This document shows positions 1-64,000 of a stretch of DNA of 64,000 bases, piece after piece. The notes below the pieces were generated by a model. That model searched no databases. It was given only the letters and a program-made list of their open reading frames with translations, and was not told the origin of the DNA. The position numbers were made by a program, and so were the translations under genes. This DNA comes from an uncultured Candidatus Pelagibacter sp. (GTDB taxonomy: Bacteria; Pseudomonadota; Alphaproteobacteria; Pelagibacterales; Pelagibacteraceae). Within the stretch, counting starts at the first letter, position 1. Each line of letters begins with the position of its first letter. The stretch covers positions 1 through 64,000 of the forward strand of contig NZ_CALSOW010000005.1 in assembly GCF_943788075.1 (NCBI RefSeq). Reading direction: 5' to 3'.

Positions 1-255
1 GTATTTATGTTCTTATTCAGTTCATCTAAAATTTTAATTCCAGAAAACTCTATTCTTATTAAATGAAGACCAATCATTCCAAAAATTAGAGGAGTAAAGA
101 AACTTAATAAAACCTGGTAAAAAACCTGTGATATTTGTTTCGTAAAAATTATTTAAACAGAAATCAAGTAATCCTAATACAAAAAAAGTTGAACCTAAAA
201 CTAAAAATAAATTTAGATTTTCTTTATTTGGTTTTAAAAAATTTACATTAGTCAT
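1..255 (-). CDS. aapM: Amino-acid ABC transporter permease AapM, 5' part, frameshifted, cut by window edge
   Basis: Inner-membrane permease subunit of the general L-amino-acid ABC importer. Only the N-terminal part lies in the window; the gene runs off the left edge. I start it at MTNVNF, two bases after the aapQ stop, rather than at the upstream codons of the ORF track. One hydrophobic segment (NLFLVLGSTFFVLGLLDF) is visible. After LPGFIKF the ORF-track frame becomes nonsense, but the neighbouring frame continues with FTPLIFGMIGLHLIRIEFSG, a typical AapM N-terminal sequence, so there is one extra base near 95-105. I treat this as a likely sequencing error. Identity rests mainly on position after aapQ. 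Confidence 0.75.
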
Positions 256-257
256 TA

Positions 258-1406
258 TTATTTTTCCTGGATTGCAATTCTCTTGTTGTACCAATTCATA
301 AACATTGAAATAGCTAAACTAATTGTTAAATAAGTAGCCATCGTAATACCAACAATCTCTATAGCTCTACCTGTTTGCATCATCGCAGTTCCAGCAAATA
401 CTAAAACTAAATCTGGATAAGCGATAGCAGCTGCTAGAGAAGAGTTTTTAGTTAGGTTTAAATATTGGTTTGTTGTTGGTGGGATAATAATTCTTAAAGC
501 TTGAGGCATTATAACTAGCTTTAAAACTTGGTTTGGTGTTAAACCAATTGATGCTGCTGCCTCTTTTTGACCTTTACCAACCCCTTGTATACCTGCTCTA
601 ACATTTTCAGCAATAAAAGTTGCTGTATATAATGTAAGAGCTAAAGTTAATGCTATTAATTCTGGTGGTATTCCAAGCCCCCCTTCAAAAGTAAAAGAAG
701 TTTTGGCTAATTGTTTTAGTTCAGGAAAACTCCATGATAAATCAACACCTCCAACAATAAATGTTAGCGCTGGTATAATTATAAATATACCTAAAGATAT
801 TAAAAATTTAGGATACTGTTTTCCTTCTTCTTCTTGTTTTCTTTTTGCAAATTTATTGAAAAAGAAAATAATTATCATTGCAATAATTAAGTGCTACTAA
901 AAAATACGTCAAAGTTATTCCAAACTGGTGCAACGGTATAAAGTCCTTTAATGGTCATATATGATGATCCAAAAATCAATGGAGCATCTTCTGGCATAGG
1001 TAATGCTCTTAAGTGCAGCAAAATACCAAAAAAATATCTGTAATAATAAAGGTACATTTCTAAAAAACTCTACATAAAAGCTAGCAGTTTTATTTATTAA
1101 ATAGTTAGGTGATAGTCTTGCAACACCAACAATTATACCCAAAATTGTGCATAAAATAATCCCAATAAAAGATACTAATAAAGTATTTAACAATCCTACT
1201 AAATAAGCTCGACCATATGACATGGAGCCATCATAATCGATTAGTGAAAATTGAATATCAAATGAAGCTTCTTTTGATAAAAAACCAAAACCAAACTGAA
1301 TACCACGGGTATCCATGTTCTCTTGTGCATTCATTGTAAAGAAACCAAATATTAAAACTATAAATAATAGAGTTAAAAATTGAGGTAAGATTTTTTTAAA
1401 TTTCAT
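258..1406 (-). CDS. aapQ: Amino-acid ABC transporter permease AapQ, two frameshifts
   Basis: Membrane permease that pairs with AapM and takes substrate from AapJ. The track shows two pieces. The first starts MKFKKILPQF with a transmembrane helix and carries the HisM/GlnP-type N-terminal transmembrane region (AYLVGLLNTLLVSFIGI, EFFRNVPLLLQ). The second has the permease EAA loop (GQKEAAASIGLTPNQVLKLVIMPQALR). The join is recoverable: an extra base near 1010 hides ALPMPEDAPLIFGSSYMTIKGLY, and a missing base near 890 interrupts FFSSTLIIAMIIIFF. With both corrected the length (about 380 aa) fits the family. It lies downstream of aapJ, separated by a stem-loop. Confidence 0.85.
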
Positions 1407-1423
1407 TTGATTTGATACTATAA

Positions 1424-1453
1424 AAAAAGGGCTAGATAAATCTAGCCCTTTTT
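1424..1453 (-). terminator. Stem-loop between aapJ and aapQ
   Basis: Perfect inverted repeat: AAAGGGCTAGA and TCTAGCCCTTT around a 4-base TAAA loop, flanked by an A tract on one side and a T tract on the other, so it reads as an intrinsic-terminator shape on either strand. It sits 20 bases after the aapJ stop and just before the aapQ start. In solute-binding-protein operons such hairpins usually cause partial termination or protect the upstream message, giving more binding protein than permease. The structure is seen directly; the role is inferred. Confidence 0.75.
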
Positions 1454-1473
1454 AATTAATTTATAACTTTAAA

Positions 1474-2514
1474 TTATCTTGATGGTGGAACGTATAAAAT
1501 ACCACCTTTAGTCCATAATTCATTTGGACCTCTGTCTGGTAAGATACCAGTGTCAGCTATATTTCTCTTATAACTTTCACCATAGTTTCCAACTTGTTTG
1601 ATAATTCTTAAGTTCCACTCGTTATCTAAACCGAATGCAGCACCCATTTCACCTTCAGCACCAACTAATCTTTTGATTTGTGGGTTTTCTGAAGTTTTCA
1701 TCATGTCAGCATTAGCAGAAGTAACACCGTACTCCTCAGCTTCGATCATAGTATTTAAAGACCATCTTACGATATCTTCCCATACTGCATCACCTTGTCT
1801 AACAACAGGGCCTAATGGCTCTTTTGAAATAGTTTCAGGTAACACGATGTGATCATCAGGGTTAGTCATTTTAGTTCTTTGTGCAGCAAGACCTGATTTG
1901 TCAGTAGTGTAAGTATCACATCTACCAGCATCATAAGCAGCTACAACTTCATCAGCTTTTTCAAAAGCAACTGGAGTATAAGAAATTCCTTTAGAGTTAA
2001 AGAAGTCTCTCATGTTTAACTCAGTTGTTGTACCAATGTTAGTACAAGCTGAGATTCCATTTTTGAATTGGCTTGTTGAAGTAATTCCAGAGTCTTTTCT
2101 AACCATGAAACCTTGACCATCGTAGAAGTTTACTCCAACGAAAGTAAGTCCAATGTCAGCATCTCTAGAAAGAGTCCAAGTTGTGTTTCTTGATAAGATA
2201 TCAATCTCACCAGAAGTTAAAGCTGTAAATCTTTCTTTAGCACTTAATGGTGTAAACTTAACTTTGTTTGCATCACCTAGTACTGCAGCAGCTACCGCTC
2301 TACATACATCAACGTCAACACCAGTCCAATTTCCTGCAGCGTCTGCATTAGAAAATCCTGGTAAACCTTGAGATACTCCACATCTTACAAAACCCTTCTT
2401 CTGAGTGTTTTTAAGTGTCTTAGATTTTTTAGCAGCGAAAGTTTCTGTTGTAAAAGTAAACAACACAGCAACCATTGCCACTAAAGAAGTTAATTGTTTT
2501 AAGTATTTAAACAT
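1474..2514 (-). CDS. aapJ: Periplasmic general L-amino-acid binding protein AapJ
   Basis: Solute-binding protein (SBP family 3) of the amino-acid ABC importer, 346 aa, acting in the periplasm. A signal peptide is visible (residues 1-27, MFKYLKQLTSLVAMVAVLFT, Ala-rich cleavage region ETFAAKK). The mature part begins with a VRCGVSQGLPGFS stretch typical of AapJ/YhdW, followed by GVDVDVCRAVAAAVLGDA and RFTALTSGEIDIL, which match the ligand-binding lobe. The start has a good ribosome site, AAAGGAAG. It is first in the aapJQM operon, with its own -10 (TATAAT) and a leader containing two tandem dyads. GC content looks higher than in its neighbours, consistent with a highly expressed gene. Confidence 0.95.
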   Translation of the reverse strand: MFKYLKQLTSLVAMVAVLFTFTTETFAAKKSKTLKNTQKKGFVRCGVSQGLPGFSNADAAGNWTGVDVDVCRAVAAAVLGDANKVKFTPLSAKERFTALTSGEIDILSRNTTWTLSRDADIGLTFVGVNFYDGQGFMVRKDSGITSTSQFKNGISACTNIGTTTELNMRDFFNSKGISYTPVAFEKADEVVAAYDAGRCDTYTTDKSGLAAQRTKMTNPDDHIVLPETISKEPLGPVVRQGDAVWEDIVRWSLNTMIEAEEYGVTSANADMMKTSENPQIKRLVGAEGEMGAAFGLDNEWNLRIIKQVGNYGESYKRNIADTGILPDRGPNELWTKGGILYVPPSR

Positions 2515-2535
2515 TATTCTTCCTTTTAGTTATTT

Positions 2536-2571
2536 TTATTTGTTAACAAATAATTCAAATTAAATTTGAAT
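2536..2571 (-). promoter_or_regulatory. Two tandem perfect dyads in the aapJ leader
   Basis: Two perfect inverted repeats lie end to end between the predicted aapJ start of transcription and its ribosome site: TTATTTGTTAACAAATAA (2536-2553) and ATTCAAATTAAATTTGAAT (2553-2571). They could be operators for a dimeric repressor or two small RNA hairpins. The dyads are seen directly; function is not known. Confidence 0.5.
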
Positions 2572-2588
2572 CAGACCAACTTTCTATC

Positions 2589-2594
2589 ATTATA
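2589..2594 (-). promoter_or_regulatory. Predicted -10 element for aapJ
   Basis: An exact TATAAT on the minus strand, about 75 bases upstream of the aapJ start, predicts a leader of about 65-70 bases. No good -35 hexamer is seen 16-18 bases upstream (GAATTT at 17), so the promoter may be activator dependent. It lies in the gap between tRNA-Arg and aapJ. Confidence 0.45.
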
Positions 2595-2682
2595 TAAAGT
2601 TGATCAAAGGAAAATTCTTAATATTAGAACCATTCTAACTATATGTAGTGTAGAAAAAAAATATCAGAATATATATTGATGA

Positions 2683-2759
2683 TGGTGCGCCCTGCACGAC
2701 TCGAACGTGCGACCCTCGGTTTAGAAAACCGATGCTCTATCCAGCTGAGCTAAGGGCGC
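2683..2759 (-). tRNA. tRNA-Arg (anticodon TCT)
   Basis: A 77-base cloverleaf with CCA encoded. Acceptor arms GCGCCCT / AGGGCGC pair fully, the D arm is GCTCAGCTGGATAGAGC, the anticodon arm TCGGT-TTTCTAA-ACCGA gives anticodon TCT, and the T arm is GCACG-TTCGAGT-CGTGC. It reads AGA, the Arg codon expected to dominate in an AT-rich genome. It lies just downstream of trkH on the same strand. Confidence 0.97.
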
Positions 2760-2792
2760 AAAAATTAATACATGTACATATATAGTATTTAA

Positions 2793-4199
2793 TTAATATT
2801 TAAAAAGAAATTTTTTAGCTATTAAAAGTAAAGATAAAAGCTCTACTCTTCCAATAATCATAAAAAAAATCATAAAAAATTTAGTTAAAAAATGTAAATC
2901 GTTAAAATTGAATTCACTCATCCCATAAGCTGAGGAATTAACAGTGTTCATTAAAGTTAAAATAGCTAATTTAAATGAGCTTTCAAAGCTAATACCACTC
3001 AAGCTTAATAAAGAAGTTAAAATAAATAACGAAATTATGAAAATCAAAATTGTTAAAAAATATTTATTTATCTCTTTGAAATCGAAATTAATTTTAGAAA
3101 ATATTAACTTATTCATAAAAACATTCTTTGGTTTGCTAAAAGATAGAATTTGATTAAATGAATATTTAGTTAAAGAATATATTTTTAAAAATCTTATACC
3201 AGAACTTGTAGAAAAAAAAGATCCTCCTATTATTACTAAAATTAGATAAATGAAACTTAACCTTGATTGATCAAATTCTAAAGAGATACCAATATTAGAT
3301 ATACTGCTGACTAAAGACAAAAAGATGTAAGTAAAATTATTATCAAAACTAAAAAAAGTAAAAAAAATTGTGACAATAAATAAAAAATACAAAAATAAAT
3401 GAATATCTTCGTAGAAAAAATTAAGATTCTTATCTCTTATTAAAATCAAATTATAAATAAAAAAAATACTAAAAAAAGAAACTAACATTAATAATGAAAA
3501 AATTACTATTTGTGATTGATTAGTAAGAATTAATGAAAGGTCATTAGTTGGTAAAAAACCACCTGATGAAATTATTGTCATTGATAAATTTAAGGAGTTA
3601 AAAGATCTAATGTCGAAAATATTTAATATAAAAAAAATTGATAATGTTATCGCAGAATATAATATAAATATTTTAACTGTTTGTTTTAATATTTCAGAAC
3701 TATTAAATGATAAAAAATTTGTTAGTGATTTTTTTAAACTATCATCATAAATATCTATTAAAAAAATAATTGAAAATAAAAAATATAAACCACCTATCCA
3801 TTGAATAGAGGATCTCCATAAGATTAACCCTTGATCAATATGTTTTATATTGTCAAAAATTGTAAATCCAGTTGAGGTAAAACCTGAAACAGACTCAAAA
3901 ATAGAGTTTAAAAAAGTTAAATTATAAATACTAAAGTAAAAAGGTAATGATAGTATTAACGGGAGTAAAATATAGCCTAAAAAAACAGTTAAAATTTTTT
4001 CAAAAATAGATGGTTTTTTAGTTATCTCTTTTATCTTGTAGAAAAGCAGACCAATGGCTAGTGATGAAAATAAACTAAAATAGTATGTGTTGAGATTCAA
4101 ATATAGATTAAAATAGTAAGAGTAGATGATATTAAAAAATGAAAAGATCGATATTAATATAAAAAAAAAACTAAGATATTTTACTCTGAAAAGAGACAT
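2793..4199 (-). CDS. trkH: Trk potassium uptake membrane subunit TrkH
   Basis: Pore-forming subunit of the Trk K+ transporter in the inner membrane, 468 aa, nearly all hydrophobic helices. The four pore-loop glycine regions typical of TrkH/KtrB can be seen: SVSGFTSTGFTIF, IISSGGFLPT, SSISNIGISL and MNTVNSSAYGMS. Length is close to the family norm of about 480. It lies 6 bases downstream of trkA, its cytoplasmic regulatory partner, and probably shares its transcript. Isoleucine, phenylalanine and lysine bias is extreme, as in other membrane genes here. Confidence 0.9.
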   Translation of the reverse strand: MSLFRVKYLSFFFILISIFSFFNIIYSYYFNLYLNLNTYYFSLFSSLAIGLLFYKIKEITKKPSIFEKILTVFLGYILLPLILSLPFYFSIYNLTFLNSIFESVSGFTSTGFTIFDNIKHIDQGLILWRSSIQWIGGLYFLFSIIFLIDIYDDSLKKSLTNFLSFNSSEILKQTVKIFILYSAITLSIFFILNIFDIRSFNSLNLSMTIISSGGFLPTNDLSLILTNQSQIVIFSLLMLVSFFSIFFIYNLILIRDKNLNFFYEDIHLFLYFLFIVTIFFTFFSFDNNFTYIFLSLVSSISNIGISLEFDQSRLSFIYLILVIIGGSFFSTSSGIRFLKIYSLTKYSFNQILSFSKPKNVFMNKLIFSKINFDFKEINKYFLTILIFIISLFILTSLLSLSGISFESSFKLAILTLMNTVNSSAYGMSEFNFNDLHFLTKFFMIFFMIIGRVELLSLLLIAKKFLFKY

Positions 4200-4205
4200 T
4201 TGAAT

Positions 4206-5597
4206 TTATATAGAGCTTATTCTAAATATGTTTTCTACTACTGAAATGGAGTCTTTTTTTGCTAAAAAAACAACTCTATCATCTTTTTGAAATACAAAGT
4301 TTGATCTAGGTATCACTACTTTATCATCTCGTAAAACTGCGCCTATTCTTATTTCCGATGGTAAATTTGAATTTTTTAATTCTTTATTAATTAATTCTGA
4401 GGTCTCAATAATTTCAGCTTCAATAACCTCATACTCTCCATTTAAAATTGTATAAGCTGTTTCTATTGTTCCTTTGTGAATATGTTTAAGAATACTTGAA
4501 ACTGTGTTCATTCTTGGATCAATCAAATCATCTATTTTTAGAGAGTTCTGTAATAATGAATAATTTGGCTTGTTAATCAAAGCCATTGTTCTTTTATCAT
4601 TAATTTTTTTGTCATCTTTTGCAAACTTTTCAACAAGAACACTTACCATTAAATTATCTTCATCATCATTTGTAAGAGCTAACACCGTTTCTGCTTCTTC
4701 TAAATTTGCCTCAACCAACACCTCTTCATCAAGTGCGTCACCATTAATTACAATAGTGTTATTTAATTCATTTGCTAAAAATTCAGACCGATCTTTATCT
4801 TTTTCGATAATTTTAACTCTTACAGCATCTAAGCTCTCCTCAAGGTTCTTTGCAAGATTAAAGCCGATATTGCCCCCACCAACAATTAGTATTTTTTTTG
4901 ATACTTTTTCAGTATGACCAAATGCTTCTAGTGTTTGGGACATTTGAGAAGAATTTATAATTACATAAATCTTATCATCTTTTTGAATATCATCATTTTT
5001 TTTAGGGATTAAAAATTTATCTCCTCTTATGACACCAATAATATTTGCATCAAGATTAGGATGTTTTTTTGTTAATTCATTCAGTTTAATATTAATTAGA
5101 TTACAATTATCATTAATCAAGATTTCTAATAATCTAATTTTATTGTCAGCAAAAGGGACACTATCTAAAGCTCCAGGTGCTTCTAATTTTCTTTGAATAG
5201 ATTTTGCTATTTCTAACTCAGGTGAAATAATTACATCGATTGGTAAATTTTCTTTATTGTAAACAGTAGTAAATTTTGGATTTAAATAATCTTGAGATCT
5301 AATTCTAGCAATTTTTTTTGGAATATTAAAAATAGAAAAAGCTATTTGACAAATAACCATATTAATTTCATCGTTACGTGTAACAGCTATAATCATATCT
5401 GTTTCTGATGCGTTGGCTTTTTCTAATATTGATGGATAAGTGGCTTTACCGACTATAGCTTTTACATCTAATGATTCATCAATTTTTTGAATATCTTCAC
5501 TAGATTGATCAATAACAGTAATTGAATGACCCTGTTCACTAAGTTGTTTGGCTATAGTAAAACCTACTCTGCCAGCACCACAAATAATTATATTCAT
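4206..5597 (-). CDS. trkA: Trk potassium uptake regulatory subunit TrkA
   Basis: Cytoplasmic NAD(H)-binding gating subunit of the Trk K+ system, 463 aa. Two RCK/KTN units are visible: the first starts MNIIICGAGRVGFTIAKQL at residue 1 and the second KKILIVGGGNIGFNLAKNL near residue 234, each a Rossmann GxGxxG fold, each followed by a TrkA-C domain (for example IRIGAVLRDDKVVIPRSNFVF near the end). Lies directly downstream of ntrX (1-base gap), the alphaproteobacterial ntrY-ntrX-trkA order, and upstream of trkH. Confidence 0.95.
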   Translation of the reverse strand: MNIIICGAGRVGFTIAKQLSEQGHSITVIDQSSEDIQKIDESLDVKAIVGKATYPSILEKANASETDMIIAVTRNDEINMVICQIAFSIFNIPKKIARIRSQDYLNPKFTTVYNKENLPIDVIISPELEIAKSIQRKLEAPGALDSVPFADNKIRLLEILINDNCNLINIKLNELTKKHPNLDANIIGVIRGDKFLIPKKNDDIQKDDKIYVIINSSQMSQTLEAFGHTEKVSKKILIVGGGNIGFNLAKNLEESLDAVRVKIIEKDKDRSEFLANELNNTIVINGDALDEEVLVEANLEEAETVLALTNDDEDNLMVSVLVEKFAKDDKKINDKRTMALINKPNYSLLQNSLKIDDLIDPRMNTVSSILKHIHKGTIETAYTILNGEYEVIEAEIIETSELINKELKNSNLPSEIRIGAVLRDDKVVIPRSNFVFQKDDRVVFLAKKDSISVVENIFRISSI

Positions 5598-5598
5598 T

Positions 5599-6954
5599 TT
5601 AATTAAATTCTTTTATTCCCAAGATTTTTAGTTTTCTATGTAAAGCTGTTCTTTCCATACCAACAAAATTTGCTGTTTTTGAAATATTGCCATTAAATTT
5701 TTTAAGTTGGATAGTTAAATACTCTTTTTCAAACTTTTCTCTAGCTTCTTTTAATGGTACAGAAAGGCTATTTTCTGCAATCTGATTGTCAAAATTATCA
5801 ATTTTTAATGACTCCTTAATAATATTTGAGATTTTGTCTTTGGTATCAGGTTGCAATATTGCAATTCTTTCAATTAAGTTTCTTAATTCTCTAACATTAC
5901 CTTTCCAATTGTGATTTAAAATATAACTATTGTTCTCATCAATTTCTAACTCTTTAATATTGTAGTTTGCTGATATTTTTTTGGAAAAATATTTAATTAA
6001 TAACGGAATATCTGAAATTCTTTGACTTAAAGGTTCAATATTTATTTCAAACACATTTATTCTATGAAACAGATCTTCTCTAAAGTTTCCTAATTGAATT
6101 TCTTTTTTTAAATCTTTGCTTGATGAACAAATTAATCTTACATCAACACTGACATCATTATTCCCATTAACTCTTTTAAATTTTTGATCAATTAACACTC
6201 GTAAGATTTTTGATTGAATATCAAGTGGTATCTCTGAAATTTGATCAATTAGTAAAGTTCCCTTGTTGGATTTTTCAAGAGCTCCGTATGATATCGATCC
6301 ATTTTCTTTTTCTTCGCCAAATAATTCAAGTTCATATTTATTTGAATCTAATAAAGCACCATTTAAAACAACAAATTGATTCTTATTTCTTATAGAGTTT
6401 TTGTGTATTTTTCTTGCTACCAGTTCTTTTCCAGATCCAGAGGGGCCACATATAAAAACTCTACTTTCTGTTAACGAAATCTTTTTTATTTGATCAACTA
6501 TATTAGTTGTGTTTTTACTGTTGCCAATTAGATCGTAAGAAGAAAATAATTTACTTTCATATTCTCTATTTTGTTTTTTGAGGTTATAGTTTTCAACAGC
6601 ACGACTTACAAAATTTAACAATCTTTCTTGATCAAATGGTTTTTCTATAAATTCAAAAGCACCATGATGCAAAGATTTTATAGCCATTTCAATATTTGCG
6701 TGACCTGAAATTATTATAACGGGAACATCCTTATTCTTAGTTTTAATATGTGATAAAAGTTCAATTCCATCGTTATCTCCTTTATCTAATTTAACATCTA
6801 ATATAGCAACATCAGGAAGTTTTTTGTCTATTTCAGCTAAAGCTTGATTAAAATTGGCAGCAATTCTTGTTTTGTAACCAGCATCTATAATTAATTCATT
6901 AATGATATTTCTTATATCAGCATTATCATCAACTATTAAAATTTCAGCGCTCAT
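5599..6954 (-). CDS. ntrX: Response regulator NtrX with degenerate AAA+ motifs
   Basis: Response regulator paired with NtrY, 451 aa. The receiver domain (1-125) keeps the acidic pair D9/D10, phosphoacceptor D53 (ILDVKL) and K105. The AAA+ domain follows, with Walker A GPSGSGKE (170-177) and an FREDLFHRI arginine-finger region near 292-298. The C-terminal Fis helix-turn-helix is ISKTANFVGMERTALHRKL. Two key motifs are changed: the GAFTGA sigma-54 contact loop reads KENGSISYGAL, and Walker B is LLIDQI, with Gln at 238 where sigma-54 activators have Glu. I infer a phosphorylation-controlled DNA-binding regulator that does not activate sigma-54. It overlaps ntrY by 4 bases. Confidence 0.92.
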   Translation of the reverse strand: MSAEILIVDDNADIRNIINELIIDAGYKTRIAANFNQALAEIDKKLPDVAILDVKLDKGDNDGIELLSHIKTKNKDVPVIIISGHANIEMAIKSLHHGAFEFIEKPFDQERLLNFVSRAVENYNLKKQNREYESKLFSSYDLIGNSKNTTNIVDQIKKISLTESRVFICGPSGSGKELVARKIHKNSIRNKNQFVVLNGALLDSNKYELELFGEEKENGSISYGALEKSNKGTLLIDQISEIPLDIQSKILRVLIDQKFKRVNGNNDVSVDVRLICSSSKDLKKEIQLGNFREDLFHRINVFEINIEPLSQRISDIPLLIKYFSKKISANYNIKELEIDENNSYILNHNWKGNVRELRNLIERIAILQPDTKDKISNIIKESLKIDNFDNQIAENSLSVPLKEAREKFEKEYLTIQLKKFNGNISKTANFVGMERTALHRKLKILGIKEFN

Positions 6955-8735
6955 TGTTTTGTAAATATAATCTTTATTATTGCTCCGTCAGTTTTTGATA
7001 TAAATTCAATATTCCCATTGTGATCATTAATTATTTTATTAACTATTGATAGACCTAATCCGGTCCCCTTTTTTTTTGTTGTAAAGTATGGATTTAAAAT
7101 TTCTTTAATATTATTGTTCAAATTTTTGAATCCTATACCAGTATCATTAATGACAAGACTTATATGACTATCAAAATTGTTAAGTTCAATAGTAATATTT
7201 TTGTTAAAATCACTTACTTTTTCAGCTTTTTGCTGGATACTTTCAATTGAATTTTTAATTAAATTAAGAAAAACTCTACTTAATTGTTCTTTATCACCAT
7301 CAAAAAATAATTGCTGATTATTATGCGTAAAATCAATTTTAATGGTCAGGTCTAATTCTTGTAACAATTTAATATTATCATTTATTAATATAATTAGATC
7401 ATTTTTTTGAAAAATTGGTTTTGGCATTCTTGCAAAATCAGAAAATTCATTAACTAATTTTTCTATTTGTTTAATTTGGTTATTAATAATCTTTAAATTT
7501 TCATTAAAATTTTCCTTATTTTTTTTATCTAATTCGTTTGAGTATTTATTTTTTAATCTGTCAATGGTTAATTGAATTGGTGTTAGTGGGTTTTTAATTT
7601 CATGAGCAAGTTTTCTTGCTAGACTACCCCAAGCTTCATGTCGTTCATTTAAAACTAATTTTTCTTGTTGATCTTTCAATCGAACAATCATTTGATTAAA
7701 ATTTTTATTTAATATCTCTAAATCTTTATCAGTTTTAACTTCAGGGACTTTAATGTCCAAATTTCCTTGTCCAATTGAAGTGGAGGCTAAAATCAAATTA
7801 TTAATTGATCTAAAGAATCTAGATGAAAATCTAATAGCTATTGAAATAGATATAAATAATAAAAGTGAAACAATAATAATATAAATTATTGCAAATGAAA
7901 TTTTTATACCTGTGCTTTTTTCTTCAACCGTATAATAAAAATTTATAGCCTCTTCTGTTTCAGTTAAATATTTTGAAATATCTTTATCAAGATATTTAAC
8001 TACATAAATAAATCTATCGTTAAAATTCTGAAGGCGCATAATAGCAGCCGATCTATTTTCTAGAGCATTAATAATTTTTAAAGGACGATCATCATCCAAT
8101 ACAAGATTTAAAGCTTCATCAACTGGAGGTATATATAAATCATCATTCTCTAATGTTGAGAATAATGGTTTTTTTTTTAAATCAATTATATGGATTTCAT
8201 CAACACCTCTTATTAATTTTTGAGTTTGTAAAAACCTTTCATATTCTTTTTCATTATCATTTAAAAATTTTTTACTTTTATTTACATCAAAAGCAATAAG
8301 AACTATTTCTGATTGAATTTTATTTCTAACTTCATCAACATAATCTCTAGCTAATTCATAAGAGTTATTTACAACTGTTGTAACTTTTTTGTCAAAATAT
8401 TTCTCAAGAGCAAATGAAAAAAGAAATAAAGAAAAAATTGATATTAGTAAAGAAGGTATAAAAGTAAATAACGCAAAGTATGTGATGTATTTTTTATTTG
8501 AATTAATCCCATCCGCATCAATATCATTTTTGATAGTTTTTTTAATTTCTAAAAAAATAAAAATAAAAAGAAATGCGAGTAAAACAATATTTAGAACTAA
8601 TAAATACTGTAAATTCTGACTTGAAAGTTCTACGGGGCTTTTATCAATAAAAGTTAAAAAAGTTAAAAAACCTATAGATAATGTGATAATAAATAGGAGA
8701 ATTAAATATATGTTTTTTCTAATAAAATCGTGCAT
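6951..8735 (-). CDS. ntrY: Sensor histidine kinase NtrY
   Basis: Membrane sensor kinase for NtrX, 594 aa. Four transmembrane helices at about 8-28, 43-63, 83-110 and 278-301 enclose a periplasmic sensor of about 165 residues. A HAMP linker (about 302-355), the HisKA H-box with H378 (ARKLAHEIKNPLTPIQL), and HATPase motifs (IKNSIESI, KKGTGLGLSIV) follow. It is shorter than many NtrY proteins because no PAS domain is evident between HAMP and HisKA. Its start codon lies only 22 bases from the divergent ispDF start. The pair is linked in other alphaproteobacteria to nitrogen and redox control; the signal in this organism cannot be read from sequence. Confidence 0.93.
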   Translation of the reverse strand: MHDFIRKNIYLILLFIITLSIGFLTFLTFIDKSPVELSSQNLQYLLVLNIVLLAFLFIFIFLEIKKTIKNDIDADGINSNKKYITYFALFTFIPSLLISIFSLFLFSFALEKYFDKKVTTVVNNSYELARDYVDEVRNKIQSEIVLIAFDVNKSKKFLNDNEKEYERFLQTQKLIRGVDEIHIIDLKKKPLFSTLENDDLYIPPVDEALNLVLDDDRPLKIINALENRSAAIMRLQNFNDRFIYVVKYLDKDISKYLTETEEAINFYYTVEEKSTGIKISFAIIYIIIVSLLLFISISIAIRFSSRFFRSINNLILASTSIGQGNLDIKVPEVKTDKDLEILNKNFNQMIVRLKDQQEKLVLNERHEAWGSLARKLAHEIKNPLTPIQLTIDRLKNKYSNELDKKNKENFNENLKIINNQIKQIEKLVNEFSDFARMPKPIFQKNDLIILINDNIKLLQELDLTIKIDFTHNNQQLFFDGDKEQLSRVFLNLIKNSIESIQQKAEKVSDFNKNITIELNNFDSHISLVINDTGIGFKNLNNNIKEILNPYFTTKKKGTGLGLSIVNKIINDHNGNIEFISKTDGAIIKIIFTKQ

Positions 8736-8757
8736 TCTTAAATAATAATTACCTTAA

Positions 8758-9861
8758 ATGATGAATAATTATTTTATAATACTTGCCTCCGGACAAAGCA
8801 AAAGATTTAATTCAAACCAATTAAAACAATTTATTACCTATAAAAATAAAGCTCTTTTTGAACATTCTTTAGATAAAGCAATGAACTCAAAACTTTTTAA
8901 GAAAATAATTTTAGTTGTTAATGAAAAAAAACAAATCAAAAAAAAATATTCCAAAGATGTTGTTATTATTAAGGGTGGTAAAGAAAGATCAGATTCTTCA
9001 TTGATTGCTTTAAAATATATTAAAAAATTTAAACCAAGTAATGTTTTAATTCATGATGCGGCCCGACCAAATTTCACAATTAAACTTTTAAAAAGATTAA
9101 TTAAATCACTTCAAACAAATAAAGCATCTATACCTGTAATTTCATCAAAAGATTCGATTAAATATAAAGTTAAGAATCAATTATTTAATCTTGATAAAAA
9201 AAATTCTTATTTAACACAAACACCACAGGCATTTAAGTTTAAAGATATTTATAATTTATCCATAAAACAAAAAAAAATAATTCAAGATGAAGCAACTTTA
9301 TTTATTAACAACAATTTTAAAATAAAATTTATAAATGGTGAAATTTTAAATGATAAGATTACCTTTAAAGAAGATATCAACAATATTAAAACTTTTTTTG
9401 GAATTGGATTTGATATTCATAGATTAGTTAAAGATAAAAAACTTTATTTAGGCGGTATTAAAATCCCTTTTCATTCAGGTTTAAAAGGTCACTCAGATGG
9501 AGATGTAATTTTACATTCAGTAATTGACTCATTATTAGGTGCAATGAGAAAAAAAGATATAGGAACTTTTTTTCCAGATAATAGAAATAAATTTAAAAAT
9601 ATAAGATCTCCAAAAATGCTCAAACCCATTGTTGATATTTTAAATAGAAGCAATTTCTACATTAATAATTTAGATATTAATTTGATATGTGAACAACCTA
9701 AAGTTTCCAAATATAGAAATAAAATAATAAATTCTTTATCTGATTTATTAAATTTAGATAAAGATTTAATTAATTTAAAAGGTAAAACAGTTGAAAAATT
9801 AGGATTAATTGGAAAGGAAAAAGCAATAGCTTGTGAAGTTATTTGCTCAATATCACAATGA
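8758..9861 (+). CDS. ispDF: Bifunctional IspD-IspF enzyme of the MEP isoprenoid pathway
   Basis: Fusion enzyme, 367 aa. The N-terminal IspD part (about 1-208) makes CDP-methylerythritol from MEP and CTP: nucleotide-binding LASGQSKRFNSNQLKQF and VLIHDAARPNF are visible. The C-terminal IspF part (about 212-367) makes the cyclic diphosphate: GIGFDIHRLV with the metal-binding Asp/His, GHSDGDVILHSVIDSLLGA, DIGTFFPD. IspDF fusions are common in alphaproteobacteria. The start may be either of two consecutive ATG codons (8758 or 8761); no Shine-Dalgarno site is evident. It works with dxr at 32 kb in the same pathway. The downstream pgpA overlaps by ATGA. Confidence 0.95.
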   Translation: MMNNYFIILASGQSKRFNSNQLKQFITYKNKALFEHSLDKAMNSKLFKKIILVVNEKKQIKKKYSKDVVIIKGGKERSDSSLIALKYIKKFKPSNVLIHDAARPNFTIKLLKRLIKSLQTNKASIPVISSKDSIKYKVKNQLFNLDKKNSYLTQTPQAFKFKDIYNLSIKQKKIIQDEATLFINNNFKIKFINGEILNDKITFKEDINNIKTFFGIGFDIHRLVKDKKLYLGGIKIPFHSGLKGHSDGDVILHSVIDSLLGAMRKKDIGTFFPDNRNKFKNIRSPKMLKPIVDILNRSNFYINNLDINLICEQPKVSKYRNKIINSLSDLLNLDKDLINLKGKTVEKLGLIGKEKAIACEVICSISQ

Positions 9862-10349
9862 AGAAAATAAATGTACTGATATCAACTTTCTTTGGTTATG
9901 GTTATTTAACTAAAATACCGGGGACTGTTACATCATTAGTTACTACCATATTTATTTATATCGCATATGAATACCTTGAGTATACTGATCTTAAATTTTC
10001 AATAATTTTTTTTACTCTTTTATTTTTCTATTCATTTTATGCAGTTAAAGATGCAGAAAGTGAGTTTAAGAATAAAGACCCAAGACAAATAGTTATTGAT
10101 GAAGTTTTAGGTCAAGCTATGCCTTTAATATTGTTGCTATATTTAAACCAAACTAATCAACTAAATATGCAAATCGAAATATATTATGTATTGTCATTCA
10201 TATTGTTTAGGTTTTTTGATATTGTAAAGCCATTTCCTGTTAGCTATTTTGATAAAAATTTTAAAAACTATTTTGGAATAATCATGGACGATATAATGGC
10301 TGGATTATATTCAATGATATTAATCTACCTAATAAGTCTTAAATTCTAA
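9858..10349 (+). CDS. pgpA: Phosphatidylglycerophosphatase A
   Basis: Removes phosphate from phosphatidylglycerophosphate in the inner membrane to make phosphatidylglycerol. About 163 aa with the PgpA features FGYGYLTKIPGTVTSL near the start, DPRQIVIDEVLGQAMPL (metal/catalytic region) and FRFFDIVKPFPVSYFDKNFKNYFGIIMDDIMAGLYS, plus several membrane helices. I start it at the ATG at 9858, which overlaps the ispDF stop as ATGA, rather than the TTG at 9843 used in the track. It overlaps pncC by one base. Confidence 0.92.
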   Translation: MKKINVLISTFFGYGYLTKIPGTVTSLVTTIFIYIAYEYLEYTDLKFSIIFFTLLFFYSFYAVKDAESEFKNKDPRQIVIDEVLGQAMPLILLLYLNQTNQLNMQIEIYYVLSFILFRFFDIVKPFPVSYFDKNFKNYFGIIMDDIMAGLYSMILIYLISLKF

Positions 10350-10813
10350 TGAGTATTCAATTACTTCATAAAAAATTAATTAAAAAAAAATTAACTATAT
10401 CGATTGCTGAGTCTTGTACTGGTGGATTGCTGGCTCATAATTTAACTAAATTAGCTAACTCATCAAAATATTTTCAAATGGGACTAACTACTTACTCCAA
10501 TCAAGCTAAAATTAAGATTCTTAGAGTAAATAAGAAAATTATAAATAAATATGGGGCGGTTAGTTATGAATGTTGTAAGGCAATGGTTGAAAATTTATCT
10601 AAAATTTCAAAAAGTAAAATAAATGTTTCTATTACTGGAATTGCTGGCCCCGGTGGTTCTACAAAAAATAAGCCTATTGGTCTTGTTTATATTGGTTTTA
10701 AAAAAGATAAAACAATGTTTGTTGAAGAAAATAAATTTCAATCAAAAAAACGGATTCAGATACAAAGAGCTACCGTCAAAAAAGTAATTAATATTATTTT
10801 AAAATTAATTTAA
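10349..10813 (+). CDS. pncC: CinA C-terminal domain family, nicotinamide-nucleotide amidase PncC
   Basis: A 154 aa stand-alone CinA C-terminal domain, which in characterised bacteria deamidates NMN to nicotinate mononucleotide for NAD recycling. The catalytic-region motif SIAESCTGGLLAHNLT (near residue 18-33) and the SITGIAGPGGSTKNKPIGLVYIGF block are clear. Third gene of the ispDF-pgpA-pncC run. Its last 9 bases overlap the end of the convergent COQ10-family gene, so no shared terminator space exists. Confidence 0.9.
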   Translation: MSIQLLHKKLIKKKLTISIAESCTGGLLAHNLTKLANSSKYFQMGLTTYSNQAKIKILRVNKKIINKYGAVSYECCKAMVENLSKISKSKINVSITGIAGPGGSTKNKPIGLVYIGFKKDKTMFVEENKFQSKKRIQIQRATVKKVINIILKLI

Positions 10814-11269
10814 TGGATCCTCTATAGGTCTATAAAGATCTTCTGCTCTTTTTTGAAAAGCATCTGCTATCTTATTCAAACCAAATTCAAAAGACTTTGA
10901 CATCAAAATATTTAAGAATTTATTCTCAATTTCAAAATCAATATCAAAAAAAATTTCGGTACCACCTTTTGTTTCATTAAAATTCCAATTATTTTCTAAA
11001 TGATTTAATGGACCTCCTATATTGGTTACATTTATAGTACTATTTTCTTTGTCAAATTTTACATCACTTTTATAGGTATCTTTAAATGGTCCTTTGCCAA
11101 TGGTAAGGTCGGCAATGATTAAAGTTTGATTACCCTCTGTATTTCTTTCATAAACATGTGAGTCCAAACAAAAAGGAACAAACTCTGGATATTTTTCAAT
11201 ATCAAGAACTAAATCAACAAGTTGATCTTTTTTACATTCAATTAATCTCTTAACTGATGCTTTAGGCAT
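10805..11269 (-). CDS. COQ10/RatA-type START-domain protein
   Basis: A 154 aa single-domain polyketide cyclase/START family protein, of the type annotated as ubiquinone-binding COQ10 or ribosome-association toxin RatA. Characteristic parts: LVLDIEKYPEFVPFC near residue 22-36, and the C-terminal SFEFGLNKIADAFQKRAEDLY helix that closes the lipid pocket. In alphaproteobacteria the gene regularly follows lipA, as here (start overlaps the lipA end by one base). A quinone chaperone role fits a genome with complex I nearby, but RatA-like function cannot be excluded. Confidence 0.85.
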   Translation of the reverse strand: MPKASVKRLIECKKDQLVDLVLDIEKYPEFVPFCLDSHVYERNTEGNQTLIIADLTIGKGPFKDTYKSDVKFDKENSTINVTNIGGPLNHLENNWNFNETKGGTEIFFDIDFEIENKFLNILMSKSFEFGLNKIADAFQKRAEDLYRPIEDPLN

Positions 11270-12192
11270 TAATGTTGATTTAATCTGTTTTGTTGAAGTT
11301 TAGCAAAATCTTCATCAGCGTGGTAGGAAGATCTTGTTAAGGGAGATGAAGAAACTAATAAAAATCCTTTTGCCTTAGCAATAGTTGCTAAATCATCAAA
11401 TTCTTTAGGAGTATAATATCTATCAAGAGGATAATGTTTTGTTGAAGGTTGCAAATATTGTCCAATAGTTAAGAAATCAACATCTGCAGCTTTTAAATCA
11501 TCCATTACTTGCAAAATTTCATCTCTACTTTCACCTAATCCAACCATAATTCCAGATTTAGTGAAAACATTCTTGTTAACTTTTTTAGCATTTTTTAAAA
11601 GTTCTAATGAAGAAAAATATCTTGAGCCAGGTCTAACTTTTAAATACAAACTTGGCACTGTTTCAATATTATGATTAAACACATCAGGATTTGCATCTAA
11701 TACTCTTTTATAAGCATCTCCTTTTCTTAAAAAATCTGGAGTAAGGACTTCGATTGTAGTATTTGGATTTTGTTTTCTTGTTTGATTTATTGTTTCATAA
11801 AAATGTTCTGATCCTCCATCTTCTAAATCATCTCTATCTACAGATGTGATAACAACATGTTTCAAATTTAATTTTTTTACAGCTTGAGCAATTTTAACTG
11901 GCTCTAATTGATCTAATTTTCCAGGCAAACCAGTTTTAACATCACAAAAAGCACATGCTCTTGTGCACGTATCACCCATTATCATAAATGTTGCATGTCT
12001 CTTACTCCAACACTCAGTAATATTAGGGCAGTTAGCTTCCTGACAAACGGTTACTAGGTTATTATTATTAACTATTGTTTTTGTTAAGAAAAACTCTTTA
12101 CTGTTTGAAAGTTTTGACCTTATCCAGTCTGGTTTTTTCTTAATTGGGTTGATTGGTTTATTTTCTTTTTCTGGATGTCTAGTTTTCATCAT
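11269..12192 (-). CDS. lipA: Lipoyl synthase
   Basis: Radical-SAM enzyme that inserts two sulfurs into octanoyl groups on lipoyl domains. 307 aa. Both iron-sulfur sites are visible: auxiliary cluster cysteines in [13 protein letters not shown] (near 50-62) and the radical-SAM CxxxCxxC as CTRACAFC (near 77-84). The terminal RSSYHAD motif that supplies the auxiliary-cluster serine is present. The start (two consecutive ATGs) lies inside the end of ftsB, a 14-base overlap. In many alphaproteobacteria the pdh genes lie between ftsB and lipA; they are absent here. Confidence 0.96.
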
Positions 12193-12481
12193 TTTTAATT
12201 ATATAGATTGTCTCACCTTCTTTACCAAATAAAAACCTTTCTCTAATTAGAGTTTCCACATAATCAAGATCCAAATTTGTGCTTAATAATGAGTTCTTAT
12301 GGTCCATATCTGTTATTTTACTAGTTAAAGATTTTTCTTCTTTTTTCAAGTTAGACATAAGTTCTTTTTTTTCAATGTAGGAAAATAGCCCTCTTTCACC
12401 AGATACAAGATTAAAACTAAAGTATAAAATCAAAAATATTGATATTAATAAAAAATAATTTCTTTTTATTAATCTTAACAT
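12179..12481 (-). CDS. ftsB: Septum formation initiator FtsB/DivIC
   Basis: Small bitopic division protein, 100 aa: short cytoplasmic tail, one transmembrane helix at about 9-26 ([18 protein letters not shown]), then a charged coiled coil ([21 protein letters not shown]) and an [13 protein letters not shown] tail. FtsB joins FtsL and FtsQ in the divisome. Its position immediately after eno (stop of eno overlaps its start) is conserved in proteobacteria and supports the call more than sequence identity does. Confidence 0.87.
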
Positions 12482-13737
12482 TAATCGATTTTATTCATCC
12501 TCGCTTTTTTTCCAAGCTCTTCTTCAATACGAATTAATTGATTGTATTTAGCAACTCTCTCAGATCTTGCTAATGATCCAGTTTTTATTTGATTAGAATT
12601 TGTCCCAACAGCTAAGTCTGCAATAAATGTATCTTCACTCTCTCCAGATCGATGAGATATGATTGTTTTATAACCTATGGTTTGGGCAAATTTAATAACA
12701 TCTAAAGTCTCAGAAACTGTACCAATTTGATTGAGTTTAATCAAAATTGAATTGGATGAAATATTCAAAAAACCTTTTTTCAGTCTTTCAAGATTAGTCA
12801 CATATAAGTCGTCTCCAACAATTTGAACATTGTTGACTGATTTCATTAATTTATTCCAAGCAATCCAATCATTTTCTGCAAAAGGATCTTCTATTGATTT
12901 GATCTTGTATTTGTTAATAATTTTTTGATATTCTTTAATAGATTTTTCTACAGAGATATAACTTTTGGAATGTATGGAATATTTAGTCTCTTTAAATAAC
13001 TCATTGGCCGCAACATCAAGACATATGGAAACATCTTCTCCATTTTTAAAACCTGCTTTTTTAATTGCAGAAACAATTAAATCTAGGGCCTGATTGTTGC
13101 TACTGATCATTGGAGCAAAGCCTCCTTCATCACCAACAGATGTTGATAAACCCTTATCTTTAATCAACTTACTTAGGCTTTTAATAACTAAAAAACAAAC
13201 TCTCGTCGCTTCTGAGAAAGTTTTTGCTCGATCTGGTCTGATCATAAATTCTTGGATTCTAAGGCCATTGTTAGCATGTGCCCCACCATTAATTATATTC
13301 ATTAAAGGATATGGTAGTTGAAAATTTTTCTTTACTGAAAATGTTTTATATAAAGGTAACTTCTTAACTTTGGCTGAAAGTTTTTTAACAGCCATAGAAA
13401 CAGCTAACATTGCATTTGCTCCGAGGTTTGTTTTTTGTCTTGTGCCATCAAGGTTTATTAAAAGAGTATCAATTCGTACTTGGTTATGAATATTTTGACC
13501 TTTTAAATTTTTTGAAATTTTTGTATTAACTAAATTTACTGCACCAAAAACACTTTTTCCTAAATATCTTTTATTATTTTTATCTCTTTTTTCATAAGCT
13601 TCGTAGGTTCCAGTAGATGCTCCAGATGGACAGATGGCCGAAGCACTATTATTTTTTACATAAACTTCAGCTTCAACTGTTGGATTTCCCCTGCTATCAA
13701 AGACTTGACGTGCTTTTACTTTTAAGATTTTGCTCAC
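12481..13737 (-). CDS. eno: Enolase
   Basis: Glycolytic enzyme converting 2-phosphoglycerate to phosphoenolpyruvate, 418 aa. Clear motifs: ARQVFDSRGNPTVEAEV at the N-terminus, substrate-loop SGASTGTYEA, GDEGGFAP, metal ligands in SIEDPFAENDW and VGDDLYVTN, and the enolase signature LIKLNQIGTVSETLD, then SHRSGESEDTF. It sits in pyrG-kdsA-eno-ftsB, a conserved alphaproteobacterial order. The start of eno overlaps the kdsA stop by one base. Confidence 0.97.
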   Translation of the reverse strand: MSKILKVKARQVFDSRGNPTVEAEVYVKNNSASAICPSGASTGTYEAYEKRDKNNKRYLGKSVFGAVNLVNTKISKNLKGQNIHNQVRIDTLLINLDGTRQKTNLGANAMLAVSMAVKKLSAKVKKLPLYKTFSVKKNFQLPYPLMNIINGGAHANNGLRIQEFMIRPDRAKTFSEATRVCFLVIKSLSKLIKDKGLSTSVGDEGGFAPMISSNNQALDLIVSAIKKAGFKNGEDVSICLDVAANELFKETKYSIHSKSYISVEKSIKEYQKIINKYKIKSIEDPFAENDWIAWNKLMKSVNNVQIVGDDLYVTNLERLKKGFLNISSNSILIKLNQIGTVSETLDVIKFAQTIGYKTIISHRSGESEDTFIADLAVGTNSNQIKTGSLARSERVAKYNQLIRIEEELGKKARMNKID

Positions 13738-14561
13738 TACTTTTTAATTAAGTTATCAATATCAGTTAGTTGTTTAAGTAAATTTTCTAATTTATCCAAT
13801 GGAACCATATTTGGTCCATCAGATGGTGCGTGATCAGGGTCCTGATGAGTTTCAATGAATACTCCTGCAACACCGACAGCAACAGCAGCTCTTGCTAAAT
13901 ATTCAACAAACTCTCTTTGTCCGCCAGAAGACTCGCCTTGTCCGCCAGGTTGTTGTACTGAATGTGTTGCATCAAAAATTACTGGATAACCATTCTTAGC
14001 CATGATGGGTAGTGATCTCATATCTGATACTAAAGTATTGTACCCAAAACTAGCCCCTCTTTCTGTAACTAAAATATTTTCATTTCCAGAGTCTGATATT
14101 TTTTTAGTAACATTAACCATGTCCCATGGAGCTAAGAACTGTCCCTTTTTAACATTTATAATCTTATTCGTTTTTGCAGCAGCAATTAAAAGATCTGTTT
14201 GTCTGCATAAAAATGCTGGTATCTGTAAAATATCAACATGATCTTTTAATAATGAACATTGTTCTGCGTTATGAATGTCTGTTAAAATTGGAACGTTTAG
14301 TTCTTTTTTAATTTTATCAAATACTGGAAGGGAAGCTTCTAAACCTGCCCCTCTTACACCTTTTAGACTGGTTCTATTAGCTTTATCAAACGAAGTTTTA
14401 TAAATAAATCCAAGATCAAATTTTTTAGTAATTTCTTGAATTTTACCTGCCATATCCATTGCATGTTGTTCTGTTTCAAGCTGACAAGGTCCAGCAATAA
14501 TGCAAATTTTATTATTATTTGAAATTTCTATTTTTCCACAATTAACTTTTTTACTATTCAT
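13737..14561 (-). CDS. kdsA: KDO-8-phosphate synthase
   Basis: Condenses arabinose-5-phosphate and phosphoenolpyruvate to KDO-8-phosphate for the lipopolysaccharide core. 274 aa. Motifs: IAGPCQLETEQHAMDMA, YKTSFDKANRTS, GSLPVFDKIK-like region, TERGASFGYNTLVSDMRSL, and FDATHSVQQPGGQGESSGGQRE. It fits with the lpx genes at 25-28 kb, all pointing to a KDO-lipid A outer membrane. Its start overlaps the pyrG stop by 4 bases. Confidence 0.95.
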   Translation of the reverse strand: MNSKKVNCGKIEISNNNKICIIAGPCQLETEQHAMDMAGKIQEITKKFDLGFIYKTSFDKANRTSLKGVRGAGLEASLPVFDKIKKELNVPILTDIHNAEQCSLLKDHVDILQIPAFLCRQTDLLIAAAKTNKIINVKKGQFLAPWDMVNVTKKISDSGNENILVTERGASFGYNTLVSDMRSLPIMAKNGYPVIFDATHSVQQPGGQGESSGGQREFVEYLARAAVAVGVAGVFIETHQDPDHAPSDGPNMVPLDKLENLLKQLTDIDNLIKK

Positions 14562-16174
14562 TTATGATTTTTTGCTGCTTTGATAAAAGATGAGAATAAA
14601 GGATGAGGAGCTAAAGGTCTAGATTTAAATTCTGGATGAAATTGTACCCCAATAAACCACGGGTGATTTTTTAACTCTATAATTTCTGGTAATTTATTAT
14701 CTGGTGATAATCCTGAAAAAATCATACCTTTTTTTTCAAATTTTTCTTTAAAAGCAATATTCACTTCATACCTGTGTCTATGTCTCTCATGAATTGTTTT
14801 AGATTTATATATCTTTCTTATTAATGTATTGGTTTTTAACTTGGCCTCATATGAACCCAATCTCATTGTTCCACCTAGATCTTTATCAGTACCCTTAATC
14901 ATTTTTCCGTCTCTGGTCCATTCGTTAATTAATCCAATAATTGGTAATCCTTTTTTGTCAAATTCACTTGATGTGGCATTTTTTAAACTTAATTGATTTC
15001 GAGCAAATTCAATAATTGCCATTTGCATTCCATAACAAATTCCTAAGAAAGGAACTTTATTTAATCTAGCATATTTAATTGCCTCAATTTTTCCATCTGT
15101 TCCTCTTTTTCCAAATCCACCTGGGATCAATATTCCTGAAATATTTTTGAGCTTTACCTTAATTTCAGAAACTTTTAATTTTTCAGAATCTATTCTAACT
15201 AGATTTACTTTTATCTTATTATCAATGCCACCATGAGTTAATGCTTCATCTAAGGATTTATAAGCATCTTTAAGCTCAACATACTTACCAATGATTGCAA
15301 TATTTACTTCCTTTTTGTTGTTAAGAATAATTTTAGTTATTTTTTTCCAAGGACTTAAGTTTGCAGATTTCTTAGATTTTAGTTTGAAATAATCTAAAAC
15401 TTGAATGTCTAACTTTTCTTTAAAAAAACTCATGGGAGCTTCGTAAATAGTTCTGACATCAACTGTTTCAATTACATTCTTAATGTCTACATTACAAAAT
15501 AAAGAAATTTTCTTTCTATGTTCAAGCGGTATTGGTCTTTCCGATCTACAAATTATTATGTCTGGCTGAATTCCAATACTTCTTAATTCTTTAACTGAAT
15601 GTTGAGTTGGTTTTGTTTTGATTTCATCAGAAGCCTTTAAATAAGGAACCAATGTTAAATGAATAAACAATGCATTTTTTTTACCTACATCATTTGCAAA
15701 CTGCCTAATTGCTTCGACAAATGGTAAACTTTCTATATCTCCTACAATTCCTCCAATTTCACAAATTACAAAATCCTCTTTTGAAGAGTCGTTTTTAATA
15801 AACTGTTTAATGCGATCTGTGATGTGAGGAATTACTTGAACTGTTTTTCCTAAATATTCACCTTTTCTCTCTTTTTTAAGAACATCACTGTAAATTTTTC
15901 CAGTTGTGATATTGTCTGATTTTTTTGATGATACTCCAGAAAATCTCTCGTAATGACCTAAATCTAAATCAGTTTCCGCACCATCATCGGTTACATAAAC
16001 TTCTCCGTGTTGAAATGGACTCATAGTTCCAGGGTCTACGTTAAGATATGGATCTAATTTTCTTAATCTAACTTTATAACCTCTGGATTGTAATAAATAA
16101 GCAAGTGAAGCTGAAGAGAGCCCTTTTCCTAATGAAGAAACCACACCGCCGGTGACAAAAATGTATCGCGCCAT
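14558..16174 (-). CDS. pyrG: CTP synthase
   Basis: Makes CTP from UTP using glutamine. 538 aa, with an N-terminal synthetase domain (ARYIFVTGGVVSSLGKGLSSAS, P-loop; GEYLGKTVQVIPHITDRIK) and a C-terminal class I glutamine amidotransferase domain (LIPGGFGKRG, nucleophile Cys in GICYGMQMAI, HPEF near the end). Starts 44 bases after secG on the same strand. CTP is needed by ispDF, kdsB and cdsA products, though no direct regulatory link is visible. Confidence 0.97.
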   Translation of the reverse strand: MARYIFVTGGVVSSLGKGLSSASLAYLLQSRGYKVRLRKLDPYLNVDPGTMSPFQHGEVYVTDDGAETDLDLGHYERFSGVSSKKSDNITTGKIYSDVLKKERKGEYLGKTVQVIPHITDRIKQFIKNDSSKEDFVICEIGGIVGDIESLPFVEAIRQFANDVGKKNALFIHLTLVPYLKASDEIKTKPTQHSVKELRSIGIQPDIIICRSERPIPLEHRKKISLFCNVDIKNVIETVDVRTIYEAPMSFFKEKLDIQVLDYFKLKSKKSANLSPWKKITKIILNNKKEVNIAIIGKYVELKDAYKSLDEALTHGGIDNKIKVNLVRIDSEKLKVSEIKVKLKNISGILIPGGFGKRGTDGKIEAIKYARLNKVPFLGICYGMQMAIIEFARNQLSLKNATSSEFDKKGLPIIGLINEWTRDGKMIKGTDKDLGGTMRLGSYEAKLKTNTLIRKIYKSKTIHERHRHRYEVNIAFKEKFEKKGMIFSGLSPDNKLPEIIELKNHPWFIGVQFHPEFKSRPLAPHPLFSSFIKAAKNHK

Positions 16175-16218
16175 GGAACTATCTTATAGCGAATAAAAAT
16201 TGAATTGAAAACTATTAA

Positions 16219-16518
16219 TTAATTATTTTCTGGAATTGAAGGCGTATCTTCTGTTTTCTCTTCAATTGTATCTAAAACAGAACTTGTTGGTGTTAATTCA
16301 GCTCTGGAAATAATAGTTAATGCTAAACTACAAATTATAAAAAGAGTAGCAACAATCGCTGTAGCTTTAGTCATAAAACCACCCGCAGATCTTGATAGCA
16401 TGAAATTTTCCTGAGAAACTCCTATGCCTAGAGCGCCTCCTTCAGATCTTTGCAAAAGTATTAAAGATACTAAAATCAGAGCTAAAATGATGTTAATTAC
16501 AAGAAGTATGTTTTCCAT
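16219..16518 (-). CDS. secG: Preprotein translocase subunit SecG
   Basis: Small integral membrane part of SecYEG, 99 aa. Two hydrophobic helices (about 4-22 and 52-72) flank the conserved cytoplasmic loop LLQRSEGGALGIG, which is followed by RSAGGFMTKATAI. The acidic, proline-containing tail (EEKTEDTPSIPE) is typical of SecG. It lies 6 bases downstream of tpiA, a placement conserved widely. Confidence 0.93.
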   Translation of the reverse strand: MENILLVINIILALILVSLILLQRSEGGALGIGVSQENFMLSRSAGGFMTKATAIVATLFIICSLALTIISRAELTPTSSVLDTIEEKTEDTPSIPENN

Positions 16519-16524
16519 GTTGGG

Positions 16525-17265
16525 TTAATTAAAGGTTTTTTTAATTATATCAATAAATTTTTTTGAATTTTGTGAGGCTCCACCAATCAAAAAACCATCA
16601 ATAATGTTGATATCTTTTAATTCAGTAATATTTTTATTGTTTACTGAACCACCATACAAAACTTTTGGAACTTTTCTACGAAATTTACTTTTAATATATG
16701 AAATTGAATTTAATAAATCTTTTGATTTTGGAATTAAGCCTGTTCCAATAGACCATACGGGTTCATAAGCTATAATGATATCTGAAGTATCTTTAATAGA
16801 GCTTAATCCGTTATTAATTTGTTTTGCTAAAACCTTGTTAGTTAGTTTTTTTCTTTTTTCACTCAGTGTTTCCCCAATACAAAAAATGACTTTTAAATTT
16901 GATTTAATTGCGCTCTTTATTTTTAGATTAATTAATTTGTCTGTCTCACCAGATTGCCTATTTTCTGAATGTCCCAATATAACATATTTAGCTCCAACAT
17001 TTTTTAACATTTTAGAATTTACATGACCTGTGAAAGCTCCATAGTTTTCACTCTCATGACAATTTTGTGCTCCGACTTCTAGATTTGTTTTTTTTAACCT
17101 TTTTGATAATGGGCGTATAAGAGTGCTAGGTGGGCAATAAATAATTCTGAACTTACTAATTTTATTATTTTTTGAAAATTTTATAACGCTATCAAGTGAA
17201 TTTAATGTTCTTAAATCACCAAACATTTTCCAATTAGCTATAAAATACATATATTTATTTGTCAT
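16525..17265 (-). CDS. tpiA: Triosephosphate isomerase
   Basis: Interconverts dihydroxyacetone phosphate and glyceraldehyde 3-phosphate. 246 aa TIM barrel with the catalytic Lys in FIANWKMFGD, catalytic His in VILGHSENRQ, catalytic Glu in IAYEPVWSIGTG, and phosphate-binding YGGSVNNKN and GFLIGGASQ. First gene of the tpiA-secG-pyrG-kdsA-eno-ftsB-lipA run. It is divergent from ppiD with a gap of 54 bases; TTATTG-17-TATAGA is a weak promoter candidate there. Confidence 0.96.
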   Translation of the reverse strand: MTNKYMYFIANWKMFGDLRTLNSLDSVIKFSKNNKISKFRIIYCPPSTLIRPLSKRLKKTNLEVGAQNCHESENYGAFTGHVNSKMLKNVGAKYVILGHSENRQSGETDKLINLKIKSAIKSNLKVIFCIGETLSEKRKKLTNKVLAKQINNGLSSIKDTSDIIIAYEPVWSIGTGLIPKSKDLLNSISYIKSKFRRKVPKVLYGGSVNNKNITELKDINIIDGFLIGGASQNSKKFIDIIKKTFN

Positions 17266-17319
17266 AATTGAAATTTTAATCTATAGATTTGTTTTTACAG
17301 ATCAATAAATTTATAGCTA

Positions 17320-18740
17320 ATGATAGAAACTTTAAAAAAATTTGGTGGAAAAAAATTAGGCGGTTTAATTCTAATTATAGTGATTATAATCGCGTTTGGC
17401 TTTGGTGGATTTGGGGGTGGTTTTAGCACTAACAATCAAAACAATATCGCTAAAATTAATAAAACTAATGTAACTACTCAAGATTTCATGAACTATGTTA
17501 ACCAAAGTGGAATTTCGCAACAAGCTATCAGGGAAAATTTAGACAATAATATAATTGAAGAACTTCTATCTGGATTAATCTCAACAACATTAATTGATCT
17601 AGAGGTAGAAGATTTCAATCTTTCAATTACAGATTTAACAGTTTTACAGAAAATTAAAGAAAACAAAAATTTTCAAGATGAAAATAAAGTTTTTCAACGA
17701 ACAAAGTATGAAAAATTTTTACTATCAAATAATATGTCAGCACCAATGTTCGAATTACAATTAAAAAATCGTGAGCTACAAAAACATCTATTTGATTTTA
17801 TTGGTGCAGGAACAATTACACCTAATTTTCTTACAAAAAATAAATTTCTAGAGGAAAATAAATCTTTAAATCTTGAGTATGTGGGAATGGAAAATTTTTA
17901 TAAAATTAAAGAAAACTTTACAAATTTAGAAATAAACAACTTCCTAGATGAAAATAAAGACCAATTAAAAAGAGAATATATTGATTTTAAATATGCTGTT
18001 TTAAATCCTAAAACCTTAATTGGTTTAGAGGAATTCAATCAGGATTTCTTTAATGAAATAGATAAAATTGAAAATAAAATTTCAAATGGAGATGATTTTA
18101 ACTCTATTATTCAAAATATAAAAACTGATATTATAAAGATTAAGGAATTTACTCCAAGCTCAACTAAAAAAATAAACGAAGATCTAATTTTTTCAAAAAA
18201 ATCTACTGAAATTGATCTAATTGAAAATGGAGATAACTATTTATTGTATTCTATAACTAACAATATGATCGAGCTCCCAGATTTATCAGATCAAGATACA
18301 AAAGAGAAATTCAAGATCTTATATTTCAAAAAAGTAAGTTTGATCTTAATAGAAGTATCTTGGAAGAAATACAAAATAAAAAATTTGACGATAATAGGTT
18401 CGAAGAAATGGCTAGATCTAACAAACAATACTTATCTATTAGTTCAATAAATGACAATGATAAGTTTGAAACAAATTCGGTTAAAATGCTCTATTCTTTA
18501 CCTATTAATTCATTCACATTAGTAAATGATAAAGAAAATAGAATTTATTTAGTAAAATTAGTTAGTTCAAAAAGAAATAGATTTAATGAAACTGATGAAA
18601 ATTACATAAGTTTTATTAAAAATCAAAATACTAACACTAGAAAATCTATTATCCAATCTTATGATCAGTTACTTAACACCAAATATCAAGTTCAATTAAA
18701 TCAAAAAACTATTGATAGAGTTAAAAATTATTTCAAATGA
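17320..18740 (+). CDS. PpiD/SurA-like periplasmic folding factor, one frameshift
   Basis: Membrane-anchored periplasmic chaperone related to PpiD, about 473 aa. One N-terminal transmembrane helix (LGGLILIIVIIIAFGFGG) is followed by a SurA_N-type helical domain (INKTNVTTQDFMNYVNQ, LISTTLIDLEVEDF). I see no clear parvulin catalytic motif, and the protein is shorter than PpiD of other proteobacteria. The track splits it at about 18310: one missing A turns KEKIQDLIFQKSKFDLNRSILEEIQN into another frame. Its position between tpiA and the trp genes matches alphaproteobacterial ppiD. The stop overlaps trpE as ATGA. Confidence 0.75.
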
Positions 18741-20197
18741 TAATTAATCGAAACTTCAAAGATTTTAAGTTTCGACATAGAAGCAAAAAAAATCAAATTA
18801 TTTACACTTCTAAAAAAGTCAAAAATGATGACGAGGTAATAAATTTAATTGATAATTTTTTAGTTGAAAAAAATAGCTTTATTTTTGAATCTGTTGAAAA
18901 GGGTAAGATAAAAGGTAGGTATACTATTTTTGGCAAAAATCCCGACAAAATCTGGGAATTTAATAACAAAAATTCTTATCTGACTAAAAATAAAAAAAAA
19001 ATTAAATTAAAAGATAAGCCTGAAAAATTAATAGAGAAGATAATTGAGGAGTTTAAATTTGAAACACCCAAAAAATTACCTAAGATTTGCTCTTTAATTT
19101 CAGGATATTTCTCATATGATTCTATTAGATATATAGAAAAAATCCCTAATAATTGTAAAAATGATCTTAATTTACCAGACGTTAGATTGCTTAGACCTAG
19201 AACTCTTGTAATTCATGATAATTTAAAAAAAGAAATATTTTATATTATTAATATTTTTAATGATGAAAAAATTGCTAATTATCAAAAGAAGTTCGATGAA
19301 ATAAAATCTGAACTTTTCAAACTTACAATTCAATCTACTTTAAAAAATTTATACAAATCAAAAAAAAATGTTGTTAAAGAAATTAAAGTTAAATCTAATA
19401 CAACAAAAAATAAATATCTAAACATGGTCAATAAAGCAAAAAAATATATTAAGTTAGGTGACATCTTTCAAGTGGTCTTAAGTCAAAGGTTTGAAGCAAA
19501 ACTTACAAAAAAACCTTTAGAAATTTATAAAAAATTAAGGGTCACAAACCCCTCTCCTTTTATGTTTTTCTTCAATTTTAATGATTTTCAAATAATTGGG
19601 GCTAGCCCTGAAATACTAGTAAGATTAAGAGACAACAAAATTACTGTAAGACCAATAGCTGGGACAAGACCTAGAGGAAAAACAAGAAAAGAGGATCTTT
19701 TCTACGAAAAAGATTTGTTAAAAGATAAAAAAGAATTATCAGAACATTTAATGCTTTTAGATTTAGGCAGAAATGATGCAGGTAAAGTTTCTAAAATTAA
19801 TTCTGTTAAAGTTACTGAAAGTTTTATTATAGAAAAATACTCTCATGTTATGCATATAGTTTCTAATGTAATAGGAATATATAATAAAAAATTTTCTAAG
19901 TTTAAATCATTATTGTCAGGTTTTCCAGCAGGTACAGTATCAGGAGCTCCAAAAATAAGAGCTATGGAAATTATTGATGAATTAGAAGCAACAAGGAGAA
20001 AAGTATATGCAGGTGGTATTGGATATTTTTCAGCTAATGGTGAATTTGATACTTGTATTGCATTAAGAACAGCAGTTGCAAAAAATAAAAAATTTTATGT
20101 TCAAGCAGGTGCTGGAATTGTTGCAGATAGCAAACCAATTAAAGAATATGAGGAAACGGTAAACAAGGCAAAAGCCTTAATTAATGCATTGAGATAA
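18737..20197 (+). CDS. trpE: Anthranilate synthase component I
   Basis: Chorismate-binding large subunit that makes anthranilate with TrpG, 486 aa, cytoplasmic. C-terminal chorismate enzyme signatures are intact: IKLGDIFQVVLSQRFE, IIGASPEILVRL, RPIAGTRPRGKTRKED, LMLLDLGRNDAGKVS, GFPAGTVSGAPKIRAMEII, and ALRTAV near the end. Begins the trp cluster, overlapping ppiD by 4 bases and trpG by 1. No leader peptide or attenuator precedes it, so Trp control by attenuation is unlikely at this point. Confidence 0.95.
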   Translation: MIINRNFKDFKFRHRSKKNQIIYTSKKVKNDDEVINLIDNFLVEKNSFIFESVEKGKIKGRYTIFGKNPDKIWEFNNKNSYLTKNKKKIKLKDKPEKLIEKIIEEFKFETPKKLPKICSLISGYFSYDSIRYIEKIPNNCKNDLNLPDVRLLRPRTLVIHDNLKKEIFYIINIFNDEKIANYQKKFDEIKSELFKLTIQSTLKNLYKSKKNVVKEIKVKSNTTKNKYLNMVNKAKKYIKLGDIFQVVLSQRFEAKLTKKPLEIYKKLRVTNPSPFMFFFNFNDFQIIGASPEILVRLRDNKITVRPIAGTRPRGKTRKEDLFYEKDLLKDKKELSEHLMLLDLGRNDAGKVSKINSVKVTESFIIEKYSHVMHIVSNVIGIYNKKFSKFKSLLSGFPAGTVSGAPKIRAMEIIDELEATRRKVYAGGIGYFSANGEFDTCIALRTAVAKNKKFYVQAGAGIVADSKPIKEYEETVNKAKALINALR

Positions 20198-20763
20198 TGA
20201 AAATATTATTAATTGATAATTACGATAGTTTCACTTTCAACCTTTATCATTATTTATCATCATTAAAAACTAATGTAGATGTTGTTAGAAATGATAAAAT
20301 TACTTCAAAAGAAATTATAAAAAAAAAATATAATAAAATTGTAATTTCACCTGGACCTGGAAATCCAAATCAATCAGGAAATTGTTTGAATATTTTGAAA
20401 ACCTTATATAAAGATATTCCATTCCTTGGAGTATGCTTAGGACATCAAATTATTGGTCAGGTTTTTGGTTCAAAAATTGTTCAAGCAAAAAAATTAATGC
20501 ATGGAAAAACAAGTAAAATTCGATCTAAAAATATTGGAATTTTAAAGAACCTTCCCAAAACCTTTGAAGCCACAAGATATCATAGCCTAATTATTGATAA
20601 AAAATCATTATCTGAAAATCTAGAAATTACTGCTGAAACTGATGACGGATTAATCATGGGTGTTCAGCATAAAAAATATAATATTCATGGTGTACAATTC
20701 CATCCAGAAAGTATTAAAACTAAATTAGGAATTAAAATATTAAAGAACTTTGTGAATTATTAA
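20197..20763 (+). CDS. trpG: Anthranilate synthase glutamine amidotransferase
   Basis: Small subunit that supplies ammonia from glutamine to TrpE, 188 aa. Class I amidotransferase motifs: ILLIDNYDSFTFNLYHYL at the N-terminus, oxyanion region VISPGPGNPNQSG, nucleophile Cys in FLGVCLGHQIIGQ, and the His-Glu pair in HGVQFHPESI. Could also serve p-aminobenzoate synthase, as TrpG does in some bacteria. Followed 3 bases later by trpD. Confidence 0.94.
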   Translation: MKILLIDNYDSFTFNLYHYLSSLKTNVDVVRNDKITSKEIIKKKYNKIVISPGPGNPNQSGNCLNILKTLYKDIPFLGVCLGHQIIGQVFGSKIVQAKKLMHGKTSKIRSKNIGILKNLPKTFEATRYHSLIIDKKSLSENLEITAETDDGLIMGVQHKKYNIHGVQFHPESIKTKLGIKILKNFVNY

Positions 20764-20766
20764 TTA

Positions 20767-21764
20767 ATGGAAACTAATTTTAGAAAAATTAAGACAAAAA
20801 GAAGATTTGACTTTTGAAGAAAGTAAATCTGCTTTTGAATTATTAATGACTGGCAAAGCTAATGAGGATGAAATTTATAATTTTCTAACTCTACTATCTG
20901 AAAAGGGTGAAGTTTCGGATGAAATTGCTGGTGGAGTTTATGTTCTTAGAGAAAAATCAAAAAGAGTAAATGTTGCTGATTGTATTGATACTTGTGGAAC
21001 AGGTGGTGATGGCATGAATACTCTTAAATATCTCTACTGCTTCAGCTTTACTATTGGCAAGTATGGGCACAAAAGTAGCTAAACACGGCAATAAAGCTGT
21101 GTCTTCAAAATGTGGCTCTGGGGACGTTCTGGAGGCTCTTAAAATTAAAATAAATCTTGAGCCAAATGATATTGAAAAAGAAATCTAATAATAATAATTT
21201 TGGTTTTATGTTTGCCCCAATATATCATAGTGCAATGAAATTTGTTGGTCCGGTCAGAAAAAAAATTGGTAAAAGAACTATTTTTAATATGATTGGTCCA
21301 TTAAGCAACCCTGCTTTAGTTGAAAGACAAGTTGTTGGAGTTTTTGATAAAAAATTACTTAAAAGTGTTTGCAGAAGGACTTAAAAATCTGAATATTAAA
21401 TTTGCATGGATTGTAAACAGTGAAGATGGTTTAGACGAAATTTCTCCTTACGCACAAACAAATGTAATTCAATTAAAAGATGGTATTATATCTGAAATTA
21501 TAATTGATCCAAAAACTCTTAATGTAAATGCAGATAGATTTGATAATCTAGTTGGTGATGATGCTGATTTTAATGCTGATAAAATGATTGAAATTTTTAA
21601 AGGTAAAGATAATGATTTTTCAAAAGCAGTTTGTTTAAATGCTGCAGCTGGTTTAATTGTTGGTGAAAAATTACATTGAATTTTCTGATGCCTATAATTA
21701 TGCTAGAGAATTTATCTTTACTGGTAAACCCTACTCACATTTAGAAAAAATACAAAATGTCTGA
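20767..21764 (+). CDS. trpD: Anthranilate phosphoribosyltransferase, five frameshifts
   Basis: Transfers phosphoribosyl from PRPP to anthranilate. The start is ATG at 20767 (METN/I...). Reading across the breaks gives a complete family sequence: [19 protein letters not shown]-binding [93 protein letters not shown], and an end at HLEKIQNV. Breaks lie near 20777, 21026, 21187, 21366 and 21676, several beside A runs. Because every conserved block survives, I read these as base-call errors. The end overlaps the trpC start by 8 bases. Confidence 0.85.
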
Positions 21765-22556
21765 GAATATATTAAATAATATAATCATCAAAAAAAATTG
21801 AAAGAGTTGATAGCTCTAAAAAATTCAATAAATTTAGATTCTTTAAATGAAATATTGATAAAAATAATACTTTTATTGATTTTAAAGAAAAAATTCAAAA
21901 TAACATAATTCAAGATAAAATTTCAATAATTGCTGAAATTAAAAAAGCTAGTCCTTCAGCAGGTATAATTATAGATAGATTATGATCCTGTAGAAATTGC
22001 AAAAATTTATAACGAAAATAATGTAACTTGTCTTTCTGTACTAACTGAAGAAGATTTTTTTTTAGGAAAGTTTAATGCATATCAGCTAAAATTAAAAGCC
22101 AACATTTAAATTACCAATTTTATGTAAAGATTTTTTTATTGATAAATTTCAAATACCTTTTGCTAAAGAGTTATGGTGCTGATGCAATTTTAATTATTCT
22201 AGCTGGTGTGTCTGATGATTTGGCTAATGAACTTATATGAAGAAGCATTAAGATTTAACATGTCTGTTATTGTTGAAGTGCATACTGTAGAAGAGGCAGA
22301 AAAAGCTTTAAATTTTAAAGATGCTTTAATTGGAATTAACAATAGAAATTTAAAAACACTTAAAACTGATATAAATACAACCTACGATATTCATAATGTG
22401 CTTTTGAATCATCAAGGACCTTTAATTTCTGAGAGTGGAATTAAAACAAAAGATGAACTTTTGGATTTGAATAATAAAACTTCTATTAAAACTTTTTTAA
22501 TTGGTGAATCACTTTTAAAAAATTTGTCAGAAAATTCTATTTTCTCTGTTTTGTAG
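21757..22556 (+). CDS. trpC: Indole-3-glycerol phosphate synthase, multiple frameshifts
   Basis: Forms indole-3-glycerol phosphate from CdRP. Only the last part (22206-22556) survives as one ORF in the track. Reading through the breaks gives the family motifs in order: [28 protein letters not shown] with catalytic Lys, DPVEIAKIYNENNVTCLSVLTEEDFFLG, LPILCKDFFIDKFQI, SYGADAILII, VIVEVHTVEEAEKAL, IGINNRNLKTLKTD, LISESGIKT. At least six single-base breaks lie between about 21797 and 22240. About 262 aa when repaired. TrpC ends 89 bases before lexA; no terminator hairpin is seen. Confidence 0.82.
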
Positions 22557-22606
22557 TTAAATTAACCCCTATTTTAACTAACTTTTTTACTATTGTTTAT
22601 TTATAA

Positions 22607-22621
22607 GAACTTTTATAGAAC
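22607..22621 (+). promoter_or_regulatory. LexA SOS box 1
   Basis: GAAC-TTTTATA-GAAC matches the alphaproteobacterial LexA operator GTTC-N7-GTTC read on the other strand. It lies 25 bases upstream of the lexA start codon and overlaps TATAGA, a possible -10 element, which fits autorepression. Confidence 0.75.
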
Positions 22622-22628
22622 ATTATTT

Positions 22629-22643
22629 GTACGATATTTGTTC
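22629..22643 (+). promoter_or_regulatory. LexA SOS box 2
   Basis: GTAC-GATATTT-GTTC is a second near-match to GTTC-N7-GTTC with one half site altered. It ends 2 bases before the lexA ATG, so a repressor bound here would cover the translation start region. The spacing between the two boxes, 22 bases from first base to first base, places them about two helical turns apart. Confidence 0.6.
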
Positions 22644-22645
22644 TT

Positions 22646-23324
22646 ATGCTTACTAAAAAACAAAAAAACCTGCTTTTATTTATCAACAAGAAGTTGAGAA
22701 GCTCTGGAGTTTCACCCTCTTATGAGGAAATGAAACAATCACTTAATTTAAAGTCTAAATCAGGAATTCATAGATTAATTAGTGCCTTAGAAGAGAGAGG
22801 ATTTATTAAAAGATTAGCTCACAAAGCAAGAGCTTTAGAGGTGATTAAATTGCCAGAAACAGCATCTGCAAATGATATTTATAATAGTTTCTCACCTAGT
22901 GTAATTAAAGGTGGTTTGGATGAAGTTAATATTAATTCTGATGATATGGAAGTTCCTGTTCTTGGAAAAATAGCTGCTGGAACTCCAGTTGAAGCTATAC
23001 AAAATGAAGTGTCAAGAATTCCTTTGCCAAGCAATCTAGAAAAAAATGGTGATTATTTTGGATTAAAAGTTCAAGGTGACTCTATGATAGAAGCTGGCAT
23101 CAATGAAGGTGATACTGTAATTATTAAGAAGAACTGATACTGCTGATAATGGAAAAATTGTTGTAGCTTTAATTGATGAACATGAAGCTATGCTTAAAAG
23201 AATTCGTAAAAAAGGTAAAGTGGTTGCACTTGAAAGTGCTAATAGAAACTATGAAACTAAAATTTTTGGACCAGATAGAGTTAAAGTTCAAGGAGTTTTG
23301 GTATCTTTATATAGAAACTTCTAA
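22646..23324 (+). CDS. lexA: SOS repressor LexA, one frameshift
   Basis: Self-cleaving repressor of DNA-damage genes, about 225 aa after repair. The N-terminal winged helix-turn-helix is clear ([21 protein letters not shown]). The cleavage site Ala-Gly occurs in [11 protein letters not shown], the catalytic Ser in [11 protein letters not shown] and the catalytic Lys in HEAMLKRIR. The track stops at 23137; an extra base near 23133 shifts the frame, after which [21 protein letters not shown] continues to VLVSLYRNF and a stop at 23324. No ribosome-binding site fits between the second SOS box and the ATG, so the message may be leaderless. Confidence 0.92.
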
Positions 23325-23346
23325 AAAAATAGTCTAAACATCACTG

Positions 23347-24753
23347 ATGTCAAAAGTAGCAACTAGATTTGCTCCCTCACCTACTGGAGCTCTTCATATT
23401 GGTGGTGTAAGAACTGCACTTTTTAATTGGTTATTTTCTAAAAACCAAAAAGGAACATTTCACCTTAGAATTGAGGATACTGATAAAGAAAGATCTAAAG
23501 ATGAGCATAAAATTCAAATTATTAAATCTTTAAAATGGCTTGGTATAGAGCATGATGGTGAGGAATATATCCAATCAACTAAAATTAAAGATCATGTAGA
23601 TGTTGCAAATGAACTTATTAGAAAATGGTAATGCTTATAAATGTTATTGTTCTAACTGAAGAAATTGAAGAACAAAAAAAAAGAGCTAGACAAAAAAAAC
23701 TTCCTTATATTTATAATAGAAAATGGAGAGATATGCCAGATTCTGAAGCTCCTAAAGATATAAAACCAGTAATAAGATTTAAAAGTAAAATAGAGGGATC
23801 AACAGTATTAAAAGATTTAGTTCAAGGTGATGTTGAAATTGACAATAATACAATTGAAGATTTCATAATTTTAAGAAACGATGGTACACCAACATATAAT
23901 TTATCTGCTACAGTCGATGATCATCAAATGAATATGACACACATTATTAGAGGAGATGATCATAAAATTAATACTTTCAAACAAATGCAAATTTATTTAG
24001 CTATGAATTGGGATTTGCCAAAATTTGCACATATACCCCTTATTCATACAATAGAAGGTAAAAAATTATCAAAAAGAGATAATGCATCAACATTAGATGA
24101 CTATTCTAAAATTGGCATAATGCCTGATGCTTTAAGAAATTATTTGCTTAGATTGGGTTGGTCTTTTGAGGATAAGGAAATATTTACTCTTGATGAAAGT
24201 ATTAGAACACTTTAACTTAGAAGGTATTGGCAAATCTCCTTCAAAACTAGATATGAGCAGAATTTTATCGATGAATGAGCATTATATTAAAAAATATTGA
24301 TGAAAATGATCTCTACAAGCATCTTGTAGAATATTGTGAAATTTATAAAGAAAAAATAAACCCAATAAAAGAAGCAAAAATTAAAATGATCATTATCTTT
24401 TCTTAAAAACAAAGCAAAAACTTTGGAAGATATTTATAATAATGCAAAATATATAATATCTAGATGAAATTAAATTTAATGATGAAGATTTAAAATTAAT
24501 AGATGAAAAGTCAAAAAACATTATAAAAGAATTTAATAACGATCTAACAGATATAAAATACTTGAATAAAGAAAGCCTTGAGCCAATTGTAAATGAACTA
24601 ATAAAGAAATATGAGACAAATTTCAAAGGAGTTGGTCAACCACTTAGAGTAGCCTTAACAGGTTCTAAATTTGGCCCAGGACTTTATGATATTATCATTT
24701 CGTTAGGTAAAGAAGAGGTTAAAAAAAGATTAGGAAGTAAGATACTTGTTTAA
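23347..24753 (+). CDS. gltX: Glutamyl-tRNA synthetase, about six frameshifts
   Basis: Charges tRNA-Glu, cytoplasmic class I synthetase of about 466 aa. Class I signatures are intact: [21 protein letters not shown] with HIGG, and [10 protein letters not shown] for KMSKS. The track breaks it into three. Breaks near 23626 and 23657 hide [17 protein letters not shown]; breaks near 24203, 24288, 24392 and 24466 interrupt [34 protein letters not shown] and [20 protein letters not shown]. Almost all are one extra base in or next to A runs. As an essential gene, true loss is improbable. Converges on lpxB with little or no space. Confidence 0.9.
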
Positions 24754-25865
24754 AATTAGAGCTGACTCATTTGATGAGGATGTTTTAGATCTAATACCAT
24801 CTAATGTGTCATTACAATTATTAGCTGTTTTTTTATTAAATCTGGATTTTTTAATAAATAAATTACAGAGTTAAAAATTTCCTTAGAATTACATTCTTTT
24901 TGCAATAATTCGGGAATTACTTCTTTATCATTAATAATGTTAATGATGTTAGCAAATTTGATATTTGCTAAAAATTTAAAAATCATAAAATTTAAAAAAC
25001 TTAACTTGTAGATTATTATTGAAGGTATATTTAAATTACAAATTTGCAATGAAACTGTCCCTGATTTAGAAACAGCAAAAACAGAATTAGATAATACTTT
25101 TAATTTAATATTTTCATCCGAAACTACGTCAATATTTTTTAAATTAGATTTTTTAATTTGGTCAGCCAAAAATTTCTTATTTTCATTCGTTGCGTGAAAA
25201 ATATAATCATAATTATAATTTTTTATATTCATTAACTTTATAAAATCTAACAGTATTGGCATTAAAACAGTAGTTTCAGATTTTCGACTGCCTGGAAATA
25301 TTGATATAATCATTCTATCTTTAGAAATCAAATTATTGGAGACAATCTTTACATTTTCTTTATCTTCTATCAATGGATGTCCTACAAAAGTAGTTTTAAT
25401 ATTTTCTTTATCAAAATATTCTTTTTCAAAACTAAATAATAAAAGCATATGATCTATAAATTTTTTAATTTTTTTAACTCTTTTTTTTCGCCAAACCCAA
25501 ACTTTAGGAGCAACATAGTGAACTGTTATTATCTTGTTATTTAACATTTTAACTCTTTCTGCCACTCTTAGTGTGAAGTCAGGACTATCCACGCTTAATA
25601 ATATATCAGGATCAAATTTTAGAATTTCATCGACTGTTTTACTGATTTTTTTTTTTATCTTAAAAATATTTAATAATACGCTGGTAAAACCAAGATATGT
25701 AATATCCTTTAAATCATAAATAGATCTTATACCCAAATTATTTAAATGTTCACCTCCAACAGATAAATATTCAATGTTAGGATTTTGAATTTTTAACTTT
25801 GTAATTATTGAAGAAGCTAATTTGTCTCCTGAGGGTTCTCCCGTTAATATAAAGATTTTTTTCAT
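24730..25865 (-). CDS. lpxB: Lipid-A-disaccharide synthase, one frameshift near the end
   Basis: Joins UDP-diacylglucosamine and lipid X into the lipid A disaccharide at the inner membrane face. Motifs: FILTGEPSGDKLASSII, SVDSPDFTLRVAE, HYVAPKVWVWRKKR, FVGHPLIED, ISIFPGSRKSE, and SGTVSLQICNLNIPSIIIYK. The track ends at 24801 with KKQLIIVMTH, but restoring one A in a T/A run near 24838 gives [34 protein letters not shown], a normal LpxB tail, with a stop at 24730. That would overlap the convergent gltX end by about 24 bases. Start overlaps the lpxI stop (ATGA). Confidence 0.9.
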
Positions 25866-26647
25866 AAAACCTTTATAAAAATTTTATTTTTATTTGCAAA
25901 ACTTATGCATTTATATTTGTCTAAAAATATATTGTGCATTGATTTTAAAACTATCCCCTTTAAACCAAATTTTTTACAATCTTTTAAAGTATTAAACCCA
26001 ATTGTTGGAAGGTCTAATCTTAAATCTTGTTTTGATTTAGGTAATTTTATTAATATTCCTTCGGTTTTTTTTTTTAATTTTGAAATCATTTTTTTAGTTC
26101 CCTGCCTGCCTTCTGTTGCTACTATATTATTCATCTTTAACAATAATTGCCTGAACATGATCTAAGCTATTTAAATCTTTAAAATATCTTATTCCTTTTT
26201 TAATTGAACTAACATCTCTTAAATTTGGTTTTATTTTTGAATAATTTCCAGATTTTAATGATAATTCAGGACTATAAAAGTTTGAACGAATAACTTTAAT
26301 TTTTTCATCGCTGAGAATTTTGATATTGTTTTTAAAATTGCTGCATCACCAAATTTAGCAGCCTTAAGGATACGTGGCATGTAATAAATACCTTTTAAAT
26401 CTAATCTTAATGTGGAAAAATTTGGCTTTAAAATTTTACCTGCAAATAATACTTCTTTGGCTTTTTTTTTATTAATTAAATCAATAATTTTTCCAAATTT
26501 TCCAATACTTATTCGAAATGAATTTTTATCTTTTTTAAAAATATTATTTTTCGATAAATCAATAATAAAATATTTTTTTTTTAATTTTTTAATTTTTTTA
26601 AGAATTATCTTTGGAAAATCAGTGTCCCCTAAAAATAATCCAATCAT
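25862..26647 (-). CDS. lpxI: UDP-2,3-diacylglucosamine pyrophosphatase LpxI, two frameshifts
   Basis: LpxI (DUF1009 family) makes lipid X from UDP-diacylglucosamine; alphaproteobacteria use it instead of LpxH. The N-terminal piece shows MIGLFLGDTDFP, IGKFGKIIDLINKKKAKEVLFAGKILKP and LRLDLKG. The C-terminal piece holds VATEGRQGTKKMI, LPKSKQDLRLDLPTIGFNTL and GLKGIVLKS. The link reads KTISKILSDEKIKVIRSNFYSPELSLK and LNSLDHVQAIIVKDE once one base near 26312 and one near 26133 are corrected. About 262 aa. Position between lpxA and lpxB is diagnostic. Confidence 0.9.
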
Positions 26648-26648
26648 C

Positions 26649-27431
26649 TTATTTTAAAAATGGAGTACAAATTGGTCTTTTTTTATCTTTTTGAAGAAAT
26701 CTTAAAATTTCGGTAACAAGGTCATTTTTTTTAAAATCATCAGATAAATTATTTAAATTTTCAGATAGATTTTCACTTTTAAAAATTTCCTTATAAGCAT
26801 TACTAAGTAAAGTAATATCTTGATTTGAAATATTATTTCTTCTAAGACCAATTAAGTTAATACCTTGAAGTATACTTCTATTTCCATGAACTAATCCGTA
26901 TGGTATTACATCTCTGATAACAGCACACATTCCACCAATCATAGCAAACTTACCTATCCTAATAAACTGATGAACTGCAGAGTTGCCACCAATAATCGCA
27001 TTATCATCAATATGAACATGTCCGCCAATCGCAACATTGTTAACAACAACAATATTATTACCGATAGTACAATCATGAGCAACATGCGACGAAACCATAA
27101 ATAAACAGTTATTGCCAATTTTTGTTAATCCAGAACCACCATTCGTACCCGGATTTATTGAAACGTATTCTCTTATTTTATTATTATCTCCAATTTCAAG
27201 ACAAGATTTTTCACCTTTAAATTTTAAATCTTGAGGCTCATTTCCAATAGATGCAAAAGGATAAATTTTATTATTTTTTCCAATTTTTGTATAGCCAGCA
27301 ATACTTACATGTGAATTAATATCTGTATCTTCTCCTATTTCTACATGTGGACCAATGATAGAGTATGGTCCAATTTTTGCACTAGAGGAAATTTTTGCTT
27401 TAGGATCTATAATTGCTGTTTTATGTATCAT
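26649..27431 (-). CDS. lpxA: UDP-N-acetylglucosamine acyltransferase
   Basis: First lipid A enzyme, moving a 3-hydroxyacyl chain from ACP to UDP-GlcNAc. 260 aa, N-terminal left-handed beta helix of hexapeptide repeats (IHKTAIIDPKAKISSSAKIGPYSIIGPHVEIG), catalytic-region NCLFMVSSHVAHDCTIGN with the His, GGHVHIDDNAIIGGNSAVHQF, and an alpha-helical C-terminus starting at LIGLRRNNIS. Starts inside the lpxD stop codon (ATGA). Intact, unlike its two neighbours. Confidence 0.96.
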   Translation of the reverse strand: MIHKTAIIDPKAKISSSAKIGPYSIIGPHVEIGEDTDINSHVSIAGYTKIGKNNKIYPFASIGNEPQDLKFKGEKSCLEIGDNNKIREYVSINPGTNGGSGLTKIGNNCLFMVSSHVAHDCTIGNNIVVVNNVAIGGHVHIDDNAIIGGNSAVHQFIRIGKFAMIGGMCAVIRDVIPYGLVHGNRSILQGINLIGLRRNNISNQDITLLSNAYKEIFKSENLSENLNNLSDDFKKNDLVTEILRFLQKDKKRPICTPFLK

Positions 27432-28410
27432 TTATTTTCTTTCAAAAATTCTCTAATATTTTTAGCTGGGTAACCCATAACTTTAATATTATCAGGTATA
27501 TCTCTTATAACTCCGACTCCCACCTGCAATCTCAACATTATTACCAATTTTTAAATGTCCTGAAATTCCAACTTGCCCTCCAATTCTTACATTGCTACCA
27601 ATTGTGGAGCTTCCAGCAATTCCTACTTGACCAGCTATAATTGAATTTTCTCCAATTTTAACGTTATGAGCTATATGAATTTGATTATCTAAATACGTAT
27701 TTTTACCAATATGAGTATTTGACATTGAGCCCCTGTCTATAGTCGAACCACAACCAATTTCACAATTATCTTCAATTAAAACAACACCTATATGGGGATA
27801 TCTTAAATTTGATTTGTTATTTGGAAAAAAACCAAACCCATGTTTTCCAATAGTGCAATTATCAAGAACTTTAACATTTTTTTTAATTAAAGTATTTCTA
27901 ATGACTGTGTTTGAACCAATAGAACAGTTGTCACCAATAATAACATTTTTTTCAATAATCGTGTTATGTCCTATAGAACAATTTGAACCAATTGATAACA
28001 TTTTCACCAATTAATACATTTTTACCATACTTTACAAAATCGTTGAATTTAGTTTGATCAATTTCTTGAACAGTATCATCAAAACTATCCTCTATTGAAT
28101 CTGGATAGAATTTAGCTGTAATAATGGAGGTTGAAACTAAAACATTGTCTACTATTATTGGTTTACAGTTTTTAGGTAATTCTTTTTTTAAAATTTCTGT
28201 TGTTAAACAAAAAGTTGCTTTTGTATTATTTGCTACTGACTTGTATTTTTGTGAATGAAAAAATGTAATTTCATTTGATTGAGAGTTTTTCAAATCTTTA
28301 ATGTCATTAATAAATAAATCTTTGTTTATTTCTATATGATTTAGATTCAAATCTTTTAATATATCAACTAATTTAAAAGGACCGTGATTTTTAAAAAAAG
28401 GATTAACCAT
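27428..28410 (-). CDS. lpxD: UDP-3-O-acyl-glucosamine N-acyltransferase, two frameshifts
   Basis: Adds the second 3-hydroxyacyl chain in lipid A synthesis. About 327 aa. Start taken at MVNPFFKNHGPFKL, after the ORF-track MLKAN. The N-terminal uridine-binding domain includes ITFFHSQKYKS; the beta helix of hexapeptide repeats follows, with the catalytic-region LDNQIHIAHNVKIGENSIIAGQVGIAGSS. An extra base near 28003 breaks GENVIIGSNCSIGHNTIIEKN, and another near 27522 hides GVIRDIPDNIKVMGYPAKNIREFLKENK. It lies after fabZ, not before it as in most proteobacteria. Confidence 0.93.
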
Positions 28411-28461
28411 GTTTGCTTTTAACAAAGCAAAATATAATAAGTTATCAACAATTATTGCTAT

Positions 28462-28908
28462 TTATTTCTTATCTACGATAGTAGCTGACCACATTGCATC
28501 AGCCATTTTTTTGTCATCCACAAAAGCTTCGCCTTTATATTTCCAAACTCTGCCGTGAGATCTTATGGCTTCAACTTTTAATAATAATTTGCAGTCAGGA
28601 ATGACAGGGCTTCTAAAACGAGCTTTTTCAACACCCATTAAAAAAACTAGTTTATTCTCGTATGTAGATTTGTCGATACCATGTGCTGTTAAAGCAGCAG
28701 CTGTTTGACCAAAAGCCTCAACGATAAGAACTCCTGGCATAACTGGTTGTCCAGGGAAATGTCCTTGAACAAAAAAACTATTCTTTTTAACATTAACTAT
28801 TCCAGTAGCAGAGGTTAATTTTTTGATATCATTAAGCTCATCAATTAATAGCATTGGATCTCTGTGAGGAAGTAAATTTTCGATTTCACTTTTATTTAAA
28901 TTTATCAT
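28462..28908 (-). CDS. fabZ: 3-hydroxyacyl-ACP dehydratase FabZ
   Basis: Dehydrates 3-hydroxyacyl-ACP in fatty acid elongation and so competes with LpxA/LpxD for substrate. 148 aa hotdog fold. Signature LLPHRDPMLLIDEL near the start, catalytic His in QGHFPGQPVMPGVLIVEAFGQTAAA with the Glu following. It is directly after ompH (no gap) and 51 bases before lpxD. Confidence 0.96.
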   Translation of the reverse strand: MINLNKSEIENLLPHRDPMLLIDELNDIKKLTSATGIVNVKKNSFFVQGHFPGQPVMPGVLIVEAFGQTAAALTAHGIDKSTYENKLVFLMGVEKARFRSPVIPDCKLLLKVEAIRSHGRVWKYKGEAFVDDKKMADAMWSATIVDKK

Positions 28909-29430
28909 TTATTTTATGTCTATATTTTCAATTTTTTTATCAATTAGTGTAATCAAATTTTTTGTAATATCATAGTCTTTACTTGCAATAAAAATATTTT
29001 TTTTATCTAGCAAAATAGAAATTGAATTTTCTGTCATATAATTTTCAATTATTGGGTTTATCATTTTTATAAAGTTCAAAATATTTCTATTTCTTTTATC
29101 TTTAAATTCTTTAATTTCCTGAATTTTATTTTTTTTGTAACTTTGAAATTCAATTTGTAATGATTTTAATTCTTTATTTATTTCTTCATTGGTGATGAGG
29201 TTTTTTTTTGCTATTATTTTTTTTTCTTTATCTCTAAAGTTTTCATCGCTAATTTTAAATTTATCAATTTTTAATTTTTCCTCTTTTTTTAACTTTTCTA
29301 AAAGTGATTTGCCTGCAATAGAATTAGATAAGATATAGTCAATATCTACATATGAAGTTTTTACATCCGCTTTTAATGCATTAAATGATAGTAACGAAAG
29401 TATTAATATGAAAAAAAATTTTTTAAACAT
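28909..29430 (-). CDS. OmpH/Skp-family periplasmic chaperone
   Basis: Periplasmic chaperone for unfolded outer-membrane proteins, 173 aa. Signal peptide at 1-21 (FFFILILSLLSFNALKA), then VDIDYILSNSIAGKSLLEKLKKEE and a long charged, Lys/Glu-rich coiled coil (about 45-125), ending with a compact beta part (ENYMTENSISILLDKKNIFIAS). That layout matches Skp. It lies 4 bases after bamA, its functional partner, as in most Gram-negatives. Sequence itself is low in complexity, so position is a main part of the evidence. Confidence 0.87.
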   Translation of the reverse strand: MFKKFFFILILSLLSFNALKADVKTSYVDIDYILSNSIAGKSLLEKLKKEEKLKIDKFKISDENFRDKEKKIIAKKNLITNEEINKELKSLQIEFQSYKKNKIQEIKEFKDKRNRNILNFIKMINPIIENYMTENSISILLDKKNIFIASKDYDITKNLITLIDKKIENIDIK

Positions 29431-29434
29431 TGAA

Positions 29435-31678
29435 TTAAAAAGTTGTACCTAAATTAAATCTAAATGATTCAGTCTTATCTCCGGTTACTTTTGTAATTGG
29501 ATAAGCCAAACTAAAATTCATAGGACCTAATGGACTCATCCAATCAAGAGCAACACCAATAGAAGATCGAATGCCATTACCTTTAATAGATGAGTCATAA
29601 TCCACACCCCATATATCGGCTGCATCTGCAAAAATTAAGAAATCTAGTTTTTGTGACTCTTCAAATAAAAAAGGTACATTTGATGCAAAATTAATCGAAT
29701 ATGCATAATTTCCACCAATAAAATCGTCACCATCTTTAGGGCCCACTCTTCCCCTTTCAAAACCTCTTAATCTACTTGATGGAATATTTATTCTTTCAGA
29801 TAGTTTTATATCTTTATTATTTAATGAATTTGCAGTTTGAAAATAAAAAGAAATAGAAGAAAAGTTATTTTCAAAAAAATCAAAATAGTGATCATAATTA
29901 TAATAATTTTTTAAAGTATTAGTGTCACTTAAAATTGGTAAATCCAATGAATAGAACGATCTAAATCCAGAATTTGTTTGAAATTTTTGATTACGTTTAT
30001 CATAATTAAAATCTAATTTGATAAAAGAATCCCAATAATTTCCTTCTTGAGCTTGTTGTTGTGCTGATGCCGTACTATTAGTTCGAATTACTTCATAAAA
30101 GTTAGAATTAGACAATCCCAAATAAAAATCATTGAGGTATTCAAAATTAGTACCTATAATCAAACCAGTTTTGTTTGTTTTGTAACCAAAATTTTGGTAG
30201 TTATCATTTTCACTAGATTCAGCGGATATATATAGAGTTTTATCTGTATTATTAAAATTTGGATTGGTAACTGAAAACTTGCCTTTAAATGTCTCACTTG
30301 TTAATTCAAAATTTGTATCAAGGCCAATTCCATTGCCTAAAAAATTATTTTCTTTAACACCAAAACCAAAAGATCCACCAGAAGTACCGGCACCAGCTGT
30401 AGCATAAATTTCACCAGTAGGTTTTTCTTCTACAGAAATATTAATTGTTTTAGTGTTATTATCCTCATTAATTATAACTTTAGATCCAACTTTTTTAAAA
30501 AAATTAAGACTTTTAATATTGTTAATAGATTTAGTTACTAAAATTTCACTAAAAGGATCACCCTCATCAAGCAATAATTGATTACGAATAACATTTTCAG
30601 CAGTGATTGTATTTCCAGTTATATTTATTCTATCAACAAAAATTTTTTCACTTTCTTCAACTGTAAATTTTAGGTTAATTAAGTTATCTTCTATATTTTC
30701 AGTTACATTAGCTTTTATAAATTTGTACTGCTCAAGAGTTGTAATAGTATCAATTTCATCAAGAATCTTATCAATTTGATTAATTGAATATGCTTTTCCC
30801 TCAGTTTTTATAAATAGTTCTATTATAGGACTAAAATTTTTTTCATCAAAATCTGAAGGTAAATCTAAATCTAAATTGCCAAAAAAGACTTTGGGACCAG
30901 AATTAATATTAAAAATCAATTCAAAATTATTTGAGTCAATAAGTTTAGCAAATGAAGAATTTATTTTTACATTGTAATATCCATTATTTTTATAAAAATT
31001 TTGTAAAAGTCTTTCATCAAAAGAAACTGAATTTTGATTTAAATATTTTCTACCAGAGATAAATTTCCAAAATTTATATTCTGAACTTGTTATAATTCTA
31101 TGAAGTTTTTTATCTTTAAAAACTTTATTCCCTATAAAAGTGATCTTTTTAATTTTTGATTTTTTTCCCAAATCTATATTATATGTAATGATAACTAAGT
31201 TATTTTTTGTCTCTTCGACTAAAATTTCTAAATTAGAGTTGTAATAACCTAAATTTTTTAAAATATTTTCAATTTTTAATTTTTCTTTTTTTAATAAATT
31301 TTCATTGAAAGATGATCTAGACTTAATAAAGGTATCCTGTTTTATTAAGTCTAAAATTCTATTACTTTTTATTCCATTATAATTAACGTTTTCAATAATA
31401 GGATTTTCTTCAACATTAATTAATAAAATTTGATCTTTGAAATTAACAACTATGTTTTTAAAAAAATTAGTTTCATACAAATCATTTAATATATTGTTTA
31501 ATTCAATATCATTAATTTCATCATTTTTACTTACAGAAATAAATAATCTTATAGTTTCATCCGTAATCCTGTCATTTCCAGTTATTTCAATTTTATCTAT
31601 AGTATTGGAAATTGCTTTTGATGATAACAGCATCAAAAAAATAAAGACAAATTTTAAAAAAGTAAAAATTGAACTCAT
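29435..31678 (-). CDS. bamA: Outer-membrane assembly factor BamA
   Basis: Central pore of the BAM complex that inserts beta-barrel proteins. 747 aa. Signal peptide (1-25), then POTRA repeats (IDKIEITGNDRITDETIRLF; IENVNYNGIKSNRI; KIKKITFIGNKVFKDKKLHRII; ADRINITGN-like VDRINITGNTITAENVIRNQL), then the Omp85 barrel from about residue 415, with GTSGGSFGFGVKENNFLG and conserved SRLRGFERGRVGP near 640. It ends in a terminal Phe (FRFNLGTTF), the usual C-terminal barrel signature. Lies 5 bases after dxr; rseP, usually between them, is missing. Confidence 0.95.
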   Translation of the reverse strand: MSSIFTFLKFVFIFLMLLSSKAISNTIDKIEITGNDRITDETIRLFISVSKNDEINDIELNNILNDLYETNFFKNIVVNFKDQILLINVEENPIIENVNYNGIKSNRILDLIKQDTFIKSRSSFNENLLKKEKLKIENILKNLGYYNSNLEILVEETKNNLVIITYNIDLGKKSKIKKITFIGNKVFKDKKLHRIITSSEYKFWKFISGRKYLNQNSVSFDERLLQNFYKNNGYYNVKINSSFAKLIDSNNFELIFNINSGPKVFFGNLDLDLPSDFDEKNFSPIIELFIKTEGKAYSINQIDKILDEIDTITTLEQYKFIKANVTENIEDNLINLKFTVEESEKIFVDRINITGNTITAENVIRNQLLLDEGDPFSEILVTKSINNIKSLNFFKKVGSKVIINEDNNTKTINISVEEKPTGEIYATAGAGTSGGSFGFGVKENNFLGNGIGLDTNFELTSETFKGKFSVTNPNFNNTDKTLYISAESSENDNYQNFGYKTNKTGLIIGTNFEYLNDFYLGLSNSNFYEVIRTNSTASAQQQAQEGNYWDSFIKLDFNYDKRNQKFQTNSGFRSFYSLDLPILSDTNTLKNYYNYDHYFDFFENNFSSISFYFQTANSLNNKDIKLSERINIPSSRLRGFERGRVGPKDGDDFIGGNYAYSINFASNVPFLFEESQKLDFLIFADAADIWGVDYDSSIKGNGIRSSIGVALDWMSPLGPMNFSLAYPITKVTGDKTESFRFNLGTTF

Positions 31679-31683
31679 AAATA

Positions 31684-32844
31684 TTATGCAATCATTTTGT
31701 TAATTGTTGATTGTAATTGATTATTCAATAAAATTATTGAGTTAATATTTTTTAATTTACTCTTTCTATAATTGTTGAATTTTTTCATACTAATCAGTTT
31801 TTGAAGAAGCCTTACTATATCAGTAAAATAAATTTTTTTTAATAAAAAATGGTTAACCAAAATATCATTGGCTAAGACAATTACAGTTTCTAAGGAAGAT
31901 TCCTTATTTTTAAGCTTTTTTATAATCTTTATTGATGGAAATTTATTCAAATCGACTTTTTTAAGATTTAATAAATTTAATTTATTAAGATTTAATTTAT
32001 CTGTTTTAATTTTTTTATTTTGATTCTCGTATAGTGAATTAAATATAGGAATTTTCATGTTAGTGTCATGTGCAATAATTTTTACCATTCCATCATTAAA
32101 CTTTATAATTGCATGAACGTATGATGAAGGATGCACCAATATATCCAATGATTCATATTTTATATTAAATATTTTTTTTGCCTCTATAATTTCAAAAACT
32201 TTATTCATCATAGTTGCTGAATCTACAGATATTTTTTTTCCCATCTTCCAATTTGGATGATTAATAGCTTCTGAAATTTTAATATCCTTAAATTTATTTT
32301 TTGGAGTATTGATTAGGGGGCCTCCAGAAGCTGTTAAATATATTTTATTCACATTAGAAATTTTATTACCTTGTAAAGAATAAAAAATTGAAAAATGCTC
32401 AGAATCTACTGGAATAAAAGATGTTTTAAATTTTTTAAGATCTTTTTTTATTAAGTGCCAACCACAGATAATTGCTTCTTTATTTGCAATAGCTATTTTC
32501 TTTGTAAATTTAATAATTTTTATTGTTGGTGTTAAACCATTAATCCCAGAAATTGAGCTCATCACATAATCAATCTTTTCATTAAAAATATTATTAAAGG
32601 ATTCGTAATTATTAAAAATTTTAATTTTACCCAATTTATTTTTTGATAAATTAAGATATGATTTTTTATCAGTTATGATTAAATTTTTTACTTTTAGAAT
32701 TTTTGCTTGTTTTAAAATTTCTTTATAATTTTTATGTGCTGTAAGTAAAATTACATTAAAGTTTTTTTTATCTTTTTTTATTATTTCTATTAATGTTTTG
32801 CCAATAGAACCAGTTGACCCAAGTATAGCAATCTTTTTCTTCAT
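31684..32844 (-). CDS. dxr: 1-deoxy-D-xylulose-5-phosphate reductoisomerase
   Basis: Second step of the MEP pathway, DXP to MEP with NADPH. 386 aa. NADPH-binding ILGSTGSIGKTLIEII at the N-terminus, IANKEAIICGW, metal/substrate region PVDSEHFSIF, TASGGPL, and SVDSATMMNKVFEIIEA are all seen. Its product feeds IspDF (8.8 kb). Directly follows cdsA with no gap. Very Lys/Asn/Ile rich. Confidence 0.96.
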   Translation of the reverse strand: MKKKIAILGSTGSIGKTLIEIIKKDKKNFNVILLTAHKNYKEILKQAKILKVKNLIITDKKSYLNLSKNKLGKIKIFNNYESFNNIFNEKIDYVMSSISGINGLTPTIKIIKFTKKIAIANKEAIICGWHLIKKDLKKFKTSFIPVDSEHFSIFYSLQGNKISNVNKIYLTASGGPLINTPKNKFKDIKISEAINHPNWKMGKKISVDSATMMNKVFEIIEAKKIFNIKYESLDILVHPSSYVHAIIKFNDGMVKIIAHDTNMKIPIFNSLYENQNKKIKTDKLNLNKLNLLNLKKVDLNKFPSIKIIKKLKNKESSLETVIVLANDILVNHFLLKKIYFTDIVRLLQKLISMKKFNNYRKSKLKNINSIILLNNQLQSTINKMIA

Positions 32845-33537
32845 TTAAAATAATTTTAGTAAAAAATACGAAAATGGTATTGCAAATAAAACACCATCTA
32901 CTCTATCTAAAACTCCTCCATGACCAGGTAGTAATTTACCTGTATCTTTGATTTTTGCTTTTCTCTTAAAAAAAGAAACAAATAGATCGCCTAATTGGCT
33001 AATCAATGAAATTAATAAACTAAACAAAATATTAGTTAAATTAAATTCTAAATTCAAATAACCAAAATTTAAGAATAAAATTAATGGAATAATTGAAAAT
33101 ATAAACGAACCAACTGTTCCTGATATTGTTTTATTTGGACTAATTTTTGATAATTTTTTACCACCTATTAATTTACCAAAAACATAACCACCAATATCTG
33201 TAAAAAAACATATGCTAATTATGTATAGAAAAAAAATAGGACCTTCAGATCTATGAATTTCAAACGAGAGATTACAAAATACAAAAAATACATAACAAAA
33301 AGTTATGATATTTAAGCTAAGAAATCTAAAATTAAATGTTTCAGATAAAGTTTTCTTTTTTAATAGCTGCAGTGATATTAATTTTGAAAATATATTGTTT
33401 GCTTCAATATAGATAAGAATACCAAGTAACAAAATTGAAAAAATAAAAATATATTTATGACTAAAATTGATGAAAAATAATAAAAACAATAAAACAATTG
33501 AAGTGATTATTCTTTTTAATAAATTTTGTGACATCAA
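32845..33537 (-). CDS. cdsA: Phosphatidate cytidylyltransferase
   Basis: Makes CDP-diacylglycerol in the inner membrane, precursor of phospholipids including the PgpA branch. 230 aa with several membrane helices. The CdsA signature is present near the C-terminus: SQLGDLFVSFFKRKAKIKDTG and LLPGHGGVLDRVDGVLFA, with catalytic Asp residues. Slightly shorter than usual at the N-terminus. Overlaps uppS end by 4 bases. Confidence 0.94.
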   Translation of the reverse strand: MMSQNLLKRIITSIVLLFLLFFINFSHKYIFIFSILLLGILIYIEANNIFSKLISLQLLKKKTLSETFNFRFLSLNIITFCYVFFVFCNLSFEIHRSEGPIFFLYIISICFFTDIGGYVFGKLIGGKKLSKISPNKTISGTVGSFIFSIIPLILFLNFGYLNLEFNLTNILFSLLISLISQLGDLFVSFFKRKAKIKDTGKLLPGHGGVLDRVDGVLFAIPFSYFLLKLF

Positions 33538-34208
33538 ATATTACCAAAGTTTCTTTTAATTTTTTTGTATTTTTTGATGATTTTAATATAGTCTTTTTCA
33601 TCAAAATCAGGCCATAATTTTTTTTCAAAAAAAATTTCGGCATAAGCCAATTGCCATAGTAAGAAATTACTTAATCTTTTTTTATCGCCTGTTCTGATCA
33701 ATAATTCAGGGTCTGGAATATTTTTTGTCTGTAGATACCTTGTTAAATTTTTTTCGTTTATTTTGTCACCATTTTTACTTAATTTCTTAAAAGCATCTAA
33801 AATTTCAAATTTTGAACCATAATTTAGTGCAAGATTAATTTGAAGTCTTGTATTTTTTGATGTTTTCTTTTCTGAATGATTTAGAAGTTTATTCAATTTT
33901 GTTGAAAACTTTTTTACGCCAACAATATTGAGTTTAATATTTTGTTTATTAAGTTCTTCAATTTTTTTGGATAGGAAATTTTCTAGTAAATCAAACAAAA
34001 AATTTATTTCATTTTTTGGCCTATTCCAATTTTCTGTAGAAAAAGCATACAATGTTAAATATTTAATTTTTTGTCTAATAGTTTCTTTAATGATTTTTTC
34101 AACTGTATTAAGACCTGCTTTATGACCCTCGTTTCTAGAGTTTTTGTATTTTAATCCCCACCTTCCATTGCCATCCATAATTATGGCCACATGATTGAGC
34201 GGGTTCAT
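33534..34208 (-). CDS. uppS: Undecaprenyl diphosphate synthase
   Basis: cis-Prenyltransferase that makes the C55 carrier for peptidoglycan and surface glycans, 224 aa. Catalytic-Asp motif HVAIIMDGNGRWGLKY near the N-terminus, LTLYAFSTENWNRPKNE, and PELLIRTGDKKRLSNFLLWQLAYAEIFF near the C-terminus are all canonical. It lies one base after frr and upstream of cdsA, the standard order. Confidence 0.96.
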   Translation of the reverse strand: MNPLNHVAIIMDGNGRWGLKYKNSRNEGHKAGLNTVEKIIKETIRQKIKYLTLYAFSTENWNRPKNEINFLFDLLENFLSKKIEELNKQNIKLNIVGVKKFSTKLNKLLNHSEKKTSKNTRLQINLALNYGSKFEILDAFKKLSKNGDKINEKNLTRYLQTKNIPDPELLIRTGDKKRLSNFLLWQLAYAEIFFEKKLWPDFDEKDYIKIIKKYKKIKRNFGNI

Positions 34209-34209
34209 C

Positions 34210-34761
34210 TTATATGGTCATTATTTCTTTTTCTTTTAAAGAAACCTTTTCATCAACTACCTTTATATGATCATCTGTAATTGTTTGAACATTTTTTTCA
34301 GATGATTTTTCATCATCTTCTCCAATTTCTTTTGCTTTTAAAAGTTTTTTTAAATCCTCATTTGCCTCTCTTCGAATGTTTCTGATAGAAACTTTACATT
34401 TTTCACCAATTGATTTTATTAGTTTTTTTAATTCTGTTCTTCTTTCCTCATTAAGTTCTGGAACAGGAAGCCTAATCAATTGGCCATCTATCTGGGGATT
34501 TAAACCTAAGTCTGATTTTTTAATTGCAGCATCAACTAACGGGACATTGCTTGAATCCCAAACTTGAATATTAATCATTCTAGGCTCAGGTGTAGTTATG
34601 CTGCCAACTTGATTGATGGGCATTTGCTGTCCATAAACATCAACTTTAACTAAATCTAGCATTGCAGCGTTTGCTCTACCAGTTCTAAGTGAAGAAAGTT
34701 CTTTTAAAAAAACCTCAATGGCTTTATCCATTTTGATATTGTAAGACTTTTCATCAAACAT
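34210..34761 (-). CDS. frr: Ribosome recycling factor
   Basis: Splits ribosomes from mRNA after termination with EF-G. 183 aa with conserved LSSLRTGRANAAMLDLVKVDVYGQQMPINQVG near residue 25-57, PRMINIQVWD, and IRLPVPELNEERRTELKKLIKS, and a helical C-terminus. It follows tsf immediately (stop of tsf then ATG of frr); pyrH, which usually separates them, is missing. Confidence 0.96.
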   Translation of the reverse strand: MFDEKSYNIKMDKAIEVFLKELSSLRTGRANAAMLDLVKVDVYGQQMPINQVGSITTPEPRMINIQVWDSSNVPLVDAAIKKSDLGLNPQIDGQLIRLPVPELNEERRTELKKLIKSIGEKCKVSIRNIRREANEDLKKLLKAKEIGEDDEKSSEKNVQTITDDHIKVVDEKVSLKEKEIMTI

Positions 34762-35613
34762 TTACTCTCCAATCTTTATTCTATAAAATTCTTTTATTTT
34801 TAAATCAGCAATTGAAAGCTCTTTAACTATATCCTGAACCTTTTTTTTAGGTTCCATAACCCAAGCTTGTGTTAAAAGAGAATTTTCCTCTTTAAATTTA
34901 TTCATTTTTCCTAAGCTGATTTTTTTCGCAATATCATCTGGTTTTCCAGAATTTTTTAGTTCTTCTGTTACAAGCTCTTGTTCTTTGTCAACAATTGATT
35001 GATCAATTAAATCTGAAGTGAGAGCTAATGGGTTAGAGGCAGCAATATGCATAGATAATTGTTTTCCAAAATTTTTAACTACTTCAGAATTATCTTTTGT
35101 TTCTAATGAAACAATAACTGCTAGTTTTGATATATTATCTTTAACAACTGTATGCAAATAATGATTGTTTACTGTTCCAGAATTTTCAATCGTTTTTGCT
35201 TTACCGATTGTAATTTTTTCACCAATTTTAGCAATTAATGCTACAACATTGTCCTCAACTGTTTCATCATTTTTCATTTTAGAACTTTTTAAATCATCTA
35301 AATTAGAGTTTTTTTTATTATTTAATTCACTAAGTTCTTTAACAAAATTTGTGAAATCTTCATTTTTTGCAACGAAGTCTGTTTCACAATTTACCTCAAT
35401 AACTGATGTTTTGGTTTCGTCACCACTTACAGCAACAACACCTTCTTTTGCATCTCTAGACATTTTTTTTGAAGCTTTTGAAATTCCTTTTACACGTAAA
35501 ATTTCGATTGCTTTATCAATGTCGCCACCAGACTCTTTTATTGCAAGATTGCAATCTTTAAATCCTGCGCCAGTTGCTTCTCTTAATTTTTTAACATTTT
35601 CAATATCACTCAT
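34762..35613 (-). CDS. tsf: Elongation factor Ts
   Basis: Nucleotide exchange factor for EF-Tu, 283 aa. N-terminal UBA-like part ([37 protein letters not shown]) and core signature [15 protein letters not shown] are clear; the dimerisation region [14 protein letters not shown] and final helix ([17 protein letters not shown]) follow. Lies one base after rpsB, its partner in almost all bacteria. Confidence 0.97.
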
Positions 35614-35614
35614 A

Positions 35615-36445
35615 CTAGTTTAAGGTCTCCTTTTTATCTTTAGAAAATTTTTGTTCTAATTTTTCTCTATCAATTTCTTGAACAGTTTTTCCTTGAGTTT
35701 TTTCTTGAGTTTTTTCTTTTGTATCCTGATTAGGTTCTTTTTTTGGTTCAGGAGATGGAATTGAACTCTTAGCGTTATTAATAGTTTCTTTGATTAAATT
35801 ACAATAAAGATCTATAGATCTACGAGCATCATCATTGCCAGGTATTGGATAATCAATATTATCAGGGTTAGAATTACTATCAAGAATCGCAATTATAGGT
35901 ATTCCTAATTTTACTGATTCTGCGATTGCTAGTGACTCATAATTTGTATCAATTATGAAAACTAAATCAGGAGTTTTTTTCATTTCAGCTATACCACCTA
36001 GTGATCTTTCAAGTTTATCTTTTTTTACACTCATTTTAAGCAGTTCTTTTTTGGTAAAACCTCTATTTTCCGAAACTAGATCAGCTTCATATTTTTTCAT
36101 CTTTTTAATTGAACCCGATATAGTTCCCCAATTAGTAAGCATACCACCAAGCCACCTATAATTTACAAAGTACTGGTCAGTTTCTTTAGCAACTTCTGCA
36201 ATAGCCTCTGATGCCTGTTTTTTAGTTGAAACGAATAAAATTTTACCGTTGTTAGCTATCGTTGAATATATTTTCTCTAAAGCAACTTTAGTTAATTCTA
36301 ATGTTTGTGTTAAATCCATAATATGGATTGAGTCTCTTTTCCCAAAAATATATTTTTTCATTTTTGGATTCCATCTTAAAGTTTTGTGTCCAAGATGAAC
36401 GCCTGCTTCTAATAATTGTTGTATTGTTATGCTAGGTATTTTCAT
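35615..36445 (-). CDS. rpsB: Ribosomal protein S2 with charged C-terminal tail
   Basis: Small-subunit protein S2, 276 aa. Core is canonical ([72 protein letters not shown]). After about residue 225 there is a 50-residue Lys/Glu/Gln-rich tail ([13 protein letters not shown]) with no obvious fold. Starts an operon with tsf, frr and envelope genes. A GC-rich leader can pair with its own ribosome site. Confidence 0.96.
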
Positions 36446-36450
36446 ATTTA

Positions 36451-36497
36451 TTCCCGGTTAAGCCACCACAGTAATTTCCAATTAAGGACCGGAGGTA
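36451..36497 (-). promoter_or_regulatory. Candidate autoregulatory leader of rpsB
   Basis: On the minus strand the leader carries TCCGGT (including 36488-36492) and ACCGGG (including 36454-36458), which pair over six bases including one G-U, and the second arm overlaps the ribosome site GGGAA just upstream of the ATG. Pairing would hide the ribosome site. Such feedback by S2 is known in other bacteria; here it is inferred from structure. Confidence 0.5.
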
Positions 36498-36538
36498 TAA
36501 AACCAACAACTGTGTGCGTGTTAATTAAAATTAAGCAT

Positions 36539-36567
36539 TATTTACTAATAATTCATGAAATTAACAA
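36539..36567 (-). promoter_or_regulatory. Candidate promoter for the rpsB operon
   Basis: Minus strand TTGTTA (36562-36567), 17-base spacer, TAAATA (36539-36544). It predicts a leader of about 85 bases containing the structure above. It lies between the dnaE stop and rpsB; the match to consensus is moderate. Confidence 0.4.
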
Positions 36568-36574
36568 GTTTTAT

Positions 36575-39500
36575 TTAGTTTATAGAGCTCGATATATCTT
36601 GTTTTCTTAAAAGATTTAGTGATTTTCTGTCAAGATTCCTTGTGTTTTTAAGTTTAAATCGTAGTGTTTTGTCATCAACAATCATACTTATATCTACCTC
36701 AGTTTTACCATCCTCAGACAGAATTGATGAAATTGTTTCTAGATTTTCATCAGAATTAACTTTGAAAGAGACTTCGTTAATTGGGCTATTGAATAAATCC
36801 ATCATAGATCCTATTTTTTGGACATTAATTCTTTTAAATCTATTTTCATCGTTTGATATGCTTTTAATTAAAGTTAACAGTAAAGAATTACCCTCTTTTA
36901 AAATTTCACGATTTAACTCAAGAATATCTGAAAAAATAAATATTTCAAAAACACTACTTAAATCAGTTAATTTTAATACAGCATAGGAGTTACCTTTGGC
37001 AGTTTTTCTTTCTTGAACTTTTAATAAGGTTGCAGCAATATTGGCATCTTTTATTTCATCACTCAAATTAAAATTAGAATAATCAATAATCTTATAATCA
37101 TCAAAAATTTCTGTAAATTGGTTTAAAGGATGATCTGAAATAAAAAAACCTACTGCTTCAAACTCTTTAGATAATCGTTCTTCAAATTTCCAATCTTCAA
37201 TATCATTAACAATATTATTTTCTGAATTGTCGTCATCAGAAAATAAATCTATTTGATTTGCTGATTTATTTTCAAATATATTTTTAGTTTTAATAATAAA
37301 ATTTGGAATTGAGTCAAAAAGAGCTTGTCGGTTGTTATTGATGTTATCAAAAGCACCAGCTTTAACCAAGCCTTCTAATTGTAATTTATTCATATCTTTT
37401 GGGTTAACTCTATTCAAAAAATCATTTATAGAATGAAATTTTCCATTCTCAGTTCTTTCCTTAACAACATTAGAAATAGCTTCATATCCGACAGCCTTAA
37501 CACCACCTAAGGCATAATAAAATTTATTATTTATTGTTCTAAAATCTTCAAAACACTCATTAATATCAGGTCTTAAAACATCTACATTTAATCTTTTTAG
37601 TTCTTCATAAAATTCACTTAACTTATTTTGATTTGAAATATCCATTGTCATTGATGCTGCAATGAATTCTTTAGGGTAATAAGTTTTTAAAAATGCAGTT
37701 TGGTAAGATATAATAGCATAGGCTGCAGCATGACTTTTGTTAAAACCATATTCAGCAAAAGGTTCAATTTTTAAAAAAATTCCTGCAGCGACATCTTTTG
37801 CAATTCCATTATTTAATGCTCCGGCAATAAAACCTTGTTTTTGTTTTTCTAATTCTGCTCTTTTCTTTTTTCCCATTGCTCTTCTAAGAAGATCAGCTTG
37901 TCCAGCTGTAAAACCAGATAATTTTTGGGCAATTTGCATCACTTGTTCTTGGTATATAATTACACCATATGTTGGTTTTAAAATATCTTCTAATAAAGGA
38001 TGCAGATAATCTGGTGTTTGTCTACCATGTTTACAATCGTTGTATGTTGGAATATTACTCATTGGGCCAGGTCTATAAAGAGCAACTAAAGCAATAATAT
38101 CCTCAATATGATTGGGTTTCATTTGAACTAGTGCTTCCCTCATTCCAGCACTCTCCACCTGGAACAATCCAACCGTATTACCACTTGATAATAAATCAAA
38201 CACCTTTTGATCCTCATAACTGATTTTTTCTACATCAAAATTTTTATCAATTTTTTTGATTAACTTTTGAGTATTGTTGATAACAGTAAGTGTTTTTAAT
38301 CCTAAAAAATCGAATTTAACTAATCCGGCATTTTCTGCAGAATACATATCAAATTGAGTTGATGGTAATAACAAATTTGCCGAAACATCCTTGTACAATG
38401 GCACTATCTCTGTAAGCTTTTTATCTGCTATAACTACACCAGCAGCATGTGTTGCAACATTTCTATTCAATCCCTCAAGTTTTAATGAAAGATCAGTTAA
38501 TTTTTTTACTCTAGGGTCCTCATTTACAAGTTTTTGTAATCTTGGTTCACCTGCAATACATTGAGATAAACTTTGGGGTCTAGATGGATCAAATGGAATC
38601 ATTTTTGAAATACTGTCAACGAAACCATAAGGTAAACCCAAGACTCTCCCAACATCTCTAATTACCATTCTTGCTTTTAATTTACCAAAAGTAATAATGT
38701 GAGCAACACTATCTTGATATTTTTTTGTTAAATATTTAAAAACTAGATCCCTTTTTTCCTCACAAAAATCTATATCAAAGTCAGGCATTGAGATACGATC
38801 TGGATTTAAAAATCTTTCAAAAATGAGATTAAATTTGATTGGGTCAACGTCCGTAATTGAAAGACACCAAGCAACAAGAGATCCAGCTCCAGAACCTCTA
38901 CCAGGACCAACAGGAATATCATTATTTTTTGCCCACTTTATATAATCAGATACAATAAGGAAATAACTAGAGTATTTCATTTTTATTATAATTGATAATT
39001 CATGTTCCAATCTATCTTTATAAACTATGTAATCTTTATTTTTTTCTAAATCATTAGCTTTGACATTAAAAATTTTATCAAATTTAATTCTTAACCCATG
39101 TAGTGAATTTTTTTTTAAAATATCATCGGCATTTCCTCCTTTTTCAGAGCTAATGTTTGGTAAAATTGGATTAGAAAACAATGGTCTAAAATTACACCTT
39201 AAGGGAAAATTGTAATTATTTTCTAGAGCTTCAGGTAAATCTGAAAATAATTCTGTCATTTCTGAATTATTTTTTAAATAGTGTTGATTGCTTAAACGTA
39301 TTCTTGATTTTTCATTAACATAAGTTTTGTTACCAATACAAATTAATGCATCATGCGCTTCATGCATATCTTTATTTAAATAGAAAACTTCGTTTGTTGC
39401 TATTATTGGAATTTCTAATTCTAAGGATTTATTTAAGTTAAATTTTTCAAAACCTAATTCATTCTGATCACCGTGTCTTTGGATCTCTATATAAAATCGA

Positions 39501-39994
39501 TCATCAAAATTTAATTTTAGTTTTTTGTATAATTCAAAAATATCACTGAATTTTCCTTTATTAAATAATTCTCCAAATAATCCAAAAATTGTTCCTGAAA
39601 AAATAGCTACACCAGTGTTGTCCTTTAGTAATTCTTCGAAATCAATATGTGGATCCGACAGTTCATCATTTTCAAGAAATGAGGTGGATGATAGTTTAAT
39701 TATTCTTTTATAGCCCTCCTCATTGAGTGCGTATAAAGGTAACAAACCAACACAATCACTAAATTTAAAATTAATTTGAGTGCCAATAATTGGTTGTGTC
39801 CCAACTTTTGAAATTTTTTCAGCAAATTCTAGAGCTCCACATAGATTTGATGTATCACAAAGAGCCAATGATTTGATTTTATTTAATTTTGAAAATTCTT
39901 GTAAATCATCTATTTTTACAGCTCCTTCACAAATTGAATATTGTGTGTGTATTTTTAAATGGTTAAAATTAAGTTCAATTAACTCAGACATCAA
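36575..39994 (-). CDS. dnaE: DNA polymerase III alpha subunit
   Basis: Replicative polymerase, 1139 aa. N-terminal PHP domain (FNHLKIHTQYSICEGAVK), palm with VGPGRGSGAGSLVAWCLSITDVDP and the catalytic Asp motif MPDFDIDFCEEKRD, then ATHAAGVVIADK, DFLGLKTL, ALYRPGPM, YQEQVMQIAQKLSGFTAGQADLLRRAMGKKK, and FNKSHAAAYAIISYQTA. Helix-hairpin-helix and OB fold follow (KVQERKTAKGNSYAVLKLTD). The start (either of two ATG codons) overlaps lolD by 11 bases. Ends 129 bases before rpsB. Confidence 0.97.
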   Translation of the reverse strand: MMSELIELNFNHLKIHTQYSICEGAVKIDDLQEFSKLNKIKSLALCDTSNLCGALEFAEKISKVGTQPIIGTQINFKFSDCVGLLPLYALNEEGYKRIIKLSSTSFLENDELSDPHIDFEELLKDNTGVAIFSGTIFGLFGELFNKGKFSDIFELYKKLKLNFDDRFYIEIQRHGDQNELGFEKFNLNKSLELEIPIIATNEVFYLNKDMHEAHDALICIGNKTYVNEKSRIRLSNQHYLKNNSEMTELFSDLPEALENNYNFPLRCNFRPLFSNPILPNISSEKGGNADDILKKNSLHGLRIKFDKIFNVKANDLEKNKDYIVYKDRLEHELSIIIKMKYSSYFLIVSDYIKWAKNNDIPVGPGRGSGAGSLVAWCLSITDVDPIKFNLIFERFLNPDRISMPDFDIDFCEEKRDLVFKYLTKKYQDSVAHIITFGKLKARMVIRDVGRVLGLPYGFVDSISKMIPFDPSRPQSLSQCIAGEPRLQKLVNEDPRVKKLTDLSLKLEGLNRNVATHAAGVVIADKKLTEIVPLYKDVSANLLLPSTQFDMYSAENAGLVKFDFLGLKTLTVINNTQKLIKKIDKNFDVEKISYEDQKVFDLLSSGNTVGLFQVESAGMREALVQMKPNHIEDIIALVALYRPGPMSNIPTYNDCKHGRQTPDYLHPLLEDILKPTYGVIIYQEQVMQIAQKLSGFTAGQADLLRRAMGKKKRAELEKQKQGFIAGALNNGIAKDVAAGIFLKIEPFAEYGFNKSHAAAYAIISYQTAFLKTYYPKEFIAASMTMDISNQNKLSEFYEELKRLNVDVLRPDINECFEDFRTINNKFYYALGGVKAVGYEAISNVVKERTENGKFHSINDFLNRVNPKDMNKLQLEGLVKAGAFDNINNNRQALFDSIPNFIIKTKNIFENKSANQIDLFSDDDNSENNIVNDIEDWKFEERLSKEFEAVGFFISDHPLNQFTEIFDDYKIIDYSNFNLSDEIKDANIAATLLKVQERKTAKGNSYAVLKLTDLSSVFEIFIFSDILELNREILKEGNSLLLTLIKSISNDENRFKRINVQKIGSMMDLFNSPINEVSFKVNSDENLETISSILSEDGKTEVDISMIVDDKTLRFKLKNTRNLDRKSLNLLRKQDISSSIN

Positions 39995-40661
39995 TAGTTT
40001 TTACACTACCATCTGTCATCTCCAAAAGACAATCTGCCTTGTTGGCAAAAAATCTATTATGGGTTGCAAATATAATTAATCTGTTGGGATTTTTTTGATT
40101 ATTTAAAAGTTGAAATATTTCTTTAGCAGTAGTTAAATCTAAACTTCCAGTAGGTTCATCTGCAAGAATAATTTCTGGATCATTTATAATAGCTCTTGCA
40201 ATAGCTACACGCTGACATTCACCACCAGATAATTGTGAGGGAAAATGATTAAACCTATTGGATAAGCCTATTTTTCTTAATAGATCTTTTGCTTTTTTCA
40301 TGGCTGAGTCTTTATCATTATTTATAGATAAATTTGCTAAATAAACATTTTCTAAAGCTGTAAAATCTGAAAGTAAATTATTTTGTTGATACACAATTCC
40401 AATATTTTTAGCTCTAAAAATATCGTTTCTTTTTTTATTAGTAAAATTGACTAAGTGATCATTAAATCTAATAGATCCAAGTGTGGGTCTGTCTATTAAA
40501 GATATCAAATTCAATAATGTTGACTTTCCAGAACCTGATGGACCCATCAATGCATACATTGTACCTTTATTAAAGTTGTATGATAGATTTTTTAAAACTT
40601 TAATTTTTTTTTCAGTATTAAAATATTTGGAAATATTTTTTAATCTTAAAAAATTATTCAT
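39984..40661 (-). CDS. lolD: Lipoprotein-releasing ABC ATPase LolD
   Basis: ATPase of the LolCDE complex, which releases lipoproteins from the inner membrane for transfer to the outer membrane. 225 aa. Walker A GPSGSGKSTLLN, Q-loop VYQQNNLLSDFTALENV, signature LSGGECQRVAIARA, Walker B IILADEPTGSLD and H-switch ATHNRF. Overlaps lolC/E by 8 bases. Other MacB-type ATPases look similar; the neighbour settles it. Confidence 0.94.
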   Translation of the reverse strand: MNNFLRLKNISKYFNTEKKIKVLKNLSYNFNKGTMYALMGPSGSGKSTLLNLISLIDRPTLGSIRFNDHLVNFTNKKRNDIFRAKNIGIVYQQNNLLSDFTALENVYLANLSINNDKDSAMKKAKDLLRKIGLSNRFNHFPSQLSGGECQRVAIARAIINDPEIILADEPTGSLDLTTAKEIFQLLNNQKNPNRLIIFATHNRFFANKADCLLEMTDGSVKTIDV

Positions 40662-41889
40662 ATTTTAATGCTTGGATTGGATCTAAATTAGCTGCTTTAA
40701 ATGCAGGAAAAATAGATACAATAATAGTTATTAATATAGAACATATTGATATCAATAGAATTGAAGAAGGATTAATTTCTGACGGCATAGTACTTAAAAA
40801 ATAAATTTCCTCAGGAAATAAACTTATATTAAAAGTTGAACTTAAAAATTGTCTAAAATCTTCTATATAAAGTGAAAATGTAACACCTAAAAAAATTCCA
40901 AAAATTGTTGCAGAAGTTCCAATTATTATGCCAATTAAAAAAAATATTTTAATAATTGATTTATTTAAAACACCAATTGATTTTAAAATTGCAATATCCC
41001 TTGTTTTATTTTTAACCAAAATAGTTAATCCAGATATAATATTGAACGCAGCAACAATAATTATTAAAGATAATATTATAAACATTACATTTCTTTCAAT
41101 CTTTAATGCAGAAAACAAAGAACTATTCATATCAGCCCATGTATAAATAAATTCTTGATCAAAAATTTTTTGGACTGTTTGTTTTTGTTTTTCAATATTT
41201 TTTGGATCTTTTAAATAAATTTCTAAATTTCTTTCTTGTTTTTCAAAACCGAAAAAATCATCTAATGTATCTAAATTGATCAGAGCTATATTGTTATCAA
41301 AATCTGCTAATCCACTATTAAAAATTGATGTTATCTCAAAAGTTTTTTGTTTTGGCATACTTCCAATAATTGTTTCAACTCCTGATGGTGACATAAGGGT
41401 AATTTTATCTCCTAATTTAAGATCTAAACTAAAACTTAGTTCGTTACCTATAGAGATAGAATTTTTACCTAGGATAGAACTTTCGCCTTTAAATTTGTCA
41501 TTTTGAATTATTGATAATTTAGAAAATTCTTCAGCTTGATAGCCTCTTAAAACTATTCCTTTTGAAGTATTATTCTTTAAAATAATAGCTTCACCTGAGT
41601 TGCTAAAAATTAAATTTTTACTAATAAGTTTTAAATTATTATTATCTAATTTATCTCTTTGAATTCCATTATTATCGTAAGATTTTACAGTTATATGTGA
41701 GTTAAATCCTACTATCTTATTTATTAACTCTGTCCTAAATCCATTCATAACAGACATGACAATTATTAGAACTGCAACACCAAGACTAATCCCTATAAAG
41801 GAAAAAATAGAAATAATATTCAAAAAGCCATCTTTTTTTCTAGCTTTTAAAAATCTAAAAGTAATTTCTTTTTCTAACGTAGAAATCAA
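40654..41889 (-). CDS. lolC: Lipoprotein-releasing permease LolC/LolE
   Basis: Membrane subunit of the Lol exporter, 411 aa. FtsX/MacB-type: conserved N-terminal helix (SIFSFIGISLGVAVLIIVMSVMNGFRTELINKI), a large periplasmic domain (about 50-260), then three helices, ending PAFKAANLDPIQALKYE. Only one permease gene is present, so the complex is probably a homodimer, as in other alphaproteobacteria. Its start overlaps the proS stop by 4 bases. Confidence 0.93.
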   Translation of the reverse strand: MISTLEKEITFRFLKARKKDGFLNIISIFSFIGISLGVAVLIIVMSVMNGFRTELINKIVGFNSHITVKSYDNNGIQRDKLDNNNLKLISKNLIFSNSGEAIILKNNTSKGIVLRGYQAEEFSKLSIIQNDKFKGESSILGKNSISIGNELSFSLDLKLGDKITLMSPSGVETIIGSMPKQKTFEITSIFNSGLADFDNNIALINLDTLDDFFGFEKQERNLEIYLKDPKNIEKQKQTVQKIFDQEFIYTWADMNSSLFSALKIERNVMFIILSLIIIVAAFNIISGLTILVKNKTRDIAILKSIGVLNKSIIKIFFLIGIIIGTSATIFGIFLGVTFSLYIEDFRQFLSSTFNISLFPEEIYFLSTMPSEINPSSILLISICSILITIIVSIFPAFKAANLDPIQALKYE

Positions 41890-43220
41890 TTTGAAACTTT
41901 TTGTTTTGTTATAATTTCTATTATTTTATCTAAGCTTAGATTCTGAGTTTCGCCACCAGTTTCTTTAAATTCTAGAAGATCACCCTCAGATTTCTTTCCA
42001 ATTACAATTTGATATGGGGCTCCAATTAAATTCATCTTTTTAATTTTTGATGAATAGTTTTCATCTGTATCATCAATAATAACTTCAATATTATTTTTAA
42101 TTAGTTCAGAGTTTATATTGTTGGCCTTTTCAAGAGCTGAAGTATCATTTTTGTTTATCATTGGAATAAGCGCAATATCATATGGAGCAACAGACAATGG
42201 CCATTTCATGATTTCATTTTTTTCATCGTATTTAGCTTCAATAATAGCCCCTACTAATCTTGATACACCAATCCCATAAGACCCCATTTTAACAAAATCT
42301 TTTTTACCTCCTGGTAGATCAACTGCAGCGTCCATAGCTTTTGAATATTTGTCACCAAAATAAAAAATGTGTCCTACTTCAATACCTTTTGTAATTAATC
42401 TATTTTCTTCTAAAACTATTTTTTCAAATTCATCTTTATTAAATTTTTCATCAGTCACTGAATAAAACTGTTCATATTTTTTACGCATTTGCTCTAATGA
42501 AGATTTTTCTAAATTAGTACCTTCACTAGTTAAATCAAAAATACGTTTATCTGTAAAAATTTTACTTTCACCTGTATCTGCTAAAATTATGAACTCATGT
42601 GATAAATTTCCACCTATGGGGCCTGTGTCAGCTGCCATTGGAATAGCCGTTAAAGATAATCTTTTAAAAGTTCTTAAGTAAGATAAGAAAAATTTGTTAT
42701 AAGAGTAAAATGCATCTTCATCTGTAACATCGAATGAATATGCATCTTTCATATAAAATTCTCTACCTCTCATTATTCCAAATCGAGGTCTAATCTCATC
42801 TCTAAATTTCCATTGAATATGATAAAGAAGTTGAGGTAATGATTTATAAGATTTAAATGAAGATCTAAAAATTTCAGTTACTTGTTCTTCGTTAGTTGGT
42901 CCATAAAGCATTTCTCTGTTCTGACGATCTTTAATTCGGAGCATTTCTTCTCCATAATCATCATATCTGCCACTTTCTTTCCAAATTTCACTTGATTGAA
43001 TTGTTGGCATTAGAATTTCTTGTGCACCAATTCTATTTTGTTCTTGTCTAACAATAGCTTCTATTTTTTTCATCACTTTAAAACCAAGTGGAAGCCATGA
43101 GTAAATACCAGCAGATGCTTGTTTAATCATTCCTACTCTCAACATTAATTGATGAGATTTAATTTTTGCCTCAGAAGGATTATTTTTTAATATTGGAATA
43201 AAAGATTTTGATAAAAGCAT
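41886..43220 (-). CDS. proS: Prolyl-tRNA synthetase, short form
   Basis: Charges tRNA-Pro. 444 aa, the short alphaproteobacterial type that lacks the YbaK-like editing insertion between motifs 2 and 3, which accounts for its size relative to E. coli (about 570). Class II core: motif 1 IKQASAGIYSWLPLGFKVMKKIE, motif 2 QIQWKFRDEIRPRFGIMRGREFYMKDAYSFD (HIQWKFRDEIRPRFG), motif 3 SYGIGVSRLVGAIIE, followed by the anticodon-binding domain. No free-standing ProXp/YbaK editing gene is in the window. Confidence 0.95.
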   Translation of the reverse strand: MLLSKSFIPILKNNPSEAKIKSHQLMLRVGMIKQASAGIYSWLPLGFKVMKKIEAIVRQEQNRIGAQEILMPTIQSSEIWKESGRYDDYGEEMLRIKDRQNREMLYGPTNEEQVTEIFRSSFKSYKSLPQLLYHIQWKFRDEIRPRFGIMRGREFYMKDAYSFDVTDEDAFYSYNKFFLSYLRTFKRLSLTAIPMAADTGPIGGNLSHEFIILADTGESKIFTDKRIFDLTSEGTNLEKSSLEQMRKKYEQFYSVTDEKFNKDEFEKIVLEENRLITKGIEVGHIFYFGDKYSKAMDAAVDLPGGKKDFVKMGSYGIGVSRLVGAIIEAKYDEKNEIMKWPLSVAPYDIALIPMINKNDTSALEKANNINSELIKNNIEVIIDDTDENYSSKIKKMNLIGAPYQIVIGKKSEGDLLEFKETGGETQNLSLDKIIEIITKQKVSN

Positions 43221-43221
43221 C

Positions 43222-43467
43222 TTAATTAATAATATTTCTTAAATTTAAATATTCAAATTTTATTAATAAATAAATTATTACAAAAATAACAGTTGTAATT
43301 CCTGTACAATATAGGAATTTTTTTAACATTTTTGGATTTTCAGGTGATCCAGGATCTTCACCATCTATTTTAACTGTTTTTATTCTATTTACATCTATTG
43401 GCAAGATAGCAAAAAAAACAATCCACCATATGATAATGTAGATTATCGCTAAACCTGTGATGCTCAT
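43222..43467 (-). CDS. DUF1467 family membrane protein
   Basis: Small protein of 81 aa with two transmembrane helices (about 4-23 and 52-70) and a short loop containing the family motif WWIVFFAILPID and GEDPGSPENPKML. DUF1467 proteins lie next to RNase J and proS in many alphaproteobacteria, as here. Function is unknown. It starts at the rnj stop (one-base overlap). Confidence 0.9.
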   Translation of the reverse strand: MSITGLAIIYIIIWWIVFFAILPIDVNRIKTVKIDGEDPGSPENPKMLKKFLYCTGITTVIFVIIYLLIKFEYLNLRNIIN

Positions 43468-45122
43468 TAAATTCTTACTAGATTAATATTTGTAAAAGGT
43501 TTTTTTCCAGTCTTTTCTTTTGAAAATTTTCTACAAGCAATCTTAAGTGCATCTATTAAATTATGTTCTTGTTGCTTACTTCCTAGTCTAAAAGTTCTTG
43601 TAATTTCCTCAATTACATCCTCTAAACCATAAACAAATTCTTCTGTATCATCAACTGGAATTCCTCTAAAAGTTAAAACTGGTCTTTTATGAATATTGCC
43701 TTTTGGAGTAATTAAAACAGTTGCTTCAATGTATCCGTTTGCACTTAAATTTTTTCTATCTTTAATTGATTGAGCATCCTCTACTACACTAATATTTCCA
43801 TCTACATAAAGTCTACCACTTGGGGCTTTATCATATACCTCAGGTTTTCCTGGATGAAGCTTAACAATATCACCATTTTCAACTTGAACAGTGTTTGGTA
43901 CATTCATTTCTTTTGCAAATTTTATATGCTCAATCATGTGTCTATGCTCACCATGAACAGGAATAACACATTTTGGTTTTACCCAATCATACATTTCTCT
44001 TAAATCATCTCTATTTGGGTGTCCTGAAACATGAACAAATTCATTTTCTTCAGATATAACTTCGATACCATCTTTAACTAATTGATTTTGTAAATTGTAT
44101 AATTTTTTTTCATTACCAGGAATAATTTTAGATGAAAATATGACAGTATCATCTTTTTCAATAAATACATCTGGATGGGTATATTTGGCAATTCTCATCA
44201 ATGCTGCCATAGGTTCACCTTGACTACCTGTGCAAAGATAAACTATCTTTTCTCTTGAAATATTTTTAGCCTCGCGAGGATCTATTGGCTCTATAACATC
44301 TTTTAAATAACCACATTGTCTAGCTGCTTTAAATATTCTATGCATTGATCTTCCAACTAGAGATATTTGTCGGCCTGTTTTTTCTGCACAATAAAAAGCT
44401 GTTTCTAGTCTAGCAACATTTGAAGCAAATGAAGCGACAATAATTCTTTTTTTTAAACTACTCATAATATTTAACATACTTTTTCTAACATCTAATTCTG
44501 AGCCTGCTTTACCCAGGCTAAAAACATTTGTTGAATCACATATCATTGCAAGAACACCTTCATTACCTATTTCCTTCAATCTATTAGAATTAATTTTTCC
44601 ACCAATTAAAGGTTCTGGATCAATTTTCCAATCACCAGTATGTAAAATCACACCCGCAGGAGTTTCAATTCTTAAACCGTTAGGTTCTAAGATTGAATGA
44701 GTTAATGTAATGTATTCAATTTTAAATGGATCTAAATCTACTGTTCCATTTAATTGAACTATCTTAAGATGATTAGTTATATCAATGTGCTTTTCTTTAA
44801 ATTTTTCTTTAATCAAAACAGCAGTAAATGGTGTAGCAAATATCTTGCATTCTAATTTGGGCCAAAGATGAGCTATGGCTCCAATGTGATCTTCATGGGC
44901 ATGAGTTAAAATAATTCCCAATAGATCATCTTTTTTATCAACAATAAAACCAGGATCTGGGTAAATTAAATCAATACCTGGTAGAGTATCGTCAGCAAAG
45001 GTAACGCCTATGTCAACCATTATCCATTTGTGTTCACCTGGCTTGCCATAAGCAAACAAATTCATGTTCATGCCTATTTCACCAGATCCACCTAGTGGAC
45101 AAAATAATAATTCATCTTTCAT
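43467..45122 (-). CDS. rnj: Ribonuclease J
   Basis: Metallo-beta-lactamase/beta-CASP nuclease acting as 5' exonuclease and endonuclease in RNA maturation and decay, 551 aa. Zinc-binding ILTHAHEDHIGAI (HxHxDH), HTGDWKID, GSQGEPMAALMRIA, beta-CASP motifs SGHPNRDDL and VIPVHGEHRHM, and a C-terminal domain from about 450. Between coaX and DUF1467, all minus. Alphaproteobacteria commonly use RNase J alongside RNase E. Confidence 0.95.
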   Translation of the reverse strand: MKDELLFCPLGGSGEIGMNMNLFAYGKPGEHKWIMVDIGVTFADDTLPGIDLIYPDPGFIVDKKDDLLGIILTHAHEDHIGAIAHLWPKLECKIFATPFTAVLIKEKFKEKHIDITNHLKIVQLNGTVDLDPFKIEYITLTHSILEPNGLRIETPAGVILHTGDWKIDPEPLIGGKINSNRLKEIGNEGVLAMICDSTNVFSLGKAGSELDVRKSMLNIMSSLKKRIIVASFASNVARLETAFYCAEKTGRQISLVGRSMHRIFKAARQCGYLKDVIEPIDPREAKNISREKIVYLCTGSQGEPMAALMRIAKYTHPDVFIEKDDTVIFSSKIIPGNEKKLYNLQNQLVKDGIEVISEENEFVHVSGHPNRDDLREMYDWVKPKCVIPVHGEHRHMIEHIKFAKEMNVPNTVQVENGDIVKLHPGKPEVYDKAPSGRLYVDGNISVVEDAQSIKDRKNLSANGYIEATVLITPKGNIHKRPVLTFRGIPVDDTEEFVYGLEDVIEEITRTFRLGSKQQEHNLIDALKIACRKFSKEKTGKKPFTNINLVRI

Positions 45123-45123
45123 G

Positions 45124-45870
45124 TTATTTAATTAATTTTGAAATCTCGATTAGACCATTAATTGTTATATCTTTATTGTGATAAACTTTCGTTTTTATTG
45201 ATTTTTTAAATAAGTTAGAAAATCCACCAGTAATTATTACTTTAAAAGATTTTCTAGTCTCTTTCTTAATTAAATAAATGATATTGTCAATTAAACCTGC
45301 ATATCCCCAAAAAAAACCAGACCTTACAGCTGATACAGTGTCTTTACCTATGACATTTTTAATCATTTTAAGATTAATTTTGGGAATTAATGTCGCTTTG
45401 TCAGCCAAAGCTGCTAATGAAAGTCCAATACCAGGAGCAATAACTCCTCCAGAGTATGTGTCTTTGATCAATACGTCAAATGTTGTTGCAGTTCCAAAAT
45501 CAAGAATAATAAAATTATTTTTATTGTTCATTAAACTTATTGCATTAGTAATTCTGTCAGAACCAACCTGTTTGTAATTAACTTTTATCTTAATTAAAGA
45601 TTTTATATCTAAATTTTTTACTTCATAACAATTAATTTTAGTTTTTTTTGATAGGAATTTTTTAATTAAATCAAAAGATTTTGGAACAACACTACAAAAT
45701 AAAATTTTGTTAATTCTTTCATAGTTCGGCTTAAGTAAACTGATATATTTATCCAATTTTTTTTGATTTAATTCTTTAGATGGAAAATTTATCTTTTTAA
45801 TTATTTTATTTCTTGCTGAAACTAAAAAAAGTTTAGTATCAGTATTCCCAATATCACCAAGTATATACAT
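45124..45870 (-). CDS. coaX: Type III pantothenate kinase
   Basis: First step of coenzyme A synthesis, phosphorylating pantothenate. 248 aa, ASKHA fold: phosphate loop GDIGNTDTKLFLV at the N-terminus, GSDRITNAISL, FIILDFGTATTFDVL, GGVIAPGIGLSLAALADKA, and VIITGGFSNL. Lies between birA and rnj by one-base gaps; the birA-coaX pair is common and links two cofactor-related functions. Confidence 0.94.
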   Translation of the reverse strand: MYILGDIGNTDTKLFLVSARNKIIKKINFPSKELNQKKLDKYISLLKPNYERINKILFCSVVPKSFDLIKKFLSKKTKINCYEVKNLDIKSLIKIKVNYKQVGSDRITNAISLMNNKNNFIILDFGTATTFDVLIKDTYSGGVIAPGIGLSLAALADKATLIPKINLKMIKNVIGKDTVSAVRSGFFWGYAGLIDNIIYLIKKETRKSFKVIITGGFSNLFKKSIKTKVYHNKDITINGLIEISKLIK

Positions 45871-46428
45871 CTAATATTTATTTAAATTATTATTAATTTT
45901 ATACATTCTTGATAAATTTTTTTCAAAATTTACTTTCAATTCATTTTCAAAATTGATCTTATTTATGGGTTTATTAATCAATTCAGTTAAATTGGTTGTT
46001 GGATAATTCTTAATTTTAGGATTTTTAATTAAATTTACTCCTATACCAACTATAAGGAATTTATTTCCAGATATAGAAATTATTTCTTGTAAAATTCCAC
46101 TAATTTTTTTTTTATTAATTAATAAATCATTCGGTCTTTTGTATATTATCTTTTTTTTATAGTATTTTTCTAAAGTTTTTTTAACTAATAAACAGTTAAT
46201 TTTTGTTAAAGTACGAAGAGATATATTGATGTTTTTTAATTTATGAAAAAAACTAACAAATACATTACCTTTATAGGAAATCCACTTTTTTCCATATTGG
46301 CCTTTACCATTTAATTGTGAGTCAGCAATAATCATACCAAATTTATGATTGGAGTTTTTGATAATTCTAATTGCAGTATTGTTTGTGCTATTAACTTTTT
46401 TAAATCTAAATTTTCTCAATCTCATCAA
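45871..46428 (-). CDS. birA: Biotin-protein ligase, catalytic domain only
   Basis: Attaches biotin to the acetyl-CoA carboxylase carrier protein. 185 aa. N-terminal VNSTNNTAIRI, then ADSQLNGKGQYGKKWISYKGNVFVSF (degenerate form of the GRGRxGRxW biotinyl-AMP loop), KRPNDLLINKKKISGILQEI, and IGIGVNL-like VGIGVNLIKN. No N-terminal helix-turn-helix, so it should not repress biotin genes as E. coli BirA does; the C-terminal cap is also short. Overlaps nuoN by 4 bases, as in many alphaproteobacteria. Confidence 0.92.
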   Translation of the reverse strand: MMRLRKFRFKKVNSTNNTAIRIIKNSNHKFGMIIADSQLNGKGQYGKKWISYKGNVFVSFFHKLKNINISLRTLTKINCLLVKKTLEKYYKKKIIYKRPNDLLINKKKISGILQEIISISGNKFLIVGIGVNLIKNPKIKNYPTTNLTELINKPINKINFENELKVNFEKNLSRMYKINNNLNKY

Positions 46429-47843
46429 ATAATATTAATTCTTGATACCACTTCGATCAGTTGGCTCGGAAAAATGAAGTATAAGAGAATTAATATTGTT
46501 GAAAATGTAAGTGAAAATTTTAACCACAGACTATGGTCTTCATCATATTTTTCTTTTTCTTTGTCGAAGTATATTATTTTAATAATTCTTAAATAATAAA
46601 ATGCCGCAACAACTGTTGATAATAAACCCACAATTGCTAGGAAATACATTGATTGCTCAATAACAGCCTTGAAAATATAAAATTTTGCAAAAAAACCAGC
46701 TAATGGAGGAATTCCTGCTAAAGAAAATAATATAACTAATAAAGACAAAGATAATAAAGGGTGGTTTTTAGATAATCCAGAAAGGTCTTCTATATCCTCG
46801 TAATACTGATTATTTCTTTTAAGCATTAACAAACAAGAAAACAAAGCTAAGTTCATAACAACATAAATTGATATATAAACAATTGAACTCTGAATTCCCT
46901 CATTAGAACCGGTTGCCAGACCAGCCAAAGTGTAGCCTATATGACCAATTGAACTATATGCTATAAGCCTTTTTATATTACTTTGCCCTATTGCTGCTAT
47001 TGCACCAAAAAGCATAGATGCGATTGATAAGAAAATTATAATCATTTGCCATTGGTCTATCAAATTTAAAAAGGGGACGTATAAAAATCTAATAAAGATT
47101 GTCAAAGCAGCAATTTTAGGAACCATTGTGAAAAATAAAGTAACAGATGTTGGTGAACCTTCATAAACATCGGGAGCCCACATATGAAAAGGAACAGCTG
47201 AAATTTTAAATGCTAATCCAACAAGAATAAATACAATTCCAAAGCTTAAAACATATTCATTTGAATTAAGCTGATTTGAAATTATATCAAAATTTGTTGA
47301 TCCTGAAAATCCATAAATCAATGAACAGCCATATAACAATAAACCAGATGATAAAGCACTTAAAACAAAATATTTTAAACCTGCCTCAGATGATTTTAAT
47401 TGGTCTCTGTTAAAAGTTGCTAACACATAAAGAGCTAAAGATTGTAATTCTAGACCCATGTAGAATACCATTAGGTCGTTAGAACTAATCATTACCATCA
47501 TGCCTAGGACTGAACATAATATTAAAATTGGATATTCAATTTTATAAATTTTAAATGTTTTAAGATAAGCTGATGAGATAACTAAAACAAAAAAAGCGCC
47601 AAGCAATGTAATAATTTTCATTAGTGACGACATGTAATCGATAACAACACTATTATTAAATAATGTTATTCGATCAATGCTGAAAGTTTCATTAAGTGTA
47701 ATTATCGCTGTAATTAAAAGAACAAATAATGAAATATTAAAGGTAATTTTGGAACTATCATTCTTAAAGACACCCAAAACCAATAAGAACATTATTGATA
47801 ACGAGAGAAATATTTCGGGTAATACTAAATTAAGATTTTCCAT
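46425..47843 (-). CDS. nuoN: NADH dehydrogenase subunit N
   Basis: Antiporter-like proton-pumping membrane subunit of complex I, 472 aa with about 14 helices. Conserved core: YFVLSALSSGLLLYGCSLIYGFSG, AFKISAVPFHMWAPDVYEGSPTSVTLF with the Lys/His channel residues, SNIKRLIAYSSIGHIGYTLAG, and SLAGIPPLAGFFAKFYIF. Last of the nuo genes; followed directly by birA. Confidence 0.96.
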   Translation of the reverse strand: MENLNLVLPEIFLSLSIMFLLVLGVFKNDSSKITFNISLFVLLITAIITLNETFSIDRITLFNNSVVIDYMSSLMKIITLLGAFFVLVISSAYLKTFKIYKIEYPILILCSVLGMMVMISSNDLMVFYMGLELQSLALYVLATFNRDQLKSSEAGLKYFVLSALSSGLLLYGCSLIYGFSGSTNFDIISNQLNSNEYVLSFGIVFILVGLAFKISAVPFHMWAPDVYEGSPTSVTLFFTMVPKIAALTIFIRFLYVPFLNLIDQWQMIIIFLSIASMLFGAIAAIGQSNIKRLIAYSSIGHIGYTLAGLATGSNEGIQSSIVYISIYVVMNLALFSCLLMLKRNNQYYEDIEDLSGLSKNHPLLSLSLLVILFSLAGIPPLAGFFAKFYIFKAVIEQSMYFLAIVGLLSTVVAAFYYLRIIKIIYFDKEKEKYDEDHSLWLKFSLTFSTILILLYFIFPSQLIEVVSRINII

Positions 47844-49325
47844 TTATTTAATCATAATATTTGAATTATACATATTAATTAAGTCTTCAACTGAAACTTC
47901 AATTGTATTAATTAATGGGTCAGGATAAAATCCAAAAAATAATGTTGGTACTGCAAGACAAGCTAAAATAAAATATTCTGATTTATTTAAGTCAATCATG
48001 GACTTAAGGTTCTCATTGATTAGCTTTCCAAAAACAACTCTTTTGTATAACCATAACATGTAAGCTGCTCCAAGAATTACACCTAAGCTAGCTAATACAG
48101 CGACTAAAAAGTTATCTTTAAATACGCCCATTAATATTAAGAATTCACCAATAAATCCACTTGTTCCAGGTAAACCAAGTGCTGCTAGAGTAAATAGCAT
48201 AAATAAAATTGAGTATTTTGGAATGATTGTAACTATCCCCCCATAAGAACTTATCATTCTTGAATGCATTCTGTCGTAAACCACACCAACACATAAGAAT
48301 AAAGCTGCAGAAACTAAACCGTGACTAATCATTTGAATTATACTTCCTTCAATACCTTGTTGTTGAATAGTGAATATTCCCAATGTTACGAAACCCATAT
48401 GGGCTACAGAGGAGTAAGCAATGAGTTTTTTCATATCCTCTTGCATTAATGCGATTAACGATGTCACAATTATTGCTATGACGCTTAAAGCATAAATTAA
48501 AGGTGTAAAAATTTCTGATGCAATTGGAAAAAGTCCCAATGAAAATCGTATAAACCCATAGCCAGCCATTTTAAGTAAAATTGCAGCCAGCAAAACCGAT
48601 CCAGCAGTTGGGGCTTCGACGTGTGCGTCGGGTAACCAAGTATGAACTGGCCACATGGGTGTTTTTACTGCAAATGAGCTGAAAAAAGCCAACCATAATA
48701 AATTTTGATACTTTGCGTCTATACCAAGTTCATAAAGTTTAGTTACATCTGTAGTTCCTGAAATCCAATAAATCGAAATAATTGCAACTAGCATAAGCAC
48801 AGAACCCAATAATGTATATAAAAAGAATTTAAATGCTGAATACACTCTTTTAGGTCCACCCCAAATACCAATAATTAAAAACATTGGAATTAAACCAGCC
48901 TCAAAAAATAAATAGAAAACAACTAAATCAAGAGCACAAAAAACTCCTATCATAAAGCTTTCCATTATTAATATTGCTATTAAAAAATCTCTTAATCTTG
49001 TTTTAACTGAATTATTAACTGAAATAATACATAAAGGAGTAATGAATGTTGTTAGTATAATAAATAAAATTGAAATTCCATCTACCCCTACCTTGTAATT
49101 AATAAAACCCTCTATCCATGTTCTATCCTCAACAAATTGAAAGACAGATATTGATTGATCAAAGGATATCCATAAATAAATAGAAATTAAAAAATTAACT
49201 ACTGATGCAAAAAGCGATACATATTTAGCTGTTGTACTATTTCCATCTTCATTTTTTAAAAAAATTAAAAAAAGTGCCCCAATAGTTGGCAATAAAATCA
49301 AAGAAGAAAGAATTGGAAAGTTCAT
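47844..49325 (-). CDS. nuoM: NADH dehydrogenase subunit M
   Basis: Second antiporter-like subunit of complex I, 493 aa, about 14 helices. Shows FFEAGLIPMFLIIGIWGG with the conserved Glu, FKFFLYTLLGS, FFSSFAVKTPMWPVHTWLPDAHVEAPTAGSVLLAAILLKMAGYGFIR, MKKLIAYSSVAHMGFVTLG, and LPGTSGFIGEFLIL. Placed one base after nuoL. Confidence 0.97.
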   Translation of the reverse strand: MNFPILSSLILLPTIGALFLIFLKNEDGNSTTAKYVSLFASVVNFLISIYLWISFDQSISVFQFVEDRTWIEGFINYKVGVDGISILFIILTTFITPLCIISVNNSVKTRLRDFLIAILIMESFMIGVFCALDLVVFYLFFEAGLIPMFLIIGIWGGPKRVYSAFKFFLYTLLGSVLMLVAIISIYWISGTTDVTKLYELGIDAKYQNLLWLAFFSSFAVKTPMWPVHTWLPDAHVEAPTAGSVLLAAILLKMAGYGFIRFSLGLFPIASEIFTPLIYALSVIAIIVTSLIALMQEDMKKLIAYSSVAHMGFVTLGIFTIQQQGIEGSIIQMISHGLVSAALFLCVGVVYDRMHSRMISSYGGIVTIIPKYSILFMLFTLAALGLPGTSGFIGEFLILMGVFKDNFLVAVLASLGVILGAAYMLWLYKRVVFGKLINENLKSMIDLNKSEYFILACLAVPTLFFGFYPDPLINTIEVSVEDLINMYNSNIMIK

Positions 49326-51238
49326 TAATTAACAATTAAAAAAGTTAGTAAAGCTGAAAACCCTAGCAACATCACAAAAGCGTACTGATATATAAAACCA
49401 CTTTGGAATTTATTAGCTTTAATTGAACATCTTTTTATAAATGATGAGATGCCATCAGGTCCAAATCCATCAATCAACTTTCCATCGCAAAACTTCCAAA
49501 AAAATAAACCTAATTTTTTTGAGGGATTTATAAAAATAACATCATACAATTCATCAAAATACCATTTATTAACTAAAAATTTATATAATGGCTTGTTCAT
49601 ATTGGCTATTTTATTTGGTAATTCTTTATTTTTGATAAATAAATAGTAAGCAATTGGGATAGATAGTAATACCAGGCAAGGTGTCAGAAGCAAAAACCAT
49701 GTAGGCGGATGCTCTGTACTTAGAGGCTCTAAGAATTTGATAGAGTCTGCCCAGAATAAATTTTCACCACCATGACCAACAAAAAGATCTTTAAACAAAA
49801 AACCTGCAAATATAGCTCCAATAGATAATAAAACCAAAGGTATTAACATTACTAATGGTGACTCATGTGTTTCTTCAATTTTTACAAATTTATTATTATA
49901 TTTACCGTGAAACGTTTTAAAGATTAACCTCCATGAATATATTGAAGTTAAAAATGCTGTAAAAATTCCAATTCCCGCTGCATAATATCCACTTGTGTTT
50001 CCTTTTAAATATGCAAATTCAATAATTGCATCTTTAGAATAAAAACCTGATAAAAAAGGAAAGCCTGTTAATGCTAAAGTACCTATAATCATTAGAGCAT
50101 ATGTATAAGGAAGCTTCTTCCATACACCACCCATATTATTAATATCTTGCTCATCTTTAAATGCATGAATTACGGAGCCAGATCCTAAAAATAATAAAGC
50201 TTTAAAAAATGCGTGTGTAAATAAGTGAAACATTGCAACATTATAAGCACCTACACCAGCTGCAAAAAACATATACCCTAATTGACTACATGTTGAGTAT
50301 GCTATAATTTTTTTTATGTCAGTTTGAACCAGTGCAACTGTTGCTGCAAAAAATGCAGTTGTCATTCCAACAATTGTAATTAAATTTAGTATTAATGGTG
50401 AGTATTCATAAATTGGTGAACATCTAACAACTAAAAATACTCCAGCAGTCACCATTGTAGCAGCATGAATTAATGCAGATACAGGTGTTGGGCCTTCCAT
50501 TGCATCTGGTAACCATGTATGCAGTAAAATTTGAGCCGATTTACCCATGGCACCAATAAATAATAACAGACAAATTAAATCTATAGCTTTAACTTCAAAA
50601 CCTAAAAATGATAAATTTTTATCTGTAATAGATGGGACTTGTTGAAAAACCTCTGAATAATTTACAGTTCCAAATAAATAGAAAATTAAAAAGATTCCTA
50701 ATGCAAAGCCAAAATCACCAACCCTATTTACAACAAATGCCTTAATTGCTGCAGCATTAGCACTTTCTTTTTTAAACCAAAAACCAATTAAAAAATATGA
50801 ACAAAGACCGACGCCTTCCCAGCCAAAAAATAGTTGAATAAAATTATCCGAGGTAACTAACATTAGCATTGCAAAGGTAAATAACGACAGGTACGCCATG
50901 AATCTTGGTTTATGAGGATCGTGAGACATATAACCAATAGAATAAATATGTACTAAAGATGAAACTGATGTGACAACCACTAACATCACAGCAGACAATG
51001 GATCAATCATCATCGACCAATTAACATCCAGTGACCCTGAATTTATCCAGGTTGCTATAACAATATTTTCCTCATATTGATTTTCAATAACCTGGTATAA
51101 TACAAAAATTGATAAAAACGCGGAGATCGAAACTAGAGCACTAGTAATAATTTCAGAGTTTCTATCTCCAATGAATCTTCCAAAAAAACCTGCAATAATT
51201 GACGCTGCAAGCGGAAGAAATAAGATAGAAATTTCCAT
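49325..51238 (-). CDS. nuoL: NADH dehydrogenase subunit L
   Basis: Distal proton-pumping subunit of complex I, 637 aa. FFGWEGVGLCSYFLIGFWF, KAFVVNRVGDFGFALGIF, GAMGKSAQILLHTWLPDAMEGPTPVSALIHAATMVTAGVFLVVR, TDIKKIIAYSTCSQLGYMFFA, and GFPFLSGFYSKDAII are all canonical. The C-terminal 100 residues include the long lateral helix region and a final transmembrane anchor (GFIYQYAFVMLLGFSALLTF). Confidence 0.97.
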   Translation of the reverse strand: MEISILFLPLAASIIAGFFGRFIGDRNSEIITSALVSISAFLSIFVLYQVIENQYEENIVIATWINSGSLDVNWSMMIDPLSAVMLVVVTSVSSLVHIYSIGYMSHDPHKPRFMAYLSLFTFAMLMLVTSDNFIQLFFGWEGVGLCSYFLIGFWFKKESANAAAIKAFVVNRVGDFGFALGIFLIFYLFGTVNYSEVFQQVPSITDKNLSFLGFEVKAIDLICLLLFIGAMGKSAQILLHTWLPDAMEGPTPVSALIHAATMVTAGVFLVVRCSPIYEYSPLILNLITIVGMTTAFFAATVALVQTDIKKIIAYSTCSQLGYMFFAAGVGAYNVAMFHLFTHAFFKALLFLGSGSVIHAFKDEQDINNMGGVWKKLPYTYALMIIGTLALTGFPFLSGFYSKDAIIEFAYLKGNTSGYYAAGIGIFTAFLTSIYSWRLIFKTFHGKYNNKFVKIEETHESPLVMLIPLVLLSIGAIFAGFLFKDLFVGHGGENLFWADSIKFLEPLSTEHPPTWFLLLTPCLVLLSIPIAYYLFIKNKELPNKIANMNKPLYKFLVNKWYFDELYDVIFINPSKKLGLFFWKFCDGKLIDGFGPDGISSFIKRCSIKANKFQSGFIYQYAFVMLLGFSALLTFLIVN

Positions 51239-51240
51239 AA

Positions 51241-51552
51241 TTATCCTTTCAATTTATCTATTTCTTCGACACGGATAGTTCCTGAATTTCGGTAATAAAC
51301 TACAATTATTGCCAATCCGATTGCTGCTTCAGCAGCTGCCACTGTTAAAATAAATAAAGTAAATACCTGCCCAGCAAGATCACCCAAGAAAATTGAAAAA
51401 GCTACTAAATTGATGTTAACTGCAAGCAATATTAACTCTATACTCATTAATATAACGATAATATTTTTTCTATTTAAAAATATACCTATAATTCCAATTG
51501 AAAAAATAACTGCTCCCAATGTTAGATAATGTCCTAAACCAATTTCAGTCAT
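51241..51552 (-). CDS. nuoK: NADH dehydrogenase subunit K
   Basis: Small three-helix membrane subunit of complex I, about 103 aa. I start it at [17 protein letters not shown] (51552), overlapping the nuoJ stop by 8 bases, rather than the upstream codon used in the track; this matches the family N-terminus. Conserved acidic channel residues occur in [20 protein letters not shown] and [19 protein letters not shown]. Confidence 0.95.
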
Positions 51553-52177
51553 CAATTTTAACTCCTTTATTGGTTTCAACCTCTAACACTTCAACGCCTT
51601 CAGATCTTTCTCTTGATATCTGTTTTAAATAACTTTGTTTTTTAACCCCTGCTCTTTTTCTAAAAGTCAAAACAATGGCACCAATCATTGCTACCAACAA
51701 AATCATACCACTTAATTGAAACACATGAATATAATCAGTGTATAAAATCTGTCCTAGAGAATGAGTATTACTAACATTAAAAGAATTAACTGAATTGTTT
51801 ATATCAAATAAATCTGGTTTATATTTCCAGCCACCTATGACTATTATTAATTCGAAAAATATAATTGTACTAATAATTAAGCCTACCGGAATATGCCCAG
51901 AGCTTTCTTGAGATGCGAACCATTGGTTTTTTTGTTGTGCAACATTTAACATCATTACAACAAACAAAAACAACACTGCAACCGCACCGACATAAACAAT
52001 TAACATTATCATTCCTAAAAATTCAGCACCTATCATTATAAAAAGACAAGAGATGCTAATAAAATCTAAGATTAGAAAAAAAACAGAATGAACAGTATTT
52101 TTGGAAACGGTAACCATAATTGCAGAAATTACAGCTATAATTGAAAAAGAATAAAAAAATATTGAATGAGCTATCAT
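51545..52177 (-). CDS. nuoJ: NADH dehydrogenase subunit J
   Basis: Membrane subunit of complex I, 210 aa with five helices. The core [24 protein letters not shown] (helix 3 with the pi-bulge Tyr) is diagnostic. After the last helix ([17 protein letters not shown]) comes a hydrophilic tail of about 35 residues with [34 protein letters not shown], typical of alphaproteobacterial NuoJ. Starts 5 bases after nuoI. Confidence 0.95.
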
Positions 52178-52182
52178 AGATT

Positions 52183-52668
52183 TTATCTATATGGGTTATC
52201 AACTTTAATATTTGCTGCTAAAACATTTTCCCATCTATCTCCATTATCTAAAAGTTTCTCTTTAGTATAATAAAGTTCTTCTCTAGTTTCGGTAGAAAAT
52301 TCAAAATTTGGGCCTTGAACTATTGCATCCACTGGACAAGCCTCTTCACATAAACCACAATAAATACATTTCATCATATCAATATCGTATCGTGTTGTTT
52401 TTCGACTACCATCTTCTCTTGCAGCAGACTCAATTGTGATTGCTTGTGCGGGACATACTGCTTCACAAAGTTTACAAGCAATACATCTTTCTTCCCCATC
52501 TGGATATCTTCTTAAGGCGTGTTCTCCTCTAAAACGTGGGCTTATTTTGCCTTTTTCAAATGGGTAATTAATTGTTTTTTTTGATTTAAATATCTCTTTG
52601 ATCGCAATAAATAAACCTCCAGCAAAGTCAGTCATAAATATTGTTTTAAAAAATCTTGATAATTTCAT
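52183..52668 (-). CDS. nuoI: NADH dehydrogenase subunit I
   Basis: Peripheral-arm subunit carrying iron-sulfur clusters N6a and N6b, 161 aa. Two 4Fe-4S motifs: [16 protein letters not shown] (near 62-77) and [16 protein letters not shown] (near 101-116). Preceded by the TYUKI-type proteobacterial N-terminal region with [17 protein letters not shown]-like sequence ([16 protein letters not shown]). Two-base gap to nuoH. Confidence 0.97.
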
Positions 52669-52670
52669 AA

Positions 52671-53669
52671 TTAATTAGTTGGTAATAGGTTAAAATAAAA
52701 TAAGTAACTAGCAGTTAGCACTACCCAAGTTAAAGATAAAGGTAAAAAGACTTTCCAGCCAAGTCTCATTAGTTGATCATATCTATATCGAGGAACGATA
52801 GCTTTAACCAAAGCAAATAAAATGAATAAAAATAATATTTTTAAAATAAGCCAAATAGCACCTGGAACTAATGTAAATGGATAAATATCTATTGGAGACA
52901 ACCATCCACCTAAAAACAAAATGGCTCCCATTGCACACATTAATAATATGTTTGCGTACTCACCTAACCAAAACATAGCATACATCATTCCTGAATATTC
53001 AGTTTGATAACCAGCAACTAATTCTGCCTCTGCCTCAGGTAAATCAAATGGAGGTCTATTTGTTTCTGCTAAAGATGAAATGAAGAAAATTACAAACATT
53101 GGAAATAATGGAATGACAAACCACATGTTTTGCTGAGCCTCAACTATATCATTTAGATTTAATGACCCCACACAAAGTAAAACATTGATAATAATAACTC
53201 CTATAGAAACCTCATATGAAACCATTTGAGCGGCAGATCTTATAGCACCAAGAAAAGGGTATTTTGAGTTTGACGCCCAACCACCCATAATAATTCCGTA
53301 AACACCTAATGAAGAAACTGCAAACAAATATAAAATACCTACATTTATATCAGCTAAAACCTGTGTTGCGCTAAATGGTATTACAGCCCAAGAAATTAAG
53401 GCTAAAGTCATAGTAACAATTGGGGCTAAAATGAAAATTACTTTATTTGAACTGGAAGGAATAATAATTTCTTTAAATATATATTTTAATGCATCAGCAA
53501 GAGATTGAAGCAAACCAAATGGTCCAACTACATTAGGACCTTGTCTTTTTTGGACAAAAGCCCAAACTCTTCTATCAAGCCAAACTATCAAAGCAACAGA
53601 TACAAGGACTGGGACTAATAAAAATAATATTTTATAAACTTCTTGAAAAACAATATTTACATATTCCAT
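52671..53669 (-). CDS. nuoH: NADH dehydrogenase subunit H
   Basis: Quinone-chamber membrane subunit that joins the peripheral and membrane arms, 332 aa, eight helices. [60 protein letters not shown], and [41 protein letters not shown] are the family's most conserved blocks. One base after nuoG. Confidence 0.97.
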
Positions 53670-53670
53670 G

Positions 53671-55710
53671 TTAACCTTCAGTACCCGTAGATTTTAAATT
53701 TATTTTTGAATTATTGCATTCAATCATAGTTTTAGAAGATCTAGCTATAACATTAGAAAAATAATAATCTTTAACATTAACTTTCAATAATTCATCTTGA
53801 AATTCATTTTCATCAATTTTATTAGCTTTATCTTCATCGTTAATTTGTTTTTCTTTCTGCAAATTAATATAATTTAGCATGCTGCTTTCTAACTCTTCCT
53901 TATCGTTAAACAATTTTCTATTATTCATAAGTTCAGCAAGTTCATTGATTATCTGCCAATCTTCTTTTGCATCACCTGGAGGATAAGAGGCTTTGTATGC
54001 TTTTTGAATTTTACCCTCTAAATTGGTAAAATATCCGTCTTGTTCTGTGTAAGCAGAACCTGGTAAAATAATATCAGCTATTTCAGCCCCTTTATCTCCA
54101 TGACTGCCTTGATAAATAATAAACTCATCTTTCTTATCAAAATTTAAATTGTCTTGACCCATCAAATATACAATATCAAATTTATGATTTTGCAAATCTT
54201 CTAATAAATCATTACTTTCATTTATTATTCCAAGATCATAGTTTCCTACTGTTGATGCATCACAAGATAAAATATTAAAAGAATTCCATTCTTCACTAAT
54301 TTTTTTATTTTGTGTAAGAAAGTTTTTAATACTATTAAAGAAATATTGAGATGAGCCTAAATTTAATAAGGACTCACCAATTATAATCATAGGGTTATTT
54401 GCATCAATTATTTTTTTAGAAATTTCATGATTACCATCAAAAATATCTTTTAATGTTTTAGTCTTTCCGTCTAAACTTTCATATGGATAAGTTAAATCTC
54501 CCAAATCATTTAGTGAAATAATTTTAGTATTATTATTTAAATAAGATTTTCTTATTCTTGCATTTAAAATTGTTGCTTCGTATCTAGGATTAGTTCCAAT
54601 TAAAAAAATTAAATCAGACTCTTCAATACCATTTATAGTAGAGTTAAATAGGTAATTTTCTCTTTTTCTGATATCTATAAATCGATTATCTGATCTGGAC
54701 TCATAATTTTGTGAGTCTAAAGTTCGATCAAAAAATTCTTTAAAAATATATCCAGTTTCCATATTGGTAAGATCTCCAACAAAACCACATACTTTTTCTT
54801 TAGATGTATTTTCAAATTTAGACTTTATAATTTTATAAACTTCTTCCCATGAAGCTTTTTCAAATTTACCATTATATTTTATAAAAGGTGTATCTAATCT
54901 TTGATTTAGTAAACCGTCACAAGCATATCTTGTCTTATCTGAAATCCATTCTTCATTAATGTCCTCGTTTATAATTGGCAATACTCTTTTTACTTCCCAA
55001 TCATAAGTATCAACTCTTATATTTGAACCAATAGCATCCATAACATCTATGGTCTCTGTCTTTTTTAGTTCCCAAGGTCTTGCTTCAAACACATATGGTT
55101 TTGATGTTAGTGCTCCAACAGGACACAAATCTACTACATTGGCTGATAGCTCTGATTGCATTGATTGTTCTAAATATGTTGTAATTTGCATATCTTCACC
55201 TCTGCCAATAGCTCCAAGCTCTGGCACACCAGCGACTTCGGTTGCAAATCTTACGCAACGAGTACAATGTATACATCTAGTCATTTGAGTTTTAATTAAA
55301 GGACCCATGTTTTTTTCAGGAACTGCTCTTTTATTTTCTTTAAATCTTGATTTATCTACACCGTAAAACATAGATTGATCCTGAAGATCACATTCTCCAC
55401 CTTGATCACAGACTGGACAATCTAACGGATGATTGGCAAGTAAAAATTCCATCACACCTTTCCTTGCTTTTTCAACAAAAGCTGTATTTGTTTTGATATT
55501 CATACCTTCTGCTGCAGGCATTGCACATGAAGCAACTGGTTTAGGAGACTTTTCCATTTCAACTAAACACATTCGACAGTTTCCAGCTATTGAAAGTTTT
55601 TCATGGTAACAAAATCTTGGAATTTCAACTCCAGCTTTTTCACATGCTTGAAGAACAGTCAAACCTTCTTCAACTTCTATATCAATGTTATTTACTTTTA
55701 ATTTAAGCAT
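53671..55710 (-). CDS. nuoG: NADH dehydrogenase subunit G
   Basis: Largest peripheral-arm subunit, 679 aa. N-terminal 2Fe-2S domain ([15 protein letters not shown]), His/Cys-ligated cluster N5 in [19 protein letters not shown], cluster N4 in [14 protein letters not shown] with the later CPVG, then a molybdopterin-type fold without cofactor. The N-terminal half is strongly conserved; the C-terminal half is much more Lys/Asn-rich and has an acidic Glu/Asp/Lys insert near 615-650. Overlaps nuoF by 8 bases. Confidence 0.96.
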
Positions 55711-57034
55711 TTTTTTTATCTAACAAATGTTGGTCTACTAAATAAGGAATTGTATTTTTTTTCTCTACTATAAGATCTAAATTGTTTCTTTCCTCTATCT
55801 CTTTTTTAAAATGTCTTAAAAGACCTTGCACTGGCCATGAAGAACCTTCTCCAAACGCACATATTGTGTGACCTGCGATTTGATTTGTTACATCACCTAG
55901 CATATCAACTTCGTCTTTTGTTGCTTCACCTTTTGCCATACGTTCTAACATTCTCCACATCCATCCAGATCCCTCTCTACAAGGAGTACACTGACCGCAA
56001 CTTTCATGTTTGTAGAACCTAGCAATTCTTGCCATACATTTAATAATGTCTTGATCTTTATTTATCACAACTATACCAGCGGTACCTAGTCCACTTTTTT
56101 CAGCCATCAAAGAATCAAAATCCATAGTTAATGTTTCACATTTTTCTTTAGGAATAAGCGGCATTGACGATCCACCTGGAATTACAGCTTGCAGATTGTC
56201 CCAACCTCCAATTACCCCACCAGCATGAACTTCTATTAATTCTTTTAATGGTATATTCATTTCTTCTTCAACATTACATGGATTATTTACATTTCCTGAA
56301 ATACAAAAAATTTTAGTACCTGTGTTTTTTTCTCTTCCTAAAGAAGCAAACCACTCTCCACCACGTCTTAAAATGGTAGGCACAACTGCTATAGTTTCAA
56401 CATTATTAATAATTGTTGGGCACCCATAAAGACCAATTAAAGCTGGAAATGGAGGTTTTAATCTTGGTTGACCTTTTTTTCCTTCTATACTTTCAAGTAA
56501 AGCTGTTTCTTCACCACAAATATAAGCTCCAGCTCCATAGTGAATATAAATATCTAAATCCCATCCTGTGCCAGCAGCATTTTTACCAATTAACTTTTTT
56601 TCGTAAGCTTCATCTATCGCAGCTTGCAGTTTTTGACCATCAACAAAATACTCACCTCTAATATAAATATAACAAACATGAGCTTGAACAGCATATGAAG
56701 CTATTAAACAGCCCTCTATTAATTTATGAGGTTCAAATCTTAAGATATCTCTATCTTTACATGTGCCTGGTTCAGATTCATCACCATTAATCACTAAATA
56801 ATGAGGTCTCGATCCAACTTCTTTAGGTGCAAAAGACCATTTTAAACCTGTTGGAAATCCAGCACCACCTCTTCCTCTTAATTGAGAAGTTTTCATCTCA
56901 TTAATTATCCAATCTCTTCCTTTGTCAGTTAAATCTTTAGTATTAACCCAATCACCTCTTTTTTGAGATGAAGAAACATCTGAACCCAAATCATTGTAAA
57001 GGTTTTGAAAAATTCTATCTTTATCTTTAAGCAT
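55703..57034 (-). CDS. nuoF: NADH dehydrogenase subunit F
   Basis: NADH- and FMN-binding subunit, entry point for electrons, 443 aa. NADH site [20 protein letters not shown] region [52 protein letters not shown], and cluster N3 ligands [12 protein letters not shown] with the final Cys in HTICAFG. Overlaps nuoE by 8 bases. Confidence 0.97.
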
Positions 57035-57635
57035 TCTTTAAATCCATTAATGTTTTTCTGTTGTTTTCAGGTTGATTACTCACACGACCTCTGTAAGAAC
57101 CTGGTTTTGGTGTTTCACCATTTAAAATTTTCTCTAAAATCTCTAATGTTTTTTCTTTATCAAGATCTTCATAATAGTCATCATTAATTTGCATCATCGG
57201 AGCGTTTACACAAGCTCCTAAACATTCTACTTCCATCCAAGAACAGCTCTTGTCATTTGATAACTCCGATTCATTTTCAGAAATTTTTTCTTTACAGGCT
57301 TCAACAAGTTTATTAGCTCCCCTGATCATGCATGGGGTAGTTGTGCAAACTTGGACAAAAAAATTTCCTACAGGAGATAAATTGTACATCGTGTAAAATG
57401 TAGCTACTTCATAAACTTTGATGTATGGCATATCTAAAAATTTAGCTATATACTTCATGGCTACTAGAGGTATCCAATTATCGTTTTGTTTTTGGGCAAT
57501 ATAAAGTAAAGCCATAACAGCGCTTTGCTGTTTACCTTTGGGATATTTTGAAACTATAGCATTTGCAGCTTCTAGAGATGACGAATTAAACTCAAATGTT
57601 TCTGGCTGTTCTTTTGCAGGTCTTCTTAAACTCAT
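57027..57635 (-). CDS. nuoE: NADH dehydrogenase subunit E
   Basis: Thioredoxin-like 2Fe-2S subunit (cluster N1a), 202 aa. Cluster ligands in [13 protein letters not shown] and [13 protein letters not shown] (CLGAC). Helical N-terminal part begins near residue 20 ([32 protein letters not shown]). The tail [19 protein letters not shown] is typical for alphaproteobacteria. Overlaps nuoD by 4 bases. Confidence 0.96.
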
Positions 57636-58807
57636 CTATCCACCTCTCCAAATACGATATCCAAAGACCCTAAAACTGCAGGAACATCAGCTAACATATG
57701 ACCTTTAATCAAATAATCCATTGATTGAAGATGAGAAAAACCTGGCGCTCTAATCTTACACTTATAGGGTTTGCTTGATCCATCTGAAATCAAATAAACT
57801 CCAAATTCACCTTTGGGAGCTTCTACAGCTGTATAAATTTCGTCTCTTGGAACTCTGTATCCCTCAGTGAAAAGTTTAAAATGATGAATCAAGGCCTCCA
57901 TTGATTGTTTAATTTCTTTTTTTGATGGTGGACTTATTTTTCCATCTAATGATTTGATTGGTCCTTTTTCCATTTTTGCTAAACATTGTTTTATAATAGA
58001 AACACTTTCCTTCATTTCCTCAATTCTACATAAATATCGATCGTAACAATCACCGTTTTTTCCAACAGGTATTTTAAAATCTAGTTGATCATAACACTCA
58101 TAAGGTTGAGATTTTCTTAAATCCCAAGGTACTCCAGATCCTCTAACCATCACTCCTGAAAAAGAATAATCTAGCGCATCCTCTTTAGTTACGATTCCAA
58201 TATCAACATTTCTCTGCTTAAAGATTCTATTATCGGTTAACAAACTTTCAAGATCATCTATAATTTTTGGAAATGTTTGGCAAAATTTTGAGATATCACC
58301 TTCTAATCCATGAGGTAGATCTTGATGAACACCACCAGCTCTAAAATAATTTGCATGTAGTCTTGAACCAGAGGCTCTTTCATAAAAAGTCATTAGCGTT
58401 TCTCTTTCTTCAAACCCCCACAATGATGGCGTTAATGCACCGACATCAAGTGCTTGGGTGGTAACATTTAAAATATGACTTAGAATTCTTCCTATTTCAC
58501 AAAAAATTACTCTTATATATTGTGCTCTAATTGGTACATCAATATCTAATATTTTTTCAATAGCTAAAGCAAATGCATGCTCTTGGTTCATGGGTGCAAC
58601 ATAATCTAGTCGATCAAAATAAGGTACGGCTTGCATATAAGTTTTGTTTTCAATTAACTTTTCAGTTCCTCTATGAAGCAAACCTATATGTGGGTCAGCT
58701 TTTTCAACAACTTCTCCATCAAGTTCTAAAATCAGTCTTAAAACTCCGTGAGCAGCTGGATGCTGAGGTCCAAAATTTAAATTTAAATTTTTAATTTTTT
58801 TTGTCAT
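57632..58807 (-). CDS. nuoD: NADH dehydrogenase subunit D
   Basis: 49-kDa subunit that forms the quinone site with NuoB, 391 aa. Conserved [21 protein letters not shown] with the quinone-site His, [31 protein letters not shown], and [25 protein letters not shown]; the end [11 protein letters not shown] is the normal C-terminus with the catalytic-region Arg. Start lies inside the nuoC end (17-base overlap). NuoC and NuoD are separate, not fused as in E. coli. Confidence 0.97.
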
Positions 58808-59396
58808 TATTATCTATTTCTTCTTTAATATATTTTGTTCCTTCCCAAGGACTTTCATAGTCAAAGTTTCTGTAATTTTGCTCTAATTTGACTGGCTCAC
58901 TAATAACTTTTTTCTGATCCTCGCTATATCTGACCTCACTATGTCCGGTTAAAGGGAAATCTTTTCTTAAGGGATGGCCTTCAAATCCATAGTCTGTTAA
59001 TATTCTTCTAAGGTCTGGGTGGTCTTTAAATGATACCCCGTACATATCAAAAACTTCTCTTTCCATCCAATTTGCAGCAGGAAAAATGCTTGTTAATGAT
59101 GGAATAACTTCGTTTTCATTTATTAAATATGTTAAAATAATTCTTTGATTAAATTCATGACTTAAAAATAGATAAACGATTTTAAATCTCTGTGTATTCT
59201 CTGGATAATCAACAGCAGTGATATCAATTAGTTGTCTAAATTTAGTTTCCTGATTTGTTTTTAAAAAAAGAGTTACATCGATCAAATCATCTTTATCAAT
59301 TTCAATATATAGTTGATTATGTTTAATTTCAGTAGCATTGATTTTAGTTGTCAATTCTGAATTTATTTTTTTTTCTAAATCTTCTAAACTCTTCAT
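58791..59396 (-). CDS. nuoC: NADH dehydrogenase subunit C
   Basis: 30-kDa structural subunit of the peripheral arm, 201 aa. Conserved signature [39 protein letters not shown] is complete. The N-terminal half is variable, as in the family. Two-base gap to nuoB. Confidence 0.96.
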
Positions 59397-59398
59397 AT

Positions 59399-59914
59399 CT
59401 ACCTAATAAATGAACCTTTGTTTCTAATTTTTTTTTGTAATTGAAGTATACCGTACAACAAAGCCTCTGCTGAAGGTGGACATCCTGGTACATAAACATC
59501 AACTGGAACAATTCGGTCACATCCTCTAACGACTGAGTATGAATAATGATAGTAGCCTCCTCCATTTGCACAACTGCCCATTGATATTACATATCTCGGT
59601 TCAGGCATTTGATCGTAAACTTTTCTTAAAGCTGGCGCCATTTTATTTGTAAGAGTGCCAGCAACAATCATGACATCAGATTGTCTTGGCGATCCTCTTG
59701 GTGCAGCACCAAATCTCTCTAAATCATATCTTGGCATAGCAGTTTGCATCATCTCAACGGCACAACAGGCAAGACCAAAAGTCATCCAGTGTAACGAGCC
59801 TGATCTAGACCAATTAATTAAATTATCTAATGAAGTTGTTATAAAGCCATTTTCACTAAAATCTTTAGCGAGCTGTTTGAATTCATTTGGTACTTGATCT
59901 ATTTTATTATTCAT
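59399..59914 (-). CDS. nuoB: NADH dehydrogenase subunit B
   Basis: 20-kDa subunit carrying cluster N2, the last donor to quinone, 171 aa. Ligands in [14 protein letters not shown] (tandem Cys), [45 protein letters not shown]. Also the conserved [28 protein letters not shown]. The gap to nuoA is 13 bases. Confidence 0.97.
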
Positions 59915-59927
59915 TGTGGTAAATTTT

Positions 59928-60296
59928 TTATTCCCAATCTAAAGCGCCTTTTTTCCATTCATATATAAAACCAATTGTTAAAATGAATAAAAAAATCATC
60001 ATTGAAGAAAATCCTAATAAACCAATACTGCCAAGAGAGATTGCCCAAGGGAATAGAAATGCAATTTCTAAATCAAAAATGATAAATAAAATAGCTACTA
60101 AATAAAATCTAACATCGAATTCCATTCTAGAGTCTTCAAAAGGTTCGAATCCACACTCATAAGCAGATAATTTTTCTGGATCTGGATTTTTTGGTGAGAG
60201 TATAAAATTTATAATCACAAAAGCACAACTAAGTCCTAACGCTATAATTAAAAATAGAATAATTGGTAAGTAATCTTTTAAAAATTCAGATAACAT
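59928..60296 (-). CDS. nuoA: NADH dehydrogenase subunit A
   Basis: Three-helix membrane subunit at the arm junction, 122 aa. [42 protein letters not shown] is the family hallmark. First gene of the nuo operon, 86 bases downstream of tRNA-Asp on the same strand. TATATA lies about 10 bases before the ATG; no convincing ribosome site is seen. Confidence 0.96.
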
Positions 60297-60382
60297 GGTG
60301 ATCTATATACCAGTTTTTATCCTTTGTTGAAGAGCTGTTACGTCACATTTTAATTGATATTCACAGAGAAAATCATGAAAAG

Positions 60383-60459
60383 TGGCGGGAGTGAAGGGAC
60401 TCGAACCCTCGACCTATCGCGTGACAGGCGATCGCTCTAACCAACTGAGCTACACCCCC
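60383..60459 (-). tRNA. tRNA-Asp (anticodon GTC)
   Basis: A 77-base cloverleaf with CCA encoded. Acceptor GGGGGTG / CACTCCC (one G-U), D arm GCTCAGTTGGTTAGAGC, anticodon arm ATCGC-CTGTCAC-GCGAT with GTC, T arm GAGGG-TTCGAGT-CCCTT. It lies 13 bases downstream of tRNA-Val and upstream of nuoA, a conserved alphaproteobacterial arrangement. Confidence 0.97.
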
Positions 60460-60472
60460 ACTTTTAATATTT

Positions 60473-60548
60473 TGGTGGGTAGTAAAGGACTCGAACCTTT
60501 GACCCCCTCGGTGTAAACGAGATGCTCTACCAACTGAGCTAACCACCC
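60473..60548 (-). tRNA. tRNA-Val (anticodon TAC)
   Basis: A 76-base cloverleaf with CCA encoded. Acceptor GGGTGGT / ACTACCC (one G-U), D arm GCTCAGTTGGTAGAGC, anticodon loop TTTACAC with TAC, T arm AAAGG-TTCGAGT-CCTTT. Downstream of lon; the spacing to lon is 51 bases. Confidence 0.97.
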
Positions 60549-60599
60549 ACAAAATAAGGCTACTTATTACATCAACAGTTTAATAAAGTAAATTAATTA

Positions 60600-62978
60600 T
60601 TATTGAATACTAGCTTGAGATTTATCGTCTTTTTTAGATATATCGACTTCAACCCACTCAGTTCTTTTAAGTTCTTTTGTTAAAGCTACTTTTAAAACTT
60701 GATCAGCATATTCAACTGGTGTTATTTTGATATCATCAATAATTTTCTTTGGCATATCAACTAAATCTTTTTCATTTTCTTTTGGTATTAATACTTCTTT
60801 AATACCAGCTCTATGAGCTGCTAAAAGTTTTTCTTTTAAACCTCCAATTGGCAACACTTGTCCAGTTAAAGTAACTTCACCAGTCATTGCAACATCTCTT
60901 CTAACAGGAATTCCAGTTATTGATGAAACAATAGAAGTTACCATACCAATTCCTGCTGATGGACCATCTTTAGGAGTTGCACCTTCTGGTACGTGGATGT
61001 GAAAATCTTTTTTTTCAAATAAAGGAGGAATTATTCCATATTCTAAACATTTTGATCTTACGAAAGACTTTGCAGCTTTAACCGACTCTTGCATCACATC
61101 TCCAAGTTTACCCGTAATTTGCATTCTACCCTTACCTGGCATTGTCACGGTCTCGATCTTTAAAATTTCCCCACCATACTCTGTCCATGCTAGTCCTGTT
61201 ACAATTCCGACTTTATTTTCAGATTCTAGTTCACCGAATTTAAATTTAGCTATACCAAGAAAATCAGATAAATTTTTATTATTTATGTTCACTTCTTTCT
61301 CTTCACCAGCAACTATTTTTTTAACAACTTTTCTTGCTAATTTTGAAATTTCTCTTTCTAAATTTCTAACTCCAGATTCTTTTGTATAGCCTCTAATAAC
61401 TTCTTTAATAATGTCGTTCTCCAATTTCATCTCTTTATCTTTTACACCATTATCTTTAATTTGTTTTGGTAAAAGATATTTGTTTGCGATACTAATTTTT
61501 TCATCCTCTGTGTAACCAGCTAATCTTATTACTTCCATTCTATCCAAAAGTGGTGGAAGAATATTTAGTGTATTTGCAGTCGTTACAAACATTACATCAG
61601 ACAAGTCATAATCAACTTCTAAATAATGATCATTAAAAGTTGTATTCTGTTCAGGATCTAAAGCTTCTAATAAAGCAGATGACGGGTCACCTCTATAATC
61701 GTTTCCAATTTTATCAATTTCATCTAATAATATAAGTGGATTTTTTGTTCCAGCTTTTTTCATCATTTGAATGATTTTTCCAGGTAAAGATCCAATGTAA
61801 GTTCTTCTATGACCTCTAATCTCAGCCTCATCTCTCATACCACCAACGGACATTCTTACAAATTCTCTATTAGTTGCTTTAGCTATAGATTTTCCCAAAG
61901 AAGTTTTACCCACTCCAGGAGGTCCAACTAAACACAAAATTGGTCCTTTAATTTTTTCCATTCTTTTTTGAACTGCAAGAAATTCTATTATTCTTTCCTT
62001 AACTTTTTCGAGACCAAAATGATCTTTATCTAAAATATTTAAAGCTTTTGTAAGATCAATATCAACTTCACTTTTTTTGTGCCAAGGAAGTTCTGTCATC
62101 CAATCTAAATAATTTCTGACAACTGTTGCTTCAGCGGACATTGGGCTCATATTTTTTAATTTTTTTAACTCCTGAAGGCATTTCTTTTCAACTTCTTTAG
62201 GCATTTTAGCTTTGGTGATGGCTTTATTAAGACTAGTCGTTTCATCTTTACCATCTTCAATTTCACCTAATTCTTTTTGAATAGCTTTTAACTGTTCATT
62301 TAAATAGTATTCTCTTTGAGTTTTCTCCATCTGTGTTTTAACTCTGCCTCTAATTCTCTTTTCAACACCTATAATACTTGTTTCGTTTTCCATTATCTTA
62401 ATAATGGCGTTTAATCTTTTCTTCACATCAACTGTTTCAAAGATTTGTTGTTTCTCTGAAATAGTTGCATTGATATGCGATGCAATATTATCTGCAATTT
62501 GTGATGGATCTTTAAGCTGTTTAATAGTGTTAATAGTTTCACTTGAAACTTTTTTGTTAATAGAGGTTAATTTTTCTAGTCGTCTTAAAGCAGTAGCTGC
62601 AAGTGGGTATAAGTCCTCATCTTTAGCAACAATATCATTATAATGAGCATATTCACATGTTATGAATTTATCATTATCTTTAAAATCTAATATTTTTACT
62701 CTTTTAATACCCTCAACTAAAACTTTAACAGTTCCATCAGGTAGTTTTAAAAGCTGAAGAATACTTCCTTCACATCCATACATAAATATGTCTGTTTTTT
62801 TTGGATCATCAATTTCTGAATTTTTTTGTGTTACTAGTATTATCTTTTTATCTTTCTTCATTACCTCGTTTAATGCTGAAATCGATTTATCTCTTCCTAC
62901 AAATAGAGGGATAACCATACTTGGAAACACAACTATGTCTCTTAACGGTAATAATGGTGAAGTGATTTTAACGTCCAT
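60600..62978 (-). CDS. lon: ATP-dependent protease Lon
   Basis: Cytoplasmic quality-control protease, 792 aa. N-terminal substrate domain (LPLRDIVVFPSMVIPLFVGRDKS), AAA+ domain with Walker A GPPGVGKTSLGKSIA and Walker B PLILLDEIDKIG, and C-terminal S16 protease domain with catalytic Ser in PKDGPSAGIGMV and catalytic Lys in PIGGLKEKLLAAHRAG. Lies 60 bases downstream of clpX. TTGCAA-18-TATTAT just upstream of its ATG is a possible promoter that would give a nearly leaderless message. Confidence 0.97.
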   Translation of the reverse strand: MDVKITSPLLPLRDIVVFPSMVIPLFVGRDKSISALNEVMKKDKKIILVTQKNSEIDDPKKTDIFMYGCEGSILQLLKLPDGTVKVLVEGIKRVKILDFKDNDKFITCEYAHYNDIVAKDEDLYPLAATALRRLEKLTSINKKVSSETINTIKQLKDPSQIADNIASHINATISEKQQIFETVDVKKRLNAIIKIMENETSIIGVEKRIRGRVKTQMEKTQREYYLNEQLKAIQKELGEIEDGKDETTSLNKAITKAKMPKEVEKKCLQELKKLKNMSPMSAEATVVRNYLDWMTELPWHKKSEVDIDLTKALNILDKDHFGLEKVKERIIEFLAVQKRMEKIKGPILCLVGPPGVGKTSLGKSIAKATNREFVRMSVGGMRDEAEIRGHRRTYIGSLPGKIIQMMKKAGTKNPLILLDEIDKIGNDYRGDPSSALLEALDPEQNTTFNDHYLEVDYDLSDVMFVTTANTLNILPPLLDRMEVIRLAGYTEDEKISIANKYLLPKQIKDNGVKDKEMKLENDIIKEVIRGYTKESGVRNLEREISKLARKVVKKIVAGEEKEVNINNKNLSDFLGIAKFKFGELESENKVGIVTGLAWTEYGGEILKIETVTMPGKGRMQITGKLGDVMQESVKAAKSFVRSKCLEYGIIPPLFEKKDFHIHVPEGATPKDGPSAGIGMVTSIVSSITGIPVRRDVAMTGEVTLTGQVLPIGGLKEKLLAAHRAGIKEVLIPKENEKDLVDMPKKIIDDIKITPVEYADQVLKVALTKELKRTEWVEVDISKKDDKSQASIQ

Positions 62979-63038
62979 GACTATAATATGGATATTATAT
63001 TTTATATTGCAATAGGTTTTTGTTAGTTATTAAGGATA

Positions 63039-64000
63039 TTAAGCCGCTGATGGCTTATTAGACTTTGATTTAACATCACCTTTTGTATGAACCAATATTG
63101 GTTGGGATTGACCTTTAGCAGCGCCTGCGTCAACTATAACTTCTTCTATATTTTCTTGGCTAGGTAAGTCGTACATAGTTTTTAGTAAAATATTTTCTAA
63201 TATTGACCTTAAGCCTCTTGCACCTGTTTTTTTCTTAATTGCTTTTTGTGCAATTTCTTTAAGCGCGTTTTCTTTAAAAGTTAATTTTGCTCCATCAAGT
63301 TTAAATAATTCTTGATATTGTTTAGTTAGTGAATTCTTTGGTTCTTGTAAAATTTTAATTAATGATTTTTCATCTAAATCCTCAAGTGTTGCAATCATTG
63401 GAAGTCTTCCTATAAATTCTGGGATTAAACCAAATTTTAATAAGTCTTCAGGCTCAAGTGTTTTCATCCATTCACCAGTTTTTTTGTCTTGTGTATTTTT
63501 AACATCAGCACCAAACCCGATTGATGTACCTTTATCTCTTTGAGAAATAATTTTGTCAAGTCCAGCAAAAGCGCCTCCACAAATAAATAATATATTGGTT
63601 GTATCTACCTGTAAAAATTCTTGTTGCGGATGTTTTCTTCCTCCTTGAGGTGGAACACTTGCAACTGTTCCTTCCATAATTTTCAATAAGGCTTGCTGAA
63701 CACCTTCACCAGATACATCTCTAGTTATAGATGGATTCTCTGATTTTCTACTAATTTTGTCAACTTCATCAATATAAACAATTCCTCTTTGTGCTTTCTC
63801 AACATTATAGTCTGAGGCTTGTAATAATTTCAGAATTATATTTTCTACATCCTCACCCACATAACCAGCTTCTGTTAATGTTGTTGCATCAGCCATCGTA
63901 AAAGGAACATCTAAAATTCTAGCAAGCGTTTGGGCTAACAGTGTTTTACCACAACCCGTAGGACCTACTAATAGTATATTTGATTTTGCAAGTTCTACAT
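63039..64000 (-). CDS. clpX: ATP-dependent unfoldase ClpX, C-terminal part (cut by window edge)
   Basis: Unfoldase that feeds substrates to ClpP. The gene enters from the right edge without its N-terminus; the frame is open to position 64000 beyond the ORF-track start, reading [45 protein letters not shown], which includes Walker A. Walker B is [11 protein letters not shown]; sensor and arginine regions follow ([28 protein letters not shown]). The zinc-binding N-terminal domain would lie outside the window. Ends 60 bases before lon. Confidence 0.97.

Follow-up and report, generated by a model that had tools for sequence, protein, structure and literature searches.

In PspF, the Walker B residue Glu108 catalyses ATP hydrolysis and also signals the nucleotide state via Asn64 to loop L1 (PMC7175178). 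The engineered variant PspF E108Q has less than 1% of the ATPase activity, binds ATP about 30-fold more tightly, forms hexamers whether or not nucleotide is present, retains the contact to Asn64 in every state and needs GAFTGA for its sigma-54 work, while the trace ATPase that remains is stimulated by its target (PMC4132715). Relatives without the GAFTGA motif have also been described. Among them are Caulobacter NtrX, Caulobacter NtrC, which needs both Walker A and Walker B, and VpsR, a precedent for no ATP need (PMC10274813); the sigma-70-acting NtrC of Rhodobacter capsulatus, again lacking GAFTGA, is reported to need ATP binding, not hydrolysis (PMC10274813).

SAR11, the most abundant bacteria of the ocean, have very few transcription regulators, so that each one counts (PMC13198564). 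According to a 2025 paper they possess two sigma factors and, with NtrY/NtrX among them, four two-component systems; phosphorylation of NtrX was detected in strain HTCC1062 (PMC13198564).

The window analysed here is a stretch of 64,000 nucleotides from an uncultured Candidatus Pelagibacter sp. Its open reading frame at 5599-6954 lies on the minus strand (the plus strand is closed by stops) and encodes NtrX in its SAR11 form, the orthologous response regulator that is paired with NtrY. The relevant features are as follows, the Gln clade being the group of 88 Pelagibacter genomes described below.

4206..5597, minus strand: gene of a trkA-like potassium uptake regulator, directly downstream of ntrX, a conserved neighbour
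5599..6954 (coding 5602-6954, stop 5599-5601), minus strand: ntrX, 451 amino acids, receiver, AAA+ domain of the sigma-54-activator type and Fis-type helix-turn-helix
5626..5742, minus strand: Fis-type helix-turn-helix (HTH_8), the most conserved domain of the clade, with a mean identity of 96% and a median dN/dS of 0.028
5890..5892, minus strand: sensor II Arg355, invariant in 88/88 of the Gln clade
6061..6081, minus strand: FRxDLxxR with R292, D294 and the arginine finger R298, equivalent to PspF R162/D164/R168, invariant in 88/88
6238..6255, minus strand: Walker B, residues 234-239 LLIDQI, D237 kept in 86/88, codon of Gln238 at 6241-6243
6283..6315, minus strand: region of loop L1 (residues 214-224), lacking the GAFTGA tip
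6361..6363, minus strand: switch residue Asn198, which the order of motifs places on PspF N64, invariant in 88/88
6424..6447, minus strand: Walker A, residues 170-177 GPSGSGKE, with G170/G173/G175/K176/E177 invariant in 88/88
6951..8735, minus strand: ntrY, membrane sensor histidine kinase, overlapping the ntrX start by 4 bases

The ntrX product matches the Pfam profiles PF00072, PF00158, AAA_lid_14 and HTH_8, each above the cut-off. The NCBIfam equivalog NF051870 gives 529.3 bits, below its cut-off of 600, and is the top match over the full length by more than 200 bits; by synteny and best match, the protein can be named a divergent member of the NtrX group. The ntrY-ntrX pair is followed in the window by trkA and trkH, and both the overlap and the downstream trkA recur in relatives; three SAR11 relatives show the complete order ispDF-ntrY-ntrX-trkA-trkH. 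The ispDF gene is divergent from ntrY, only 22 bases upstream (8736-8757), hence any ntrYX promoter must overlap the ispDF coding sequence. The NtrX operator CAAN2-5TTG (PMC9223101) is absent near the start upstream of SAR11 ntrY, and since 150 copies occur in 64 kb, no single site can be claimed as an NtrX operator. There is no ntrC in the genome of the window, where NtrX is the sole full match of the sigma-54-activator-type AAA+ domain, as in nearly all SAR11 genomes; secondary matches elsewhere in Pelagibacterales are weak.

In the same window, ORFs 948-1406 and 258-878 (258-1406, minus strand), downstream of a binding-protein gene (1474-2514), look like a single amino-acid ABC transporter permease gene broken in two, which suggests a frameshift or an assembly error near 880-950. 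Apart from this, NtrX is missing from about one fifth of the genomes of the genus; gene loss was set aside here, assembly gaps being likely, as in the 12 such genomes tested ispDF is also missing (8), ntrY runs off the end of the contig stretch examined (2) or only ispDF fragments are found (2).

According to the sequence-only reading, this NtrX keeps the receiver residues D9, D10, D53 and K105, Walker A and the Fis helix-turn-helix, has KENGSISYGAL in place of GAFTGA after ELFGEE, and carries Gln at residue 238 of Walker B. The translated ORF agrees in every point: KENGSISYGAL starts at residue 216, Walker A at residue 170, HTH_8 is recognised, and Q238 aligns with E239 of NtrC1, the catalytic Walker B Glu, in the alignment to solved structures. 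The L1 segment has 10 residues versus 14 in GAFTGA proteins, so the GAFTGA tip is deleted rather than merely substituted, and in an AF2 monomer model this region is predicted to form a short hairpin turn. The model, which shows neither ATP nor oligomers, confirms the AAA+ fold (pLDDT about 90) and superimposes on the NtrC1 Walker B mutant 3m0e with 2.8 A rmsd over the AAA+ domain; the nearest solved structures are those of Brucella NtrX (5m7n/5m7o/5m7p).

The two motif losses have different distributions. GAFTGA is found in none of the 136 Pelagibacterales NtrX and in none of the 91 NtrX-type proteins of other alphaproteobacteria, 57 of which come from genomes with rpoN; in the alignment, Brucella NtrX lacks it as well. 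Its absence is thus an ancestral, general and already known trait of alphaproteobacterial NtrX and, being shared by rpoN-bearing species, is unconnected to SAR11 or to the loss of rpoN. As for rpoN, the Sigma54_DBD profile finds none in the genome of the window and none above the cut-off in 297 Pelagibacterales genomes, and the Sigma54_CBD profile finds none above the cut-off in 12 genomes, closed ones among them, both searches detecting the positive controls E. coli and Caulobacter. Two weak matches were rejected, one of 19.8 bits (L062) situated in a secA-like ORF and one of 19.3 bits (G009) below the cut-off. Hence three features of sigma-54 enhancer-binding activators (bEBPs), the GAFTGA loop, the Walker B Asp-Glu and a genomic rpoN, are all lacking here, while the receiver, Walker A and helix-turn-helix are kept; this rules out activation through sigma-54 and makes sigma-70-type promoters the expected place of action.

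The Walker B change is restricted to certain lineages. In the clade of 88 Pelagibacter genomes residue 238 is Gln in 84, His in three and Asn in one, never Glu, while the other 24 rows of the same genus have Glu. Elsewhere in the family, a group made up of three genera has Asn at this position (8/8), and Glu stands there in another two genera as well as in the sister family. In a maximum-likelihood tree built without column 238 (quick search, no bootstrap), the Gln/His/Asn clade is monophyletic inside Glu-bearing lineages (SH-aLRT 100). Under parsimony the Glu was lost twice and never regained, and the column takes five state changes altogether; the codons are CAA/CAG in the Gln clade, GAA/GAG in its sisters and AAT/AAC in the Asn group. 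The replacement is thus a real, lineage-wide variant, and the two losses are unrelated in time, the first ancestral and class-wide, the second lineage-specific. So the sequence-only reading holds as to action without sigma-54, but not in treating both losses as one event of one NtrX. Relatives with both motifs intact, taken there as the sign of a sequence error, do not occur: none has GAFTGA, though the sister clade keeps the Glu. A search of the open-access literature brought up no paper that describes this Walker B replacement in the NtrX of SAR11, which is apparently unreported.

Several individual sequences deviate further. Within the Gln clade, residue 238 has moved on to His (L064, L107, L114) or Asn (L110), never back to Glu, and L110 differs at Walker A residue 172 too, with Thr. 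Two members (L031, L101) have the Mg-coordinating Asp237 changed to Glu on top of Gln238 (LLIEQV). In two Glu-type Pelagibacter NtrX (L073, L074) R292, the equivalent of PspF R162, is His, and in four NtrX of other alphaproteobacteria (L255, L259, L260, L284) the Walker B Asp is Asn with the Glu kept (NE for DE). In one single-contig genome of another genus (G158:C1:945829-947162) ntrX lies in two frames, residues 4-72 and 73-448, which is a frameshift or error.

The gene is under purifying selection. For moderately diverged pairs of the Gln clade, the pairwise Nei-Gojobori dN/dS has a median of 0.071 in the AAA+ domain, 0.053 in the receiver and 0.028 in the helix-turn-helix; the corresponding values in the Glu clade, from only 12 pairs, are 0.087, 0.065 and 0.054. 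On the clade tree AAA+ sites change 4.3 times on average and position 238 three times, while G170, G173, G175, K176, E177, N198, R292, D294, R298 and R355 show no change. Since 110 of the 240 AAA+ sites are unchanged, the nine pocket residues among these (all except D294) would all be unchanged by luck about once in 1,100. Moreover, the Walker A Gly/Gly/Lys is intact in 96/96 Glu-less SAR11 rows.

Some positions changed together with residue 238: 172 (Thr to Ser, with Thr in the Glu clade and Ser in the Gln clade), 246 (Thr to Ile) and 348 (Tyr to His). Residue 351, the neighbour of sensor II Arg355, is Pro in every Glu-bearing SAR11 NtrX and His, Lys or Gln in 84/88 of the Gln clade. Because Pelagibacterales lost the Glu only twice independently, these joint changes are a hint with weak statistical support and no proof.

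We consider the most economical explanation to be an NtrX that acts without sigma-54 and binds but hardly hydrolyses ATP, akin to PspF E108Q and controlled by NtrY, and put its probability at roughly 55%; its ATP binding, like its oligomeric state and its targets, is deduced here. The locked ATP state mentioned in the sequence-only reading as a possibility agrees with the published behaviour of PspF E108Q, and the residues of such a state (Gln in place of the Walker B Glu, together with the Asn, arginine-finger and sensor II partners) are all present in the window NtrX. In this mechanism NtrY would phosphorylate D53, and the ATP in the AAA+ domain would serve as a structural ligand, held tightly and practically never hydrolysed. 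Gln238 would maintain the switch contact to Asn198, ATP would no longer drive a cycle, and DNA binding and assembly would be decided by phosphorylation alone, with NtrX activating or repressing ordinary sigma-70-type promoters. Historically, the GAFTGA loop would have been lost first, in the ancestor of alphaproteobacterial NtrX, removing the use for ATP-driven remodelling, and the catalytic Glu much later, at least twice within SAR11.

The main competitor, a serious possibility that we nevertheless doubt, is that the nucleotide pocket is a relic: NtrX would be a plain, phosphorylation-controlled dimeric DNA-binding regulator in which ATP plays no part, and the Glu would have drifted off once the ATPase had no function. 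Ten of the 91 NtrX of other alphaproteobacteria lack the Walker B Glu; half of these also lack Walker A and most others the Walker B Asp. The reduced-genome members (L252, L258, L271, L273, L274, L276 and others) have lost the Glu as SAR11 has, and such decay of Walker A and Walker B alike fits a relic, as does residue 351, which changes freely in the clade (18 changes). Unlike SAR11, however, they have usually lost Walker A, the Walker B Asp or the sensor II Arg too, whereas SAR11 shows decay at a single residue and no further, with Walker A, the switch Asn, the arginine fingers and the sensor II Arg unchanged in 88 genomes. Only two of the 91 (L171 with His, L252 with Asn) keep the full pocket minus the Glu, so that a deep lineage with a complete pocket lacking only the base seems particular to SAR11 in this sample. 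Furthermore, Gln, His and Asn are the sole residues found at position 238 of the clade, and Ala, Lys, Arg, Leu and Glu never occur there, although Glu and Lys are each one base away from Gln.

Brucella NtrX was crystallised with ATP and with ADP according to the PDB titles, which speaks for the ATP-holding regulator. With its Glu intact it is reported (Fernandez et al. 2017) to bind ATP, yet to have no ATPase activity and not to oligomerise, which favours the relic. If so, the Gln makes little difference, it is doubtful that NtrX is always assembled, and the Glu to Gln change may merely fix an older, pre-SAR11 condition, making it less surprising. Against the ATP-holding regulator it can also be argued that pocket conservation may serve fold stability instead, and that Caulobacter NtrC would be a counterexample, as it requires both Walker motifs despite lacking GAFTGA.

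Slow but working hydrolysis, by another acidic residue (e.g. Glu241) or by water assisted by His or Gln, is improbable: the target-stimulated trace activity of PspF E108Q shows that some can persist (PMC4132715), but it is below 1% (PMC4132715), and with neither a GAFTGA loop nor sigma-54 there is no known machine for such a cycle to drive. A sequencing error or decaying pseudogene as the cause of Gln238 is refuted, even though the assembly behind the window is only 85% complete and a frameshift may lie elsewhere in it, by the identical replacement in 84 of 88 independent genomes, closed ones included and none with Glu, and by full-length ORFs with dN/dS about 0.07.

A bolder version of the ATP-holding regulator, which we regard as speculative and rather unlikely, is that SAR11 fixed in nature, twice, an "ATP-trap" substitution (to Gln in one clade and to Asn in a second), by which the ATPase became a switch that holds ATP permanently and works with the housekeeping sigma factor. 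Such a switch would possibly be always assembled, or read the ATP level of the cell at very low concentration. In any case, a natural Walker B Glu to Gln regulator with a Glu-keeping sister clade offers a direct test of whether ATP hydrolysis, binding or neither matters, and at stake is the ATP need of GAFTGA-less NtrC relatives such as Caulobacter NtrC, R. capsulatus NtrC and VpsR.

Compared with the known systems, SAR11 NtrX resembles R. capsulatus NtrC, a precedent for ATP binding without hydrolysis, in lacking GAFTGA and being independent of sigma-54, but the latter is an NtrC, not an NtrX, and its description mentions no loss of the Walker B Glu (PMC10274813). Brucella abortus NtrX (5m7n/5m7o/5m7p) shares the architecture of the window protein, with 41-42% identity and a GAFTGA-less L1 of equal length, while its Walker B reads LDEV with the Glu intact, where the SAR11 clade has Gln, His or Asn together with altered residues 172 and 351. 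PspF E108Q has Gln at the residue equivalent to Gln238, NtrC1 E239A (PDB 3m0e) is changed at the equivalent residue, and the PspF partner residues N64, R162, D164, R168 and R227 are all present in SAR11 NtrX. Those two proteins, however, are engineered, have GAFTGA intact and act with sigma-54, whereas SAR11 NtrX is natural and has neither GAFTGA nor sigma-54.
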